In this document: positions 1-59,783 of the stretch, in pieces | Layout: every line of letters begins with the position of its first letter | Position numbering within the stretch: the first letter of the stretch is position 1 | NCBI GenBank assembly: GCA_007095785.1 | Contig: SFBL01000233.1 | Coordinates: forward strand, 1-59,783 | DNA length: 59,783 bases | Direction: 5' to 3' | From: Microcystis aeruginosa Ma_SC_T_19800800_S464 | Lineage (GTDB): Bacteria; Cyanobacteriota; Cyanobacteriia; Cyanobacteriales; Microcystaceae | The notes under the pieces: model-generated | What the model was told of the DNA's origin: nothing | What the model saw: the letters and a program-made list of their open reading frames with translations, nothing else | The model's database searches: none | Made by a program: the position numbers and the translations under genes

Positions 1-235
1 TTTCGGAAAAATAGGTTGTAATAGGAGATTCTTTGTTTTCCTAGACAAAAATAATTACTTTTTCAAAAAAACACTTTTCTATTTTTTTGTTGGGTATTTT
101 ATTCTCTGGAAGTCCCTTATTAACCCTCGCATTGATAGTCTCAATCTTAATTGAAATGACTATAAGCTGTTTGCTTGCTTTAATTCATAACAAAAAATAA
201 CACACGAGAACAAGAAGATACTAGGTGGAAGTGAA
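1..235. other. AT-rich leader of the window, no gene seen
   Basis: A/T-rich stretch before the first gene. I see no credible ORF, RNA gene or repeat here. The plus-strand ORF that follows at 225-524 is antisense to the coiled-coil gene and is not called. Confidence 0.5.
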
Positions 236-721
236 TCAGTCGGTCGAACCCGCATTTCTAGCGGCAGAAATAAGCCAAAAAGACCCTAAACCGGAGGTGA
301 GAACCACGACAATAATTGACCCGACCAGTAACCAACTATTTTTAGGAAATGGCTGTTTTGAAGCAGTAACGCTGATAGGAGGGGTGACCGAGACTTCTTC
401 CTTAACCCGCAGCGAAGGAGAGGGGGGTGTAACCAGACGGGGACGAACTGGGATGACGAAGGAGGGTTCCTCGACGGGATTCCTCTCGAAACTCTCTACC
501 ACTCTTTCTAATCGTCTTCCGTGAGTAACTACTGTCTCGATTTCCTGACGTAATTGCCGATTACTCTTGACAAGTAGCTGGTTTTGTGCCTCTAGAAAGT
601 CCACCCGTGCTTGGATGGCCTGTAATTCTTTGACTAATTCCCGATAGACCGAGAGGGGAACCGAGGGGCGACCTGTGCAACTCTGGGTTCCTTGGCGGGA
701 AATACGCGGCGTAGTGGTCAT
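236..721 (-). CDS. Hypothetical coiled-coil protein with C-terminal membrane anchor
   Basis: This 161-residue protein is not one I recognise. Residues about 22-75 are rich in L, E, Q and R in a heptad-like pattern (VYRELVKELQAIQ, then VDFLEAQNQLLVKSNRQL), which suggests a coiled coil. A low-complexity P/S/T/V linker follows. Residues about 130-152 (SWLLVGSIIVVVLTSGLG) form one membrane helix, so the protein is probably tail-anchored with the coil in the cytoplasm. It lies just downstream of thiD on the same strand (7-bp gap), so it may be the last gene of an ftsZ-thiD transcription unit. No catalytic motif is visible. Confidence 0.7.
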   Translation of the reverse strand: MTTTPRISRQGTQSCTGRPSVPLSVYRELVKELQAIQARVDFLEAQNQLLVKSNRQLRQEIETVVTHGRRLERVVESFERNPVEEPSFVIPVRPRLVTPPSPSLRVKEEVSVTPPISVTASKQPFPKNSWLLVGSIIVVVLTSGLGSFWLISAARNAGSTD

Positions 722-728
722 GAATTGA

Positions 729-1529
729 CTAATTTAGGGCTTTTAATGGGTAAAAATGGCCCACAGGACCGGTTCCTTGACCGATAGCGAGGGAATGCTC
801 GAGGGCGTTAGTAACGTAATCCTTGGCTTTTTTCACCGCTATTTTCAGGTCATCACCCAAAGCGAGGTTAGCTGCGATCGCTGCCGATAGGGTACAACCA
901 GTCCCGTGAGTATTATTTGTTTCGACGCTTCTGGTCTTAAAAGTTTCCCATTCTTCCCCATCAAAGTAGATATCAACCCCACGCAGCCGCCCTTTCATGC
1001 CTCCCCCCTTCACTAATACCGGTGTAGCCGACTTCTGGAAAATAATTGCGGCGGCCGCTTTCATCGCCTCAAAATCATTGATCTCGATGCCACTTAAAAG
1101 CTGTGCTTCGTAACGATTAGGGGTAATAATCGAAGCCAGAGGAATTAAACTATCAAAAAGACTATCTACAGCCCGATCATCAATTAATTTGGCTCCTACC
1201 CGCGAAACCATAACCGGATCCACCACTAAACTGATTAAACGCCAGCGCTCGATCGCCTCGGCCACCGCTTCGATAATCTCGCTACTAAACAGCATTCCCG
1301 TCTTGACCGCTGACACAGACAGATCCCCGACCACGGCATCGATTTGGGCCGTTACCATTTCTGGACTTAAGGACTCGACGCGCTCGACCCCTAGGGTATT
1401 TTGGGCGGTAACGCAGGTAAGGGCGCTGGTGCCGTGAACTCGATGGAAGGCGAAGGTTTTCAAATCAGCTTGAATTCCCGCGCCGCCACCACTATCGGAA
1501 CCAGCGATGGTGAGAGCAATGGCAGTCAT
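729..1529 (-). CDS. thiD: Bifunctional hydroxymethylpyrimidine/phosphomethylpyrimidine kinase
   Basis: ThiD phosphorylates HMP and then HMP-P to HMP-PP, the pyrimidine precursor of thiamine diphosphate, in the cytoplasm. The 266-residue length is typical. The N-terminal ribokinase-fold motif GSDSGGGAGIQADLKTF (from about residue 10) and the C-terminal anion-hole/catalytic motif NTHGTGCTLSAAIA are both present. It starts 6 bp after the ftsZ stop on the same strand, so co-transcription with ftsZ is likely. No Shine-Dalgarno is apparent: the bases before the ATG read CCTCCT on the coding strand, the reverse of what would be expected. No TPP riboswitch is visible. Family assignment is secure. Confidence 0.96.
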   Translation of the reverse strand: MTAIALTIAGSDSGGGAGIQADLKTFAFHRVHGTSALTCVTAQNTLGVERVESLSPEMVTAQIDAVVGDLSVSAVKTGMLFSSEIIEAVAEAIERWRLISLVVDPVMVSRVGAKLIDDRAVDSLFDSLIPLASIITPNRYEAQLLSGIEINDFEAMKAAAAIIFQKSATPVLVKGGGMKGRLRGVDIYFDGEEWETFKTRSVETNNTHGTGCTLSAAIAANLALGDDLKIAVKKAKDYVTNALEHSLAIGQGTGPVGHFYPLKALN

Positions 1530-1535
1530 AGGAGG

Positions 1536-2783
1536 TTAGCGATCAAAAGGACGACGACGTTGCAAGAATTCGGGGATATCTAACCCCGCGGGTTTTGGTG
1601 GTTCGGGAGTCGGGACAGGACTTGGTGCGGGGGTATTGATCACCACCTTGCTACCGGTGGAACGAGAGGGGGATTCACCGGAAAAACCGGTGGCAATGAC
1701 CGTAATTCTGACTTCTCCCTGCATTTTCTCGTCAATTACTGCCCCAAAGATGATATTAGCATTAGGATCCACCACTTCATAGATAATTTCGGCGGCGGCA
1801 TTGACTTCGTGTAGGGTTAGATCTTGACCACCGGTGATGTTAAAGACTACGCCTTTGGCCCCTTCGATCGAGGATTCCAGTAACGGTGAGGATATAGCAG
1901 CGATCGCGCCTTCCTTAGCCCGAGATTTTCCAGAACCGATGCCGATACCCATTAGGGCCGAACCCGCATCGGCCATCACTGCCCGCACATCGGCGAAATC
2001 CACATTTACCAGACCAGGGATAGTGATAATATCCGAGATACCCTGTACCCCTTGGCGCAGCACATCATCAGCGACGCGAAAAGCCTCCTGTAGGGGAGTT
2101 TCCGCGGGTATTACCTGTAATAACTGGTTATTGGGGATAATAATCAGGGTATCGACCCGACTTTGTAAACCGCCCACCCCTTCATCGGCCTGATTAGTGC
2201 GACGACGACCCTCGAAGGTAAAGGGACGAGTCACAACTCCCACGGTCAAACAGCCGATTTCTTTGGCAATTTCGGCCACAATTGGAGCGGCCCCCGTTCC
2301 CGTGCCGCCGCCCATGCCGGCGGTAATAAAGACTAGATCGGTTCCTTCCAATGCTTGGGCGATTTCATCCCGGGATTCTTCCGCCGCTTTCTGTCCGATC
2401 GCCGGATTACCCCCCGCCCCTAGGCCGCGGGTTAATTTCGTCCCGATTTGTAACCTCTGGGGGGCGGAGGAGTGGGCCAGGGCCTGGGCGTCGGTGTTAA
2501 TTGCCCAAAATTCGATTCCGGTCACGCCACTGGCGATCATGCGGTTAACGGCGTTACAGCCCCCACCGCCGACCCCGATCACCTTGATCTTGGCGACATT
2601 GCTCGGCACGATGCGATTACTACGACTTTCTTCTCGGGGTGTCATCTGTGATTCATGGGGGCGAGTAAATAATACTCCAGCACTATTCTGAGAGTAATGA
2701 TTATCTTCGCTCATAGCTGAACTGGCATAATCGTTACTGTTCAGATTGGGATAGGTGGGAACGATCTCATTAATCGATGTCAT
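1536..2783 (-). CDS. ftsZ: Cell division GTPase FtsZ
   Basis: FtsZ is the tubulin homologue that polymerises with GTP into the division ring. In this 415-residue protein an N-terminal extension of about 64 residues, usual in cyanobacteria, precedes the globular domain ([18 protein letters not shown]). The GTP-binding G-box [10 protein letters not shown] is at residues 158-167 and the T7 synergy loop [11 protein letters not shown] follows. A P/T-rich linker leads to the conserved C-terminal peptide [11 protein letters not shown] near residues 403-413, which docks membrane tethers. It lies between ftsQ upstream and thiD downstream on the same strand. The 192-bp gap to ftsQ probably holds its own promoter, which I could not pin down. 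Confidence 0.98.
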
Positions 2784-2975
2784 TGGAATTGGAACACTCT
2801 TAGTACAAGATTCTGTTATTGATTTGATGAATCAGAGATGCAATGTTAACACTATCACTAATATTATTTCGGTTCCAGTATCTACATTATCAGTTTCTGG
2901 TTCAGAAAATCATAATTTGGGGTTTTTGGCAATACATAAAGGGAATAATTGCGGTTATTTGCTGATCAATTCCAG

Positions 2976-3797
2976 TTAATCCCTACCAGTTGCCGTTACT
3001 TTGGCAACGATAGGGGCGGGCTGCGGTTTTAATTGTACAGTGGGAGCATCGGGATTGCTCAGGTCAATGTAGAGAATTCGCGCTAGAGGTATCTTGGATG
3101 ACAATGGCCGCGATTGTACGAGAGCGGTTAATTTTTCGGGCAATCTATCTTTATAAAAACCTAAATAGACCTGTCCTAGCTCAGTTTTTAGTACAAGATT
3201 ACTAGGATTGCGCCAATCGATGGCGGTAACTTTAATCGATAAGTTATCAATTAAGGGATAAATTTTTTGCCACTGTTGTTGATGTTGTCGGTCGTAACCA
3301 AGCACTTCTAGGCTAGGTAATTGGGTTTTGGGCAGAGTTCGACCATAATAGTTTTGAGGAATTATCGTTCCCGAGGCATCTAAAAAGCCTTGCTGTTGAT
3401 GGGAACGCCAACGGGCAACAGGTTTTCTTTCTTGAATGGAAACAATCACTTTCGGAGGTAATAATTGCCGCTCGATCTTAACATCAGCAATAGCGGGAAT
3501 AGCCGCTAATTTTTCTCGCAATTGATGGGTGGGTAATTCCCAGAGAGACAGGGGATAGCTTAATTTCAGCCAAGCACGAATCGACTCGGACGACATTAAT
3601 TCCGTGCCTTCGATTTCCACCTGTCTGGCCCTGCTAATTGTCCAATAGGGCGAAGTCATCCCCCAAGCTAATCCCGTCGCTAAACCACTAACCACCAGAA
3701 AGCGACCCAGGGCTTGCCACACCTTCGATCGCCTTTGGTGGCGCAGGTTTTGTCGTTTTTGTTCCAGGGAGAGGGAAGAAAGGATTTGATCGCTCAT
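2976..3797 (-). CDS. ftsQ: Cell division protein FtsQ/DivIB
   Basis: FtsQ is a bitopic inner-membrane protein that links early and late divisome proteins. In 273 residues there is a basic cytoplasmic N-terminus, one membrane helix at about 31-48 (ALGRFLVVSGLATGLAWGM), and then a POTRA domain beginning VEIEGTELMSSESI and including LREKLAAIPAIADVKIERQLPP-type sequence. A C-terminal beta domain of the FtsQ family follows. It lies upstream of ftsZ on the same strand, a common cyanobacterial order. The C-terminus ends in a P/V/K-rich tail. Family assignment rests on length, topology, POTRA pattern and neighbourhood. Confidence 0.9.
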   Translation of the reverse strand: MSDQILSSLSLEQKRQNLRHQRRSKVWQALGRFLVVSGLATGLAWGMTSPYWTISRARQVEIEGTELMSSESIRAWLKLSYPLSLWELPTHQLREKLAAIPAIADVKIERQLLPPKVIVSIQERKPVARWRSHQQQGFLDASGTIIPQNYYGRTLPKTQLPSLEVLGYDRQHQQQWQKIYPLIDNLSIKVTAIDWRNPSNLVLKTELGQVYLGFYKDRLPEKLTALVQSRPLSSKIPLARILYIDLSNPDAPTVQLKPQPAPIVAKVTATGRD

Positions 3798-4042
3798 GGG
3801 GAAAATCTGGGACAGTTTTGCTGTTATCTTAGGTCGCGAAGTGGGCTGCTGGCAACTCGATCGCTACTCAAGTAATCAGTTTGACAAAGAAAGAGATAAT
3901 CAATGTTATAACAGTATTAGTCTACAGGCGTTCTTTTGTCTGTCTCCAGGAAACCTAAACGCTCCTTTTTGCCAAGATATTTCGACGGTCAGCCAGAAAG
4001 AGCATTTCGGCAAGAACAGCCTAATTTATCTGAAAATTACCT

Positions 4043-5335
4043 ATGGTTATCAACAAACGCGGACTTGTTCTCGGTGCTACAGCAGTGGTCCTGTCTACCG
4101 TCGCCGTCACGGGGGCGGGATTCCGTCTCTCCCAAAGTCAAGCTTTTTTTCAGGAAAGTCCCAAGGAAACCGTTGATGAGGTTTGGCAGATCATCAACCG
4201 CACTTATTTAGATGGCACTTTTAATCAATCGGACTGGAACGCCATCCGCAATCAGTATTTAAATCGTTCCTACAAAAATCAAGAGGAAGCATACACCGCT
4301 ATCCGTGAGATGTTGAAAACTCTCAATGATCCCTATACCCGTTTTATGGATCCCAAAGAGTTTAACAATATGAAGATCGATACATCGGGAGAATTGACCG
4401 GGGTAGGGATTCAACTGACCAAAGATGAGAAAACCAAGCAGTTAGTCGTGGTTTCACCCATTGAAGGTACTCCCGCTTCTAAAGCTGGTGTGCTGCCCAA
4501 AGATGTGATTATCGCTATCGATGGTAAATCTACCGCAGGCATGGAACTCGATCAAGCGGTGAGCATGATCCGCGGCAAAGTGGGGACAAGCGTTAAGATC
4601 ACGATTCAACGGGGTGAGGAGAAGAAAGAATTGACTCTTACCCGGGCTAAAATTGAAATTCACCCAGTACGGGCCCGCACGGAAAACACCCCGATCGGTA
4701 AAATTGGTTATATCCGTCTCAATCAATTTAGCGCCCAAGCTAGTGGCGATATGAGTCAAGCGATTCGCGAATTGGAAGCTGAAGAGGTGAAAGGTTATAT
4801 TCTCGATCTGCGTTCTAACCCCGGCGGTTTACTCTACGCCAGCATCGAAATCGCTCGGATGTGGATACCCGATGGTTTAATTGTCTCTACGGTCGATCGC
4901 AAAGGGGTGACGGAACGTCAACGGGCCAACAATCAAGCTTTGACTAATAAACCTCTAGTTGTTCTCGTCGATGGTGGTTCCGCTAGTGCCAGTGAAATTC
5001 TCTCCGGAGCTTTACAGGATCATGATCGGGCGGTTATTGTCGGTACGAAAACCTTTGGTAAGGGATTAGTGCAATCGGTACGCAGTCTTAGTGACGGTTC
5101 CGGATTAGCGGTGACGATTGCCAAGTATCTCACCCCCGACGGACGCGACATCAATAAAGATGGCATTCATCCGGATGTGGAGTCGGAACTGAGCGAGGAA
5201 GAAGGCAAAAATCTCCAACAGGAACGGGATCGGGTGGGAACTTTCCAGGATCCTCAATTCAAGAAGGCTTTTGAAATCTTGGAAAAAGAAATCACTGAAG
5301 GCAAGAAAACGCCCACCAATACCGCTAAACAATAG
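4043..5335 (+). CDS. C-terminal processing serine protease (S41, Ctp family)
   Basis: This is a periplasmic or lumenal protease of the CtpA/B/C family that trims C-termini. It has 430 residues. An uncleaved-anchor-like or signal segment lies at about 7-25 (GLVLGATAVVLSTVAVTGAG). A PDZ domain lies at about 115-190. The S41 domain carries the Ser in GGSASASEIL (S315) and the general-base Lys in TFGKGLVQ (K340), 25 residues apart as in the family. It resembles the CtpB/CtpC branch more than CtpA, the D1-processing enzyme, but I cannot fix the paralogue, so no symbol is given. Its tail overlaps the convergent small gene by 11 bp. Confidence 0.93.
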   Translation: MVINKRGLVLGATAVVLSTVAVTGAGFRLSQSQAFFQESPKETVDEVWQIINRTYLDGTFNQSDWNAIRNQYLNRSYKNQEEAYTAIREMLKTLNDPYTRFMDPKEFNNMKIDTSGELTGVGIQLTKDEKTKQLVVVSPIEGTPASKAGVLPKDVIIAIDGKSTAGMELDQAVSMIRGKVGTSVKITIQRGEEKKELTLTRAKIEIHPVRARTENTPIGKIGYIRLNQFSAQASGDMSQAIRELEAEEVKGYILDLRSNPGGLLYASIEIARMWIPDGLIVSTVDRKGVTERQRANNQALTNKPLVVLVDGGSASASEILSGALQDHDRAVIVGTKTFGKGLVQSVRSLSDGSGLAVTIAKYLTPDGRDINKDGIHPDVESELSEEEGKNLQQERDRVGTFQDPQFKKAFEILEKEITEGKKTPTNTAKQ

Positions 5336-5510
5336 GTTGACATTTGCCCGCTCGAATTAAACCCACCCGACGGGCGATCGCTTCTCCCCGCTCGGCAAAA
5401 GGACCCCAGTATTGACCACTAACTGGGGTTTTTCCGTTTTCTAGGGCTATAATCTGACAAATTCCGGTATTTTCCCGGACAATGTACCAGTTTTGTGCGG
5501 TATTATCCAT
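5325..5510 (-). CDS. Small conserved hypothetical protein (61 aa)
   Basis: A 61-residue soluble protein with aromatic and glycine positions typical of a small beta fold (WYIVRENTGICQI, then GKTPVSGQYWGPF) and a basic C-terminus with one Cys. It is convergent with the Ctp protease and overlaps its 3' end by 11 bp. I do not recognise a named domain. Base usage and residue pattern look coding, and the flanking repeats begin only upstream of its start. Function unknown. Confidence 0.6.
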   Translation of the reverse strand: MDNTAQNWYIVRENTGICQIIALENGKTPVSGQYWGPFAERGEAIARRVGLIRAGKCQPIV

Positions 5511-5552
5511 AGATTTTTCTCCTTAATCCCCAAACCCCAGGGTTGATTCATA

Positions 5553-5580
5553 GTAGGGTTGATTCATGAATCAACCCTAC
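5553..5580. repeat. 28-bp perfect palindrome, copy 1
   Basis: A perfect inverted repeat running GTAGGGTTGATTC-AT-GAATCAACCCTAC. A partial extra half lies immediately upstream (5539-5550). An identical 28-bp copy sits at 33545-33572. It may be a mobile palindromic unit, or it may act as a hairpin in either transcript direction. Confidence 0.85.
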
Positions 5581-5662
5581 CCCAAACCCTAAACCCTAAA
5601 CCCCACACCCCACACCCTACACCCCAAACCCTAAACCCCACACCCCACACCCCACAACCTCC
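5581..5662. repeat. Telomere-like CCCTAAA/CCCCACA low-complexity tract
   Basis: A run of degenerate 7-bp units of the types CCCTAAA, CCCCACA and CCCTACA on the plus strand. Strand composition is strongly skewed (C and A, almost no G). It sits between the 28-bp palindrome and tRNA-Gln. It is probably a slippage-prone satellite, comparable to the other heptamer arrays in this window. Confidence 0.8.
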
Positions 5663-5764
5663 CCCCACGAAAAACTTTTTGCCGCAAACCCGAAGTAAAA
5701 AATTTTTATCAACTTCTTGACAAAACCGGGGAGATAAATGCTAATATTAAAAAGGTCTGTCCAA

Positions 5765-5837
5765 TGGGGATTAGCCAAGCGGTAAGGCAGCGGGTTTTGG
5801 TCCCGCCATTTCCTAGGTTCGAATCCTAGATCCCCAG
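5765..5837 (+). tRNA. tRNA-Gln (anticodon TTG)
   Basis: A complete cloverleaf. The acceptor TGGGGAT pairs with ATCCCCA (5830-5836), followed by a G discriminator. A D-arm and loop follow (TTAGCCAAGCGGTAAGG). The anticodon stem GCGGG/CCCGC encloses the loop TTTTGGT with anticodon TTG. The T-arm is CTAGG/TTCGAAT/CCTAG. The U1-A72 pair and G73 fit glutamine identity. CCA is not encoded. In cyanobacteria this tRNA is normally charged by the Glu-tRNA(Gln) amidotransferase route. Confidence 0.95.
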
Positions 5838-5838
5838 T

Positions 5839-6888
5839 TTAAAATTTCTTATCCCCGATGCGCCAATGATCGAGAATATCCTTGATCAAAGCTTCCTTGA
5901 GCCAAATACGACCGATAAGCGTCAGGGGAACCGCTAGAAATAGCCCTAAAAAGCCAAAAATCGAGGCAAAAAACAACTGGGCCAACAGGGTAAAAGCGGG
6001 TAAGAGCTTGAGCGACCGCACTGTTAAAATGGGCAGCGGTGGATGATGGTCGAAATATTGAATTAACAGATAAATACTGCTGTAGAGTAGTAAAACCGCC
6101 CAGGGTTGCCAGGGAGCTTCCAGAAGGGCGATAGAAAAGGGTAAAATCGTGCTTAGAACCGGCCCGAGGTTGGGGATAAAGGTGAGAAATCCTGCCAGAA
6201 TAGATTGGGAAAAAGCAAGGGGAATGCCGATCAGGGATAGACCTAGGCAACTGCCCAAGGTCATAATCAACATATGACAGAAAATCCCTTTCAGCCAAGC
6301 TTTTAAATCTCGATCGCAGTGTTCTAGGATTGATCGTACCCTAGAACGGTAGAAAGCGGGAAATAAACGCAGAAAACAACGGTGGTAAGCGGCAGGATCG
6401 GCGAGAATCATCAAGCTCAGGGCAATAATTAGCAGTAAGCTGAGGATAATGCCGAAAGTACCGTAAAAAATGCTCAAACCCCGGCCAGCAATTTGGTTAA
6501 TTAGGGGTTGTAATTGAGCCAGCAGCGTTTTAAAGTCTGGGAAGACAGTGGCCAGGCTAGGATCGAGATAATCCTCAAGACTATGGACTTGTCCCCAGAG
6601 TCTTTCTATAGCTTGGGGAAGTAAACTAAATAATTGGCGAAATTGTTGGACTAAAGCGGGTATAATCCCCACAAAAATACCGATAATACCAATAAAAAAC
6701 CCAAAAAGAGTGATAATTAGGGCGTGGGAACGCTTGAGGTGATGACGCTGGCACCAAGTCACAGCCAAATTTAAAATCTGAGCCAGAAGAATCGCCATCA
6801 ATAATAATAAAAGAATCTGTCGAATCTGCCAGAGAATCAACAGACAAAAGACTAACAGGACTAAACCGAGGCTGCTGCCAAAAGTCAT
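5839..6888 (-). CDS. AI-2E family transporter (PerM/UPF0118)
   Basis: A 349-residue polytopic inner-membrane protein. Paired N-terminal helices (LVLLVFCLLILWQIRQILLL and ILLAQILNLAV) are followed by further helices at about 52-80, a soluble segment of about 90 residues, and a C-terminal bundle containing PFSIALLEAPWQPWAVLLLY and FLGLFLAVPLTLIGR. The length and the P-x-x-G/FLAVP pattern fit the AI-2E exporter family, whose substrates vary and are mostly unproven. It ends 1 bp from the tRNA on the opposite strand and follows a small membrane protein gene 21 bp upstream, probably in one operon. Confidence 0.88.
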   Translation of the reverse strand: MTFGSSLGLVLLVFCLLILWQIRQILLLLLMAILLAQILNLAVTWCQRHHLKRSHALIITLFGFFIGIIGIFVGIIPALVQQFRQLFSLLPQAIERLWGQVHSLEDYLDPSLATVFPDFKTLLAQLQPLINQIAGRGLSIFYGTFGIILSLLLIIALSLMILADPAAYHRCFLRLFPAFYRSRVRSILEHCDRDLKAWLKGIFCHMLIMTLGSCLGLSLIGIPLAFSQSILAGFLTFIPNLGPVLSTILPFSIALLEAPWQPWAVLLLYSSIYLLIQYFDHHPPLPILTVRSLKLLPAFTLLAQLFFASIFGFLGLFLAVPLTLIGRIWLKEALIKDILDHWRIGDKKF

Positions 6889-6909
6889 GATGAGTAAGGA
6901 GAAAAATTC

Positions 6910-7110
6910 CTAATCAGTTATTGTCCGTCTCCAGAGGGCAAAAACCGTGAGCAGAAAAGGAGTAAAAACCAGAATTAAAGTGTTAAGAGGACTGGGAGCG
7001 ATCGATAATAAAGGGGCAAGATATTTAATTCCCAGGGAAATCAAAGCCGATATCAAGATTATTTTGATGATAAAGCCGCTCATAGATGAATGTTTAGGTG
7101 GCATAAGCAC
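6910..7110 (-). CDS. Small two-helix membrane protein
   Basis: A protein of up to 66 residues with two hydrophobic helices (SGFIIKIILISALISLGIKY and LNTLILVFTPFLLTVFAL) joined by a short P-rich loop. It is followed 21 bp later by the AI-2E transporter gene on the same strand, suggesting co-expression. Internal starts at 7104 or 7083 are possible; the longest is given. I do not recognise the family. It probably resides in the plasma membrane. Confidence 0.6.
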   Translation of the reverse strand: MLMPPKHSSMSGFIIKIILISALISLGIKYLAPLLSIAPSPLNTLILVFTPFLLTVFALWRRTITD

Positions 7111-7359
7111 TATCTTATCCCTGAAGAGCTAAAAAATTGGTCAAAATCGGGAAATCATTCCCCATCGGTTCTATTGATACTAGGGCGAAGTGCCTAGATT
7201 TTCTGGGGGAGGTCGGTTCGGAGGGAACGGAAAGTATGAGACAATAGGGAGAAAAGGCTTAGTCAATTAACTAGAGATATTCATTGCTAGGATTAAAGAC
7301 TTAATGGCAAGGATGAATCTTGACAGCAAATAAGATTTACCCTGTCCACCGCCCCTATC

Positions 7360-7776
7360 GTGCCGCCAATAGTCACCGTGATCACTTTAACTCTTTTACA
7401 CCCCAGTCAAGCCACGCCCCTACAACATTGGCAATTTGACAATGATCAATCAACCATTCTCATCGGCAGGGCGGTGGATAGTCATGTAGTTCTCTATAGT
7501 GCTGTGGTTTCGAGGCGGCACTTAGAAATCCGCCGTAATGATCACGATGATTGGGAATTGGAAAATTTAGGGGCAAATGGGACGTTTCTCAATGGCAAAC
7601 CGATCGAGAAAACCACTGTCGTTGATGGTATGGTGGTTCGTTTGGCTGCCTCCGGCCCGCAAATTAAAATTCGTCTCATCGATGAGGACAAGCAACCAAA
7701 ATTAATCCTCAAACCCCTAGAGGCTAATTTGGCGGGCGACCAAACCCAGCTGGAAAAGGATACTATGGCCAACTAG
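7360..7776 (+). CDS. FHA domain protein
   Basis: A 138-residue protein that is essentially one forkhead-associated domain, a phosphothreonine-binding module. It shows the hallmark residues: ILIGRAVDSHVVL (GR at the start of the recognition loop), SAVVSRRHLEIRR (S-R-x-H) and LGANGTFLNG (N-G-T-x-x-N-G). It starts with GTG at 7360; no ATG is in a sensible place. Partners are probably Ser/Thr kinases such as the kinase-GUN4 protein at 24 kb, but that link is inference. No neighbours share its strand closely. Confidence 0.85.
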   Translation: MPPIVTVITLTLLHPSQATPLQHWQFDNDQSTILIGRAVDSHVVLYSAVVSRRHLEIRRNDHDDWELENLGANGTFLNGKPIEKTTVVDGMVVRLAASGPQIKIRLIDEDKQPKLILKPLEANLAGDQTQLEKDTMAN

Positions 7777-7930
7777 AAAATATTAAATTTTTATAAAGTT
7801 TTTTCAATTTCCCTAACAAAATGTAAAAATAGATACAGAATAAGAAATAAAATCTTGTCATTTGTTGTCCCTAAATAGAGACGACAAGAGAGATTAAAGT
7901 CACTTTAAAGCATTGCAGGGAGTCAGTGAT

Positions 7931-8323
7931 ATGATGTTAGCCTATCGAGGATTTAAGTACGAAAGGGATTCTCTCCCCTTGGAGATGAAGACTGGAGATA
8001 TCGGGGGTAAATACCGAGGTCAAGACTGGAATCACCATTATCCTCGCCATATGCTCCAATTAGAGCCGAAACTACATCGTCAGTATCGTGGAGTTGCCTA
8101 CAGCACCCGTCCTCATCTTGCTGGGCAAGTTGCCCCGAACACTTGTCCGTTGCCCGTTGTCAAACCCCCTGTTGTTGTCCAAGAGGAAACCCTTTCTAGC
8201 ATCCATCTGAACAATATTCGTCGTCGTCTGGAACGTCGTTTACAAATCGCTCAAGAGAATGGTGACGAAACCCTCGTTAATCTCTTGAAAAAAGAATCCC
8301 AAGACTTAGCCTTAAACTGCTAA
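7931..8323 (+). CDS. DUF4278 domain protein
   Basis: A cyanobacterial protein with two short YRG repeats, LAYRGFKYERD near the N-terminus and QYRGVAYSTRP in the middle, as in DUF4278 proteins. A P/V linker and a basic amphipathic C-terminal helix (LNNIRRRLERRLQIAQE) follow. I chose ATG 7931 because AGGGAG (7917-7922) is placed about 8 bases upstream; a TTG at 7913 would lie inside that ribosome binding site. The gene ends inside a strong terminator hairpin. Function unknown; the basic tail could bind nucleic acid or a protein partner. Confidence 0.8.
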   Translation: MMLAYRGFKYERDSLPLEMKTGDIGGKYRGQDWNHHYPRHMLQLEPKLHRQYRGVAYSTRPHLAGQVAPNTCPLPVVKPPVVVQEETLSSIHLNNIRRRLERRLQIAQENGDETLVNLLKKESQDLALNC

Positions 8324-8338
8324 TCTAGCAGTTTTTTT
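8314..8338 (+). terminator. Rho-independent terminator of the DUF4278 gene
   Basis: A perfect 7-bp stem ACTGCTA/TAGCAGT (8316-8322 with 8326-8332), 3-base loop, then a run of T. The stop codon TAA (8321-8323) lies within the hairpin. Confidence 0.85.
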
Positions 8339-8458
8339 GCCACTTTCCCCTCGGTTCTGCCGGGGGGAATATTTTTAGGCACAAAAATATTATCGATAGA
8401 AATTATCACCCTAGTTAGGAGCTTACAGGCTTTTAATTATATTATATCCAGGTCTATT

Positions 8459-9049
8459 TTAGTTCGGGTTCGGATTGGGGCGTTGTATCATTTCCACAAC
8501 ATTTTTGATACCTTGGATAAAAGTTTGAAAACTACGGGATTTATTTTCAGTTAGGGAAAGATGGGGGGCAATCTGTTTAGAGTGGGTTCCCGCATAATAC
8601 TCTTTCACTAGCTTTTGTAGTTCTTGTTTGGCCGAGTTAAGCAGGTCCGGTTCTCTGTATTTACTTTTATTTTGTTTTTGTCCGAGACTATTTAAATTAA
8701 ACGACTTGGCCACCGCTGCTAAATCTCCCAGAAACCAAGATTCTAATTCATGACAAATAATCCGAATTAATACTTGAGCATCACTGGCATTTTTACAAAT
8801 TTCTCCTAGTTCCTTTTTGAGTTTTTGACAATCGTGGGAATCCTGATCGTGAACAATAATAAATTTGGTCTTGGGACTAGATTTCTTGAAAGCTTTGAGT
8901 TTTATAGGAATAGATTTGGCTAGGTCTTGTTTACCTTGATGACTAATACATATATAGCTGATTTCTGGGTGAATAAGTTTAGGTAAAAGTTCGTTTAACA
9001 CATTTTCTATAGATGACTCTTCTAGCAAAAATACGATATCATAGTTCAT
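8459..9049 (-). CDS. DUF4276 family protein (TOPRIM-like partner of an AAA ATPase)
   Basis: A 196-residue protein. Motifs of the DUF4276 family are present: an early acidic site FLLEESSIENVL, the hydrophobic strand plus acidic turn IIVHDQDSHDC, and the hallmark CHELESWFLGD. These resemble the acidic centre of TOPRIM/OLD-type nucleases, so metal-dependent nuclease activity is plausible but unproven. The start ATG overlaps the stop of the ATPase gene by one base (TAATG), so the two are translationally coupled. AAA-plus-DUF4276 pairs recur in phage-defence (Abi/Rlo-like) loci. Confidence 0.82.
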   Translation of the reverse strand: MNYDIVFLLEESSIENVLNELLPKLIHPEISYICISHQGKQDLAKSIPIKLKAFKKSSPKTKFIIVHDQDSHDCQKLKKELGEICKNASDAQVLIRIICHELESWFLGDLAAVAKSFNLNSLGQKQNKSKYREPDLLNSAKQELQKLVKEYYAGTHSKQIAPHLSLTENKSRSFQTFIQGIKNVVEMIQRPNPNPN

Positions 9050-10233
9050 TATGGTGCTACTCCTTCAAACCAGCCTTGATTCCAAAGATAGCCGGGTAAA
9101 TCGCCTTCTGCTACTAAGTTTTTGAGGATTTCGCTATCGGTAGCCCTATGGATTTGGGTGATACCTTGGGATTTAATTAGCCAGAAAATACTAGCTAGTG
9201 GAACCGCATTGATAAAATCGGGAGAGTGGCTAGAAACAAATACCTGACCCCCCTGATCGCTATAGTGGGCGAATTCTTCGGCTAGTTCTTTTAATAAAGT
9301 AGGATAAAGTTGGTTTTCTGGTTCTTCGACACAGAGTAGGGGATGAGGATTGGGATCGAATAGTAATATTAAATAAGCGAACATTTTCATAGTCCCGTCA
9401 GAAACATAGCGATCAATAAAAGGGTCTTTAAATGCTTGATCTTGAAAACGTAAAATCAAGCGACCGTCTTCGGTTTCTTTGGCTTCCACAGAGGAAATAC
9501 CCGGAACTCGTTGTTTCATTCTTTCGAGAATTTGCTGAAAAATTTAGGGATATTGTTGATAAATATATTGGGCAACTGTTGCCATATTATCACCCGTGGG
9601 GGATAAGTGTTCAGCGTAAGATATTTCTTTACTTCCTCTAGCTTCGCTAATGTGAAAGTCGGAAATGTGCCAATTTTCAATCAGAGAACGAAAAGCAGTA
9701 GCGGCTTTAAAACGTTGAAATTGTCCTAATCCTTTGAGCGCTAGTATATCGTTAGATTCTAGCTGTTGTTCTTCTCGATCGAGTTCTTTATCCGGTTTAC
9801 TAAAATCTTCTTCGTTGGTGATAGCATATCCTTGACCGCGTTGAAAATCTAAAAAATGAAAAGGCGCACCGTGTTCACCCCGTTTATAGCGAAGTATTTC
9901 GCGTTTGATCATGGGGCGATTTTCCTCTTGTCCAATTCTGAGTATATAAGTAACCAGACGTTCTGTATCTGAGATTTTCATCCGAAATTGCAGCTCGATT
10001 TCAATATCTTCTTTTTCTTGACCTCTGGTAATAACTTCTTTATAACCGCCCAGAATTTGTAAGGCTTGGCGAATGTTATTTTTGAGAGCATCTCGCAGAA
10101 AACCAAAAATATCAAATAGGGTAGATTTTCCTGTACCATTAGCTCCAATAATCACGCAAAAAGGAGGAATATCTCTTATGTGTATATTTTTAAACATACG
10201 ATAGTTTTTTATTTTAATAGAAACAATTTTCAT
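9049..10233 (-). pseudogene. AAA (SMC/OLD-like) ATPase interrupted by one in-frame TAA
   Basis: The N-terminal half (10233-9544) holds Walker A IIGANGTGKSTL (residues about 29-39). The C-terminal half holds the signature-like SDGTMKMFAYLILL, Walker B LLCVEEPENQLYP and the switch HSPDF motif. The halves are in one frame, separated only by TAA at 9546-9544; the sequence reads QQYP-stop-IFQQILERMKQRVPG. A GAA to TAA change would explain it. The family is the ABC-like AAA_15/AAA_21 ATPases that partner DUF4276. Either a recent pseudogene, a split still working as two chains (ATG at 9519), or a sequencing error. Confidence 0.85.
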
Positions 10234-10495
10234 GACATAATCGAGCCGTTATAGTTTTTTTGATTATACGATTGATCAGGTGAAGATAATTGATCAATTA
10301 GCCAAAAAAGCCAGAGATTAGGTTCTCTGGGAAATTGGGGGATAAATCAGCTAGAAAGTATAGAGGCAAGCTCAACTGCCTGAGGAAGGGACAAGAAAGC
10401 TGAAAATGCCGTCTTCGCGTCACCAGACTAAACATAAGTTGCCCAAAATAGCGTAAATTGTCTATAAATTTGTTCAACGACTTAAATTAGTACAA

Positions 10496-11635
10496 ATGTT
10501 TGACTGTATTATCATCGGTGCGGGGCCAGCAGGAGCGACGGCGGGTTATCATCTAGCTAAAAGGGGGAGATCGATCCTGATCCTAGATAAGGCGAAATTA
10601 CCCCGTTATAAACCCTGTGGTGGGGGGGTATCCCCGGCAATTAAGCAATGGTTTGATTTTGACTTTACCCCCGTGATCGAGAATACCGTCACGCAAGTAC
10701 AGTTTACTTGGAAACAGGGGGATACCGTCACCACTAAGTTAAATATGCTAGAACCGATGTGGATGGTACAAAGGGATCGTTTCGATGATTTTTTAGGGCA
10801 ACAGGCGATCGCAGTCGGGGCAACCATCCAAGATAACAGCGAAGTTACCCAGATCAAATTCGTTCAAGATCACTGGCAAGTTACCACATCCCAAGGAACA
10901 TTTTCAGGTAAATATCTGATTGCTGCCGATGGTGTTAGGGGCAATACCAGTCGCTGGTTAGGATTACCAGCGAAAAACGAAGCGATCGGTGCTACTCTAG
11001 AAATTACTAACGCAGAAGCGACTATTCCACCTCAAAAAGCTTTTTTTGATTTTGGTTCCCTAAAAAATGGCTATATCTGGGCTTTTCCCAAGTCTAATGG
11101 TTACACAATTAGCGGTGCTTGTTTTAAGGGCAGCATCAAATCCGAGGATCTGAAAAAACAACTGTTAAATTATGCCCGTCAAAAAGGCTGGAATTTAGAG
11201 GATTATCGCTATAGTGAGTATGCTTTAGCCCTTTGGAACGGAAATCAACCGCTACACGCCCAAAATGCCTTAATTACAGGAGAAGCGGCGGGTATTCTCG
11301 ATCCTCTCATCGGTGAGGGTATCCGTCCGGCAATTTTGACGGGAGTTAAGGCAGCCGAGGCGATCGATCGAGCTTTAGCCGGAGATAATCGCGCTTTAGC
11401 GAACTATAGTCGGATAATTCGGGAAGAATGGGGGGAAGATATGGCTTTAGCGGCCAAATTAGCCGGTTTATTCTATCAATTTACCCAAATCGCCTATAAT
11501 ATCGCGGTTAAACGCCCGATCGCCGGTCAACTGATGGGACGTATTCTCGTGGGAGATTTAAAATACCGGGATGTTACGGAACAAGCGATGCAACAATTGA
11601 AAAAACGTCTATTGCCCGGATTTGGTTGGGGGTAA
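10496..11635 (+). CDS. Geranylgeranyl reductase family FAD oxidoreductase
   Basis: A 379-residue flavoprotein. The N-terminal Rossmann dinucleotide motif is CIIIGAGPAGATAGYHLAK (residues about 4-22) with a second-strand acidic residue in LILDKAK. The family motif YKPCGGGVS follows, and a central GD-like segment (ALITGEAAGILDPLIGEGIRPA) closes the FAD site. It belongs to the geranylgeranyl-reductase-related family that saturates isoprenoid chains, but it lacks the features of true ChlP, so the substrate is unknown. Its last 41 bp are duplicated at 19890-19930, showing that it was formerly the convergent neighbour of aroB. Confidence 0.9.
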   Translation: MFDCIIIGAGPAGATAGYHLAKRGRSILILDKAKLPRYKPCGGGVSPAIKQWFDFDFTPVIENTVTQVQFTWKQGDTVTTKLNMLEPMWMVQRDRFDDFLGQQAIAVGATIQDNSEVTQIKFVQDHWQVTTSQGTFSGKYLIAADGVRGNTSRWLGLPAKNEAIGATLEITNAEATIPPQKAFFDFGSLKNGYIWAFPKSNGYTISGACFKGSIKSEDLKKQLLNYARQKGWNLEDYRYSEYALALWNGNQPLHAQNALITGEAAGILDPLIGEGIRPAILTGVKAAEAIDRALAGDNRALANYSRIIREEWGEDMALAAKLAGLFYQFTQIAYNIAVKRPIAGQLMGRILVGDLKYRDVTEQAMQQLKKRLLPGFGWG

Positions 11636-11754
11636 AACTTCTCTTACCATGGGGGAGGTAACTCGATCGCTAATGGTTACTTTCCCGATCGCCGTGGGTA
11701 AAATAAATCTAATCTTTGTCATCTTTGACCTTTTTATCGGCAGTAAGTGCCTCG
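11595..11754. repeat. Left copy of the ~160-bp direct duplication (gene end + aroB 3' fragment)
   Basis: This segment aligns colinearly with 19890-20048 at roughly 85-90% by eye. It contains the last codons of the reductase gene and then about 119 bp matching the 3' end of aroB in reverse. The two copies flank the 8.1-kb accessory block in direct orientation. Confidence 0.9.
11636..11754 (-). pseudogene. 3' fragment of aroB
   Basis: Read on the minus strand this encodes a degraded version of the AroB C-terminus (ILPTAIGKVTISDRV, then MVREVL), matching the intact gene at 19904-21004. Only about 40 codons remain and the upstream part is missing. It marks the original position of the aroB end next to the reductase gene before the island entered. 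Confidence 0.85.
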
Positions 11755-11838
11755 AAATTCAGGGATGCAGGAAGGATAATAATTCTCTGAATATCGACTA
11801 TAATGATTAATAATCTTTCTGATTAGGGGAGAAAATAA

Positions 11839-12162
11839 ATGTCAGTGATGATTGAACAAAGTCTTGAAAAAATTCTAACAGAAATTAGTCAAAAACTAGA
11901 AAATGTCCAAAAAGATGTTACAGATATAAAAATTCAGCTAACAGAAGCTAAAGGCGAAAGACAAGTATTAAAAGTAGAAATAAATTCTGTAAGAGGAGAA
12001 ATAAATTTTGTAAGAGGAGAAATAAATTCTGTTAAGGAAGATGTAAAAGAAATTAAAAGATCACAACAAGCGCAAATTTGGACAATAATTGGTATTTTAA
12101 TTACTGCGGTGGGAGGTTTTTTAGTAGCAGTTGGTAGATTCGTTATTTCAGGTAATCCTTAA
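11839..12162 (+). CDS. Coiled-coil protein with C-terminal membrane helix (paralogue A)
   Basis: A 107-residue protein. Residues about 5-75 are a continuous heptad-type coiled coil. It includes a threefold 7-residue repeat of the EINSVRG type, encoded by a 21-bp tandem repeat at 11975-12033. The C-terminus is a membrane helix (IWTIIGILITAVGGFLVAV). It shares the plan and the motif SQ-QAQIWT-IGIL with the protein at 13173-13451. ATG at 11839 has a GGGGAG sequence about 9 bases upstream. A small tail-anchored oligomerising protein; function unknown. It is the first intact gene of the accessory island. Confidence 0.75.
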   Translation: MSVMIEQSLEKILTEISQKLENVQKDVTDIKIQLTEAKGERQVLKVEINSVRGEINFVRGEINSVKEDVKEIKRSQQAQIWTIIGILITAVGGFLVAVGRFVISGNP

Positions 12163-12205
12163 TCATAGTCCTCAGGCACCTTAGTTCAAATGATACTGTA
12201 AAGAC

Positions 12206-12535
12206 ATGAAATTACCTAACGGAGAACAGGCAGAAATTGCTATGGAAAAGTTAATCAAATATTGTTTAAATCCAGAACATTCTAGCGGTAAAAACAAAGC
12301 TAGAGTTTTCAAGTCCCGTTTAGGAATAACTCAAGAAAATGCTGAATTATTACTATCAATGATTCAACTAGCAGCAATTGAAGGTGAAGTCGTTCAGCAA
12401 GCACAGACAGAATTTGGTCAACAGTTTAAGGTAGATTGGACTATACCAGATCGGCAAGGAATGCAACTTCGGACTATTTGGGAACTCACTTCGACTAATT
12501 CTAATCCTCGTCTTATTTCTGCATTTATTAGGTGA
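12206..12535 (+). CDS. DUF6883 domain protein
   Basis: A 109-residue protein that fits the DUF6883 pattern: LPNGEQAEIAMEKLIKYCLNP near the start, then H-S-S-G-K-N-K-A-R-V-F and a C-terminal strand/turn with the W of VDWTIPD. The family is found next to DUF4926 genes and within toxin-like proteins; its activity is not established. It is followed 6 bp later by the DUF4926 gene, so the two form a two-gene unit that may be toxin/antitoxin-like (inference). Confidence 0.75.
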   Translation: MKLPNGEQAEIAMEKLIKYCLNPEHSSGKNKARVFKSRLGITQENAELLLSMIQLAAIEGEVVQQAQTEFGQQFKVDWTIPDRQGMQLRTIWELTSTNSNPRLISAFIR

Positions 12536-12541
12536 CAATAT

Positions 12542-12802
12542 ATGAAAAATATTTTAATTTTAGATACTGTGGCTATTACCAATCCTGTTACTAAGGAAAG
12601 ATTAACTTTAGTTGAACCAGAATATGAGTCTATAGAAAGCTTACCAAGTGGACAAGTTGGAACGGTAGTGGAAGTATATGAACGAAACGGAGAAAAGCAA
12701 TATTTGGTGGAATTTTCTGATAATCAAGGACGGGAATATGCTATAGCTCTTTTAAAAGAAGATGAGTTACTTGTTTTACATTATGAACTTGAAGTTGCTT
12801 AA
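12542..12802 (+). CDS. DUF4926 domain protein
   Basis: An 86-residue protein with the DUF4926 layout: an N-terminal strand (ILDTVAITNPV), a GQVGTVVEVYE core and YLVEFSDNQGREYAIALLKEDELL, a small beta-barrel-like fold. It is directly downstream of DUF6883, with which it commonly pairs. It may be the neutralising or specificity partner. A frame-shifted ORF that begins inside its 3' end belongs to the next remnant and is not part of this gene. Confidence 0.75.
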   Translation: MKNILILDTVAITNPVTKERLTLVEPEYESIESLPSGQVGTVVEVYERNGEKQYLVEFSDNQGREYAIALLKEDELLVLHYELEVA

Positions 12803-12923
12803 TTATCGTAATTGTAACTTACAGCGCGATCGCTTTTCTGACAACCTTACCACCAATCCCCAACTCTTGATGATTGCCGATGAATCGCTTATAACTGAAT
12901 TAACCGCCACCATTTACAACGCT

Positions 12924-13103
12924 ATGAATGAACAACGCACCCAAACATACCTAAACCTCATTAATCAGCTATTATCCTGCAATGATGGCGATGAACCCCA
13001 AATATTACAGAAAAATCAGGAATTGTTGGATCGGGGGTTGGTTGAGGTAATGGTAGCCGTAGCGCAACAATACAGGGAAGCAGGAAGGGAAAATGAGGCG
13101 TAA
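12924..13103 (+). pseudogene. 5' fragment of a CHAT/TPR-type gene (copy 1, MNEQRTQ)
   Basis: From ATG 12924 it encodes 59 residues beginning MNEQRTQTYLNLINQLLSC and ending QQYREAGRENEA, then TAA. The same N-terminus recurs at 13481 and 14179. The helical sequence and the nearby intact CHAT protein suggest these are 5' remnants of cyanobacterial TPR/CHAT genes; that origin is from recollection of similar proteins, not a search. Open frame continues upstream to 12762 but looks non-coding. Confidence 0.6.
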
Positions 13104-13172
13104 TCGTTGACAAGCACTTGAGACAAAATATACAATAATACTGATAACCATCATTATCAGGAGAATCATCAG

Positions 13173-13451
13173 ATGTCAATTACGATTGAACAAGATCTGA
13201 AAGAAATTTTAGGTGAAATTAATCAGAAACTAGAAAAACTTGATAATCGTCTGAATAGTCTAGAAATTGGACAAGCTAGATTAGAGGAAAAAGTCGATGG
13301 TTTAGAAAAAGATATTGAAAGTTTAAAAGATGATACAAAGGAAATAAAAGGCTCTCAAAAAGCACAAATTTGGACATTAATTGGAATTTTGGGAACGGCT
13401 TTACTAGGAACGGTCATTCGCTATATTATTCTTCCCTTTCCTCAATCATAA
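13173..13451 (+). CDS. Coiled-coil protein with C-terminal membrane helix (paralogue B)
   Basis: A 92-residue paralogue of the protein at 11839-12162. The N-terminus is MSITIEQDLKEILGEINQKL (compare MIEQSLEKILTEISQKL). A coiled coil occupies residues about 5-65, followed by the shared SQKAQIWTLIGILGTALLG membrane segment and a short tail. A GGAGAA ribosome binding site lies about 9 bases before the ATG. Probable tail-anchored oligomer of unknown function. The presence of two copies with related remnants between them suggests local duplication. Confidence 0.75.
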   Translation: MSITIEQDLKEILGEINQKLEKLDNRLNSLEIGQARLEEKVDGLEKDIESLKDDTKEIKGSQKAQIWTLIGILGTALLGTVIRYIILPFPQS

Positions 13452-13480
13452 ATATAATCACAAAAATCATAGTACAGACA

Positions 13481-13576
13481 ATGAACGAACAACGCACCCA
13501 AGCTTATCTAAACCTCATTAATCAGCTATTATCCTGCAATGATGGCGATGAATCCAGAATATTACAGGAAAATTAG
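13481..13576 (+). pseudogene. 5' fragment of a CHAT/TPR-type gene (copy 2, MNEQRTQ)
   Basis: From ATG 13481 it encodes 31 residues, MNEQRTQAYLNLINQLLSC then NDGDESRILQEN, and stops with TAG. It is nearly identical in DNA to the first part of 12924-13103. It is truncated relative to copy 1 by the stop at the codon where copy 1 reads Q. Confidence 0.6.
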
Positions 13577-13608
13577 GAGTTGATAGGGGATAGAGTGAAA
13601 GATTTATT

Positions 13609-13869
13609 TTATTTTTTGTAAATATCTCCGCGAGTACCAATCTGAGTAATAATATAAATTCGATTTTCTTGATCTATAAAAAATAAACAGCGATAATCTC
13701 CTATTCATAATCTTAATTCTGGTCTTCCTTTAAGGGGCTTAATATCCGCATTTTCAGAGTTGGTTAATAAAGATTTCAATCCTTTAATAATACGCTCTTG
13801 ATCAGTTTTAGACAACCGTTTTAGATAGCGTTGGGCAGGTTTTAAAATAAGAAAACGCCACTCACTCAA
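13609..13869 (-). pseudogene. RelE/ParE-type toxin interrupted by in-frame TGA
   Basis: Starting at TTG 13869, which overlaps the antitoxin stop (TTGAGTGA), the frame gives SEWRFLILKPAQRYLKRLSK and later KPLKGRPELRL. A TGA follows at 13707-13705. After the stop the same frame continues IGDYRCLFFIDQENRIYII and then TQIGTRGDIYKK to TAA at 13609. The downstream part contains the expected RelE C-terminal motif (GDYR). A CGA to TGA change explains the break. If not read through, the toxin lacks its C-terminal catalytic strand and is probably dead, while the antitoxin is intact. Confidence 0.85.
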
Positions 13870-14047
13870 GGTTTTCTCCCCATAAGTCTTGTTCAAGTTC
13901 TTCTAAAGAGATTCCCTGATCTTTTCCTGTTAAATAATCTTGCCAAGCTGCGTCACTTTCGGCAATGTCTTCAGGAGGAATAATTTCGGTTTCATCCCCT
14001 TCAACAAAAATCGGTTGAAATTGCATTTGTTGAGTTGGTGTTGTCAT
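13862..14047 (-). CDS. Antitoxin partner of the RelE-like toxin
   Basis: An acidic 61-residue protein from ATG 14047 (MTTPTQQMQFQPIFVEGDE), ending in EELEQDLWGENLE. A longer version from 14077 is less likely. The acidic helical C-terminus and the 8-bp overlap with the toxin gene fit an antitoxin of the RelB/prevent-host-death type. No clear DNA-binding domain is visible at the N-terminus. Because the toxin is broken, this may be a relic. Confidence 0.7.
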   Translation of the reverse strand: MTTPTQQMQFQPIFVEGDETEIIPPEDIAESDAAWQDYLTGKDQGISLEELEQDLWGENLE

Positions 14048-14407
14048 GATGGTATTTATCCTAGTTAGTTTTCTCATTTTATCTTAACATTGAGATTCTT
14101 AAATGATTCATGATTTAGGCAAAATTCCTTTTTTTTCAATATAATCAAGAATAATCCTGTTCAACCCTCTCTCAACCCATGAACGAACAACGCACCCAAT
14201 CCTGTCTAAACTATGATTTTTTTTGATTATTTGACTGACTATGATTGTTTTTGCCTATCATCTCTGGGATATAATTGTAATAATCGCGCCATAATCCTAA
14301 CAATCATAGTCCTCATTCAATTATGTCCAATTTTTTGCGGAATGGCGAATCAAGGTGTTGTAGTTCTGATAAGTTTCGTGGTTTAGAAGTGATAAGGAGT
14401 CTAAATT
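14048..14407. other. Intergenic segment with third MNEQRTQ remnant and RBS of the CHAT gene
   Basis: At 14179 an ATG opens MNEQRTQSCLNYDFF and then stops: a third, shorter copy of the CHAT/TPR 5' fragment. The phrase AATCATAGTCCTCA at about 14306 also occurs at about 12163. GATAAGGAGT (14391-14400) is a good ribosome binding site for the ATG at 14408. I see no other gene. Confidence 0.6.
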
Positions 14408-17400
14408 ATGTTTGAACGGTTCACAGACCAAGCGATTAAGGTAATTATGATAGCGCAGGAGGAAGCGTGTCGCTTGGGGCTTAATTTTGTAGGGGTGGAG
14501 TTTATATTTTTAGGGTTAATCGGTGAAGCAACAGGAATTGCATCACAAGTTTTAAGACAGCAGGGAATAACACTAAAAAATGCTCGGATTGAAGTTGAAA
14601 AAATTCTAGGAAGGGGTTCAGGAATTAGTCCAGAAATGAATCCTGTAGATATTCCTTTTACAGAGTCGGCAAAACTCGTTTTAAACAGTGCATTATCATT
14701 TGCTGATAAATTAGGGAGTGAATCTATTGATACAGAGCATTTACTGATTGGGATTTTTCAGCAAGGAGAAAGTACAGCGATAATTTTACAAAATTTACAG
14801 GTCAATCCGAAAGATTTAACTGTTTCTTTGAATCGGTATTTTCAGCATCAACCCTCTAATCAGTTACCTCAAACTGTTTATGTTCTGCTTTACAATGTGG
14901 GAACAGATGATGAGGGTATTCATACTATAAGTGTAGATGATAATCACAAAATATTACTGTTTGAGTCTCAAGAAGATGCGGCTACTTTCGCACGACAATT
15001 AGGGGAGCAGAATTTTCCTGTACCGAGTGTTGAAGCAATAGAAGCTGAGGATATTTTGGGATTTTGTCAGCAGCAGGGTGATGATTGGGAATTTGTAGCG
15101 CAAGGAACAAATAGAACTCCTCCTTCTCAAAATCAAACGATAAAACAGCAAGAACCTATAAAACAGCAAGAACCTATAAAACAACAAGAACCCATTAAAA
15201 AAAGGCGTAGTCAGTTAATTCCTATTATAGGAAAGCTAATATACAAGCTCGGCAGAAGTTTTATAATTCTCCTGTCTATTATCTTTATTGGTATTCCTTT
15301 GGGAATCTTAACGCTTATCTTTCCTTCATTTAGACGGAGAATAGAATCGTTTAACCGATCGTCTGCCTCTCGTTCCATATATCAACCTTCACAAGGAGTC
15401 ACTCTTGACATTGAAATACCCAACCAACAAGACTATCTCAATTTCTTAATGGATTCATTGCAAAGAATATCCGAAAATCCTAATCCTCAAGTAATTTATC
15501 CCTTCTGGGCGCAGAATCTTGATAAGTTAGATGATAATTTAGCACAAATCCTAGACAGTTGGGCAAGGAAGACATTAACGCAAGCCAATCCTAAGCAGGC
15601 ATATTTCGTCGCTGTTGATATTGTCACTTTCAGTAACTTTATTACACAATTTCCCCTCGGCGACATCGCTGTCAACCAAGAAATTGCGATTGATGGTTGT
15701 GAAATTGCCTTAACGATCGTAACTTTTGAGGCATTTCCCCAAAATTGGGCAGGGACGCAGAATAGTCTCGCTACCGCTTACATTTACCGAATCAGAGGGG
15801 AGAAAGCCGAAAATTTAGAAAGGGCGATCGCCGCTTGCCATGAAGCCTTGAAGGTGTTAACTTTTGAGGCATTTCCCCAAGAATGGGCATTGACACAGAA
15901 TAATCTCGCTGGTGCTTATACTGACAGAATCAGAGGAGAGAAAGCCGAAAATTTAGAAAGGGCTATCACCGGTTTCACGGAAGCCTTGAAAGTTTATAGT
16001 TTTGACGCATTTCCCCAAGAATGGGCAAGGACACAGAACAATCTCGCTGGTGCTTATCGTCGCAGAATCAGAGGAGAGAAAGCAGAGAATTTAGAAAGGG
16101 CTATCACCGGTTTCACGGAAGCCTTGAAAGTTTATAGTTTTGACGCATTTCCCCAAGAATGGGCAAGGACACAGAACAATCTCGCCACTGCTTACGGTGA
16201 CAGAATCAGAGGGGAAAAAGCAGAGAATTTAGAAAGGACGATCGCCGCTTGCCATGAAGCTTTGAAAGTATATACTTTTGAGGCATTTCCTCAAGATTGG
16301 GCAATGGCACAGCATAATCTTGCTACTGCTTACTGTTACAGAATCAGAGGGGAAAGAGCCGAGAGCTTAGAAAGGGCGATCGCCGCTTGCCATGAAGCCT
16401 TGAAAGTATATACTTTTGAGGCTTTTCCCCAAGAATGGGCATTGACACAAAATAATCTTGCTATCGCTTACATTTACCGAATCAGAGGGGAGAAAGCCGA
16501 GAGCCTAGAAAAGGCGATCGTCGCTTGCCATGAAGCCTTGAAAGTATATACTTTTGAGGCTTTTCCCCAAGAATGGGCATTGACACAGCATAATCTCGCT
16601 GCCGCTTACCTGTACAGAATCAGAGGGGAGAAAGCTGAGAATATAGAAAAGGGTATCACCAGGCTCTATAGAGCTTTGAAAGTGTATACATTTAACGCTT
16701 TTCCTCAGGAATGGGCAAGATCACAGAAATTTCTTGCTAATGCTTGTTGCGACAGAATCAAAGGTGATAGTGCTGAGAATTTAGAAATGGCGATCACCGC
16801 TTGCCAAGAAGCCTTAAAAGTTTATTCTTTTGACGCATTTCCCCAAGATTGGGCAGATACACAGAATGTTCTCGCTACCGCTTACAGTAACAGAATTAGA
16901 GGGGAGAAAGCTGAGAATTTAGAAAGAGCGATCGATGCTTACAAGGAAGCCTTGAAAGTTTATACTTTTGAGGCATTTCCTCAAGATTGGGCGATGACAC
17001 AGAATAATCTTGCTACTGCTTACAGTGACAGAATCAGAGGGGAGAAAGCCGAGAATTTAGAAAGAGCGATCGCCGCTTGCAATGAGGCCTTGAAAGTTTG
17101 TACTTTTGACGCATTTCCCCAAGAATGGGCAGGTACACAGAATAATCTCGCTACTGCTTACAGTGACAGAATCAGAGGGGAGAAAGCCGAGAATTTAGAA
17201 AGGGCTATCACCGCTTGCCATGAAGCCTTGAAAGTTTATACTTTTGACGCTTTCCCCCAAGAATGGGCATTGACACAGAATAATCTTGCTAGTGCTTACC
17301 TGTACAGAATCAGAGGGGAGAAAGCTGAAAATTTAGAAAGGACGATCGCCGGTTTAACGGAAGCCTTGAAAGTTTGTACTTTTGAGGCTTTTCCCCAGGA

Positions 17401-19273
17401 TTGGGCAAGAATACAAAATAATCTCGCTGTAGCTTACCGTAACAGAATCAGAGGGGAGAAAGCTGAGAATTTAGAAAGGGCGATCGCCTCATATCATAAT
17501 GCTTTAACAATCTACACAAAAGAATCTGCTCCTCTTGATTGTTTAGAATTTGCCAGTAATTTAGCGAATTTACATTATGTTGAAAATCAATGGCAACCTG
17601 CTGTAGAAGCCTATCATATCGCCATTGAAGCCGTTGAAAATGCTCGATTAGAAGCATTAAACCCCCAAAGTCGTCAAGAGGTTTTATCCAATGCCATTGG
17701 TGTTTTCCATCGCATCGTACGAGCTTATCTTAATCTCAATCAGCCTGAGAAAGCTTTAGAATATATTGAACGCAGTAAAGGGCGTAATCTGGTGGAATTA
17801 ATCACCCAGAAAAATCTACACCCCCAAGGCGTTAGTCAAGAAATTATCGCCCAATTAAATGAATTAAAACAACGAGTTGTTAACGAGCAAATCCGCTTAC
17901 AACATCAAAGCATTAACCAGAATTTAATGCGTAGTGATAACCTAACTCCCTACGTTCAAGATCACAGTTATCTGAAGGAATATCAACAAGATTTAGATAA
18001 TTTTATTGCAAGAGAAATTAAAGATCCTCTCTTTAGCCTCACTCAAAAAGTTGAACCGATCCCATTTGCAGAAATTCAATCATTAACTGATTCTGAAACC
18101 TTTTTGCTTCAATGGTATATTACAGGAGAAAAAATACTCGCTTTTGTCATATCTGCTGATAGAGAGGTTAAAGTTTGGCAATCTTCCGAAGAAGATAGAA
18201 ATCAATTATTTAATACAGTCCTCAATTACCTAAAGCTTTACAATAATTACAGACATAACATAAACGATCTGTGGAAACAACAACTTCCTAACTTACTGAA
18301 GAACTTTGCCGATATTCTACATATTAATGATATTCTTGCCCTCATTCCCGAAACTTGTCAACGCTTAATTATTATCCCGCATACGTATCTACATAACTTA
18401 CCCTTACACGCCTTACCTGTTGATCCCCCCCAACCCCCCTTAAAAAGGGGGGAGTCGGCAACGGGGGGATCAGAATTACAAGATTTATTTCCCAAGTGTG
18501 TACAATATGCCCCTAGTTGTCAAATCTTGCAAAAAATCTCCCAAACTTTTCACCATTCCGACTTTAATAAACTCTTCGCAATTCAAAACCCCACCAAAGA
18601 CTTATTTTACACCGACTTAGAAGTTAATATCCTCTCAACTTTCTTTACTGAACCTCAAGTTATCGCTAAAGATAACGCCACTAAAAACGCTGTTCTTCCC
18701 CATCTCAAATCCTCAGATAACCACTGTTATCACTTCTCCTGTCATGGAAGCTTTAACCCCGATAATCCCCTTGAATCCGCCTTATTCTTAGCCAATAAGG
18801 AACCCCTAACATTAGGCGAAATCTTTGAACTGCGCTTGAATAAATGCCGCCTTATCACCCTTTCCGCTTGCGAAACTGGCATGATTGATTTAAACTCTAT
18901 CAGCGATGAATATATCGGTTTACCCAGTGGTTTTCTATTTGCCGGAAGTCCCAGCGTTGTCAGTAGTTTATGGAAAGTTAGCGATTTATCTACCTCATTT
19001 TTGATGATGAAATTCTATGAAATTTTATTAGATAAAACTCAGCAAATTTCTGTCCCCGTTGCTTTGAAAATGGCACAAAATTGGTTGAAGAATTTGACAA
19101 GTCAACAATTTATTTTAGAAACAGATTCAATAATAGATAAACTCTATTCTAATAAGCCAAGACAAGCTAAATCCTATAAAGAATCAGCCCGTCAATTCTT
19201 AGTACAAAATCCTGAAGAATATCCCTTTAAAAATCCCTCCTATTGGGCTGCATTCATAGCATCTGGACAATAG
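14408..19273 (+). CDS. Clp N-domain / DUF3110 / TM / TPR / CHAT protease fusion protein
   Basis: A 1621-residue multidomain protein. Residues 1-145 form a double Clp N repeat (MFERFTDQAIKVIMIAQEEA, then GRGSGISPEM) like the substrate-receiving domain of ClpC. Residues about 158-232 match DUF3110 (YVLLYNVGTDDEGIHT, then GFCQQQGDDWEFV). A triple KQQEPI repeat leads to a membrane segment at about 283-306. Residues 441-1038 are thirteen 46-residue TPR-like units. The C-terminus is a caspase-like CHAT domain with catalytic His 1446 (HFSCHG) and Cys 1488 (SACETG). CHAT proteases in defence and stress systems cleave partner proteins after TPR sensing. I infer a membrane-anchored sensor-protease; the substrate is unknown. 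Confidence 0.93.
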   Translation: MFERFTDQAIKVIMIAQEEACRLGLNFVGVEFIFLGLIGEATGIASQVLRQQGITLKNARIEVEKILGRGSGISPEMNPVDIPFTESAKLVLNSALSFADKLGSESIDTEHLLIGIFQQGESTAIILQNLQVNPKDLTVSLNRYFQHQPSNQLPQTVYVLLYNVGTDDEGIHTISVDDNHKILLFESQEDAATFARQLGEQNFPVPSVEAIEAEDILGFCQQQGDDWEFVAQGTNRTPPSQNQTIKQQEPIKQQEPIKQQEPIKKRRSQLIPIIGKLIYKLGRSFIILLSIIFIGIPLGILTLIFPSFRRRIESFNRSSASRSIYQPSQGVTLDIEIPNQQDYLNFLMDSLQRISENPNPQVIYPFWAQNLDKLDDNLAQILDSWARKTLTQANPKQAYFVAVDIVTFSNFITQFPLGDIAVNQEIAIDGCEIALTIVTFEAFPQNWAGTQNSLATAYIYRIRGEKAENLERAIAACHEALKVLTFEAFPQEWALTQNNLAGAYTDRIRGEKAENLERAITGFTEALKVYSFDAFPQEWARTQNNLAGAYRRRIRGEKAENLERAITGFTEALKVYSFDAFPQEWARTQNNLATAYGDRIRGEKAENLERTIAACHEALKVYTFEAFPQDWAMAQHNLATAYCYRIRGERAESLERAIAACHEALKVYTFEAFPQEWALTQNNLAIAYIYRIRGEKAESLEKAIVACHEALKVYTFEAFPQEWALTQHNLAAAYLYRIRGEKAENIEKGITRLYRALKVYTFNAFPQEWARSQKFLANACCDRIKGDSAENLEMAITACQEALKVYSFDAFPQDWADTQNVLATAYSNRIRGEKAENLERAIDAYKEALKVYTFEAFPQDWAMTQNNLATAYSDRIRGEKAENLERAIAACNEALKVCTFDAFPQEWAGTQNNLATAYSDRIRGEKAENLERAITACHEALKVYTFDAFPQEWALTQNNLASAYLYRIRGEKAENLERTIAGLTEALKVCTFEAFPQDWARIQNNLAVAYRNRIRGEKAENLERAIASYHNALTIYTKESAPLDCLEFASNLANLHYVENQWQPAVEAYHIAIEAVENARLEALNPQSRQEVLSNAIGVFHRIVRAYLNLNQPEKALEYIERSKGRNLVELITQKNLHPQGVSQEIIAQLNELKQRVVNEQIRLQHQSINQNLMRSDNLTPYVQDHSYLKEYQQDLDNFIAREIKDPLFSLTQKVEPIPFAEIQSLTDSETFLLQWYITGEKILAFVISADREVKVWQSSEEDRNQLFNTVLNYLKLYNNYRHNINDLWKQQLPNLLKNFADILHINDILALIPETCQRLIIIPHTYLHNLPLHALPVDPPQPPLKRGESATGGSELQDLFPKCVQYAPSCQILQKISQTFHHSDFNKLFAIQNPTKDLFYTDLEVNILSTFFTEPQVIAKDNATKNAVLPHLKSSDNHCYHFSCHGSFNPDNPLESALFLANKEPLTLGEIFELRLNKCRLITLSACETGMIDLNSISDEYIGLPSGFLFAGSPSVVSSLWKVSDLSTSFLMMKFYEILLDKTQQISVPVALKMAQNWLKNLTSQQFILETDSIIDKLYSNKPRQAKSYKESARQFLVQNPEEYPFKNPSYWAAFIASGQ
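15728..17521 (+). repeat. Thirteen tandem 138-bp units (46-residue TPR-like repeats)
   Basis: Each unit encodes about EAFPQEWALTQNNLA, then a Y/R-rich turn RIRGEKAENLERAI, then an A-C-H-E-A-L-K-V-Y-T-F helix. Units 2 and 3 are almost identical in DNA. Only unit 8 is strongly diverged (RIKGDSAENLEMAI). The low divergence implies recent expansion or gene conversion, and copy number may vary between strains. Confidence 0.92.
18422..18471. repeat. REP-like palindromic element inserted in frame in the CHAT gene
   Basis: Outer arms GATCCCCCC/GGGGGGATC and inner arms CCCCCCTTAAAA/AGGGGGG form a small nested palindrome. It is translated as VDPPQPPLKRGESATGG, which breaks the usual CHAT sequence just after LPLHALP. 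The PPLKRGES peptide is the usual signature of this cyanobacterial dispersed element when it lies in coding DNA. Confidence 0.8.
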
Positions 19274-19275
19274 AA

Positions 19276-19662
19276 TTAAGCATTAGATTGACACCATTGT
19301 TTGATCCCCTTTTTCGCCAAATAAATAACAACAGAAGTTGCTACTGATACTGGGATTTGTCCCCCCGCCGCTAACGTTGCTACTGCTACAGTTAGTAAAT
19401 CTTTCATGAGATCATTTATAAAATCATCATCACACACAACAGAACGGCATTTTTTAGCTAATTTATCTAGAATATTATCCTCTTCCCCTGCTCTAGTAGG
19501 AATCTCTACACCTGTTTCCGTTGCCAATAAACCAGCAGATTTAATTAAATCGCCGTCTGTTTCTGCAATTAAGTCTAAAGCATCCAAAGCTTCAGAATAA
19601 TCCTTAAATTGCTGCCGATAGTGTTGAATTTCTTCTGGTGTTAACTGAGTTGTATTGTCCAT
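19276..19662 (-). CDS. Small protein with hydrophobic C-terminus beside the CHAT protease
   Basis: A 128-residue protein from ATG 19662 (MDNTTQLTPEEIQHYRQQF); the longer frame to 19794 is likely not used. A helical N-terminal half (YSEALDALDLIAETDGDL) is followed by a Cys-containing middle (KKCRSVVCDDDF) and a hydrophobic segment (LLTVAVATLAAGGQIPVSVA). I think a cyanobacterial family of this shape exists, but I cannot name it. It is convergent with the CHAT gene, with 2 bp between the stops. It is a candidate partner or substrate of the protease, by position only. Confidence 0.75.
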   Translation of the reverse strand: MDNTTQLTPEEIQHYRQQFKDYSEALDALDLIAETDGDLIKSAGLLATETGVEIPTRAGEEDNILDKLAKKCRSVVCDDDFINDLMKDLLTVAVATLAAGGQIPVSVATSVVIYLAKKGIKQWCQSNA

Positions 19663-19720
19663 AGTGCTATTGTTAAAACTGAAACTAATTTTCTCCATTA
19701 TAATGCGATCGCCGATCTTG

Positions 19721-19873
19721 TCAAGTGCAAAAACCTGCGGGTACAGCATCCTCAAGATAACCTTCGCATTCTTCAATCGCATCCAAAGCAGCAATCGCCC
19801 TTGAATTATCCGCTAATTCAGCGCGAAACTGGACAATTTCTTCAGCAGTAACTTGTATTGAGTCAGTCGTCAT
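19721..19873 (-). CDS. Truncated paralogue of the CHAT-adjacent small protein (50 aa)
   Basis: From ATG 19873 this encodes MTTDSIQVTAEEIVQFRAEL, then AIAALDAIEECEGYLEDAVP and a short unrelated end. It aligns with the first 40 or so residues of the downstream protein (QLTPEEIQHYRQQF, ALDALDLIAETDGDL). The frame then stops at TGA 19723-19721. It is probably a decayed duplicate; a short functional peptide cannot be excluded. Confidence 0.6.
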   Translation of the reverse strand: MTTDSIQVTAEEIVQFRAELADNSRAIAALDAIEECEGYLEDAVPAGFCT

Positions 19874-19889
19874 ATTGGGAGCATTCCTT

Positions 19890-19930
19890 AATTGAAAAAA
19901 CGTCTATTGCTCGGATTTGGTTGGGGATAA
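19890..19930 (+). pseudogene. 3' fragment of the geranylgeranyl-reductase-like gene
   Basis: It encodes [12 protein letters not shown] then TAA, matching the last residues of the intact gene at 10496-11635 (LKKRLLPGFGWG). Nothing of the gene remains upstream of this point. Confidence 0.85.
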
Positions 19931-20048
19931 CACCTCCCGCACCATGGAGGGAGTAACTCGATCGCTAATGGTGACTTGGCCGATTGCCGTTGGTAAAATA
20001 AATCTAACTTTGCCATCTTTGACCTTTTTATCGGCAGTAAGCGTCTCG
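19890..20048. repeat. Right copy of the ~160-bp direct duplication
   Basis: Positions 19890-19930 repeat the last 41 bp of the reductase gene (ending in the same GFGWG-stop frame). The remainder is the 3' end of the intact aroB. It corresponds to 11595-11754. Together the copies bracket the accessory island. Confidence 0.9.
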
Positions 20049-21004
20049 ATCATCTGGTCGGGGTTTAAGGGCGGAATTTGTGTTTCTAAGCCAGCTTTGG
20101 CAATTAACGCCGTTTGTCGTTGATTTTCCGCTTCCGTCCACATTCCCAGTTTAACAGCGATCGCACCTGCCGCCACCATCCCCATCGCCACCGCTTCCCC
20201 GTGGTTAATCTTAGTATATCCGGTTAAACTTTCAATGCCGTGGGCGATCGTGTGACCATAGTTTAAGATCGCCCGCAAACCCGCTTCTTTTTCGTCTGTG
20301 CATACCACATCTGCTTTAGCTTGGCAAGACTTTGTAATAATTGTTTGCAATAGCTCGCCATCAATCTGAGAAAAACTAGCTAAATTGTCCGAGTCTTCTA
20401 ACTGTTGAAATAACTCAGCATCCCAAATTACACCATATTTAATCACTTCTGCCATTCCTGCCCGAAATTCTCGTACCGGTAGGCTTTTAAGGACGCTAGG
20501 ATCGATCAGAACTAATTTCGGTTGATAAAACGCCCCGATCAGATTTTTGCCCTGGGGATGATTGACACCAGTTTTACCCCCGATGGAAGCATCTACCATG
20601 GCTAAGAGGGTGGTGGGAACTTGGACAAAATTAACACCCCGTAACCATGTGGCTGCCGCAAATCCCGTCATATCCCCGATCACACCACCACCGAGGGCAA
20701 CCATAGTCGAGGAACGTTCCAACCGGTGAGCGAGGGCAGTATCATAAACTTGGGCGATCGAATCGAGGGTTTTATAATTTTCGCCGGCGGGGATCAGATG
20801 TGTAAAAACGGTAAATCCCGCTTTTTCTAGAGAATTAACGGCTGTATGTCCGTAATAGTCAAAAATTTCGGGATTAGAAACCAATAAAACCTTTTTACCT
20901 AAGTTTAACCGGCTCATTTCTGCACCGAGATTGGCTAAACTGCCCTTCTCGATCAGAATATTATAGGAGCGATCGGGTAAATTAACGGGAATACAAATAG
21001 CCAT
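19904..21004 (-). CDS. aroB: 3-dehydroquinate synthase
   Basis: AroB converts DAHP to 3-dehydroquinate in the shikimate pathway, using NAD and a divalent metal. The 366-residue length is normal. The NAD-binding loop [19 protein letters not shown], the [12 protein letters not shown] motif (substrate/phosphate contacts) and the metal-binding HGEAVAMGM and [11 protein letters not shown] histidines are all present. The C-terminus overlaps the reductase fragment by a few bases. A 3' fragment of the same gene lies 8 kb away at 11636-11754. Upstream lies a heptamer array, so its promoter has probably been displaced or lies within the repeats. Confidence 0.97.
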
Positions 21005-21022
21005 AGGGTGTGGGGTGATGTT

Positions 21023-21178
21023 TCAGTGATCAGTGATCAGTAAACAGTAAACAGTAAACAGTAATCAGTAAACAGTGATCAGTAAACAGTAAAAAAGCAG
21101 CTCCGAGCTTGTCGCTTAATACTATTCACTGAAAACTTAAATCTGATGACTGATAACTGATAACTGATAACTGATAAC
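21023..21178. repeat. Heptamer-type arrays upstream of aroB
   Basis: A CAGTGATCAGTAAACAGT array (to about 21092) is followed, after a short unique segment, by TGATAAC units (about 21147-21178). This is the short tandemly repeated class typical of cyanobacterial intergenic DNA. The TGATAAC array continues at 21312-21376 after an inserted MITE. Confidence 0.85.
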
Positions 21179-21311
21179 GGCTCTTCTCGACTTTGTGTGA
21201 TAATTTTTGCTTATGGAATCGTGAAATGCTTATCGGGTAACACTTTTAGGACTATTTTGTCGAAGAAACTATCAGTATAGACCTCGTTTCCACACAGAAA
21301 CCAGAAGAGCC
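21179..21311. mobile_element. ISL3-like MITE inserted in a TGATAAC array
   Basis: A 133-bp element with terminal inverted repeats beginning GGCTCTTCT at the left and ending AGAAGAGCC at the right. The similarity extends inward to TTTGTGTG versus CACACAGAAA. It has no ORF. The GGCTCTTC ends fit ISL3-family elements. It is flanked by TGATAAC heptamers on both sides, so it interrupts a formerly continuous array (right part 21312-21376). Confidence 0.75.
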
Positions 21312-21382
21312 TGATAACTGATAACTGATAACTGATAACTGATAACTGATAACTGATAACTGATAACTGATAACTGAGTCGG

Positions 21383-21778
21383 TTATTGACGCAGCTTAGT
21401 CAACTCTAAGAGCAGACGACAGGATAAAAAACAGATAAAGCTCTCTCCCAGAAAGAGACTTAATTGCCAAGCGTCAGCGATCAAGTCTGTGGATAATTGT
21501 AGGGGAACTAGGCCGCGGACTAGGGCAAAAGCTGCCACTGTACCATCTTTGAGATGGGGATTATCATCGTTGCGGACGACATAACGATAGGTGACACCAA
21601 AGAGAAACCCGCTAATTATCGCCCCGGATATCTTGACAAAAGCGCCAATTAATGTGATCGATTCCCCTAAAAATAGTCGATCAACAGTTAAAAATAGCAG
21701 ATAGGGAACCAGGAAAGCCAGCGCCGAGATACTCCCCACCTGTATGGATTCGATTCTTTCCTTGAGCGTAATTTGCAC
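21383..21778 (-). CDS. Conserved membrane protein (hypothetical)
   Basis: A 131-residue protein with hydrophobic segments at about 16-35 (ISALAFLVPYLLFLTVDRLF), 41-62 (ITLIGAFVKISGAIISGFLFG), 78-95 (TVAAFALVRGLVPLQ) and 105-122 (LSLFLGESFICFLSCRLLL), so three or four helices. I do not recognise a named family, though the composition and strand-wise open frame are convincing. It lies alone between the TGATAAC array and an IS remnant. Probably a plasma or thylakoid membrane protein. Confidence 0.7.
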   Translation of the reverse strand: MQITLKERIESIQVGSISALAFLVPYLLFLTVDRLFLGESITLIGAFVKISGAIISGFLFGVTYRYVVRNDDNPHLKDGTVAAFALVRGLVPLQLSTDLIADAWQLSLFLGESFICFLSCRLLLELTKLRQ

Positions 21779-21830
21779 GATCGCCTCTCTAAAACGGAGT
21801 CACTGATGAAGTATTATCGAAAATTTGGGT

Positions 21831-22162
21831 TGAAAACCTCGCCCTTTAGGGCGACTTTATGTTAGCATTAAATTGAGTCGTTGACTTTGGGAACGCAGGA
21901 AACAAGCGACACTCCGTAATCCCTAAATCTCTAACCATCACTGGTACAAAAGCTTTCATCGTAAGTCCACATGGTAAGAGCGAAAAACAATTAAATACTG
22001 TGGGACACACAGAAATTTACGCTTGGGGAGTAGTCTTTAAGAGTGCTTACCTTGTAGGTGTAGTCGGACTAGACATGAAACTGTAAGACCAAAATTAGCT
22101 TTGCTAGTAGCGGCAAGATTCAGCCCAAGAATCTCCGCACTTTTAGGGCGGAGAGTGTCAAA
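21831..22162 (+). mobile_element. Internally deleted IS200/IS605-type element
   Basis: A left end with hairpin CGCCCTTTAGGGCG (21840-21853) and a right end with CTCCGC/GCGGAG hairpin (22133-22153), preceded by GATTCAGCCCAAGAATC and followed by GAGTGTCA, the usual right-end phrase of this IS class. Only a 3' part of tnpB remains between the ends, so it cannot move by itself. Confidence 0.75.
21877..22086 (+). pseudogene. 3' remnant of tnpB
   Basis: A 70-codon open frame (VVDFGNAGNKRHSVIPKSLT, later TVGHTEIYAWG, ending GLDMKL-stop) resembles the tail of TnpB after the zinc ribbon. The RuvC-like catalytic part and the start are gone. It lies inside the element bounded by the two hairpins. Confidence 0.65.
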
Positions 22163-22207
22163 AATTGAGTAGTTATCTCCTAAGTAATTCGTTTAACAAA
22201 GGCAATT

Positions 22208-22297
22208 ATGGATATTTTGACACTTGGTTGGGTTAGCATTCTCGCCCTTTTCACTTGGTCGATCGCCATGGTGGTTTGGGGTCGTAACGGTTTCTAG
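22208..22297 (+). CDS. petN: Cytochrome b6f complex subunit VIII (PetN)
   Basis: A 29-residue single-helix subunit of the cytochrome b6f complex in the thylakoid membrane, needed for electron flow between photosystems. The whole protein matches the PetN family: it starts [15 protein letters not shown] and ends [10 protein letters not shown], one membrane helix with the conserved WGRNGF end. It is followed 16 bp downstream by another small single-helix gene. The IS200/IS605 remnant ends about 45 bp upstream, so the promoter region was altered by that insertion or lies within it. Confidence 0.96.
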
Positions 22298-22313
22298 GTA
22301 ATCTATAGATACC

Positions 22314-22457
22314 ATGGAAACATCCCTGATTCTTAACACTCTCTTTCTAGTCGCCTTAATTCTCCTCGTTATCGTCAGTGGTGGCATTCTCTACCTGACG
22401 ACTACGGAATGGCGCGATCGCCGTCGTCAAGATGGCGATAAAAAATTAGGAAAATAA
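22314..22457 (+). CDS. Small single-helix membrane protein downstream of petN
   Basis: A 47-residue protein, METSLILNTLFLVALILLVI at the start with one membrane helix, then YLTTTEWRDRRRQDGDKKLG, a basic cytoplasmic tail. It begins 16 bp after petN on the same strand, suggesting one transcript. The shape is like small photosynthetic-complex subunits, but I cannot assign it to any. The frame has HIP1-containing coding sequence and a clean start and stop. Confidence 0.7.
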   Translation: METSLILNTLFLVALILLVIVSGGILYLTTTEWRDRRRQDGDKKLGK

Positions 22458-22499
22458 TCCTGAACAGGTGTACTTAATTGCGCCTGTTTTTCCTTTACT

Positions 22500-23753
22500 A
22501 TGATTAAAATACTGCACTTATCGGATATTCACATGGGGAGCGGTTTTTCCCATGGACGTTTAAATCCAAAAACGGGATTAAATACTCGTTTAGAGGATTT
22601 TATGGGCAGTTTGAGCCTCTGTATCGATCGGGCTATTGCCACCCCTGTGGATCTAGTGCTTTTTGGGGGAGATGCCTTTCCCGATGCCACTCCTCCTCCT
22701 TTTGTTCACGAAGCTTTTGCCAGTCAATTCCGTCGTCTTGCCGATGCTAATATCCCGACGGTGTTATTAGTGGGTAATCACGATCAACATTCTCAGGGTA
22801 ATGGCGGTGTGAGTCTTTCCATCTATCGTACCTTAGCGGTGCCGGGGTTTATTGTTGGCGATCGCCTGACCACCCATCGCATCACCACCCGCAACGGCGA
22901 TATCCAAGTAATTACTTTACCCTGGTTAACCCGCGCCACTCTCTTAACCCGTCCCGAAACCGAGGGTTTATCCTTGAGTGGGGTAAATGAATTATTAATT
23001 AACCGTTTGGAACCGGTTTTAGAAGGAGAAATTCGCCAATTAGATACAAGAGTACCAACAGTTTTATTAGCCCATTTAATGGCCGATCGAGCTAGTTTAG
23101 GAGCAGAAAGATTTTTAGCGGTTGGTAAAGGTTTTACTGTGCCTTTATCGTTGCTAAATCGTCCACAATTCGAGTATGTTGCCCTCGGTCATGTTCACAA
23201 ACACCAAAATCTTAATCCTAGCAATGATCCGCCTATTGTCTATCCGGGGAGCATCGATCGAGTGGATTTTAGCGAGGAAAAAGAAGATAAGGGCTATGTC
23301 TTAATAGAAGTGGCTAAAGGAGAGGTTAAATGGGAATTTTGTCCTTTACCCGTGCGTACTTTCCGTTCCATCGAAGTGGATGTTTCTGAGGCAGAAAACC
23401 CTCAAAAAGAATTGCTAAAAGCTCTCAAAAAACACGATATTCAGGAAGCAGTTATCCGCTTAGTTTATAAAATTCGCAGTGAGCAATTAGAACTAATCAA
23501 CACCAATCAGCTTGATGAGGCGTTAAAACCTGCCCATAGCTATAGTATTCGGGCGGAGTTAATAAGTCAATTAACCCGTCCCCGTTTACCGGAATTAGGG
23601 GTGGGTAATCAATTAGATCCGATGGACGCGTTAAAAGCTTATATCGATAATAAGGAAGATTTGCGCGATATTGTTGATGATATGTTAGAGGCAGCCCAGC
23701 TTTTATTAAATCAACAGCCAGAAATTTGGCTAGAGGAAGAAACCTCGATTTAG
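22500..23753 (+). CDS. sbcD: SbcD-like DNA repair exonuclease subunit
   Basis: A 417-residue metallophosphoesterase of the SbcD/Mre11 family; with SbcC it processes DNA ends and hairpins. The dimetal motifs are LSDIHMGSGF (residues about 6-15), FGGDAFPD, VGNHDQH, AHLM and GHVHKHQ. A C-terminal capping domain and an acidic helical tail follow. No sbcC is in the window, so the partner is encoded elsewhere. It starts at ATG 22500. Downstream lie heptamer repeats of the ATCAGTT type. Confidence 0.88.
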   Translation: MIKILHLSDIHMGSGFSHGRLNPKTGLNTRLEDFMGSLSLCIDRAIATPVDLVLFGGDAFPDATPPPFVHEAFASQFRRLADANIPTVLLVGNHDQHSQGNGGVSLSIYRTLAVPGFIVGDRLTTHRITTRNGDIQVITLPWLTRATLLTRPETEGLSLSGVNELLINRLEPVLEGEIRQLDTRVPTVLLAHLMADRASLGAERFLAVGKGFTVPLSLLNRPQFEYVALGHVHKHQNLNPSNDPPIVYPGSIDRVDFSEEKEDKGYVLIEVAKGEVKWEFCPLPVRTFRSIEVDVSEAENPQKELLKALKKHDIQEAVIRLVYKIRSEQLELINTNQLDEALKPAHSYSIRAELISQLTRPRLPELGVGNQLDPMDALKAYIDNKEDLRDIVDDMLEAAQLLLNQQPEIWLEEETSI

Positions 23754-23754
23754 C

Positions 23755-23980
23755 TATCAGTTATCAGTTATCAGTTATCAGTTATCAGTTAAGTGAGTGG
23801 GTGGAATTAAATATAAGATGAACGTAGGTTGGGTTGAAGCATGAAACCCAACACCCGCTCAGGTTACGAAGTGCGATAACCCATCCTACAAATAATTGTG
23901 CCTCCCTACTTATCAGTTATCAGTTCACTGTTTACTGATCACTGTTTACTGATTACTGTTCACTGTTTACTGCTCACTGA
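23755..23980. repeat. Heptamer arrays and a GTAGGTTGGGTT palindromic element
   Basis: TATCAGT heptamers at about 23755-23790; a 66-bp element at 23824-23889 with inverted ends GTAGGTTGGGTT and AACCCATCCTAC; then ACTGTTTACTGATC-type units at about 23911-23980. The last array abuts the kinase-GUN4 gene. A GTG-started extension of that gene would translate the array, so the ATG at 24012 is preferred. Confidence 0.8.
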
Positions 23981-24011
23981 AACATCTTCCCTATCCCTCT
24001 TTAAACTAGCC

Positions 24012-25457
24012 ATGAGTTTATGTCTTAATCCCGATTGTCTATATAACAATGATACTACGGATAAATTTTGTCAAAAATGTCGCTTCCAATTATTACTCAA
24101 AGATCGTTATCGTGCCATAAAATTAATTGGTCAAGGAGGTTTTGGTAAAACTTTTCAAGCAATTGATGAGGATAAACCTTCTCAACCCTATTGTGTGATT
24201 AAACAATTTTTTCCTAGCGCTCAAGGTAGTAATGCTCTCAAGAAAGCTGCGGAATTATTTAAAGAAGAAGCGATTAGTTTAGATAATCTCGGTCAACACC
24301 CACAAATTCCCTCCCTCTATGCCTATTTTACCAGCAATGATGGGCGACAATATCTTGTTCAAGAATATATTGAGGGAGAAAATCTAGAACAAGAATTACA
24401 AAGCGAGGGAGTTTTCAATGAAGAAAAGATCAAACATCTTTTATTAGAAATTTTGCCAATTCTTGATTTTATCCATGCTAAAAGAGTCATTCATCGAGAT
24501 ATTAAACCTGCTAATATAATTAGGAGACGCAGCGATAATAAACTAATTTTAGTGGATTTTGGTGCCTCTAAATTTATGACTATTGCTAATCTTTCCCTGA
24601 CAGGAACAGTGATCGGTTCGGCGGGATATATCGCCCCAGAACAAAGTAATGGCAAAGCAATTAATAGCAGTGATTTATATAGTTTGGGAGTCACTTGTAT
24701 CTATTTATTAACGGGAATATCTCCCTTTGAATTATTCGATGTGAGAGAACATGAATGGGTATGGAGACAGCACCTGATTAATAATCCTGTTAGTGTTGAA
24801 TTAGGTGAAATTTTAGATAAATTAATTGAATTTGGCACCAAAAAACGTTATCAATCAGCCGGGGAAATCCTGCAAGAGTTAGCGGTAAAATTAGCCGTCG
24901 TGATTCCGCCAAAACCCCGATCACAGGCCACAATTCAAGAAACGGTTTTGCCAGTTTTTCCAGTTGCCACCAGGGAGGAAATTAACCTCAAAAGTGCCAA
25001 GGCAATTGATTACACCAATCTGCGGGGTTTATTAGCGCAAGAAAAATGGCAAGAAGCAGATCAAGAAACGGCTAATCTATTCTTAAAAGTTGCCGATCGA
25101 ACTAAAGAAAAATATCTTAAGATAGAAGATATAGATAACTTTCCCTGTGAAGATTTAGCCACTATCAATCAACTCTGGTTACAATATAGTCAGGGAAAAT
25201 TTGGTATATCTGTTCAGAAAAAAATCTATGAAAGTTTGGGAGGAAGCGGCAATTATGATCAACAAAAATGGAACGCTTTCGGGTCAAAAGTCGGTTGGCG
25301 AGTTAATAACAAGTGGTTGTACTACGATCAAATTACTTTCTCTCTCAAAGCACCCTCCGGACATCTTCCCACCCTTGTGTGGGGTGTGGGTGGTGGCATA
25401 ATTCTTTTTTCTCGTCTGGAAAACTGTACCATTGACGTAGTTTCTAGCAGGGGATAA
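24012..25457 (+). CDS. Ser/Thr protein kinase with C-terminal GUN4 domain
   Basis: A protein of 481 residues from ATG 24012; the longer frame would translate heptamer repeats. The N-terminus has a zinc-ribbon-like Cys set (C4, C9, C20, C23). The Hanks-type kinase domain has the glycine loop GQGGFGKTF, Lys 64 (VIKQFF), HRDIKPAN at 161-168 and DFG at 182-184, so it should be active. Residues about 330-470 form a GUN4 domain (YTNLRGLLAQEKWQEAD, then WNAFGSKVGW), which binds porphyrins and activates Mg-chelatase in true Gun4. The fusion suggests a tetrapyrrole-sensing kinase (inference). It is convergent with the anti-sigma gene. Confidence 0.92.
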   Translation: MSLCLNPDCLYNNDTTDKFCQKCRFQLLLKDRYRAIKLIGQGGFGKTFQAIDEDKPSQPYCVIKQFFPSAQGSNALKKAAELFKEEAISLDNLGQHPQIPSLYAYFTSNDGRQYLVQEYIEGENLEQELQSEGVFNEEKIKHLLLEILPILDFIHAKRVIHRDIKPANIIRRRSDNKLILVDFGASKFMTIANLSLTGTVIGSAGYIAPEQSNGKAINSSDLYSLGVTCIYLLTGISPFELFDVREHEWVWRQHLINNPVSVELGEILDKLIEFGTKKRYQSAGEILQELAVKLAVVIPPKPRSQATIQETVLPVFPVATREEINLKSAKAIDYTNLRGLLAQEKWQEADQETANLFLKVADRTKEKYLKIEDIDNFPCEDLATINQLWLQYSQGKFGISVQKKIYESLGGSGNYDQQKWNAFGSKVGWRVNNKWLYYDQITFSLKAPSGHLPTLVWGVGGGIILFSRLENCTIDVVSSRG

Positions 25458-25463
25458 ATTGAC

Positions 25464-25916
25464 TTAAAAACTTTTCTGGAGAATTAAACAGTTTCTCCCT
25501 TCGCCAGTGCGGATATATTGTAAAGTATCAGTAAGAGAACGCATCAAAAGTAATCCTCGATCGCTTTCCATTTCCAAAGGTGCGAGGGGATGTTGTTGTA
25601 GAGAATCAAGTTTTGCTTGCAGATCAAAAGGTTGACCGTGATCCCATATTCTTATTTCTAGAGAATGGGACTGTAAAGTTAATTCTAGATCGATCGGTGT
25701 GGTCGGTGGTAAATGTTGGTGAGCGTAACGGACAGTATTAGTAAATCCTTCTGCTAAAGCCACCTTACACTGCCAAAGCACCAAGTCAGGTAGAAAAGAG
25801 CGGCCGTGGGATTCAAACCATTGTAGGACTGGGATTAGAGCTGCCAATTCCGTCCAGACTTGTAGATGGAATTGGAGGGGGAAAGAAGGGGAATTTAAGA
25901 CTTCAGAAGGCACCAC
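25464..25916 (-). CDS. Anti-sigma regulatory factor-type histidine kinase-like ATPase (RsbW/SpoIIAB family)
   Basis: A 150-residue HATPase domain protein. The N-box is EGFTNTVRYAH, the G1-like box is RIWDHGQPFD and the G2-like box is SDRGLLLMRSLTD. Such proteins bind and phosphorylate STAS-domain antagonists in partner switching. Its start overlaps the end of the STAS-sugar transferase gene by 14 bp, so both are translated from one message. Possible targets are that STAS domain and an unknown output protein. No sigma factor gene is adjacent. Confidence 0.88.
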   Translation of the reverse strand: MVPSEVLNSPSFPLQFHLQVWTELAALIPVLQWFESHGRSFLPDLVLWQCKVALAEGFTNTVRYAHQHLPPTTPIDLELTLQSHSLEIRIWDHGQPFDLQAKLDSLQQHPLAPLEMESDRGLLLMRSLTDTLQYIRTGEGRNCLILQKSF

Positions 25917-26898
25917 TGTTTTTTTGAAAGAGAATCAAAATTGTTTTAAAAATCAGTTGTAGATCGTAGCCTAAACTCCAATTTTCTTGATAGCGCAAAT
26001 CTAGTTGAATTACTTCTTCAAAATTACGCACCTGAGAGCGACCATTCACCTGCCATTCCCCGGTCATACCTGGTTTTACATCTAAACGTTGCCATTGGGG
26101 AACATCGTAGCGTTCCACCTCATCCGGTGTGGGGGGACGAGTGCCGACAAGACTCATTTCACCGGTGATCACATTCCAAAACTGGGGGAATTCGTCTAAA
26201 CTGGTACGACGTAAAAATTTTCCTACCCGGGTAATCCGGGGATCATTTTTATTTTTAAAAAAAGCTCCCTGCGCTTGATTGGGGATTTTATCCTTGAGTG
26301 CTTCTGCATCCACACACATGGAACGAAACTTAAGAATCTTAAATTCCTTTCCCAACCAACCGCAGCGGGTTTGACTGAAAAAAATTGGACCCGGACTGTC
26401 TAACTTAATAGCGATGGCAATGGGGACAAAAATAACCCCCGTGATTAATAAACCCACGATGCCACCAACAATGTCAAGACCGCGCTTTAACCAACTGCGA
26501 ATCGAGGGATGGGTTTCCGGTAGATGGTTTTCAGTGGGGGTAAAGCCGTTTTCTTGGGGTGCTAGGGGAGGGATTTGGAAGGTGAATAATTGATCTAGTC
26601 CCGTAATCGATAAAACCCCCATCACTGGGGGATGGACGTTAGCCAGCACTAACTCGATATTTTCTGCCCTGGCCGCTTTGAGATTATGCACTAAAGCACC
26701 GACACCACTACTATCCATAAATTGAGTGGCATTCAGATCGAGAATTACTTTTTCGGGAGTGGGTGTTTGGGCGATGAGATGGTGAAACAGATCCTTGAAC
26801 TGTACTGCTTCCAAGACAGTCAAGCGATCCGGCATCCGCAAAACCGGATACTCCATCGGAATGATCAGAAAACGTGTTTCAGGGATTTGGGAAGTCAT
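25903..26898 (-). CDS. STAS domain-sugar transferase fusion
   Basis: A protein of 331 residues from ATG 26898; the longer frame to 26979 is less likely. The N-terminal STAS domain (about residues 10-105) has the phosphorylatable serine region DSSGVGALVHNL. The C-terminal domain is a bacterial sugar transferase (WcaJ/WbaP type): hydrophobic helix GIVGLLITGVIFVPI, then FSQTRCGWLGKEFKILKFRS, SLDEFPQFWNV and GEMSLVGTRPP. It would transfer a sugar-1-phosphate to a lipid carrier to start exopolysaccharide. The adjacent anti-sigma-type kinase suggests that polysaccharide initiation is controlled by partner switching. Confidence 0.93.
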   Translation of the reverse strand: MTSQIPETRFLIIPMEYPVLRMPDRLTVLEAVQFKDLFHHLIAQTPTPEKVILDLNATQFMDSSGVGALVHNLKAARAENIELVLANVHPPVMGVLSITGLDQLFTFQIPPLAPQENGFTPTENHLPETHPSIRSWLKRGLDIVGGIVGLLITGVIFVPIAIAIKLDSPGPIFFSQTRCGWLGKEFKILKFRSMCVDAEALKDKIPNQAQGAFFKNKNDPRITRVGKFLRRTSLDEFPQFWNVITGEMSLVGTRPPTPDEVERYDVPQWQRLDVKPGMTGEWQVNGRSQVRNFEEVIQLDLRYQENWSLGYDLQLIFKTILILFQKNSGAF

Positions 26899-27012
26899 CG
26901 ACACAAAGACGTGGTTTGATAGATGAACAAGGCCTGATGACCTACTTAAATGTTTACTACACTTTTCCCCAAATACCAATGGGTAATGTCACAGATTACC
27001 TGTAATTATCGG

Positions 27013-27663
27013 CTAACGAATCTCACCTAGGGGCGGACGGCCTTGGGTTTGGGCTTTCGCTTTCGCCGCACTCTTCCTTAGGGCATCTAAACGGGTCTCA
27101 TAACGCTTACGCAGACGACGGTTGGGTGTTTGTTCAATTAGGGTTTTAAAGGCACTACCTAGGCTCTTGTAGGCGTTGGGGAGGGAATAACCGAAACGGG
27201 TGGCCAAGGCGATCGCTTTTTCATCGGCTTCGATCGCTTCTTTGAGAATTTTATCACCGTTATTTTTGCGCCAGAGACGATAACCGGAAATCCCACATAA
27301 TCCCATAGCCAAAAGCAATAATAACCCGTCCTGTACCCATAATTCCCCCACCGCACCACCTAAGCCAATAGCGAGGGCGGCCATTTCCCAGCCTTCCCGG
27401 GGAATACTATCATTTTGAATCCTGGCCACTTCATGCCAAAAGAGCAAATTACGCTGATCAATAGCTAAATTTTCCCATTTTGCCAAATCTATCTGAATTT
27501 CTACCTCATCTCTGCCAATTTCTTCACAACGGATCAGGGGGGGGTTAATCTCTGTGGAACCTTCTACCGTTACCCAACTTTGTAATTCTGGGGGTAGCAG
27601 GGTTTTTAGGCGCCGAAGTTCGCTCATTTCGGCTCGTGCAGAGGAGGCCGCATAAGATGTCAT
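27013..27663 (-). CDS. DUF3318 domain protein
   Basis: A 216-residue cyanobacterial protein with a conserved N-terminal region (SELRRLKTLLPPELQSWV), a WHEVARIQNDSIPREGWE motif, paired hydrophobic segments near 91-125 (MAALAIGLGG and LLLLLAMGLCGISGYRLW) and a basic helical C-terminus. This fits the DUF3318 family of likely membrane-associated proteins; function unknown. Spacing and repeats on both sides make it a single-gene unit. The region upstream (27664-27921) holds only repeats. Confidence 0.82.
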   Translation of the reverse strand: MTSYAASSARAEMSELRRLKTLLPPELQSWVTVEGSTEINPPLIRCEEIGRDEVEIQIDLAKWENLAIDQRNLLFWHEVARIQNDSIPREGWEMAALAIGLGGAVGELWVQDGLLLLLAMGLCGISGYRLWRKNNGDKILKEAIEADEKAIALATRFGYSLPNAYKSLGSAFKTLIEQTPNRRLRKRYETRLDALRKSAAKAKAQTQGRPPLGEIR

Positions 27664-27921
27664 AGATTTTTTACCTATTCTCTACCAATGACGATGATTT
27701 CTATTTTGGATCATAGCGGTCTTTTTTGTAATCTTGGCAGCTTTTAGCAGTAGGAAGTATTTTCAGTGATCAGTGGGGGAAGTGGGGAGTGGGGAGTGGG
27801 GAGTGAGAAGTGGGGGAGAAACAATCCATAACTGGGTTTTTAAAGTTCGATTGGGAGTCAATCATACTATTAAAAACGGATTTGGTATTATTGGCAAAAT
27901 ATAGACCTTAACTTTTGCTGA
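27664..27921. other. Intergenic region with GGGGAGT low-complexity repeats
   Basis: It includes a TTTTCAGTGATCAGTGGGG start, then GTGGGGAGTGGGGAGTGGGG, similar to the G-rich tracts at 39960-40070 and 33690-33715. No ORF or RNA seen. Confidence 0.6.
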
Positions 27922-28551
27922 CTAATGCTCAAATATATCTTTATATTGCTGTAAATCTAAAGCGGTAAAAATGGGGATACAACTAAAGCACTTTTGAGCT
28001 AATTCCCATCTTTCTTCTCTTTGCAGCATCAAAATTAATTTATCTCGCACTGACAGTAAATAGCGCACATCGTTGGCGGCATAACTCAGTTGTTTTGGAG
28101 TAAGATTAGCGGCATTTCCCCAATCAGAACTTTGAGCGGTTTTGTCTAATTCTATGCCTTCCAATTCCTGCACAAGACTTTTTAAACCGTGACTACTGGT
28201 GTAAGTCCGAGCCAGTTTACTGGCAATTTTGGTGCAGAAAATCGGTTTAGTCGCAATGCCAAAAGTATGGGACAGTTGAGCCACATCAAAACGGGCGAAA
28301 TGAAAGACTTTTTCTATCCGCTCATCCTCCATGACCTTTTTGAGATTAGGAGCCTCTGTTTGCCCCCTAAAAATGCGAATAGCGGTGACAAAACCACTGG
28401 GATCACAGAGTTGAATTAAACACAGTCGATCGCGCCCCGGGATTAATCCCATCGTTTCTGTATCTACAGCGATCGAATTAACCCCTAGATAACGGGATAA
28501 TAGGTCATCACTTAAATCTCGATCGCACACTTGAAAATTGTCTAAGTTCAT
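27922..28551 (-). CDS. Ribonuclease D-like 3'-5' exonuclease
   Basis: A 209-residue DEDDy exonuclease. ExoI is VDTETMGL (D30 and E32), ExoII is HFARFDVAQL and ExoIII is YAANDVRYLL with the Y/D pair. It lacks the HRDC domains of full RNase D, so it is a short cyanobacterial RNase D-like protein, presumably trimming RNA 3' ends. Upstream lie CAGTAAACAGTGATC heptamers that may carry its transcription start. Family assignment is strong; the substrate is not known. Confidence 0.9.
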   Translation of the reverse strand: MNLDNFQVCDRDLSDDLLSRYLGVNSIAVDTETMGLIPGRDRLCLIQLCDPSGFVTAIRIFRGQTEAPNLKKVMEDERIEKVFHFARFDVAQLSHTFGIATKPIFCTKIASKLARTYTSSHGLKSLVQELEGIELDKTAQSSDWGNAANLTPKQLSYAANDVRYLLSVRDKLILMLQREERWELAQKCFSCIPIFTALDLQQYKDIFEH

Positions 28552-28576
28552 ATAGTTAGGAGTTAGGAGAGCTTTT

Positions 28577-28705
28577 TTCAGTGATCAGTAAACAGTGATC
28601 AGTAAACAGTAAACAGTAACAAGACAGCACTGTTAATGCGATTTAATACTCCTTACTTAAGACTGTCCACTGAAAACTCAAATCTGATCACTGATAACTG
28701 AAAAA
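28577..28705. repeat. Heptamer repeats between RNase D-like and CAP genes
   Basis: CAGTGATCAGTAAACAGT-type units at about 28577-28622, and TGATCACTGATAACTGA at about 28684-28701, similar to the arrays upstream of aroB. No gene. Confidence 0.75.
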
Positions 28706-28757
28706 GCTGATAGTTAAAAACTGATAATTAAATTTAAATATCATCAGGGTCATTTTG

Positions 28758-29762
28758 TCAACGCTTTTTAACAAAAAGTTGTGTAAAGTAATATTCACCA
28801 GCATTATTTTTAGCGATACCGATACCGGTGAGATTATAATCACCAACCATATTTTTTTGATGGCCGGGGCTATTAATCCAACCCTTGACGGCAACGCTAA
28901 CGGGGTCAGGATATCCCTTCATAAAAGCCAAGTTTTCGCCCATTTTTTCTAAAGGGATCATCCTTTGTACTGCCTTCATTCTTCCCTCAAAACCATCATG
29001 ACTAAAAGGAGCCTGTTTATTGGCCATTTTTTGACTAAATAAGCGAGCTTCATGGCTCATGCGAGCATCGAGACGTAGGGGGGGTAAATTTTGAGAAATT
29101 CGGTAGCGATTAACTTGATAATTAGTGTTTTCTTCGAGGGTAATAAAAAAAGATTGATTCTCGATAGAATCGTAGCTAAGAGGATTAGTAGAAACGGGAG
29201 CGGATTGACGTTTTAGAAATATTTGAGTAAAGTACAATTTTCCTTGATTATCCTTCGCTACTCCAATCCCGGTACTATCAAAATCACCCTCCATATTTTC
29301 CCGATGACCTTGACTTTTAATCCAGCCATCCACAGCCATCATTACCGGGTCATCATAACCTTGATTAACTGCCACATTTTCCCCTACCGCTTCATAGGGA
29401 ACCGAAACGCCAATAGTTTGCGCTCTTTTGTCAAAATCTTGATGACTAAAAGGAACTAAACCCGCAGCCATGCGTTGGCTATGTAATCTTGCCTGTTGCG
29501 AAATTCCTCGATTTAACAGTAGGGGAGATAAATTGCGAGATTGACGATAGCGATTGACCTGTTGATAGATTTTATTCTCTAAAACAAGTAAAGTTGCCGC
29601 ATCTAAAGGAGAAGGAGAAGGAGAGGGAGAGGGAGAGGGAGAGAAAGATGATACGAGTTCCGCAAAAGAGCTATAGTTTAAGGCACTACAGGCCATTAAA
29701 CTTGTCGAGACAAGCATCAAAATTCCTAACCGATAAGGTTTCTTAAAAAAACTTTTCATCAA
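28758..29762 (-). CDS. Lipoprotein with two CAP (SCP-like) domains
   Basis: A 334-residue secreted lipoprotein. The signal peptide ends in the lipobox LMAC (Cys 25). A Ser-Pro repeat linker follows (about 38-52, encoded by a GGAGAA/GGAGAG microsatellite). Two CAP domains then follow: first QVNRYRQSRNLSPL with HSQRMAAGLVPFSH and VGENVAVNQGY; second QVNRYRISQNLPPL with FSQKMANKQAPFSH and MGENLAFMKGY. The halves are homologous, so this is a tandem duplication. CAP proteins bind small ligands or act in the cell envelope. It sits at the outer or plasma membrane, facing outward. Confidence 0.9.
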   Translation of the reverse strand: MMKSFFKKPYRLGILMLVSTSLMACSALNYSSFAELVSSFSPSPSPSPSPSPLDAATLLVLENKIYQQVNRYRQSRNLSPLLLNRGISQQARLHSQRMAAGLVPFSHQDFDKRAQTIGVSVPYEAVGENVAVNQGYDDPVMMAVDGWIKSQGHRENMEGDFDSTGIGVAKDNQGKLYFTQIFLKRQSAPVSTNPLSYDSIENQSFFITLEENTNYQVNRYRISQNLPPLRLDARMSHEARLFSQKMANKQAPFSHDGFEGRMKAVQRMIPLEKMGENLAFMKGYPDPVSVAVKGWINSPGHQKNMVGDYNLTGIGIAKNNAGEYYFTQLFVKKR

Positions 29763-29765
29763 AAA

Positions 29766-29989
29766 AATTGGGTCTGAAACCCCGCCGTTCTAGGTTGGAT
29801 TTACTGTTAAATACTAGCGCATTTACAGGATATATGCCAGAACGTGAGACATAGAAAAGCTATCGCTACCGATTTTACCCAACACCAGAACAAGAGTCGC
29901 TATTGCGGCACAGCTTGGACTGTGTAAGATTAGTTGACAATAAAGCTCTCCATGTCAGAACACAGAGAAATCACAGCGAGGGGGTTTGA
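29766..29989 (+). mobile_element. 5' remnant of an IS200/IS605-type element with truncated tnpB
   Basis: The left-end-like segment (GGGTCTGAAACCCCGCCGTTC, about 29770-29792) is followed by TACTAGCGCATTTACAGGATATATG, which also occurs in the remnant at 43.4 kb. From 29855 a frame gives KSYRYRFYPTPEQESLLRHS, the TnpB N-terminus, then stops at TGA 29987-29989. The start codon is lost (ACATAG in place of ATG). The remainder of tnpB is missing. Confidence 0.75.
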
Positions 29990-30169
29990 GTTGAATTTCC
30001 CTATTTCCCTATTTCCCCATTTTCCCAGTCCTGGTGGCGACCCGATGACCAGAGGGGTTAAATCTGTTAAGGCAGCTGCGAAACTAGGCAAAGGACTGCA
30101 AGCAGAAACCCAAATCGTCAGGTTTGGAAATCACCGTCCGGCCCCGGGGGTGAGGATATCAACTTTTTG

Positions 30170-30628
30170 GTGCAAGGGTCAAGACTTGTTAAGATTGATC
30201 AAGCCGTTCGCTCAAATTTACCACTTCTGTGGCTCTCATTTATGGTAATCGACTTTCTGCCCTTCACTATCAATATTTCCCCGGCCTTTATTGCCGGTAG
30301 CTGTCTCTGGTCTTTAGCATTATATTTGGGGTTAGCTGGGGTGCGAAATTGGTTTATAGAAATTTTCTATCGCTGGTTTAATTTTGCCGAGCGTTTCCTC
30401 TATACTTCCCTAGAGGAGTTTGAAAAAACTCGCATCGCCAGAGAATCACAAAATGCTTTTTATGCCTCTATCTTTAGTATTATTCCCTTTCTCATTCTCG
30501 GCGGTTTCTCCGATTGGTTAATCGAGATTAGTTTAGGAAAAAGTTGGCCGATTAGTGTCGGTATTCTCGCCTGTGTTGCCTCTGGTGTCTATGAATTAGG
30601 ACGGCAGGACGGCAGCAGTAATCAGTAA
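30170..30628 (+). CDS. Conserved membrane protein (hypothetical)
   Basis: About 152 residues from a GTG at 30170; a TTG one codon upstream is also possible. Helices lie at about 20-32 (LLWLSFMVIDFLPF), 42-60 (FIAGSCLWSLALYLGLAGV), 105-122 (FYASIFSIIPFLILGGFS) and 133-146 (WPISVGILACVASGV). Between them runs an amphipathic stretch (FNFAERFLYTSLEEFEKTRI). I do not recognise the family, but the open frame and composition are convincing. The IS200/IS605 remnant lies upstream and may have displaced its promoter. Confidence 0.7.
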   Translation: MQGSRLVKIDQAVRSNLPLLWLSFMVIDFLPFTINISPAFIAGSCLWSLALYLGLAGVRNWFIEIFYRWFNFAERFLYTSLEEFEKTRIARESQNAFYASIFSIIPFLILGGFSDWLIEISLGKSWPISVGILACVASGVYELGRQDGSSNQ

Positions 30629-30719
30629 ACAACGGTCAATTAAACTGTTAACTATCTCAATTACTCCTTCGGACTGCACCGGAGTGGCAAGTTAGTCGAT
30701 TTTAACCCTTGACTAGCGC

Positions 30720-31478
30720 TTAATCTTTTCCTTCCAGACGATTTTTATGTTTATTAAGAGTCTTTTGTAGTAAATTCAAAACCTCATTAGCAATCTCAAT
30801 AACTTGATGAGTTCCAAAACCAGCCTGAGTTAATTCTTTAAAAAAAGCCTTAGCGACAATTTTGGCTAATTTCGGGGGATAAGGATGGACAGCGATCGAA
30901 TGTTCGCACTGAATTTCTGCTATTTCTCTAGTTACTGCCATGGCCACAAAACGAGATTTTAACATCCCTTGCAAATGAAAAATTTGCAGGGATTGGGCAG
31001 CCTGTTGAGCGAATAACTGCAAGATTTCTAAATCTAATGGTTCAAAATGTTTTTTGTCTAGGGGAAAACTGAGATTAATTACTCCGATTACCTGCTGATT
31101 AAGAATAATCGGTACGGAGATAAAACTATTATTATTTGATCTTTTGGGATAACGGGCTGCACTGGCAAATGGCGATCGAGTGATATCCTTAATTAGTAAA
31201 GGTTTTCCTGTAGTTGCTACAGTGCCGGCAATAACTTGATCGAGTTTAATTATTTCTTGTTCGGCTAAAGGTGATAGATCATCATAATGGGCAAAAACTT
31301 CTAGATAATCGGTAATTTCCCCCTTTAATTCCTCTGGAGAGCTTAACATAATTGAACAGCGCCTCGCTCGCAATTGATGAGCGCTCATACTAGCTATTTT
31401 CCCAAAAATAACTTCGAGATTTTCCTCAACATTCAAGACAAGAGCCAGAGTAGTCAATTTGGGGTTAAAATTATCCAT
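30720..31478 (-). CDS. GAF domain protein
   Basis: About 252 residues from ATG 31478; a GTG four codons upstream is possible. Residues about 20-175 form a GAF sensor domain: RRCSIMLSSPEE, then GKPLLIKDITRSPFA, SFISVPIILNQQVIGVINLS and LEILQLFAQQAAQSLQI. A C-terminal helical region of about 75 residues resembles no output domain I know. There is no chromophore Cys in the usual place, so it is more likely a ligand- or redox-sensing GAF than a bilin binder. It is divergent from lnt. Confidence 0.85.
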   Translation of the reverse strand: MDNFNPKLTTLALVLNVEENLEVIFGKIASMSAHQLRARRCSIMLSSPEELKGEITDYLEVFAHYDDLSPLAEQEIIKLDQVIAGTVATTGKPLLIKDITRSPFASAARYPKRSNNNSFISVPIILNQQVIGVINLSFPLDKKHFEPLDLEILQLFAQQAAQSLQIFHLQGMLKSRFVAMAVTREIAEIQCEHSIAVHPYPPKLAKIVAKAFFKELTQAGFGTHQVIEIANEVLNLLQKTLNKHKNRLEGKD

Positions 31479-31716
31479 GTATTCAATCACTTATTCAGTC
31501 CGAGTTTAGGCTTTCAGGGTGAGGGTGACATTCCTCATCTCCCTGTTTATCTGAGTCTATAGCTTGCCATAGCATCTCATGGAAGGGCTTTTTTACTCGC
31601 TAACTGATCTATTGTAGATGTAGGCAAAACTTCTGTGTCTCTCTTGTTTTTTGTCTTCCCTCTAGCTACTCTGAGATCTAGTAGGTCAGAGGAGTTTAAC
31701 CTGACTGGAGTGAAAG

Positions 31717-33243
31717 ATGGTGCGTTTTCTCTGGGCAATTTTGGCCGGTGTGGGGATGGGGTTAACAGTGGCACCGGTTTCTTGGTGGTTACTCGCTTGG
31801 ATTTCTCTCGTCCCCCTGTGGATTATTGTGAGATTAGGGGAAAAATCCCTAAAAAAACAGCTTTTATACGGTTTTGGCTGGGGTTTTGCCTACCATGGTC
31901 TGGCTTTATTCTGGATCACGGGAATCCACCCGATGACGTGGATGGGTGTCCCCTGGTTAGCTAGTTTGTTAATTGCCCTATTTTGTTGGTTGTTTATCAC
32001 TTTTTGGGGAACGGCGATCGTGCTAACTTGGACGTTAGTCATGTTTTATGTCAACAAAAGTGTTAATCAGTCATCTTTTCGGGATGCTCTCCTACGGGTT
32101 TTCATCGGCACTGCTCTCTGGTGTGGGTTAGAATCTCTCTGGAGTCAATCCCCTCTCTGGTGGACTACCCTTGCTTATAGTCAAAGTCCCCATAATTTAT
32201 TGATTCTGCAATTGGGCAAATTATCGGGTTTTACGACGGTAACGGCGGCAATTGTGGCAGTTAACGGTTTAATCGCCGAAAGCTTGCTCCTCATACGTCA
32301 ATCGCGGCAAAATCTCGCTTTTCTCTCTTTACCCCTCCTCATTTGTTTGAGCCTCCATCTCTGGGGATGGGAAATATACCATAAACCGATCGAAAAGTCA
32401 AGGGATTTAGGGATAAAAATTGGCGTAATTCAGGGCAATATTCCCAACACGATTAAACTTTCGCCCCTAGGATTTCAAAAGGCACTCGAAGGTTACACCA
32501 CTGGTTATCAAATTCTCGCCGATCAAGGAGTAGATGCCGTCTTAACTCCTGAAACCGCCTTACCCTATTATTGGGAGAACTTAGTTAATAATAGCTCGAT
32601 TTATTCGGCAATTTTAGCCAAAAAAACGCCGATCTGGTTAGGTGCATTTGGCAAGATGGACAAGGGTTATAACAATAGTCTCTTGACTATTGATGGCGAG
32701 GGAGAGGTGATTAGTCGGTATGATAAAGTAATTCTCGTGCCTTTAGGCGAATACGTTCCTTTTCAGGAAATTTTGGGCGGAATTGTTGCTCGTCTTTCTC
32801 CCTTGCAAGCGCATTTAATCCCGGGAGATCCCGCTCAAATTATTGACAGTCCTTTCGGTAAAATCATTGTGGGCATTTGTTACGAATCGGCTTTTTCCGA
32901 ACATTTTCGCCGTCAAACTGCTAGAGGAGGCGAATTTATTATTACTGCTTCTAATAACGCCCATTATAGCCACGCCATGCCCGCTCAACACCACGCTCAG
33001 GATACCATGCGAGCGATCGAAACCGATCGATGGATGGCCCGGGCCACCAATACAGGTTATTCTGCTTTTGTCGATCCCCACGGTAATCACCTTTGGCTAT
33101 CGGATTTGGATAAATATCAAATCCATAGCGAAACAATTTATCGACGGGATACGAAAACTTTATATGTGCGCTGGGGAGATTGGTTAACTAAAGTTTTAAT
33201 CATTACTGCCGGACTAGCTTGGCTCTGGAGAGCTTGGGATTAA
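31717..33243 (+). CDS. lnt: Apolipoprotein N-acyltransferase
   Basis: Lnt adds the third acyl chain to lipoproteins in the inner membrane. In 508 residues the N-terminal half has several membrane helices (VGMGLTVAPVSWWLLAWISL and following). The nitrilase-like periplasmic domain carries the triad: Glu in LTPETALPYYW, Lys in SRYDKVILVPLGEYVPF and Cys in VGICYESAF. A last helix at the C-terminus (LTKVLIITAGLAWLWRAW) is present. It starts at ATG 31717. Its presence fits the lipobox protein at 28.8 kb. Confidence 0.95.
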   Translation: MVRFLWAILAGVGMGLTVAPVSWWLLAWISLVPLWIIVRLGEKSLKKQLLYGFGWGFAYHGLALFWITGIHPMTWMGVPWLASLLIALFCWLFITFWGTAIVLTWTLVMFYVNKSVNQSSFRDALLRVFIGTALWCGLESLWSQSPLWWTTLAYSQSPHNLLILQLGKLSGFTTVTAAIVAVNGLIAESLLLIRQSRQNLAFLSLPLLICLSLHLWGWEIYHKPIEKSRDLGIKIGVIQGNIPNTIKLSPLGFQKALEGYTTGYQILADQGVDAVLTPETALPYYWENLVNNSSIYSAILAKKTPIWLGAFGKMDKGYNNSLLTIDGEGEVISRYDKVILVPLGEYVPFQEILGGIVARLSPLQAHLIPGDPAQIIDSPFGKIIVGICYESAFSEHFRRQTARGGEFIITASNNAHYSHAMPAQHHAQDTMRAIETDRWMARATNTGYSAFVDPHGNHLWLSDLDKYQIHSETIYRRDTKTLYVRWGDWLTKVLIITAGLAWLWRAWD

Positions 33244-33302
33244 GGTGACAGTGCTATACTTTTTCGTGAATGAACTGTTAAATAACCTAAGTTTTTGCTG
33301 CA

Positions 33303-33545
33303 ATGAAAGAGCAATTTGTCAAGTGGTTGAATAGAATCTTAATATTTGATGTGTTTTTGGTAATAGCGGGTTTTCTCTGGTTTGCCTTGGCTGTTATCGG
33401 TGAATCCACAGGAATTCCCCTAGGATTTAAACTTTTTCAGCGTCTTTGGCTGCCCTTATTCAATCCTGCTATTAGTATTTTAATTGCGGGGGCGATTTTC
33501 AGCTGGGCGATTAATAAAATTCAAGAACGCTTGTCTCCTAAATAG
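33303..33545 (+). CDS. Small two-helix membrane protein
   Basis: An 80-residue protein with helices at about 10-35 (RILIFDVFLVIAGFLWFALAV) and 52-70 (LPLFNPAISILIAGAIFSWA) and a basic tail (INKIQERLSPK). It lies 59 bp downstream of lnt on the same strand. Family unknown to me. Its last codon touches the 28-bp palindrome that follows, whose hairpin may end its transcript. Confidence 0.65.
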   Translation: MKEQFVKWLNRILIFDVFLVIAGFLWFALAVIGESTGIPLGFKLFQRLWLPLFNPAISILIAGAIFSWAINKIQERLSPK

Positions 33546-33572
33546 TAGGGTTGATTCATGAATCAACCCTAC
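33545..33572. repeat. 28-bp perfect palindrome, copy 2
   Basis: Identical to 5553-5580. About 210 bp further on (33784-33803) this locus also repeats the phrase CTTTTTGCCGCAAACCC that occurs at about 5677-5693, so the two loci share two repeat components. Confidence 0.85.
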
Positions 33573-33869
33573 CCTTGATAAGGGGGTATCTGATAATTTT
33601 TAACGCCTACCCTACCTACTTAGGAAAAATAATCCCAATATTTTCATCCTTGGCGGTGCCAACTTTGTCATCGGGACTGACTTGAAAGAGGGTGTGGGGA
33701 GTGGGGTAGTGGGGAGAATAAATAAAATAATCTCCTATCTCCTAACTCCTGTCTCCTGACGACCGACTCCTAACCCCACCAATAAACTTTTTGCCGCAAA
33801 CCCTACTTAGATGATAAAAATCGGGGTTGAAACATTTTCAACCCCGAAAAAAAGCAATTTTTGAGGGGA
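33573..33869. other. Intergenic repeats before clpC
   Basis: A region without ORF. It holds a GGGTGTGGGGAGTGGGG tract (about 33691-33715), a dispersed unit CTCCTGTCTCCTGACGACCG (about 33750-33770, inverted copy inside the end of the photolyase gene), the CTTTTTGCCGCAAACCC phrase, and the clpC terminator. Confidence 0.7.
33816..33847 (-). terminator. Rho-independent terminator of clpC
   Basis: A perfect 12-bp stem TCGGGGTTGAAA/TTTCAACCCCGA (33821-33832 with 33836-33847), 3-base loop, followed on the minus strand by a run of T (the AAAAA at 33816-33820). Confidence 0.88.
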
Positions 33870-36257
33870 TTAACCCACCGGTTGTAACTGTAATTGGGAG
33901 AGAATATCGTTCTGCTCGGAGCGCCGATGACTAGAGACTGTCACCACAGCTTCAGCAGTTACATCTAATAGCGCATGGTCTCCAGAATTGACTTTTCCCG
34001 ATAACATCGCCTCGGCTAAACTATCCTCTAAGCGTCGAGTTAAAGCACGACGTAAAGGCCGCGCACCGTAGCTAGGATCATAACCCTCATTGATGACCAA
34101 ATCCTTAAAAGCGGCGGTAACTTCCACAGAAATACCTTTTTCTGTCAATTGTTTGGCTAGATCTGCGATAAGAATATCAGCAATCTGGGTAACTTCTTCG
34201 CGAGTTAACTGTCGGAAAACAATGATTTCATCGAGACGGTTGAGAAATTCGGGACGGAAATATTGTTTTAACTCGTCTGTCACCCGATTAGAAATCTGTT
34301 GGTAACGCGATTGAGCAAAATCGTCAGCAATCTCGAATCCTAAGCTATTACCGCCTTTTTCGATGACTTTTGAGCCAATATTCGAGGTCATAATAATTAG
34401 GGTATTCTTAAAGTCCACCCGACGACCTTGGGAATCGGTTAAATGACCATCTTCTAACAGTTGCAGGAGAAGATTAAAAACATCGGGATGTGCTTTCTCG
34501 ATTTCGTCAAACAAAACTACTTTATAGGGTTGACGACGCACTGCTTCCGTTAACTGACCGCCTTCATTGTAACCGATGTATCCGGGAGGCGCACCAATTA
34601 ACTTAGAAACCGTGTGGGATTCCATAAATTCCGACATATCTAGGCGAATCATACTGGATTCCGAGCCAAAGAGCAACTTAGCTAAGGCTTTCGTTAATTC
34701 AGTTTTACCCACTCCCGTGGGACCGGCAAAAATAAACGAGGCAATCGGACGGTTAGGATTCTTTAAATTTACTCGCGCTCGACGAATAGCACGAGAAACG
34801 GCATTCACTGCCTCCTGTTGACCAATAATCCGCTCATGCAGTTGATATTCCAGATTTAAGAGCGATTCCGACTCAGTTTCAGTTAATTGGGTAACGGGAA
34901 TACCTGTCCAAGCGGCGACAATTTGGGCGATTTCCTCCGCATCCACCACCGGAATTAAAGATTCGGGGTTAATTAGGGGTGATTCTTCGTTAACCTCTGC
35001 GGGACTTTTACTTTGTAGGGAATAGCGCAGATGGGTGCGGGATCCTGCTTCATCGAGAAGATCGATCGCTTTGTCCGGTAAAAAGCGATCATTGATATAG
35101 CGCGAGGATAGATTAACGGCAGCTTCGATCGCTTTTTGATCGTATTTTACCTGATGGAAATCCTCGTAGGTGGCTTTTAAACCGCGTAAAATCTCGATCG
35201 CTTGCTCTTTAGTCGGTTCTCCCACCATAACTGGCTGAAAACGTCTTTCTAGAGCCGCATCTCGCTCAATATGCTGTTTATACTCATCGAGAGTGGTTGC
35301 CCCTAAACACTGTAACTCGCCGCGAGCTAAAGCAGGTTTAAGCAAGTTAGAAGCATCCATGGCTCCTCCCATGCTACCAGCACCCACAAGAGTGTGAATT
35401 TCATCGATAAACAGGATAATACTGCCCGATTTGCGAACTTCCTCCACAACACCCTTTAAACGTTCTTCAAAATCGCCGCGAAAACGGGTTCCCGCCAGTA
35501 AAGACCCCATATCGAGGGCAATTACCTCTTTATCCCGCAAAATTTCGGGAATATCGCCATTATGGATGAGTTGTGCTAACCCTTCAGCGATCGCTGTTTT
35601 CCCCACCCCCGGCGCACCGAGTAAAATCGGATTATTCTTGCCGCGACGGCCCAAAATTTGGATAACTCGCTGGATTTCTGGCTCTCTACCGATTACAGGG
35701 TCAATTTTGCCATTTTTGACCTCTTGGCTTAAATTGCGACTATATTGGGCTAAAATCCCGCCTTGGGGAGCATTTTTCTGGTCTTCATAGTCACTCTTTG
35801 CCGTGAAGCGACCACTAGCGACTTTTTCCCCAGCATTTTTCAGTAAAAGGCCGCGAAGTTTGATCAAATCAACACCCTGCATAATTAAAATTTTAGCGGC
35901 TAGGGATTCGGGATCGGCGGTGATAGCAAGTAATAGATGTTCAGGTGCGATCGCCTGTTCCCCTAATTGTCGAGCTTCCTGAAATGCTTGCTCGAACATC
36001 TTTTTCGCTTTCGGGGTAAAAGGGATATTAACGGGACTGTAACCGCTGCCGCGGCCGGTCATTCCTTCAATCACCCGGCGACTCTCGTGCAGGGTGACTT
36101 TTAAATCCTTGAGAATTAAGGCTGCGGTGGCGGTGGCTTCTCCTATCAATCCTAACAGTAAATGCTCCGTCCCCACGACACTGTGACCGGTACGACGGGC
36201 TTCTTCTTGAGCGAACATCACCGCTTTGATAGCTTTCTGGTTAAAGTATTCAAACAT
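33870..36257 (-). CDS. clpC: ClpC-type AAA+ chaperone/unfoldase, middle domain reduced
   Basis: A 795-residue Hsp100 protein that unfolds substrates for ClpP. The double Clp N domain (residues 1-145) begins [21 protein letters not shown]1 has Walker [11 protein letters not shown] and Walker [11 protein letters not shown]2 has [10 protein letters not shown], and a ClpP-docking LGF loop in NSLGFEI. Between D1 and D2 only about 27 residues ([20 protein letters not shown]) separate GSRTHLRYS from [14 protein letters not shown], where typical ClpC has a longer coiled-coil UVR-containing middle domain. This is therefore probably a divergent paralogue, not the main ClpC, and may not answer to MecA-type adaptors. 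It is followed by a strong terminator. Confidence 0.92.
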
Positions 36258-36440
36258 GATCGACGGCTTCCTGGCTACTGGGCTTTACTTGTTACTGTAA
36301 CGTTTTCTTTACATTAGCCGGAAGGGGGATATCCGTATCAGCAGGGTGGGTTAGGGGACAGGAGTAGAGACTGGGGAGTTTTTTGCTGTGAACAGTAAAC
36401 AGTAATCAATGAACTGAAAACTAAAATCTGATCACTGTAA
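36258..36440. other. Intergenic region with CAGTAA heptamers
   Basis: A short array AACAGTAAACAGTAATCAAT at about 36390-36409 and TGATCACTG near 36429. No gene seen. It contains the upstream region of clpC. Confidence 0.6.
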
Positions 36441-37394
36441 TTAGGAATCAACTTGACTAAGAGAGGAACGTCTTTTAAAAGGCATTATTTTTTTGATTAA
36501 TTCAGGTGTAATTAAGCCTTGGGGATAAAAAATAGTTCCCAAAACAATTAAAATTCCAAAAATAATCAAACGACCATCGCGCAAGAAATTCCCTAACCAA
36601 ATTGGTAAACCATTCACGCCGCCGAGGGCGCGTAAAACTTCGGGCAAAGCAGTTAAAACAATGCCTCCCACCACCGGCCCGACAAAAGTTCTTGAACCAC
36701 CAATTAAAACGAAAGCCAAGAAAATAATACTGGCATCAAAAGTTCCCTGACGGGAATTCCAAGTATTGAGAAAATGGGCGCTTACCGCTCCCACAACTGC
36801 CGCTAAAACTGCTCCGAAAGTGAAGGATAAAACTTTGTGATAGGTGGGATTAATTCCCATGGATGCAGCGGCCAATTCATCGGCACGAATGGCATTAAAT
36901 GCCCGACCAATTTTGATGTTTTCTAACCGGTAGAGAAACAGCATAGTTAGGAATAAGAGGGGCAAAGCCAGCCAAAGGTAGGCTAATTGAGTGGTGAAAG
37001 GTTGGGGAATGGCGAAAATACCGACCGCACCGCCGGTTATATCGAGATTAAGGGCAATAATTCTCAAAATTTCTACCCAGGCGATCGTGGCAATAGCTAA
37101 ATAAATCCCTCGCAAACGGAGAACAGGAATACCTAAAACTATGGCTAATATTCCCGCAATAATGCCAGCAATTAACATTTCTAAAAAGACCAAAGCCAGG
37201 GGATAATTGCTACCAGTATTAGTAAAAACTTTCGTGGAAAGAATGGCGGCCACATAACCCCCTAAAGCATAAAAACCGGGGGTTGCTAAGGATAATTGAC
37301 CAGCCATTAAGGGCAGATAAATTGAAATGCCTAAAATGGCTCCAAATATCATTGAAACAATTAAAAAACCATAGGTGTTAAAAAAGTCAGCCAT
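36441..37394 (-). CDS. LivM-type branched-chain amino acid ABC transporter permease
   Basis: A 317-residue permease with about nine helices. Family signatures are present: GQLSLATPGFYALGGYVAAI near the start, GIPVLRLRGIYLAIATIAWVEI, and the EAA-like cytoplasmic loop IGRAFNAIRADELAAASMGI that contacts the ATPase. It fits LivM/NatD of high-affinity amino acid uptake. The LivH, ATPase and binding-protein genes are not adjacent, so the system is scattered as is usual in cyanobacteria; the exact substrate is not known. The C-terminus has a PFKRRSS tail. Confidence 0.9.
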   Translation of the reverse strand: MADFFNTYGFLIVSMIFGAILGISIYLPLMAGQLSLATPGFYALGGYVAAILSTKVFTNTGSNYPLALVFLEMLIAGIIAGILAIVLGIPVLRLRGIYLAIATIAWVEILRIIALNLDITGGAVGIFAIPQPFTTQLAYLWLALPLLFLTMLFLYRLENIKIGRAFNAIRADELAAASMGINPTYHKVLSFTFGAVLAAVVGAVSAHFLNTWNSRQGTFDASIIFLAFVLIGGSRTFVGPVVGGIVLTALPEVLRALGGVNGLPIWLGNFLRDGRLIIFGILIVLGTIFYPQGLITPELIKKIMPFKRRSSLSQVDS

Positions 37395-37525
37395 ATTTTC
37401 AGTGAGCGGTTATTGGGGGTTTAAGTTAGGGGAGTCAATTAGCTAATTTTATCACCGTTCTCTCCCACCTCATTCTCTGGTAATTCTCGAAATCATCATA
37501 ATTTTTTACTTGGCAATTTTCCTAT

Positions 37526-37807
37526 ATGGTAGCGTTAGCCACCTTAAAAGCAGACGGGATGATCGATGATGGGAAAAAAGTATCTTTCTTAACTTTGTCT
37601 GGGAAAAAATTCAGGGGAATTTATGAGACAGCAGCATTGGTTAGTTAACTCCGAAAACTGGTTACTCGGATTCCTACGGTTGAATTTCCCGATAAAATCA
37701 CAGTAGCGGGCGCAAAAGTCCTAAAAGCTGAGTATATCATCAGTTTTACTCCAGAAGCAATCCATCAGGTGCAGGCGATCGGTGAGGAACCAGTAATGTG
37801 CTTTTAA
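37526..37807 (+). pseudogene. Conserved-looking hypothetical gene interrupted by one in-frame TAA
   Basis: From ATG 37526 the frame gives MVALATLKADGMIDDGKKVS, then KKFRGIYETAALVS, a TAA at 37646-37648, and continues in the same frame LRKLVTRIPTVEFPDKITVA, later YIISFTPEAIHQVQAIGEEP, to TAA at 37805-37807. Total 93 residues if read through. I do not recognise the family. The continuity of the frame after the stop indicates recent inactivation. It occupies most of the 565-bp gap between the permease gene and mntP. Confidence 0.6.
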
Positions 37808-37959
37808 ACGTTTTCAATTCGATCCTCTCACTAATTAAGTAGTTAATTTTTAGGTTAGAGAAATGATAGATAAATGAGAGGATCATGAGATAAATATGAA
37901 AGTTTTTTGGGGAAAAATTAGTTAAGATAAGGGGAAATTATAAGGATAAACAAATATAG

Positions 37960-38532
37960 ATGTTTACTTCACTCGAACTTTTAACCACTTCCTTTGTTGC
38001 CGTGGGATTAGCCGCCGATGCCGTGGCCGTTTCTCTGACCAGTGGCCTGATGATTCGTCATATTCATGTTAATAAGGCTTTGAAAATTGCTTTGTTTTTT
38101 GGGGGATTTCAAGCGATTATGCCGATGATTGGTTGGGGTATCGGCCTCACTTTTCGCGAGGAACTCGCCTCTTTTGACCACTGGATCGCTTTTATTATTT
38201 TAGGGGCGATCGGCAGTAAAATGATCTACGAAGCTGTTCAAAATGACGACGAGGAAAAAGGGTTTAATCCTCTAGATTCCTATACTTTAATCGGATTAGC
38301 GATCGCTACCAGCATCGATGCTTTAGTAGTTGGTTTGGGTTTATCGATGATTAAAACTCCCTTACTTTTAGCTTGCACTGTCATCGGTTCTATTACCTTT
38401 GCTTTGTGTTTTATCGCTGTTTTTATTGGGCATAAATTCGGTAATTTATTTAGTCAAAAGGTGGAAATTCTCGGCGGTTTAGTTTTAATATTAATTGGTA
38501 GTAAAATCCTTATTGAACATTTAATTGCCTAG
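37960..38532 (+). CDS. mntP: Manganese efflux pump MntP
   Basis: A 190-residue membrane protein of the MntP family with six helices. The two homologous halves carry the acidic motifs AVGLAADAVAVSLTSG (residues about 16-31) and AIATSIDALVVGLGLSMI (about 113-130), which include the Asp residues needed for Mn2+ export. It would export Mn2+ and so protect against manganese excess. No yybP-ykoY riboswitch is visible upstream. It is convergent with queC, 7 bp apart. Confidence 0.92.
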   Translation: MFTSLELLTTSFVAVGLAADAVAVSLTSGLMIRHIHVNKALKIALFFGGFQAIMPMIGWGIGLTFREELASFDHWIAFIILGAIGSKMIYEAVQNDDEEKGFNPLDSYTLIGLAIATSIDALVVGLGLSMIKTPLLLACTVIGSITFALCFIAVFIGHKFGNLFSQKVEILGGLVLILIGSKILIEHLIA

Positions 38533-38539
38533 ATTATCT

Positions 38540-39238
38540 CTATTGTTGACTATCCCCCCTCTGTTTGAACAGGGGAGTGGCTAATTCGGGATAACCAGCC
38601 TCAATTAAAGCCTGATCTCTGATGCGACAGGAATCGCATAAACCGCAGGGTTCAACTTCACCTTGATAACAAGACCAAGTATCAGCAATGGGAACCCCTA
38701 AACTAACAGCACGACGGACGATATCTACCTTACTATCCATCACCAAAGGGGCAATTAATTGGGGTGCTTTCCCTTCTAAACCCGCTTTTGATGATAAATT
38801 AGCTAAAGTTTGAAAGGCCTCTAAATACTGGGGACGACAATCGGGATAACCAGAATAATCCACCGCATTAATTCCTAAATATATCGCCTCCGCTGCCCTT
38901 GCTTCCGCTAAAGAAAGAGCGATCGAAATAAAAACTGTATTTCTCCCCGGCACATAGGTAATCGGGATAATATTCGGGTTAATTCCCTCTTGGGGAATAG
39001 CAATAGATTGATCCGTTAAAGCGGAACCTCCCCACAAAGATAGATTGACTTCGATCAGATGATGTTCTTTGATATTGAGGAAATTAGCAATTTTTTTCGC
39101 CGCTGCTAATTCCCGCTCGTGTCTTTGTCCATAACGAAAGGAAAGGGCAATTAATTGATAACCAGCCGCTAGAGCGATCGCTGCTGTTGTCGCTGAATCT
39201 AATCCCCCGGAAAGTAAAATAATCGCCTTTTTTGTCAT
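38540..39238 (-). CDS. queC: 7-cyano-7-deazaguanine synthase
   Basis: QueC turns CDG into preQ0 with ATP and ammonia, in the queuosine/preQ0 pathway. In 232 residues the PP-loop [13 protein letters not shown] is at about 8-20. The C-terminal zinc site [11 protein letters not shown], with Cys of [10 protein letters not shown] upstream, is present. It follows a retropepsin-like gene with a one-base overlap (TAATG) on the same strand. queE, the preceding pathway enzyme, lies 0.9 kb upstream in the same direction, so the queE-to-queC genes may form one unit across the repeat region. Confidence 0.96.
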
Positions 39239-39600
39239 TATCCTAATGTCACCTGTGTTTGTTGATAATTAGCTACTAAGATAAATTGTTTTAGCCACCG
39301 CGAACCTAACAAAATCTCCTTAATTGCCTCCCCTGCAAAGACAGGAATTTCGTATTCCTGACCATCAATTCTTACTCTGCCTAAATATATATCGAAAAAT
39401 GCTTCTCCTTGAGCGGTTATCAATTTATTTTGTCGCAAAAAACGCCAATCAAGACTGTCAGCATCTTGACTATTTATGGCTAAAAACTCGGTAAAACCCG
39501 TATCCAGCATAACTTCTGCGGGTAGAATCAATCCATCATCACCAACTAAATCGATATCAAAATAAATTTGTCCTTTGGTTCCAAATCTCCCTTCAATCAT
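39238..39600 (-). CDS. Retropepsin-like aspartic protease domain protein
   Basis: A 120-residue clan AA-type protein: the active-site triplet is in [15 protein letters not shown] (D-T-G), and the C-terminal flap/strand pair includes [12 protein letters not shown], which has the usual L-G-x-x-W-L-x-x-F pattern. It would work as a homodimer if it is active. It overlaps the preceding gene by 4 bp (ATGA) and queC by 1 bp, so the three are translated together. The substrate is unknown. Similar gene pairs occur widely in cyanobacteria. Confidence 0.85.
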
Positions 39601-39914
39601 ATTCTGCCACTAACTCCAGTTTCATTAATGCCAAAGATATGATGGATTTTGTCGGGATATTTTGCCCTTGCTTTTTTACTGGCCACTTCTTGATCGGGAT
39701 CGATAAAATAATCGCCACTATCGGGTTCGATCGCAATGTACCAACCATAGTAATGTTTCATTAACCGGGGCTGTAAACTCTGAAAAATCGGCCAACAACG
39801 ATGATAAAATTCTAATTGTCGGGCGCGATGTTTGGCCTTTTCTTCCTCTGTAGATTGAATCTCCGGAAAAACTCGACCACGACGCACTACTCGTTCAGAA
39901 TTGTTGTTAGACAT
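39597..39914 (-). CDS. Hypothetical protein co-transcribed with a retropepsin-like gene
   Basis: A 105-residue charged soluble protein. A basic N-terminus (SERVVRRGRVFPEIQST) is followed by a helix (EEEKAKHRARQLEFYHRCW) and then a conserved-looking KHYYGWYIAIEPDSGDYFID segment. It ends [14 protein letters not shown]. The stop overlaps the start of the protease-like gene. The pairing suggests a partner or dedicated substrate of that protein, but this is inference from order only. Confidence 0.75.
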   Translation of the reverse strand: MSNNNSERVVRRGRVFPEIQSTEEEKAKHRARQLEFYHRCWPIFQSLQPRLMKHYYGWYIAIEPDSGDYFIDPDQEVASKKARAKYPDKIHHIFGINETGVSGRI

Positions 39915-39934
39915 AGTATTTAACCTCTTGTTAG

Positions 39935-40164
<230 letters not shown>

Positions 40165-40166
<2 letters not shown>

Positions 40167-40782
40167 AGCGGACTCCTAAAAACTTATGGGTTTGGAGACT
40201 GAGGCGCCATTGGGGATGTCGGAGAACATAATTAAAGACTAACTCTTTGCTTTCTACTTTATTCCATTCGGGTTGCAGATATTTAATCACCCCTTCCGAT
40301 AACTTACTTTCCTGCATAGCTGCCCAGTCTAAATCCTCTGGATGAGCCACGACAATTTTTAACTCATTCACCTGTGCATAAATACTAGGATCGGGCATTT
40401 TATAAGTTTTAGGAGAAAAAGTCACCCAATCGAAAACCCCAGTAAAAGGATGAGCGCCAGAAGTTTCTAAATGTACCCGTAAACCCTGATTTTTTAATTC
40501 CCTGGTTAAAGGATCAAGATTGTGCATTAAGGGTTCACCCCCGGTAATCACCACCATAGCGGGGTTAGCGTCTTTTGCCATCTCTACCAATTCCCCCAGG
40601 GATTTTTGGGGATAACGTTGGGCATTCCAAGACTCTTTTTGATCGCACCAAGGACAATAGACATCGCAACCTCCTAAACGGAGGAAAAAAGCATTGCTTC
40701 CCGTCCAAAAGCCTTCGCCCTGCAAAGAATGGAAAGTTTCGACAACAGGATAGGTACAATGGTTTATGCTAACCGTTTTCAT
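40165..40782 (-). CDS. queE: 7-carboxy-7-deazaguanine synthase
   Basis: QueE is the radical SAM enzyme that makes CDG from carboxytetrahydropterin in preQ0 biosynthesis. In 205 residues the [4Fe-4S] motif CDVYCPWC (CX3CX2C) lies near 35-42, next to RLGG; VVITGGEPLMH is the usual GGE SAM-binding segment. It is on the same strand as queC. The C-terminus ends beside the TGATAAC array. Divergent upstream is ycf51 (22 bp). Confidence 0.95.
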
Positions 40783-40803
40783 AGAATCAGTATTATAGAA
40801 AAT

Positions 40804-41316
40804 ATGGACATTCCCCTAAACTTCGCCAAATACACCCAATGGTCTGGTATTGCCACGCTGGTTTTTTTGGTACTCACGATTATCGCTTTTCTCGTCGGTT
40901 GGGGAATCCGCTTTCGTCTCGTCGGTGTCACTAGCTTTATGGCCGTGTTGACGGTGGGGATTTTCGGTCTTGGGTTAGGACTGTTTACCCGTACCGAAAT
41001 TCCTGGAGCGGTGAGATTCTCCCTTGTCTATGATAACGGAGCTAATCAAGCTGTTATCTCCCTGCCCAATACTGTTACTCCCGAGCAGGTGGAAGCAACC
41101 CTAAAACAAGCCGCTAGTGACTTGTTTTCCTCCGGTCGCGCCGGTGCTGGCGGTAATAATCAATTTATCATTAGCGCTCGCACTCTCGTTCACCCGCAGC
41201 CCGGTTTATCTGCTCCTTTGTACTTGGGACAGATTAAAAAATCCTTCTCCGCTCCGGGGGATAATACTCCTGAACTACAGCTTTTTCCCGAAAGTTTCGC
41301 TAAAATTAGCCAATAA
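40804..41316 (+). CDS. ycf51: Ycf51 family protein
   Basis: A 170-residue membrane protein from ATG 40804, where MDIPLNFAKYTQWSGIATLV begins; a longer frame from 40729 overlaps queE and is rejected. Two membrane helices (about 16-35 and 41-62) precede a soluble C-terminal domain (FTRTEIPGAVRFSLVY, later LVHPQPGLSAPLYLGQ). The family is found in cyanobacteria and some plastids; its function is unknown. It lies 20 bp upstream of the dehydrogenase gene, likely co-transcribed. Confidence 0.9.
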   Translation: MDIPLNFAKYTQWSGIATLVFLVLTIIAFLVGWGIRFRLVGVTSFMAVLTVGIFGLGLGLFTRTEIPGAVRFSLVYDNGANQAVISLPNTVTPEQVEATLKQAASDLFSSGRAGAGGNNQFIISARTLVHPQPGLSAPLYLGQIKKSFSAPGDNTPELQLFPESFAKISQ

Positions 41317-41336
41317 TCCTGAGAGGTTGTCAAAAA

Positions 41337-42446
41337 ATGTCCAATGCTGTCGCTGTTTTGCCCCTGTTAATCGCCCCCGCACAAGTGATTCGGGGTGACA
41401 ATGCCCTAGAAGAATCCACCGGCAAGTTAGCGGATTTGGGTAAACGTCCCCTGGTGGTGGGCGGCGATCGCAACTTAGCTTTTTTGTCATCTCCCCTGAA
41501 AAATCTCACTCCTAGCTATCACAGTTATGCCCCCGATTGTTCGGAAAATTCCCTAGCATATTTAAAGGCATCTGTCAAGAGTCATGAGGCAGATTTTGTC
41601 ATTGGTGTGGGTGGCGGCAAAGCCCTCGATACGGCCAAATTACTCGCCCATCAGTGCCATTTGCCGATCGCCACGATTCCCACCTCTGCCGCTACCTGTG
41701 CCGCTTGGACAGCCCTATCTAACGTCTATTCTGACGCGGGGGCGTTTCTTTACGATCTGTCCCTAGCCCGTTGTCCGGATTTATTAATTCTCGATTACGG
41801 TATTATCCAAACTGCCCCGAAAAGAACCTTAATCGCTGGTATTGGCGATGCGATCGCTAAATGGTACGAAGCTTCCGTCAGTAGCGGTCATTCCACAGAA
41901 ACCCTGATCATTGCTGCCGTCCAACAGGCCCGGGTTTTGCGGGACATTCTTTTCCAAAAATCCCCGGCAGCCCTGGAAAATATCGGCGGGGAGGACTGGA
42001 AACAGGTGGTGGATGCCACCGTTTTATTAGCCGGAGTAATTGGTGGTTTAGGGGGCGCTAATTGTCGTACCGTGGCCGCCCATGCAATTCATAATGGTTT
42101 AACCCATATTCCCGCTTGCCATCATATCCTGCACGGGGAAAAAGTCGCCTACGGCATTCTCGCCCAATTGCGTCTAGAAGAAATAGTTTTGGGCAATCAA
42201 TTAGCACTATCGGCCCGGGGGCAACTAATCCAGTTTTATGAACAAATTGGTTTACCGAAATCCCTAGAGGATTTAGGATTAAGAGATGTTTCCCTTGCTC
42301 AATTGCGCCACGCGGCCGCAATTGCCTGTCAGCCTAATTCGGACATTCATCGTTTACCTTTTACGGTTTCCCCCGAACAAGTTATGGCGGCCATGGTTTC
42401 CACTACCACTGCCGATCCGATCGTCCAGAAAGTTAAGGCTAATTAA
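41337..42446 (+). CDS. Iron-containing alcohol dehydrogenase family (GldA-like) protein
   Basis: A 369-residue protein of the Fe-ADH/glycerol dehydrogenase/DHQ synthase superfamily. The NAD loop VIGVGGGKALDTAKLL is at about 86-101. The metal ligands are expected in AIHNGLTHIPACHHILHGEKVAYG (the HxxxH-type histidines of the family). The substrate is unknown; glycerol or a related polyol is possible. It follows ycf51 by 20 bp. Orthologues near ycf51 are common in related genomes as far as I recall. Confidence 0.85.
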   Translation: MSNAVAVLPLLIAPAQVIRGDNALEESTGKLADLGKRPLVVGGDRNLAFLSSPLKNLTPSYHSYAPDCSENSLAYLKASVKSHEADFVIGVGGGKALDTAKLLAHQCHLPIATIPTSAATCAAWTALSNVYSDAGAFLYDLSLARCPDLLILDYGIIQTAPKRTLIAGIGDAIAKWYEASVSSGHSTETLIIAAVQQARVLRDILFQKSPAALENIGGEDWKQVVDATVLLAGVIGGLGGANCRTVAAHAIHNGLTHIPACHHILHGEKVAYGILAQLRLEEIVLGNQLALSARGQLIQFYEQIGLPKSLEDLGLRDVSLAQLRHAAAIACQPNSDIHRLPFTVSPEQVMAAMVSTTTADPIVQKVKAN

Positions 42447-42467
42447 CGGGAATATTTTCGGGACTTA

Positions 42468-42869
42468 TTAATAAATTGAAATCACTTGAACACTTGGGGT
42501 ACGATAAATAGACCTACTCGGTTTTTCAGTTGTCATAAACTCCTTTGCACCAGCCATTACCGCTGCTGCAACATGAAGCGCATCCATTGCTCCCAAACCC
42601 CACTGACGCGCCTCTTGAGAACCCATTAAGAGAATTTGTTCTAAATCTGTAACGTAGTCAGTAACTGCCGTGAAATACGCTTCATAGAATAGTGCTTCCT
42701 CTCGGCACTGATTATAAATTGCCTTGGGCAAGACTTCTAGCTTCAGAAATGGACTGGAAACAAACGAGCGATTTGCGTCATCGAGAACCTGTACCGCAGG
42801 AAGTGACTTTTCGCTATTCCCCCTAGCCGCAGCAATTAAAACACCCGAATCAATAAAGGTTTTGATCAC
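42468..42869 (-). CDS. PIN domain protein (VapC-like toxin)
   Basis: A 133-residue PIN-fold protein. The N-terminal acidic motif is TFIDSGVLIAAARG and the later acidic site is GAMDALHVAAAVMAGA, with E in between (DLEQILL); these could make a Mg2+ site for RNA cleavage. It overlaps the antitoxin-like gene by 4 bp (ATGA), the usual arrangement for VapBC-type modules. It probably cleaves RNA when free of its partner. Confidence 0.85.
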   Translation of the reverse strand: MIKTFIDSGVLIAAARGNSEKSLPAVQVLDDANRSFVSSPFLKLEVLPKAIYNQCREEALFYEAYFTAVTDYVTDLEQILLMGSQEARQWGLGAMDALHVAAAVMAGAKEFMTTEKPSRSIYRTPSVQVISIY

Positions 42870-43135
42870 CCATTATCTCCTTGATATCCACCTCTCCTCT
42901 CAGCTTTTTCACGTTCAATACCCTCCAGATCCAAGAGACTTTCTCCCGATGCTACAATTGCAGTCCGAATTTTTTGCAGCCGTTTACCCAACTCAGTTTT
43001 AGGCTGGTACGATGCTACTGGATCTGTAATAGTTTGCTCCTCAAGACAGAATGATTCGACCAACTCCAAGACTTGCTGCTGTTTGTCGTCGGGTAATGTT
43101 CTCCATTTTTCCAGTAATATTTGCTCATTTGTCAT
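42866..43135 (-). CDS. Antitoxin-like protein upstream of the PIN toxin
   Basis: An 89-residue protein from ATG 43135 (MTNEQILLEKWRTLPDDKQQ), with helical DUF2281-like N-terminus (QQQVLELVESFCLEEQ) and a charged C-terminus (LEGIEREKAERRGG). The open frame continues upstream through a tnpB remnant, but that part is not used. The 4-bp overlap with the PIN gene fits an antitoxin. Its upstream region is an IS200/IS605 remnant, so its promoter lies in or next to IS sequence. Confidence 0.75.
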   Translation of the reverse strand: MTNEQILLEKWRTLPDDKQQQVLELVESFCLEEQTITDPVASYQPKTELGKRLQKIRTAIVASGESLLDLEGIEREKAERRGGYQGDNG

Positions 43136-43159
43136 AATATCTTCCTGATGGCTAATCCT

Positions 43160-43436
43160 CATAATTTTTCCTGCACTTAGAGGATAACAGAATTTTAGGC
43201 GGACTGATGATCGCCCTGCGGCCAAAATATTTTTACTGGCTTTAATATCTCGGTCATGGTGTACCCACAGCCCTTAATTGTAGGTTGGGTTGACCCAAGG
43301 AAACCCAACCAGGAGTAATCGGTGGGGGTGTTGGGTAAAATCGGTAGCGATAGGCTTTCTCCATGTCTGAGGTTTTAGCATATATCGTGCAAATGCGCTA
43401 ATATTCAAACTAAAGCCGTCCTCAAAGGACGGGGTT
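43160..43436 (-). mobile_element. Scrambled IS200/IS605-type element (tnpB) with internal replacement
   Basis: Minus-strand left end with hairpin CCGTCC/GGACGG (43416-43432). Then tnpB starts at ATG 43364: MEKAYRYRFYPTP, the same start as in the remnant at 29.8 kb. After about 12 codons the sequence jumps to a GTAGGTTGGGTT-type element (about 43282-43312), and then to the TnpB zinc-ribbon end (HDRDIKASKNILAAGRSSVR, frameshifted by one base in the CGYT region). The catalytic middle is lost. Confidence 0.8.
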
Positions 43437-43453
43437 TGGAACTCAATTTTTCG

Positions 43454-44587
43454 ATGACGACAATAATCGACGAGTTAAGGCAACAATGGCAAGATCGCCT
43501 CTCTCAAACAGAGGATTCCTTAACCGATCGCCAACAGGATACCATTATCAAGTGGTTACTCGGTGAAGATAGCCAACGTTGGGACAATTTAGATGAGAGA
43601 GATTTAGAAATCGCTAAACGGGGATTAGTCTATCTTTGGCAAATTCTGCGGCAACGCTATCTCAAAGTTAGTCCCACCCGCGCCTATCGTAACCTGATCG
43701 ATCGTCTCGGCGCTTGTGTCACTCTCCGGCAACAAATTCGCACTTGGGTTTCCTTAAGTCGTGATCGTCAGCAAGCGGTGGCTGATGTCTTGCAGGAAAT
43801 TATTCAGGAGATGTTAAATAGCGATCGCTATCTGCAATCCCAGTTAGCATGGATCGCTCGTTGTACCACCGATCAAGCTACTCGCGATCAGCTGCTGTTA
43901 GCCACCCTGGAGGAATACGCCCTGCGTCCGATCCGCAATCAACCCCTGTTGGCCTATCGTTTTGTTAATTATCTCCGTCGTCAATCGAGAAGCGGTATTA
44001 CTAACGTGCCGCGGGAAGAAATGATCCGGATTCTCTCCGATGAAATTAGTGGCGATGAGGGGGAAAATAGCTTAAGTTTACTGGATCAAAAGGCGATCGC
44101 TACCTACGAAGATCAACGCACTGGCCAAGAAGCGCAAATTATCCGGGTAAAGGTTCAAGAGAGTTTTGCTAAATATCTAGAGGAAAATGTTAGTCCGGAG
44201 GCAGCGACTTGGTTTAACCTCTATCTAGGGGGCGAAAACCAAGATGCGATCGCAAAGGCGATGAATATTCCCGTCCAACGGATTTATCGTCTCCGGGAAA
44301 AAGTTGGCTATCATGCGATTAAGGTTTTTGCCCTCAAGGAAGGGACAGAATTAATCAGTGAATGGTTACAAATCAGCCCGAAAGAGCATAATTTTGGCTT
44401 AACTCTCAGTCAATGGCAAAGTTTCTATGCTGCCCTTTCTCCCACGGGTAAAAGCGTTATCGATGGCTTAAAAGCGGGTAAAACCCTTGAGGAAATCGCC
44501 GGCGAATTAAACTGTAAACGCACACAAGTGGTCAAAGAATGGACGCAACTTTATCTAAGCGCCCAAAGTCTCAGGACAAAAACCTAA
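43454..44587 (+). CDS. Hypothetical protein with sigma-region-4-like HTH
   Basis: A 377-residue protein from ATG 43454 (MTTIIDELRQQWQDRL). It is helical and rich in R/Q. A segment near 250-300 (ATWFNLYLGGENQDAIAKAM, then IYRLREKVGYHAIKVF) reads like a helix-turn-helix of the sigma-70 region 4 type. A second HTH-like part lies near the end (GKTLEEIAGELNCKRTQVVK). I cannot name the family; a transcription regulator is the best guess. The IS left-end hairpin ends 17 bp before the start, so the IS may supply or disrupt its promoter. Confidence 0.75.
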   Translation: MTTIIDELRQQWQDRLSQTEDSLTDRQQDTIIKWLLGEDSQRWDNLDERDLEIAKRGLVYLWQILRQRYLKVSPTRAYRNLIDRLGACVTLRQQIRTWVSLSRDRQQAVADVLQEIIQEMLNSDRYLQSQLAWIARCTTDQATRDQLLLATLEEYALRPIRNQPLLAYRFVNYLRRQSRSGITNVPREEMIRILSDEISGDEGENSLSLLDQKAIATYEDQRTGQEAQIIRVKVQESFAKYLEENVSPEAATWFNLYLGGENQDAIAKAMNIPVQRIYRLREKVGYHAIKVFALKEGTELISEWLQISPKEHNFGLTLSQWQSFYAALSPTGKSVIDGLKAGKTLEEIAGELNCKRTQVVKEWTQLYLSAQSLRTKT

Positions 44588-44720
44588 TCAGTTATCAGTT
44601 ATCAGTTATCAGATTTGAGTTTTAAGTTCACTGATTACTGTTTACCGATCACTGAAAAAAACCTCCCCACTTCCCCATCCCCCCACACCCCACTTCCCAC
44701 TCCCCATCCCCTTTTTGATT
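44588..44720. repeat. Heptamer and C-rich tracts after the HTH gene
   Basis: TATCAGT units (about 44590-44612), ACTGATTACTGTTTACCGATC units (about 44629-44654), then CCCCACTTCCCC and CCCCACACCCC tracts (about 44666-44712). No gene seen here. Confidence 0.8.
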
Positions 44721-44736
44721 TTTGACTTCAAGAAAT

Positions 44737-44895
44737 ATGTGGATTATTAGCAAAAAAGTCGGGGTATTTACCCATTATTTAACCTCCACGGGTACATTTA
44801 CCCCCAGCATCGACAAAGCCAGTAAATTTTCTGCTCGGGAAATGGCGGATATTATGGCTAAAAAATACGGGGGAATAGTCGAGGCAATGAAATAA
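44737..44895 (+). CDS. Small hypothetical protein upstream of the photolyase gene
   Basis: A 52-residue frame, MWIISKKVGVFTHYLTSTGT then DKASKFSAREMADIMAKKYG, ending TAA 2 bp before the photolyase start. The residue pattern (short beta hairpin then basic helix) looks protein-like and the tight spacing suggests translational coupling. No convincing ribosome binding site is visible, so confidence is moderate. Confidence 0.55.
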   Translation: MWIISKKVGVFTHYLTSTGTFTPSIDKASKFSAREMADIMAKKYGGIVEAMK

Positions 44896-44897
44896 TT

Positions 44898-46445
44898 ATG
44901 ACCATTGGCATTTGGATTTTAGGGGATCAATTATGGACAGGACAAGCGGCCTTAGCTAATCGTCAAGCCTATTCACAGGAAACACCAGTTATTTTAATTG
45001 AATCCCACAATCATATTCGACAAAGACCCTATCATCAGCAAAAATTAGTTTTAATCTGGTCGGCGATGCGTCATTTTGCCGAAGAATTAAAAACTTTAGG
45101 ATGGTCTGTCACCTACGAAGTTGCTGAAGATTTTGAGCCGATTTTATCCGATTGGATTAAGCGATTAGGGATTAAAGAATTACAGATCATGATGCCTAAT
45201 GATTTGCCTTTTCTTAGATTAATAAAAAATCTCAATTTAGACTGTGCTATAACCCTAATTGATAATAATCACTTTCTCTGGACAAAGACAGATTTTAATA
45301 ATTGGGCTAAATCTCGTAAAAGACTATTACTAGAGGATTTCTATCGAGAAAGTCGCAAAAAATGGCAGATTTTAATGGAGAATAATCAACCCATAGGAGG
45401 ACAATGGAACTTTGATAAACAAAACCGCAAACCGCCCAAAGATGGATTAAAAACTACTGCTCCTCTTTGGTTTGAACCCGATGAAATTACCCTTCAAGTT
45501 ATCGCTGATGTGGAAGCTTTAGATATTCCTAAATATGGAAAAATTAAACCTTTTCCCTGGGCAGTAAACCGCAGACAAGCTTTACAAGTATTGGAGCATT
45601 TTATTACTAATTGTCTGCCTAACTTTGGACCCTACCAAGATGCGATGATAACGGGAGAAGAAACCCTCTGGCATTCCCTATTATCCCCCTATCTTAATCT
45701 AGGATTACTAACGCCATTGGAAGTGATTCAAGGGGCAGAAATTGCCTATAAAAAAGATAATTTAGCCCTAAATAGCATCGAAGGATTTATCCGTCAGGTG
45801 TTAGGATGGCGGGAATATATGCAGGGAATTTATCATTATCTGGGAGAAGATTACGCTAATCGTAATTGGTTTGAGCATCAACAACCCTTACCGGCTTTCT
45901 TTTGGGATAGTAATCAAACCGAGATGAATTGCCTCAAACAAGTATTATCACAGGTGGAAAATACCGGTTATGCCCATCATATTCAAAGATTAATGATTTT
46001 GAGCAATTTTGCCTTAATTTTTGGTTGCTCTCCCCAAGAGATTGAGAACTGGTTTCATAGTGTTTTTATCGATGCCTACGATTGGGTAATGCAGACTAAT
46101 GTACTGGGAATGGGACAATTTGCCGATGGGGGAATTCTCGCCTCTAAACCCTACGCCGCCTCGGCCAACTATATTGATAAAATGAGTGATTATTGTCGGG
46201 GTTGTCTGTATAAAAAAAATGAACGAGTCGGGGATTTAGCCTGTCCTTTTAACTTTCTTTACTGGGATTTTTTGGCACGACATCGAGAAAAATTAAAATC
46301 CCAAGGTCGAGTTAATATGATTTTAGGTCATCTCGATCGAATGTCGGCAGCTGAACTTAATCAAATGCGCTGCCAGTCCAACCAATTACGAGCTATCAGT
46401 AGTCAGGAGTCGGTCGTCAGGAGACAGGAGGTGATAGGGAGATAG
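44898..46445 (+). CDS. FeS-type photolyase/cryptochrome (PhrB-like)
   Basis: A 515-residue flavoprotein of the bacterial FeS photolyase branch, known to repair (6-4) photoproducts in Agrobacterium PhrB. The N-terminal alpha/beta domain begins MTIGIWILGDQLW. The FAD domain includes EGFIRQVLGWREYMQGIYH. Four Cys at 345, 433, 436 and 449 have exactly the spacing of the PhrB cluster ligands (350, 438, 441, 454). So I expect FAD, a deazaflavin- or lumazine-type antenna and a [4Fe-4S] cluster. The last 15 or so residues (QESVVRRQEVIGR) are translated from a dispersed repeat. Confidence 0.93.
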   Translation: MTIGIWILGDQLWTGQAALANRQAYSQETPVILIESHNHIRQRPYHQQKLVLIWSAMRHFAEELKTLGWSVTYEVAEDFEPILSDWIKRLGIKELQIMMPNDLPFLRLIKNLNLDCAITLIDNNHFLWTKTDFNNWAKSRKRLLLEDFYRESRKKWQILMENNQPIGGQWNFDKQNRKPPKDGLKTTAPLWFEPDEITLQVIADVEALDIPKYGKIKPFPWAVNRRQALQVLEHFITNCLPNFGPYQDAMITGEETLWHSLLSPYLNLGLLTPLEVIQGAEIAYKKDNLALNSIEGFIRQVLGWREYMQGIYHYLGEDYANRNWFEHQQPLPAFFWDSNQTEMNCLKQVLSQVENTGYAHHIQRLMILSNFALIFGCSPQEIENWFHSVFIDAYDWVMQTNVLGMGQFADGGILASKPYAASANYIDKMSDYCRGCLYKKNERVGDLACPFNFLYWDFLARHREKLKSQGRVNMILGHLDRMSAAELNQMRCQSNQLRAISSQESVVRRQEVIGR

Positions 46446-46551
46446 GGTTTTGGGGTGATAGGGTTTTGAGGTGATAGGGTGATGAGATAACTTCCCCACT
46501 TCCCCACTTCCCCACTTCCCCACAACCAAAACTCACTATGATAATTACTAT

Positions 46552-46893
46552 ATGAGTAAATCAAAGGAAAAAAAACGGATTGCCTATCAGGAATTTGGAG
46601 ATCAAAGCAATTCTCAAGCTTTTGAGCGTTCCATCCCTGAATTACCCCCAAATCAGCAGAATTTGCGAGTACAAACCTCCCGCTCTGGTCGTGCGGGAAA
46701 AACCGTTACCATGGTTACAGGTTTTCAATGCCAAACCGAAACTCTGACGAAATTATTAAAACAGTTAAAAACTGCTTGCGGAACGGGTGGTACAGTTAAA
46801 GAAAATGCCATTGAGATCCAAGGAGATCATCGCCAAAAGATCCTACAAATTCTCGTTGAATCGGGTTACAAAGCCAAAATTAGCGGAGGATAG
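46552..46893 (+). CDS. SUI1/eIF1-like translation factor (YciH family)
   Basis: A 113-residue protein with the SUI1 fold in its C-terminal two thirds: VQTSRSGRAGKTVTMVTGFQ, then LLKQLKTACGTGGTVKENAI and EIQGDHRQKILQILVESGY. These are the core motifs of eIF1-related proteins that monitor start-codon selection. The first 40 residues are a charged extension. It precedes tspO by 9 bp on the same strand. The role in bacteria is not settled. Confidence 0.93.
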   Translation: MSKSKEKKRIAYQEFGDQSNSQAFERSIPELPPNQQNLRVQTSRSGRAGKTVTMVTGFQCQTETLTKLLKQLKTACGTGGTVKENAIEIQGDHRQKILQILVESGYKAKISGG

Positions 46894-46902
46894 CTAAAAA
46901 TC

Positions 46903-47370
46903 ATGATTCCCTCTTGGTTGCTTATCGGTGTCGTCGGGTTTTTGGTAGCGTTAGCTGGGGGATTACTCAATTCTCGCGATGTACGTTGGTTTGCGCGCTT
47001 GCGTCGTCCCGATTGGTTAACCTTTGAAAGATTAATCCCTCTTATCTGGACAATTATCTATATTTGTGGGGCAATTTCTGCTTATTTAGTCTGGGAAGCG
47101 CAACCGGCTAATCGCTGGTTTTTGATGGCTTTTTATCTGTTGGTAGAATTGACTATTACTGCCTATACTCCCGTCACCTGTAAACTACGCAGTCTCAAAG
47201 CGGGAACGATTATCGGCGGTACGGGTTTTTTCTTGGGTTGTCTTCTGGCGCTCTTGGTTTTCCCTGTTTCTTCTTGGGCGGGTATCCTACTCCTACCTTA
47301 CCTGATCTGGAGTCCGATCGGTACCTATGTGACTTGGGAAATGACCCATCTCAATCCTCGGGATGTCTAG
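46903..47370 (+). CDS. tspO: TspO/MBR family tryptophan-rich sensory protein
   Basis: A 155-residue five-helix membrane protein of the TspO (translocator protein) family, which binds tetrapyrroles and takes part in stress responses. Helices: SWLLIGVVGFLVALAGGLLN, IPLIWTIIYICGAISAYLVW, WFLMAFYLLVELTITA, IIGGTGFFLGCLLALLVFPV and ILLLPYLIWSPIGTYVTWEM. The WxxxR/P-D-W segment (RWFARLRRPDWLTFERL) is present. It may be linked in function to the GUN4 kinase through porphyrins (inference only). Confidence 0.9.
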   Translation: MIPSWLLIGVVGFLVALAGGLLNSRDVRWFARLRRPDWLTFERLIPLIWTIIYICGAISAYLVWEAQPANRWFLMAFYLLVELTITAYTPVTCKLRSLKAGTIIGGTGFFLGCLLALLVFPVSSWAGILLLPYLIWSPIGTYVTWEMTHLNPRDV

Positions 47371-47379
47371 ACAGGGAAA

Positions 47380-47410
47380 GTGGGGTGGGTTAAAAATTAA
47401 CCCATCCCAC
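47380..47410. terminator. Hairpin between tspO and the zinc ribbon gene
   Basis: GTGGGGTGGGTTAA pairs with TTAACCCATCCCAC around a 3-base loop (one mismatch). There is no strong T-run, so it could be a bidirectional terminator between the convergent genes or simply a dispersed palindromic repeat. Confidence 0.6.
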
Positions 47411-47441
47411 AGATCTTATTGCCATCTACCAACTTGAAAAT

Positions 47442-47606
47442 CTAGACTGCTTTTTCCGCTCTAACTCGCTTTACTTTTACCTTGGCAGGAATGGAGCAAT
47501 CAAGGAAGTTAGGGACCTCCTGACGACAGTGAGGACAATACCAGTAGGCACGACTAGCCACAAGGTGACGAAGGGTAATTCCCGAACAAATAGGGCAGCT
47601 GTGCAT
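47442..47606 (-). CDS. Small zinc ribbon protein (54 aa)
   Basis: From ATG 47606 the frame gives MHSCPICSGITLRHLVASRA, then YWYCPHCRQEVPNFLDCSIP and a basic tail KVKVKRVRAEKAV. Two CPxC motifs (C4/C7 and the CPHC pair at about 24-27) form a zinc ribbon. An in-frame TAA precedes the ATG, which fixes the start. It is convergent with tspO. Function unknown; likely nucleic-acid or protein binding. Confidence 0.78.
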   Translation of the reverse strand: MHSCPICSGITLRHLVASRAYWYCPHCRQEVPNFLDCSIPAKVKVKRVRAEKAV

Positions 47607-47741
47607 GGATTGTTAGACTAATTTTAAACGTTTTTAAAATTGTCCTACCTCCTGAAATAATCCTAAACAAAATCGCCGCTCTTTAACTCTAACTTGAGGT
47701 AGAAACCCAGTATTTCTTTCGATAGATTTCCCAGAAAATAC

Positions 47742-48530
47742 TTAAGGATGAGGACGGAAAAGATGGGAATGTTGCGGGTGATAAAGTTGCGATCGAGTTC
47801 CTGTAATCTGGTTTAAAGCCGGACTAATGAGATAAAGGGTAGTTCTAGTTAAGTTTTCTCGATGGGTTAATTGGGCCATCTCTGACAGGGGGACAACCCA
47901 GATTTTTTCGTCGGGCCAACCGAGACGGAAACAAACGGCCACCTTTTGCTCTGGTGGGTAGTGTTGTAGGAGTTTTTCCTGGGCTTTGTCAATGTGACGG
48001 GCGGCTAAATATAGGCATAAACTGGCTTTATGGGCGGCTAAAGAGGCTAATTCTTCACTTTCTGGCATGGGAGAGGCTTTTCCTTCCACCCGGGTTAGAA
48101 TAATTGTCTGGACTAATTCTGGAATCGTTAATTCTAGGGCCAATTTGGCCGCTAATCCTTGAAAGGCACTAATTCCGGGGATTAGCTGAAAGGGGATATC
48201 TGCTGCTGTCAAAAGCTCAATTTGTTCTTGGATGGCACTATAGAGACTTAAATCCCCCGATTGCAGTCGCACCACCGCTAAACCCTGACGCACGCGATCG
48301 ATCATTAAAGGGATAATTTCCTCTAGGGTGATGCTACTGGTGGGAATTAACTCGGCATCTTTACGAGTGTCCTCAAGAATCTGTTTGGGGACGAGGGAAT
48401 CAGCAAAGAGGATAACATCGGCCTTTTGGAGAATTTTATCGGCTTTTACCGTCAATAATTCCGGATCTCCAGGGCCAGCACCAATAAAATAGACGGCCGG
48501 AGGGAGAGGAGAGGAGTCAATTAAAGTCAT
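47742..48530 (-). CDS. cobM: Precorrin-4 C11-methyltransferase
   Basis: CobM (CbiF) methylates precorrin-4 at C-11 with SAM on the route to cobalamin/pseudocobalamin. In 262 residues the N-terminal motif FIGAGPGDPELLTVKADKIL and the second motif VVRLQSGDLSLYSAIQEQIE are typical of the tetrapyrrole methylase family; PGISAFQGLAAKL follows. The C-terminus is HPQHSHLFRP. It is a single gene on this strand. No cobalamin riboswitch is visible upstream. Confidence 0.93.
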   Translation of the reverse strand: MTLIDSSPLPPAVYFIGAGPGDPELLTVKADKILQKADVILFADSLVPKQILEDTRKDAELIPTSSITLEEIIPLMIDRVRQGLAVVRLQSGDLSLYSAIQEQIELLTAADIPFQLIPGISAFQGLAAKLALELTIPELVQTIILTRVEGKASPMPESEELASLAAHKASLCLYLAARHIDKAQEKLLQHYPPEQKVAVCFRLGWPDEKIWVVPLSEMAQLTHRENLTRTTLYLISPALNQITGTRSQLYHPQHSHLFRPHP

Positions 48531-48772
48531 ACTAAATCCTGTTTAAAAGGGGTGTAGGGTGTGGCCCCCCAACCCCCCCGACATCGGGGGGCAGGTGGGG
48601 TGTGGGGTGTGGGGATGTGGGGATGTGGGGATGTGGGGGTGTGGGGAAATTTCAACTAAAACTCCAAAACCCTAAAACCCCAAAACCCAACCCCGATCAT
48701 TAACCTGAACATTTGTATTTAATTAGGGTGAAACTGACTATAATTAATGATAAAGCACAGTCAGCATTGACA
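48531..48772. other. Intergenic repeats between cobM and dnaB
   Basis: Contains CCCCCCAACCCCCC-type palindrome (about 48565-48595), a GTGTGGGGATGTGGGG tract (about 48597-48645), and AAACCCTAAAACCCC. The divergent promoters of cobM and dnaB must lie here or close by. No gene. Confidence 0.7.
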
Positions 48773-51391
48773 ATGATTAGCGATCAATCTCTCCCCCCCC
48801 AAAATATTGAAGCGGAAGAATCTATCTTAGGTGGCATTTTGCTAGATCCAAAAGCTTTAGGTAGAATCAGTGATTTTTTAATTCCAGAAGCTTTCTATGT
48901 GAAAACCCATCAAGATATTTATCGTGCGGCGCTTGCTTTACAAGGGAAGGGAAAACCGACGGATTTAATGACGGTTAGCAGTTGGTTACAAGATAACTAT
49001 CTGTTGGAAGAAATCGGGGGAATGCCGCGATTGTTACAATTAATTGAGCGCACTGTCTCGGCTGCCAACATCGATCGCTATGGGGAATTAGTGATGGATA
49101 AATATATGCGTCGTCAGTTAATTTCCACCGGGGGAGAAATTATCGAGTTAGCTAGGGATACGACGCTAGAATTAGAAAATGTTTTCGATGAATCGGAACA
49201 AAAGATTTTTCGTCTCACCCAAAAACGACCCCAAGAGGGTTTAATTTTTCTGGGGGATACTTTAATTGAAACTTTTAACGAAATTGAGAAGATGCAGGAG
49301 ACCACCACTCTACCCGGTATCGAAACTCAATTTTATGATCTCGATGCGATGACCAGTGGTTTACAACCCTCGGATTTAATTATTATCGCGGGGAGGCCTT
49401 CCATGGGAAAAACTTCTTTTGCTCTTAATATTGCCTATAATATCGCTCAACAGAATTTACCTGTGGCTGTCTTTAGTTTGGAGATGTCTAAGGAACAATT
49501 AGCCCAACGTTTGTTATCGAATGAGGCTAAAATCGAAAGTAATCGGATTCGATCGGGCCGTTTGGGACAAAATGATTTAGAGAAGGTTCTTGGGGGACTA
49601 GAAAAGTTATTAAATTTGCCTATATATATCGATGATAGTGCCAATTTAAGTGTGATTCAAATGCGTTCCCAAGTGCGGCGTTTACAGGCGGAAAAAAAGG
49701 GACAAATGGGATTAGTTTTAATCGATTATCTGCAATTAATGGAAGGGGGAGGTGATAATCGCGTTCAGGAACTTTCTAAAATTACTCGTAGTCTTAAGGG
49801 TTTAGCGAGAGAAATTCATGCTCCAGTAATTGCTCTTTCTCAGTTAAGTCGCGCTGTGGAATCTCGCAATAATAAAAGACCGATGATGTCCGATTTACGC
49901 GAGTCGGGATGTTTAGCGGGTGATAGTTTAGTTGAGTTAGCCGATCCTCGTGCTAAAGTGCCAATTTGTGAGTTAGTTAATTGCTCTAATTTTACGGTTT
50001 TTGCTCTTAATGAGGAAACAATAAAATTAGAAAAAGCACTGGTAACTAAGGTCTTTTCCACAGGATTTAAGCCAGTTTTTCGATTAACAACTCGTTTAGG
50101 TCGCACGATTAGAGCTACAGCCAATCATAAATTTTTGACTGTCCACGGTTGGCAAAGATTAGATGAATTAAATATTGGTAATTATATCGCTTTACCTCGC
50201 TTTTTACCTAGTTCGCAATTACAAACTATGAGTAATGCTGAATTGGCCTTATTAGGTCATCTAATTGGTGATGGATGTACCTTACCACGTCATAGTGTTC
50301 AATATACGACTAAAGAGTTAGATTTAGCCAATTTAGTTGCTTCTTTAGCGATACAAGTATTTGATAATCGAATTAATCCTCGAATTAGTCCTGAACATCA
50401 ATGGTATCAGGTTTATTTAACAGCGAATTATCCCTTAACTCATAATATTAAAAATCCTATTTCTCAATGGTTAGAACGTCTAGGAATTTGGGGGTTACGT
50501 TCCTATGAAAAATTCATTCCCCCTCAAGTTTTTGAGCAAACTCAATCAGCAATAGCCTTATTTTTACGTCATCTTTGGAGTACCGATGGTTCCCTTAAAT
50601 TGGTTCAAGGAAAATCACCTCGTCCTATGGCTTATTATTCTAGCAGTAGCTTAAGATTGGCTCAGGATGTACAATCGCTTTTACTAAGAGTAGAAATTAA
50701 TGGAAAGCTATCGAAACACTCACAAACAGGAAAAGGACGAGATCAATACCATGTTACAATAACAGGTAAATCAGACTTGAAGAAATTTATTGAGATTATC
50801 GGTGCTGTTGGCAGCTATAAAACCCAGTCTTTACAAGAAATAACTACTTATCTTCAAAATCACCAAGCTAATCCTAATAAGGATATCATTCCTAACGATA
50901 TCTGGCGACTATATGCTGTACCCGCTATGAAACAAAGTGGTTTAACTACACGACAAATGCAAGCTGCACTGGGTAATCAATATTGTGGGACAAGTTTATA
51001 CAAATCAAACTTAAGTCGAGAAAGAGCCAATAAATTAGGAGACATTCTTGAATGTTCCCAAATACAGCATTTAGCTGATAGTGATATTTACTGGGATGAA
51101 GTTATGGCAATTCAAGCGGATGGAGAGACAGAAGTGTATGATTTAACAGTAGATAAATTACATAACTTTATTGCCAATAATATCATCGTCCATAACAGTA
51201 TCGAACAGGATGCGGATTTAATTATGATGTTATACCGAGATGAATATTATAACCCCGATAGTCCCGATCGAGGTGTGGCTGAAGTAATTATTACTAAACA
51301 CCGTAACGGTCCCACCGGCACAATTAAGCTACTTTTTCAACCAGAATTTACCAAGTTTCTTAATCTTAAACAAAGTCGCTCTAATTATTAA
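48773..51391 (+). CDS. dnaB: Replicative DNA helicase DnaB with intein
   Basis: DnaB is the hexameric 5'-3' helicase of the replication fork. From ATG 48773 (MISDQSLPPQNIEAEESILG) the precursor has 872 residues; an upstream TTG at 48713 is less likely. The extein N-terminal domain is followed by the RecA-like core with Walker A GRPSMGKTSF and Walker B LVLIDYLQLM. At SDLRESG the intein (residues 380-808) interrupts; the downstream extein resumes SIEQDADLIMMLYRDE. The spliced protein would be 443 residues, normal for DnaB. Splicing is therefore essential for viability if this is the only copy. Confidence 0.96.
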   Translation: MISDQSLPPQNIEAEESILGGILLDPKALGRISDFLIPEAFYVKTHQDIYRAALALQGKGKPTDLMTVSSWLQDNYLLEEIGGMPRLLQLIERTVSAANIDRYGELVMDKYMRRQLISTGGEIIELARDTTLELENVFDESEQKIFRLTQKRPQEGLIFLGDTLIETFNEIEKMQETTTLPGIETQFYDLDAMTSGLQPSDLIIIAGRPSMGKTSFALNIAYNIAQQNLPVAVFSLEMSKEQLAQRLLSNEAKIESNRIRSGRLGQNDLEKVLGGLEKLLNLPIYIDDSANLSVIQMRSQVRRLQAEKKGQMGLVLIDYLQLMEGGGDNRVQELSKITRSLKGLAREIHAPVIALSQLSRAVESRNNKRPMMSDLRESGCLAGDSLVELADPRAKVPICELVNCSNFTVFALNEETIKLEKALVTKVFSTGFKPVFRLTTRLGRTIRATANHKFLTVHGWQRLDELNIGNYIALPRFLPSSQLQTMSNAELALLGHLIGDGCTLPRHSVQYTTKELDLANLVASLAIQVFDNRINPRISPEHQWYQVYLTANYPLTHNIKNPISQWLERLGIWGLRSYEKFIPPQVFEQTQSAIALFLRHLWSTDGSLKLVQGKSPRPMAYYSSSSLRLAQDVQSLLLRVEINGKLSKHSQTGKGRDQYHVTITGKSDLKKFIEIIGAVGSYKTQSLQEITTYLQNHQANPNKDIIPNDIWRLYAVPAMKQSGLTTRQMQAALGNQYCGTSLYKSNLSRERANKLGDILECSQIQHLADSDIYWDEVMAIQADGETEVYDLTVDKLHNFIANNIIVHNSIEQDADLIMMLYRDEYYNPDSPDRGVAEVIITKHRNGPTGTIKLLFQPEFTKFLNLKQSRSNY
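49910..51196 (+). other. DnaB intein with LAGLIDADG-type homing endonuclease
   Basis: 429 residues, the same length as the Synechocystis DnaB intein and inserted at the same site. N-terminal CLAGDSLVELAD with Cys 1; block B TANHKFLTVHGW (the T-x-x-H); block F VYDLTVDKLHNFI; C-terminal IIVHN with +1 Ser. Endonuclease motifs LLGHLIGDGC and LRHLWSTDGS both keep an acidic residue, so homing activity may be intact. Confidence 0.95.
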
Positions 51392-51392
51392 A

Positions 51393-52970
51393 ATGCAAGC
51401 AAATATTAATTATAAAAACCCCAATTGGCTCTTAATACTTTTGGCAATTATCTTAACTCTTGGTGTGGTTTTTCGTTGGGCAAATATCGATAAAAAAATC
51501 TATTGGCACGATGAATCCTACACCACCATTAGAACCACTGGTTATCAAGCAAAAGAAATCGCTGATACTATCTTTCAAAATCGTCTTTTATCTACCAGAG
51601 AATTAGGAAAATTTCAACAACTGAAACCCGAAAGTAATGTTTTTGATACGATTAAATCTCTTGCTAAAGAAGACCCTCAACACCCACCTTTATACTTTAT
51701 TATATCTCGCTATTGGGAAAAAATATTCGGTTTTTCTCCCGTTTCTTCCCGCAGTTTAGCGATTGTTTTTAGTCTTCTCTCCCTGCCATTTATTTACTAT
51801 CTATCCCTAGAATTATTTGCGGCAAAGTTAACGGCAATTTTAGCAGTAATTTTCTTGGCACTCTCTCCAGTTGATATAATATTTGCTCAAATGTCCCGTC
51901 AGTATAGTCTTTTGGTTTTGCTAACGATAATCAGTCAATTAATGCTGTTAAAATGCCTCAAAAAAAGAACTGTTGTTAATTGGTCTTTATACACTCTCTC
52001 TAATACTCTCGGACTCTACACCCATCTCTTTTTTATTCTCAACTTATTTGCTCAAGCAGTCTTGATAATTTGGTATCTTATTCTGAAACCAGAGCGAAAA
52101 AATAACTTGATATTTTTCCTGTTATCTGGGTTAACAATGATAATTTTATATATACCCTGGTTACAGGTTTTCTTAACTAACTCTCAAAGGGCCTTTAACT
52201 CCACCAGTTGGGCTGCCGTTAACTATCTCGATTGGGGATTAATCAGTAAATTATGGATTCTAGGTTTTACCTGTCTATTTAGTGATACCGACTTCGGTTT
52301 TAATAACATCTTCACCTATATATATAGACTGTTTTTTTTAAGCTTAACTATCTATGCTTTTTATCGAGTTTATCGCTACAATAACCCCATAGCTTTTACT
52401 TTTCTGATTACCTCAACCCTAGTACCTTTCCTAGCTTTAGTCATTCCCGATCTAATTTTTATCACCACTAGATCAACTGTCACCCGTTATCTAATTGCAA
52501 CTTTTCCCACTATCTATATAACTGTGGCTTTTTTCTTGTCACAATTGCTTAATCAAGGTAAAATTTTAGGTAAAATTATCTTGACTTTTTTATTAACTGC
52601 TAGTATAATATCGAACTTTAATAATGCTCTTTCCGAAACCAGTTGGGCAAAAGTTCCTAGTTATTGGAATGGCGAAGTTGCCAGAAAAATTAATGCTGTA
52701 CCCAATGCCATTATTATCAGCGACGAAGGTAATGACTGGACTAACTTAGGTGATTTGCTTTCCCTTAATTATCGTCTTAATTCTGATGTACAATACTTCC
52801 TGACTACCAGTAACCCCGATACCGATAAGTTAAAAGAAATCCTAGAAAGTCCTAATGTCAACTTATTTCTTTTTCGTCCTTCCAATCGGTTATTACTGGC
52901 CCTAGATCAATTCGATATTCGTCTTGATTATTTCTATCCTCAAGGTCAATTGTGGCGAGGGAAGAAATAG
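51393..52970 (+). CDS. GT39-like membrane glycosyltransferase
   Basis: A 525-residue polytopic membrane protein. The first loop carries IYWHDESYTTIRTTGYQA, the acidic D-E motif of GT39/ArnT-type transferases, and there are about ten helices after it. The C-terminal soluble domain is short. It would use a lipid-linked sugar to modify a cell-surface acceptor; the acceptor is unknown. It starts 1 bp after the dnaB stop, which suggests co-transcription or readthrough. Confidence 0.82.
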   Translation: MQANINYKNPNWLLILLAIILTLGVVFRWANIDKKIYWHDESYTTIRTTGYQAKEIADTIFQNRLLSTRELGKFQQLKPESNVFDTIKSLAKEDPQHPPLYFIISRYWEKIFGFSPVSSRSLAIVFSLLSLPFIYYLSLELFAAKLTAILAVIFLALSPVDIIFAQMSRQYSLLVLLTIISQLMLLKCLKKRTVVNWSLYTLSNTLGLYTHLFFILNLFAQAVLIIWYLILKPERKNNLIFFLLSGLTMIILYIPWLQVFLTNSQRAFNSTSWAAVNYLDWGLISKLWILGFTCLFSDTDFGFNNIFTYIYRLFFLSLTIYAFYRVYRYNNPIAFTFLITSTLVPFLALVIPDLIFITTRSTVTRYLIATFPTIYITVAFFLSQLLNQGKILGKIILTFLLTASIISNFNNALSETSWAKVPSYWNGEVARKINAVPNAIIISDEGNDWTNLGDLLSLNYRLNSDVQYFLTTSNPDTDKLKEILESPNVNLFLFRPSNRLLLALDQFDIRLDYFYPQGQLWRGKK

Positions 52971-53062
52971 GTAAATATATATATTGGGTCAATCTAGCCT
53001 CAAAGAGTTGAGCAAAGCTGTTATTATAACCAGTTAAAACCGTTAATCTTCACCTTAAAGAA

Positions 53063-54379
53063 ATGACTTTTCTAATTCCGACTAGCGTTTGGCGGCAAAT
53101 TCTTAAAAAGTTCCCTATACTACTATTCTTAGCATCTTTTCTCATAGTTCTGCTATCGAGCTACTTTTCCCCCGCTTTCTCTCAAAGTCGGGATGGCGAT
53201 ATCCGCGGTGTTTGGATTACCACCAACGATACTGCGATGCTGATGGACAGGGATAAACGACAACAGGCGATCGAGCAATTAGTTAATCTTAATTTTAATG
53301 CTATCTATCCCGTGGTCTGGAATTCCGGTTATGCTCTCTATCCCAGTGCGATCGCCAAACGGGAAGGAATACAGCCTTTTGTGCCTACGGGAGCGCAAGG
53401 ACAAGATATCTTGGCAGAATTGGTCGAACAAACGCGAGGACGGGGATTATTAGTCATTCCTTGGTTTGAATTCGGATTTATGGCCCCTCCCACCTCAGAA
53501 TTAGCCTTAAAACATCAGGACTGGTTAACCCAAAAACGGGACGGGGGGACCACTTGGGTGGGGGCAGCCGGTGAGGTGGTGTGGTTGAATCCCTTCCGTC
53601 CCGAGGTGCAGAATTTTCTGCGGGAATTAGTCTTGGAAGTGGTGGGACAATACGATATTAACGGCATCCAATTCGACGATCATCTGAGTTTACCCAACGA
53701 ATTCGGCTATGATCCCTATACTATCGCTCTTTATCAACAGGAAACCGAAAAAACGCCTCCGGCTAACCCCCGGGATCCCGAATGGACAAAATGGCGGGCC
53801 GATAAAATCACTGCTTTTCTGGTTAATCTCAAAGAATCAATTGAGGCAATTAAACCGAATATACTGCTTTCGATCGCCCCTAATCCCTACGAATTCGCCT
53901 ATAATGGTCATTTACAGGATTGGCTCGGTTGGGTGCGACAAGGATTAGTCGATGAGTTAATCGTACAGGTTTATCGTCCCGATCTGCCCAGTTTTCTCAA
54001 GCAAATAGAGCGTCCCGAAATTCAGGAAACCCAGCAAACTATCCCCACCGGTGTGGGAGTTTTAACCGGTTTACGCAATCGACCGATTGCCCTACCCTTT
54101 ATTGAAGAAAAGGTATTGGCTGCTCGTCAACGGGGTTTAGGGGTGATTTTCTTCTTTTATGAAAGTCTCTGGCAGCAAGCTTTAGAACCTCCAGAAACCA
54201 GAAAAGCGGCAATTCAAGCGATGTTTTCGCAACCCATCACTCCCCGTCTTCCCGTGGTGGAAAATATTCCCTTAGTTAGTACACCTGAACCTATTTACCA
54301 GCCAAGACTAACCCCCACACCTCCCCCCTTAGCGCCGGACGGGATCGAAATTCCTGTAATTCCCCCTCCGGGTAGTTAA
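53063..54379 (+). CDS. Glycosyl hydrolase-like 10 (GHL10/DUF187) secreted protein
   Basis: A 438-residue protein. An N-terminal hydrophobic signal (ILLFLASFLIVLLSSYFSPA) is followed by a TIM-barrel beginning IRGVWITTNDTAMLMDRDKR. Family motifs include FNAIYPVVWNSGYALYPS, LLVIPWFEFGFM and INGIQFDDHLSLPNEFGYD, whose D-D may be catalytic. The C-terminal tail is P-rich. These proteins are thought to act on cell-wall or exopolysaccharide glycans outside the cell. It follows the GT39 gene by 92 bp. Confidence 0.9.
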   Translation: MTFLIPTSVWRQILKKFPILLFLASFLIVLLSSYFSPAFSQSRDGDIRGVWITTNDTAMLMDRDKRQQAIEQLVNLNFNAIYPVVWNSGYALYPSAIAKREGIQPFVPTGAQGQDILAELVEQTRGRGLLVIPWFEFGFMAPPTSELALKHQDWLTQKRDGGTTWVGAAGEVVWLNPFRPEVQNFLRELVLEVVGQYDINGIQFDDHLSLPNEFGYDPYTIALYQQETEKTPPANPRDPEWTKWRADKITAFLVNLKESIEAIKPNILLSIAPNPYEFAYNGHLQDWLGWVRQGLVDELIVQVYRPDLPSFLKQIERPEIQETQQTIPTGVGVLTGLRNRPIALPFIEEKVLAARQRGLGVIFFFYESLWQQALEPPETRKAAIQAMFSQPITPRLPVVENIPLVSTPEPIYQPRLTPTPPPLAPDGIEIPVIPPPGS

Positions 54380-54409
54380 TAGCAATTTTTGCCCATCGAA
54401 ATAATACTA

Positions 54410-54545
54410 AATCCTGTTTAAAAGGTATAGGAGAGTGGCGGGATTTTTTCCAGTGATCAGTAAACAGTAAACAGTGAAATGAAAACTCACATCTGATTAA
54501 ATGCTGATGTCTAAAAAGCTTGTCAAGATTGCAGAGAAGCAGTAT
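54410..54545. repeat. Heptamer-type repeat after the GHL10 gene
   Basis: CAGTGATCAGTAAACAGTAA occurs at about 54451-54470, and CACATCTGATTAAATGCTGATG at about 54487-54508. Phrase AATCCTGTTTAAAAGG at about 54410 also occurs just upstream of cobM (48535). No gene. Confidence 0.7.
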
Positions 54546-54549
54546 TTAT

Positions 54550-55311
54550 TCAGAGTAAATCTTCCAGTTTTATGGTGATATAATTTTGAGTTTGATTGAG
54601 ATTTTGGATAAACCTAACGACGATTTTATCTCGTTCTTCTAATAGGGTTTCTAGGGTTAATAAATTTGATGTTGTAGGTTGAGAGAGAATTTTATATAAG
54701 GTACTCTCACTCAAATTATAGTCTGGCTCATTTTCTTTGGCAATATCACTATCTGTAATTTCGTTGCGATTATAAAAAATAATTCCTCTGAATTGCACAA
54801 ATATTTGTGCATTTTGATAGTTTTTCTGGGGATTAGCATGATTATTGAGAGTCAGAAGCATATAGATTCTATTCATCCCGCTTTGAAATTTACCAGCAAT
54901 CTGCTTTAATGTGCTTTCTTTGTCTTTTTTTGCCTGTAGGGATGCTTTAAGTTCAATTAAACAAATTTGCAGATGATAATTGAGAATTTTACCGGCATCA
55001 TCGACTTTTCTCTGTAAAACTAATATAGCTTTTTCAGGGGTTTTGCCAGAAGCAGAGATACCGTATAACTCTTTTTCTAAATTGATAACCCAGATTTTAT
55101 CTACTTCTGTAGATATATTTTTGTCATTTTTAGACGATAACTGTAAGTGATTAATAACTACTTTCTTTAACTCGCTCTTATTTGTTTCTTGAATTTCAAT
55201 ACACGCATCCTGACTAAGGGATATTTCTTGAATAAAATCCCATTTTTCTAAAGCTTGGTGAAACTCTTGTCTAAGGGAAAATATTTCTTTTTTTGAGTTA
55301 GACTTACTCAT
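54550..55311 (-). CDS. Hypothetical nuclease-like partner of an AAA ATPase
   Basis: A 253-residue soluble, charged protein. The only hint of function is DDAGKILNYHLQICLIELKA: an acidic pair followed by an E-x-K on a hydrophobic strand (E120, K122), which is the pattern of PD-(D/E)XK nucleases. The remainder is helical with no known motif. Its start overlaps the ATPase stop by 8 bp (ATGAGTAA), so the two are a translationally coupled pair, as in many ATPase-nuclease defence modules. Function is inferred, not demonstrated. Confidence 0.75.
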   Translation of the reverse strand: MSKSNSKKEIFSLRQEFHQALEKWDFIQEISLSQDACIEIQETNKSELKKVVINHLQLSSKNDKNISTEVDKIWVINLEKELYGISASGKTPEKAILVLQRKVDDAGKILNYHLQICLIELKASLQAKKDKESTLKQIAGKFQSGMNRIYMLLTLNNHANPQKNYQNAQIFVQFRGIIFYNRNEITDSDIAKENEPDYNLSESTLYKILSQPTTSNLLTLETLLEERDKIVVRFIQNLNQTQNYITIKLEDLL

Positions 55312-56767
55312 TCTCTGCTAAATATATATGGTTGGTTAAAATTTCTCCAGATTTCTGCACAGAGTTGATAACTTCTTTAAAGTTACGAAAATAAACACCA
55401 TATTGACTGGTTCCATAATCAATAATTTTATCACCCGTGAAAAAGTAAACTCCTAAGTCTTCTTTAGCAATTGAAATTTCTGGATTTAAATTTTTTAATT
55501 GATTATCTTCAATAATTTTTGTGACATCAACATCATAACTTTTTAAGGTATGAAGATAAACATAATTGTTGAGAATATCGGTTAAAATCGGGCTATGGGT
55601 GGTGATCAAAACTCGATTATCATGCTCGGTGACAAATTGAACTAAAATATCCATTAAGCGAATTTGATTTTCGGGATGCAAATTAACTTCTGGTTCATCT
55701 ATCATCAAAAAATTGTTTTTTTCCTTGGCCCAATATTTGAGGTAAAGATACAAGACAGTCAACTGATTGACTGAAGATGAAGCTAGATACATGGGTAAAT
55801 CTTTGCTTTCATCGAATTTAAAAGAAAATTGAATAGGTGCGATCGATTCTAGACTAGAAATCGTGATTTCTCCTCCCATTAATCCGATCATTTTTTCAAT
55901 CAGAGAATTATAAACTGAATTAATTTTTTTCTTGTTATTGAGAGAATAAAGCGACTCAATCACCTTATTCATTGGTTCTGTATAAGACCTTTTGGGTAAT
56001 TGTTCTTGAAGACGTTTGAATATATCCCGATTAGTATCACTATCATCATCAATATTTTCTATTAATTCTTGCAATCGACGATTATACTCACTTCTTTTAT
56101 TTCTTTCTATCTCATAAATGTACTGGTAGAAAACAGGAAAAAAACTACGACTAGCGGGGATAAAAAAAGTATCTTCTGTCTTAGACAAAAGCACTGTTAT
56201 TACTGACGAAATAATTACTGATTCCTTGGATGGTTTAGCTCTCTCAAAAAAGTCTCTGGGTATTTTATCAAATACTTTCTCAGGGATATTATTCTCTTTT
56301 ATATTTATTGTTAGGCTACCTTTGCGCTTGCTCATCTGTAAATACTCCAGATCATTGTCAACAACAAAGGTTAATCTGAAGCTTTTATCTTTAAATTCTT
56401 TAATATCCGCTTGAAAAATTAATTTATTGGAACCAATGATCGTTTCTTTAATACTGGCATCAAGATTATAAGTATTAACAACTTCTTTTTCAATAAACTG
56501 GCTAAATTTATTGAGAATCTCATCGATTAATTCTTGATTGATCGTAATTTTTTTAATAGGTTTTTCCGAGTCAATTACTAAAAAATCAATTTGGGTATTT
56601 TCGGAAAACTTTTCAATATTGTCATGATTAAAAATTGTCCATAAAAGCTGAGAAACTAGGGTTTTACCACTATTATTGTAACCAATAAAAGTATAAAACT
56701 TCTTGGTTAAATCTATGGTTTGATTATTATTTCTAATTGATCCCAAATTCTTGATCAGTAGTTCCAT
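55304..56767 (-). CDS. AAA ATPase (ABC/SMC-like, AAA_15/21 type)
   Basis: A 487-residue ATPase from ATG 56767 (MELLIKNLGSIRNNNQTIDL); six codons further upstream is another ATG. Walker A is FIGYNNSGKTLVSQLLW. An inserted helical region of about 250 residues follows. The signature region SSSVNQLTVLYLYLKYW, Walker B FLMIDEPEVNLHPENQ and the switch HSPILTDIL lie in the C-terminal third. Proteins of this type often pair with a nuclease or other effector and act in phage defence. The partner gene overlaps its 3' end. Confidence 0.88.
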   Translation of the reverse strand: MELLIKNLGSIRNNNQTIDLTKKFYTFIGYNNSGKTLVSQLLWTIFNHDNIEKFSENTQIDFLVIDSEKPIKKITINQELIDEILNKFSQFIEKEVVNTYNLDASIKETIIGSNKLIFQADIKEFKDKSFRLTFVVDNDLEYLQMSKRKGSLTINIKENNIPEKVFDKIPRDFFERAKPSKESVIISSVITVLLSKTEDTFFIPASRSFFPVFYQYIYEIERNKRSEYNRRLQELIENIDDDSDTNRDIFKRLQEQLPKRSYTEPMNKVIESLYSLNNKKKINSVYNSLIEKMIGLMGGEITISSLESIAPIQFSFKFDESKDLPMYLASSSVNQLTVLYLYLKYWAKEKNNFLMIDEPEVNLHPENQIRLMDILVQFVTEHDNRVLITTHSPILTDILNNYVYLHTLKSYDVDVTKIIEDNQLKNLNPEISIAKEDLGVYFFTGDKIIDYGTSQYGVYFRNFKEVINSVQKSGEILTNHIYLAENE

Positions 56768-56837
56768 ATTATTTTTACCAATCACACAGATAGGATAACT
56801 GATTTTTTCAAGGTGGACAAAATGCCCACCTTAGAAA

Positions 56838-59462
56838 CTATTGCAAACTGGTAGTTAATTGACTTTTAGCGGTGGTTAAAGCTTCGCTTAGCTTACTTGC
56901 ATCCCGTCCCCCAGCTTGAGCTAAATTGGGACGACCACCACCACCACCAGCGCAGATTTTAGCGATCGCACCGATAAATTTACCCGCTTGTAAACCCTTA
57001 TCTTTAATCACCAGGGGACTAAAAGCGGCCACTAAACTCACTTTATCAGCTGCGGGAGTCGAGGCCAAAATTACCGCCCCTTCCCCTAATTTTTGCTGTA
57101 GTCTTTCGGCTGCTGCCATCAAAGCATTAGCATCAATATCGCCCAAAGAAGCGACTAATAGCTTAAATTTACCGATAGATTCAGCTTGAGATAGCAAAGC
57201 ATCCGATTTAGTTAGCGCCAACTCCTGTTTAACCGCTTCTAACTGCTTTTGTGTCCCCTTTAACTCTGATTGTAGGGCCGTAATGCGATCGGGAATTTCC
57301 AGAGGTTTGACCTTAAAGCGATCGCACAAATCCCGCACCACCTGATCCCGTTCATTCAAATAGGCTAACACGGCAGGGCCGGCCACCGCTTCGATGCGAC
57401 GAATTCCTGCAGCGATTCCCGTCTCGGAGATGATTTTAAATAAACCGATCTCGGCGGTATTTTTAACGTGAGTCCCCCCGCATAATTCCATAGAAACGCT
57501 AGGAATATCGATAACTCGCACTTCTGAGCCGTATTTCTCGCCAAACATGGCAATAGCTCCCTTTTGCTTCGCTTCTTCCAATCCCATCACCGCTATCTCG
57601 GTGTCATGCGCTTCGGCAATCCAAGTGTTAATCTGTTCTTCCACCTGTTGCAATTCAGAGCTAGTCAGGGGACGAGGACAGTTAAAATCAAAACGGAGGC
57701 GCTCAAAACTGACGAGGGAACCTGCTTGGGAAATCCCCCCATCGACAAGCTTTCTCAGGGCCGATTGTAGCAGATGGGTGGCGGTATGATTAGCTTGAGC
57801 GCGACGACGACAGGAACGGTCAATCTGTGCATTAATTATATCGCCGGTGGTGACAACTCCCCGCTCTACCCGACCAAAATGGATAAAAATCCCCGATTCT
57901 TTCTGCACATCCTCCACGCGGATAAGCAGATTATCGCCGGTTAAATAACCCTTATCACCGATTTGTCCACCCGATTCGGCATAAAAAGGGGTTTGATCGA
58001 GAACTACCTGCACCTCAGTGCCTGCTGCGGCCGATTCCACCGTTTTACCAGCGACTAAAACCGCCGTTACTGTTGCGGTTGCTTGCAAATCCGTATAACC
58101 GAGAAATTCCGTCGGGTGAATATGTTCTGCCAGCTTATCTAAACTACCCTGTACCGTCAAATCTATGGTTTCGTGGGCGGCTTTTGATCTTTGCTGCTGT
58201 TTTTTCATTTCCTGCTCGAAACCCGCCGTATCGACGCTTAAACCCTGCTCCTCAGCGATTTCTTGAGTGAGTTCGAGGGGGAAGCCATAGGTATCATACA
58301 GGGTAAAGGCATCGACTCCCGAAATCTGGCTTTTTTCTTTTTCTAGAATCGATTCGAGCAGTTTTTCGCCTCTTTCTAGGGTTTCTAAAAATCTCGCTTC
58401 CTCTCGCTCTAATTCTGCCTTGATCACCGTTTCTCGTTCCCGAACATTGCCATAGACGGATTCGGAAAGAGCGATCGCAACTTCCGCCACTTTGGTGATA
58501 AATTGACCTTCAATACCGATCAAACGCCCGTGTCGTACTACTCTACGAATCAGACGACGCAGGACGTAACCTCTGTCAGTATTCGATGCTGAGATACCAT
58601 CCGCTATCATGTGTACTACCGAACGCACATGATCGCCGATGACTTTTAGGGAAACTTTCGTTTTTTCGTCCGCTTTCTGGTAGTCTATGGCTGCTAACCG
58701 GGCCGCTTCGGCGACAATCGGGAAAATTAGGTCAGTTTCGTAGTTATTGGCGACTTTTTGCAGGATTTGCGCCATCCGTTCCAAACCCATCCCCGTATCG
58801 ATGTTTTTATTCGCTAGGGGTGTCAGATTGCCGTCCGCGTCGCGGTTATACTGCATAAAGACGAGGTTATAAAACTCGATAAAACGGCTATCATCCTCTA
58901 AATCGATGGTTTTATCCCCTAATTCCGGGTGAAAATCGTAGTAAATTTCCGAACAGGGACCACAGGGACCCGTGGGACCCGATACCCAAAAGTTATCCGC
59001 TTCGCCCATTTTTTGGATACGATGGGCAGGAATACCGATTTTATCGCGCCAGATAGCGAAAGCTTCCTCATCCTCTTTAAAGACACTAACGACTAATCTT
59101 TCGGGGGGAAGGTTAAAAACTTCTGTGGACAATTCCCAGGCCCAGGCGATCGCTTGTTCTTTAAAATAATCACCAAAGCTAAAATTGCCCAACATCTCAA
59201 AAAAAGTATGATGTCTAGCAGTCCGGCCGACATTTTCGATATCGTTGGTGCGAATACATTTTTGGGAAGTGGTAGCGCGGGGAAATTCTGGGGTCTTTTG
59301 CCCTAAGAAAATCGGCTTAAAAGGGAGCATTCCCGCAATAGTCAGCAAAACGGTGGGGTCTTCTGGTACTAGAGAGGCACTAGGGAGAATTTTATGGTTT
59401 CTGGCCGCAAAAAAGTCTAAAAATCGCTGGCGAATCTCGCTTCCGCTTAGGTGGTTACTCAT
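56838..59462 (-). CDS. alaS: Alanyl-tRNA synthetase
   Basis: AlaRS charges tRNA-Ala. The 874-residue protein has the class II core: N-terminal motif [18 protein letters not shown], motif 2 [20 protein letters not shown], motif 3-like [13 protein letters not shown]. The editing domain has [15 protein letters not shown] (HxxxH) and [14 protein letters not shown] (C and H ligands). The C-Ala domain follows, with a glycine-rich [14 protein letters not shown] near the end. Start at ATG 59462. Complete and unremarkable. Confidence 0.98.
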
Positions 59463-59533
59463 AGAAGATGTCAGTTAGTCAGAAAATGCCTATTTTATCC
59501 ATTGTGGCATTTTTGCGTTTTAACTCTCCACCT

Positions 59534-59783
59534 TTACTCTCGCGCCGCTTGTCGGACCTGCTCTAAGTCTAAATCCAAAGCTTGAGCGATTTGTTCCACA
59601 CTTAAACCCAAAGCAAGCAAACGGGGAATAGATTCCAGTTTTCCTTCCTGTCGTCCTTCCTGTCGTCCTTCCCGTTTAGTTGCTTCCTTCCATTCCTGAT
59701 AGGTTTGAGATAAAGTCATAAACACCTCTCTATCTTCAGTTTCTAGGATGTTATTTATTTCCATTTCCCGGAAAGCATTACCT
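59534..59783 (-). CDS. C-terminal part of an Rpn/PD-(D/E)XK transposase-like protein (runs off the window)
   Basis: The open frame reaches the window end on the minus strand; the first visible residues are GNAFREMEINNILETEDREV. Repeats of GRQEG (EGRQEGRQEGKLESIPRLLA) and a short helix-turn-helix-like end (LGLSVEQIAQALDLDLEQVR) follow. This looks like the tail of the Rpn-family recombination-promoting nuclease/transposase proteins that are common in cyanobacteria. An internal ATG at 59764 would give a 76-residue ORF, but the frame plainly continues upstream. Confidence 0.65.
   Translation of the reverse strand, partial: GNAFREMEINNILETEDREVFMTLSQTYQEWKEATKREGRQEGRQEGKLESIPRLLALGLSVEQIAQALDLDLEQVRQAARE

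What the first reader, a model, noticed from the sequence alone, without database searches (positions are those of the whole stretch)
14408..19273. Membrane-anchored CHAT protease with a ClpC-type N-domain and DUF3110
One gene joins a double Clp N domain (normally the substrate/adaptor dock of ClpC), DUF3110, a membrane segment, thirteen TPR-like units and a CHAT caspase-like protease with intact His 1446 and Cys 1488. Seen: the motifs and their order. Known: CHAT proteases are TPR-gated and act in programmed responses. Inference: the Clp N domain may recruit proteins marked for degradation, or regulate Clp adaptors, and activate or feed the protease. I do not recall this exact architecture being described.
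Basis: partly seen in the sequence, partly recalled or inferred. Interest (0 to 1): 0.85.

Follow-up and report, generated by a model that had tools for sequence, protein, structure and literature searches.

The report
ClpC-fronted TPR-CHAT protease in Microcystis
A bloom-forming cyanobacterium carries a large caspase-like protease whose front end resembles the docking part of the cell's own protein-recycling machine and whose repeat region varies like a sensor, which suggests an infection- or stress-triggered protease rather than a housekeeping one.

Summary
In detail: one 1,621-aa ORF reads double Clp_N, DUF3110, one membrane segment, thirteen 46-aa TPR units and a CHAT protease with His1446/Cys1488. 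It recurs: 6 of 388 genomes of the order carry the Clp_N-DUF3110 module (five Microcystis, one other genus): four complete to CHAT, one cut by a contig end, one broken. The membrane segment is not shared by the other fusions. At one shared locus the TPR-CHAT body was exchanged behind an almost unchanged module. Between genera the fused Clp_N has pS 0.21, host ClpC 0.80, so the gene moves horizontally. Eight TPR positions carry excess amino-acid change in six of six arrays. I read this as a modular, sensor-type CHAT conflict protease with a constant ClpC-derived dock or bait. The boldest reading, a decoy for phage proteins such as NblA that exploit ClpC, is plausible but unproven. 'Feeding' of degradation substrates has no direct support.

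The parts
14408..19273 (+). Clp_N-Clp_N-DUF3110-TM-TPR(13)-CHAT protein, 1,621 aa
14453..14611 (+). first Clp_N repeat
   Evidence: E 6.5e-12; ClpC N-domain fold
14690..14833 (+). second Clp_N repeat
   Evidence: E 7.7e-7
14876..15124 (+). DUF3110 domain
   Evidence: E 4.0e-30
15140..15192 (+). linker of three 18-bp repeats (QEPIKQ-type)
15263..15319 (+). hydrophobic, probably membrane-spanning segment (best 19-mer, residues 286-304); allele-specific
15734..17527 (+). thirteen 46-aa TPR units, residues 443-1040; positions 7, 14, 17, 18, 33-36 of the unit vary most
18347..19270 (+). CHAT protease domain, residues 1314-1621
18743..18745 (+). catalytic His1446 codon (by motif)
18869..18871 (+). 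catalytic Cys1488 codon (by motif)
19276..19662 (-). 128-aa helical protein encoded tail-to-tail with the CHAT gene; candidate substrate or regulator

Best explanation
The gene encodes a modular conflict-type (probably immune or cell-death) CHAT protease. Shown: an N-terminal module of a ClpC-type N-domain plus DUF3110 stands before a TPR array of variable sequence and unit number and a CHAT protease with an intact dyad; at one locus the module stays while the TPR-CHAT body differs; the gene has crossed genera; a small helical protein is encoded tail-to-tail with CHAT genes of this type. Inferred: the TPR array is the variable sensor that keeps CHAT inactive until a ligand binds, as TPR gating is said to work in Csx29 (recalled); the Clp_N-DUF3110 module is a constant dock or bait for proteins that normally bind ClpC or DUF3110 proteins (ClpS, NblA or phage versions); on activation CHAT cleaves one or more proteins, the convergent 128-aa protein being the first candidate as substrate or regulator, and the cell stops growing or dies. 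My odds for the steps: sensor-type conflict protease 0.65; module binds Clp adaptors or mimics of them 0.5; small protein is substrate or regulator 0.5.
For: Domains and dyad; ClpC N-domain fold; recurrence in 6 of 388 genomes and two genera with CHAT confirmed in L021, L022 and G600; body exchange behind the module between the window and L021 (97.7% over 6.36 kb, then loss of similarity; Clp_N no synonymous difference, CHAT dS 0.55); horizontal movement (pS to G600 0.21 in Clp_N and 0.51 in CHAT against 0.80 in host ClpC N-domain); excess amino-acid change at eight TPR positions in six of six arrays, five of them not used to pick the positions; tail-to-tail partner in 18 of 30 loci plus a second copy in this genome; distant sequence match to Csx29 and other TPR-CHAT structures.
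Against: No activity, trigger or binding partner is shown. pN/pS at the TPR positions exceeds 1 in three of six arrays only (window 1.31, which is circular; G097 1.54; L023 1.24) and is 0.77-0.86 in L022, L021 and G600; the arrays share ancestry. No PADLOC model matched the protein at E<=0.1, and of the nearby genes scanned the only ones suggestive of defence are the split AAA gene and DUF4276 at 8459-10233. L021 lacks the small gene, so the partner is not obligatory. The CHAT domain is under ordinary purifying selection (dN/dS 0.20-0.38), which an intracellular signalling protease would show too.
Confidence: 0.55

Rival explanations
1. Integrated decoy: Clp_N-DUF3110 copies host proteins that phages exploit. 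Phage NblA (which brings phycobilisomes to ClpC) or a phage DUF3110 protein binds the decoy and switches on CHAT.
For: ClpC-type N-domain present. NblA is a ClpC adaptor (PMC7966870, passages). NblA matches 18 phage records, nine of them Microcystis-infecting (eight named Microcystis phage plus MaMV-DH01, some being duplicate accessions); Ma-LMM01 nblA is expressed in infection and phycobilisomes are degraded (PMC5780444, passages). The host DUF3110 protein matches 250 of 50,697 phage records, and PMC3597751 remarks on DUF3110 in marine cyanophages (passages).
Against: In the passages read, NblA binds ClpC but the site on ClpC is not given. None of the 250 DUF3110 phage records falls under the name Microcystis phage (188 Synechococcus, 40 'Cyanophage', 16 Prochlorococcus, 6 Marine; only 40 rows seen). 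With the fused DUF3110 as query only 6 phage records match. The fused Clp_N has drifted from ClpC (about 60% identity).
Confidence: 0.2
2. Adaptor-fed protease: ClpS, NblA or other adaptors dock on Clp_N and deliver marked proteins to CHAT for cleavage.
For: True ClpC-type N-domain with both conserved Glu (residues 31 and 110; that these are the phospho-arginine-pocket positions of ClpC is recalled) aligned to ClpC; ClpS twice and NblA once in the genome.
Against: CHAT proteases are not known to me as processive degraders; weak constraint on the fused Clp_N (dN/dS 0.27-0.48 in eight of ten pairs) compared with ClpC (two distinct proteins in 12 genomes); patchy distribution.
Confidence: 0.12
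3. Homotypic adaptor module: Clp_N-DUF3110 works like an effector-associated domain that couples the protease to other proteins bearing DUF3110 or Clp_N, such as a STAND-linked DUF3110 protein.
For: Genome G235 carries both the fusion (L022) and a second DUF3110-bearing 1,131-aa protein (L087) next to frames with STAND-type lid similarity.
Against: In this genome the only other DUF3110 is the stand-alone 136-aa frame; the pairing was seen in one genome.
Confidence: 0.08
4. Domain-shuffling product without function in the N-terminal part: a TPR-CHAT gene that picked up a neutral extension.
For: Weak constraint on the fused domains; one broken copy, in G388, with stop codons and a transposase-like gene behind the fragment.
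Against: dN/dS below 1 in 17 of the 19 pairs that give a value, five open copies in two genera, module kept while the body differs.
Confidence: 0.05

Closest known systems
Csx29 (TPR-CHAT protease of type III-E CRISPR, Craspase)
   Same: TPR part followed by CHAT with His-Cys dyad; sequence match to Csx29 and related CHAT chains
   Different: Score 78.7 against a family cut-off of 300; extra Clp_N-DUF3110 front; thirteen homogeneous units; no CRISPR link sought here
ClpC (Hsp100 unfoldase)
   Same: Double Clp_N, about 60% identical to the host ClpC N-domain, same fold
   Different: No AAA+ modules in the protein; fused to TPR-CHAT
Stand-alone cyanobacterial and cyanophage DUF3110 proteins
   Same: Same Pfam domain; 43% identity to the host copy, 47-57% to other cyanobacterial copies aligned
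   Different: Those are short stand-alone proteins of unknown function; here it is a domain of a protease
FtsH ternary conflict systems with ClpN repeats (Kaur et al. 2020, PMC7159879)
   Same: ClpN as an accessory domain in a conflict protein, with caspase-like effectors in the same class of system (passage)
   Different: There ClpN is fused to vWA; no CHAT fusion is mentioned in the passage; the partner genes described there were not seen among the neighbours scanned here
HetF (cyanobacterial CHAT protein, divisome and heterocyst role)
   Same: Cyanobacterial CHAT protein (PMC8406250, search listing only)
   Different: Not compared by sequence here

Membership tests
CHAT protease (PF12770) | CHAT profile above the curated cut-off | tested here: met
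   150.5 bits against 24
CHAT protease (PF12770) | His-Cys dyad | tested here: met
   His1446, Cys1488; dyad motifs also in L021, L022, G600 and G097; L023 ends before CHAT
CHAT protease (PF12770) | proteolytic activity | not testable with these tools
   needs an assay
Csx29 | NCBIfam Csx29 model above cut-off | tested here: not met
   78.7 bits against 300
Csx29 | linked type III-E effector gene and Csx30 | not tested
   no search made
ClpC | double Clp_N domain of ClpC type | tested here: met
ClpC | two AAA+ modules | tested here: not met
   no AAA match in the protein at E<=1
Metacaspase/orthocaspase (Peptidase_C14) | Peptidase_C14 p20 match | tested here: not met
   not among 19 families at E<=1
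Conflict systems in the sense of Kaur et al. | architectural variability between close relatives with a retained core | tested here: met
   module retained, TPR-CHAT body exchanged
Conflict systems in the sense of Kaur et al. | linked regulatory NTPase (STAND, MoxR, GTPase) | tested here: inconclusive
   not among the neighbours scanned; not every gene of the window was scanned
Integrated-decoy receptor | domain copied from a host protein that a parasite targets | tested here: inconclusive
   ClpC-type N-domain; Microcystis phages carry NblA; targeting of that domain not shown
Integrated-decoy receptor | parasite protein binds the decoy and activates the effector | not testable with these tools
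   needs binding and activity assays

The most novel reading that the evidence does not exclude
A bacterial integrated-decoy receptor: a copy of the ClpC docking domain and of a host protein that cyanophages also carry (DUF3110) baits phage proteins that take over Clp proteolysis, such as NblA of Microcystis phages, and releases a CHAT protease that acts through a tail-to-tail encoded partner.
Probability: 0.2. Interest if true: 0.88.

Novelty: new variant of a known kind. Interest (0 to 1): 0.62.

Why it matters
A bacterial receptor built on a copied host docking domain would parallel integrated-decoy receptors of plants (recalled) and would tie phage take-over of the Clp system to cell death in bloom-forming cyanobacteria. 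Separately, the unnamed tail-to-tail partner gives a concrete first substrate candidate for cyanobacterial TPR-CHAT proteases.

Tried and rejected
Arginine-phosphate reading (Clp_N as a phospho-arginine reader): the arginine-kinase family gave no match in this genome, but none of the control genomes rang either, so the search says nothing. Mobility on plasmids: 45 of 72,556 plasmid records match the module, none over 80% of it; 15 rows were seen and those with annotation under the match are Clp ATPases. Phage-borne Clp_N: 23 of 50,697 records, none with a cyanophage name in the tally. A named fold for the small protein: no PDB or BFVD match at E<=0.001; in Pfam, scattered weak matches, mostly in one member of 29, the best 5.6e-5 in one member and none shared by more than two. 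A profile match to a designed repeat protein (7rdr, E 5.7e-12, but with no stretch passing on its own) was taken as composition noise. Actinobacterial Clp_N hits: 13 loci (L024-L026, L034-L043) were looked at as open frames; the frames that begin with Clp_N are about 170-530 aa and show no CHAT by length or eye, but they were not scanned by profile, and L044 was not looked at. One ungapped comparison of the two small genes of this genome was invalid (indel) and is not used; the first run for G600 was a codon out of register and was redone (pN 0.087, pS 0.333). Extra DUF3110 copies in G103, G131, G155 and G157 were not followed; G131's two lie in one 315-aa frame. PHROG matches in the TPR part were taken as repeat noise. 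A search for HetF with PatU3 found no held paper; a search for integrated decoys with anti-phage found two, seen as listings only.

Full report
What is there. Pfam finds two Clp_N repeats, DUF3110, TPR_10 with ten stretches, and CHAT, each above its curated cut-off. The dyad is His1446 and Cys1488 by motif. The repeat is thirteen contiguous 46-aa units (138 bp, 12.8 copies). The first 247 residues were modelled with a 31-row alignment (mean pLDDT 82.5, pTM 0.60), and the Clp part matches ClpC N-domains among solved structures (5gui E 8e-15). The 50 rows shown there are mostly ClpC, with ClpD and ClpT, and told me nothing about DUF3110. The CHAT half matches Csx29 and other CHAT chains but stays below the Csx29 family cut-off. 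The genome holds 11 CHAT matches.

Where it occurs. In the genus, 5 of 12 genomes have the module; one (L023) ends at its contig edge inside the TPR part, and one (G388) has stop codons in the matched stretch and a transposase-like gene behind the fragment. In the order, 6 of 388 genomes have it at E<=1e-45, the sixth being G600 of another genus in the same family, with a 1,493-aa Clp_N-DUF3110-TPR-CHAT protein. That cut-off would miss more diverged fusions. In a phylum sample DUF3110 was found in 185 of 386 genomes; among the rows listed, nearly all lie in frames of 98-211 aa.

Modular exchange. The window and L021 share one locus. They align at 97.7% over 6.36 kb that ends at the DUF3110 boundary; then mismatches per 60 bases go from 0-3 to 15 and then 39-48, the CHAT part aligns at 85%, and the aroB side returns to 95%. 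The Clp_N parts differ by no synonymous change, while the CHAT parts have dS 0.55. G388 shares the window's left flank; L022 and L023 have the module in other surroundings, as far as the fetched flanks go. In G097 a similar TM-TPR-CHAT body stands without the module; a stop lies upstream of that frame, so I cannot exclude that its front was lost. The membrane segment is present in the window and G097 but not in L021, L022, L023 or G600. Between the window and G600 pS is 0.21 for Clp_N, 0.36 for DUF3110, 0.51 for CHAT and 0.33 for the small gene, against 0.80 for the host ClpC N-domain, whose protein is 99% identical. So the gene seems to have crossed genera more recently than the genomes parted; ClpC N-domain is the only core gene that I compared. 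In a 12-sequence tree the five fused Clp_N separate from ClpC and the rest with support 0.998.

Selection. Of ten pairs, fused Clp_N has dN/dS 0.27-0.48 in eight; one pair has dS 0 and one gives 1.45 on very few changes. Fused DUF3110 gives 0.41-0.93 in nine of ten and 1.26 in one. CHAT gives 0.20-0.38 in ten of ten. Host ClpC N-domain has two distinct proteins in 12 Microcystis genomes. In the TPR units, positions 7, 14, 17, 18 and 33-36 were picked on the window array (pN/pS 1.31 against 0.23 elsewhere, circular). The same positions give 1.54 against 0.31 in G097, 1.24 against 0.57 in L023, 0.86 against 0.36 in L022, 0.83 against 0.51 in G600 and 0.77 against 0.55 in L021; random sets of eight positions reach the observed pN in 0, 0, 0, 67 and 6 of 5,000 draws in that order. 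The spacing 7-14-17-18 would put them on one side of the first helix of each unit (inference; no structure of the array was predicted). This fits a repeat sensor whose ligand-facing residues diversify; with shared ancestry and high pS in the older arrays it is suggestive, not proof.

The partner gene. A 128-aa protein is encoded at 19276-19662 (-), its stop codon two bases from the CHAT stop. A search with it matched 285 of 388 genomes of the order. Of the 30 loci fetched (best matches first, one per genome), 18 have a CHAT frame beside it within 1.5 kb, one of these only a 73-aa piece; the second copy in this genome also lies tail-to-tail with a TPR-CHAT gene. In 15 of these 19 pairs the two stop codons overlap or lie within 14 nt; in the other four they are 81, 261, 319 and 433 nt apart by the frames I used. 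In the other 12 loci, from the lower-scoring part of the list (L113 on), no CHAT frame was found within the flank. The model is confident (pLDDT 92.2), matches no solved or viral fold at E<=0.001, and no Pfam family covers the group. The L021 locus, whose body differs, lacks it, so it seems to go with the body, not with the module. I take it as first candidate for substrate or regulator; that is inference from linkage.

What it does. Best explanation: a TPR-sensing CHAT conflict protease with a constant ClpC-derived dock or bait. For the bait: this genome has NblA once and ClpS twice; NblA and ClpS are ClpC adaptors (PMC7966870, passages); nine Microcystis-infecting phage records encode an NblA, and in Ma-LMM01 it is expressed during infection (PMC5780444, passages); DUF3110 matches 250 of 50,697 phage records, in line with a remark in PMC3597751 (passages). 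Against: the passages that I saw do not say where on ClpC NblA binds, no DUF3110 phage record is tallied under Microcystis, and the fused Clp_N drifts. So the decoy is one rival, not the conclusion.

Novelty. Searches of the held papers listed no paper that joins 'CHAT domain' with ClpN or DUF3110: the 12 papers hold ClpN terms without CHAT. DUF3110 is named in one held paper. ClpN repeats in conflict systems are known, fused to vWA (PMC7159879, passages); passages of PMC8195603 were also seen. PMC8406250 and PMC10907252 were seen as search listings only. The library lacks most subscription papers, so this is not proof of absence. I class it as a new variant of a known kind: TPR-CHAT proteases are known; the module, its exchange and the linked partner are the new parts.

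Noticed in passing
L113, L115, L116, L118-L120, L122, L123, L125, L126, L128, L130: Members of the small-protein family without a CHAT frame in the 1.5-kb flank; the family as a whole matched 285 of 388 genomes of the order and has no Pfam name.
   Followed up: partly
L087:2693-6085 (+), genome G235: DUF3110 (E 4.1e-15) inside a 1,131-aa frame with hydrophobic stretches, next to frames with a STAND-type lid match (AAA_lid_TANC1) and propeller-like sequence by eye: a second large-protein context for DUF3110.
   Followed up: partly
window 8459-10233 (-): AAA_15/AAA_21 ATPase spread over two open frames beside a DUF4276 gene; looks like a split defence-type ATPase pair.
   Followed up: no
window 33870-36257 (-); G600:C1:1046364-1046753: A 795-aa Clp ATPase with Clp_N lies about 15-20 kb from the fusion in the window, and a like gene about 20 kb from it in G600; in G388 it is far away, so it may be coincidence.
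   Followed up: no
L090 (G600:C1:1015000-1034000): Near the G600 fusion are frames that look by eye like a relaxase and a plasmid-type actin, suggesting an integrated mobile element; not profile-checked.
   Followed up: no
L022:10001-14740: The M. viridis fusion carries inside its TPR part a helical segment that resembles, by eye, the N-terminal region of two other TPR-CHAT genes (L092, L094), a further sign of mosaic exchange.
   Followed up: no
window 23898-25457 (+): Ser/Thr protein kinase frame with a weak, sub-threshold 4-Cys prefix match, about 4.6 kb downstream.
   Followed up: no
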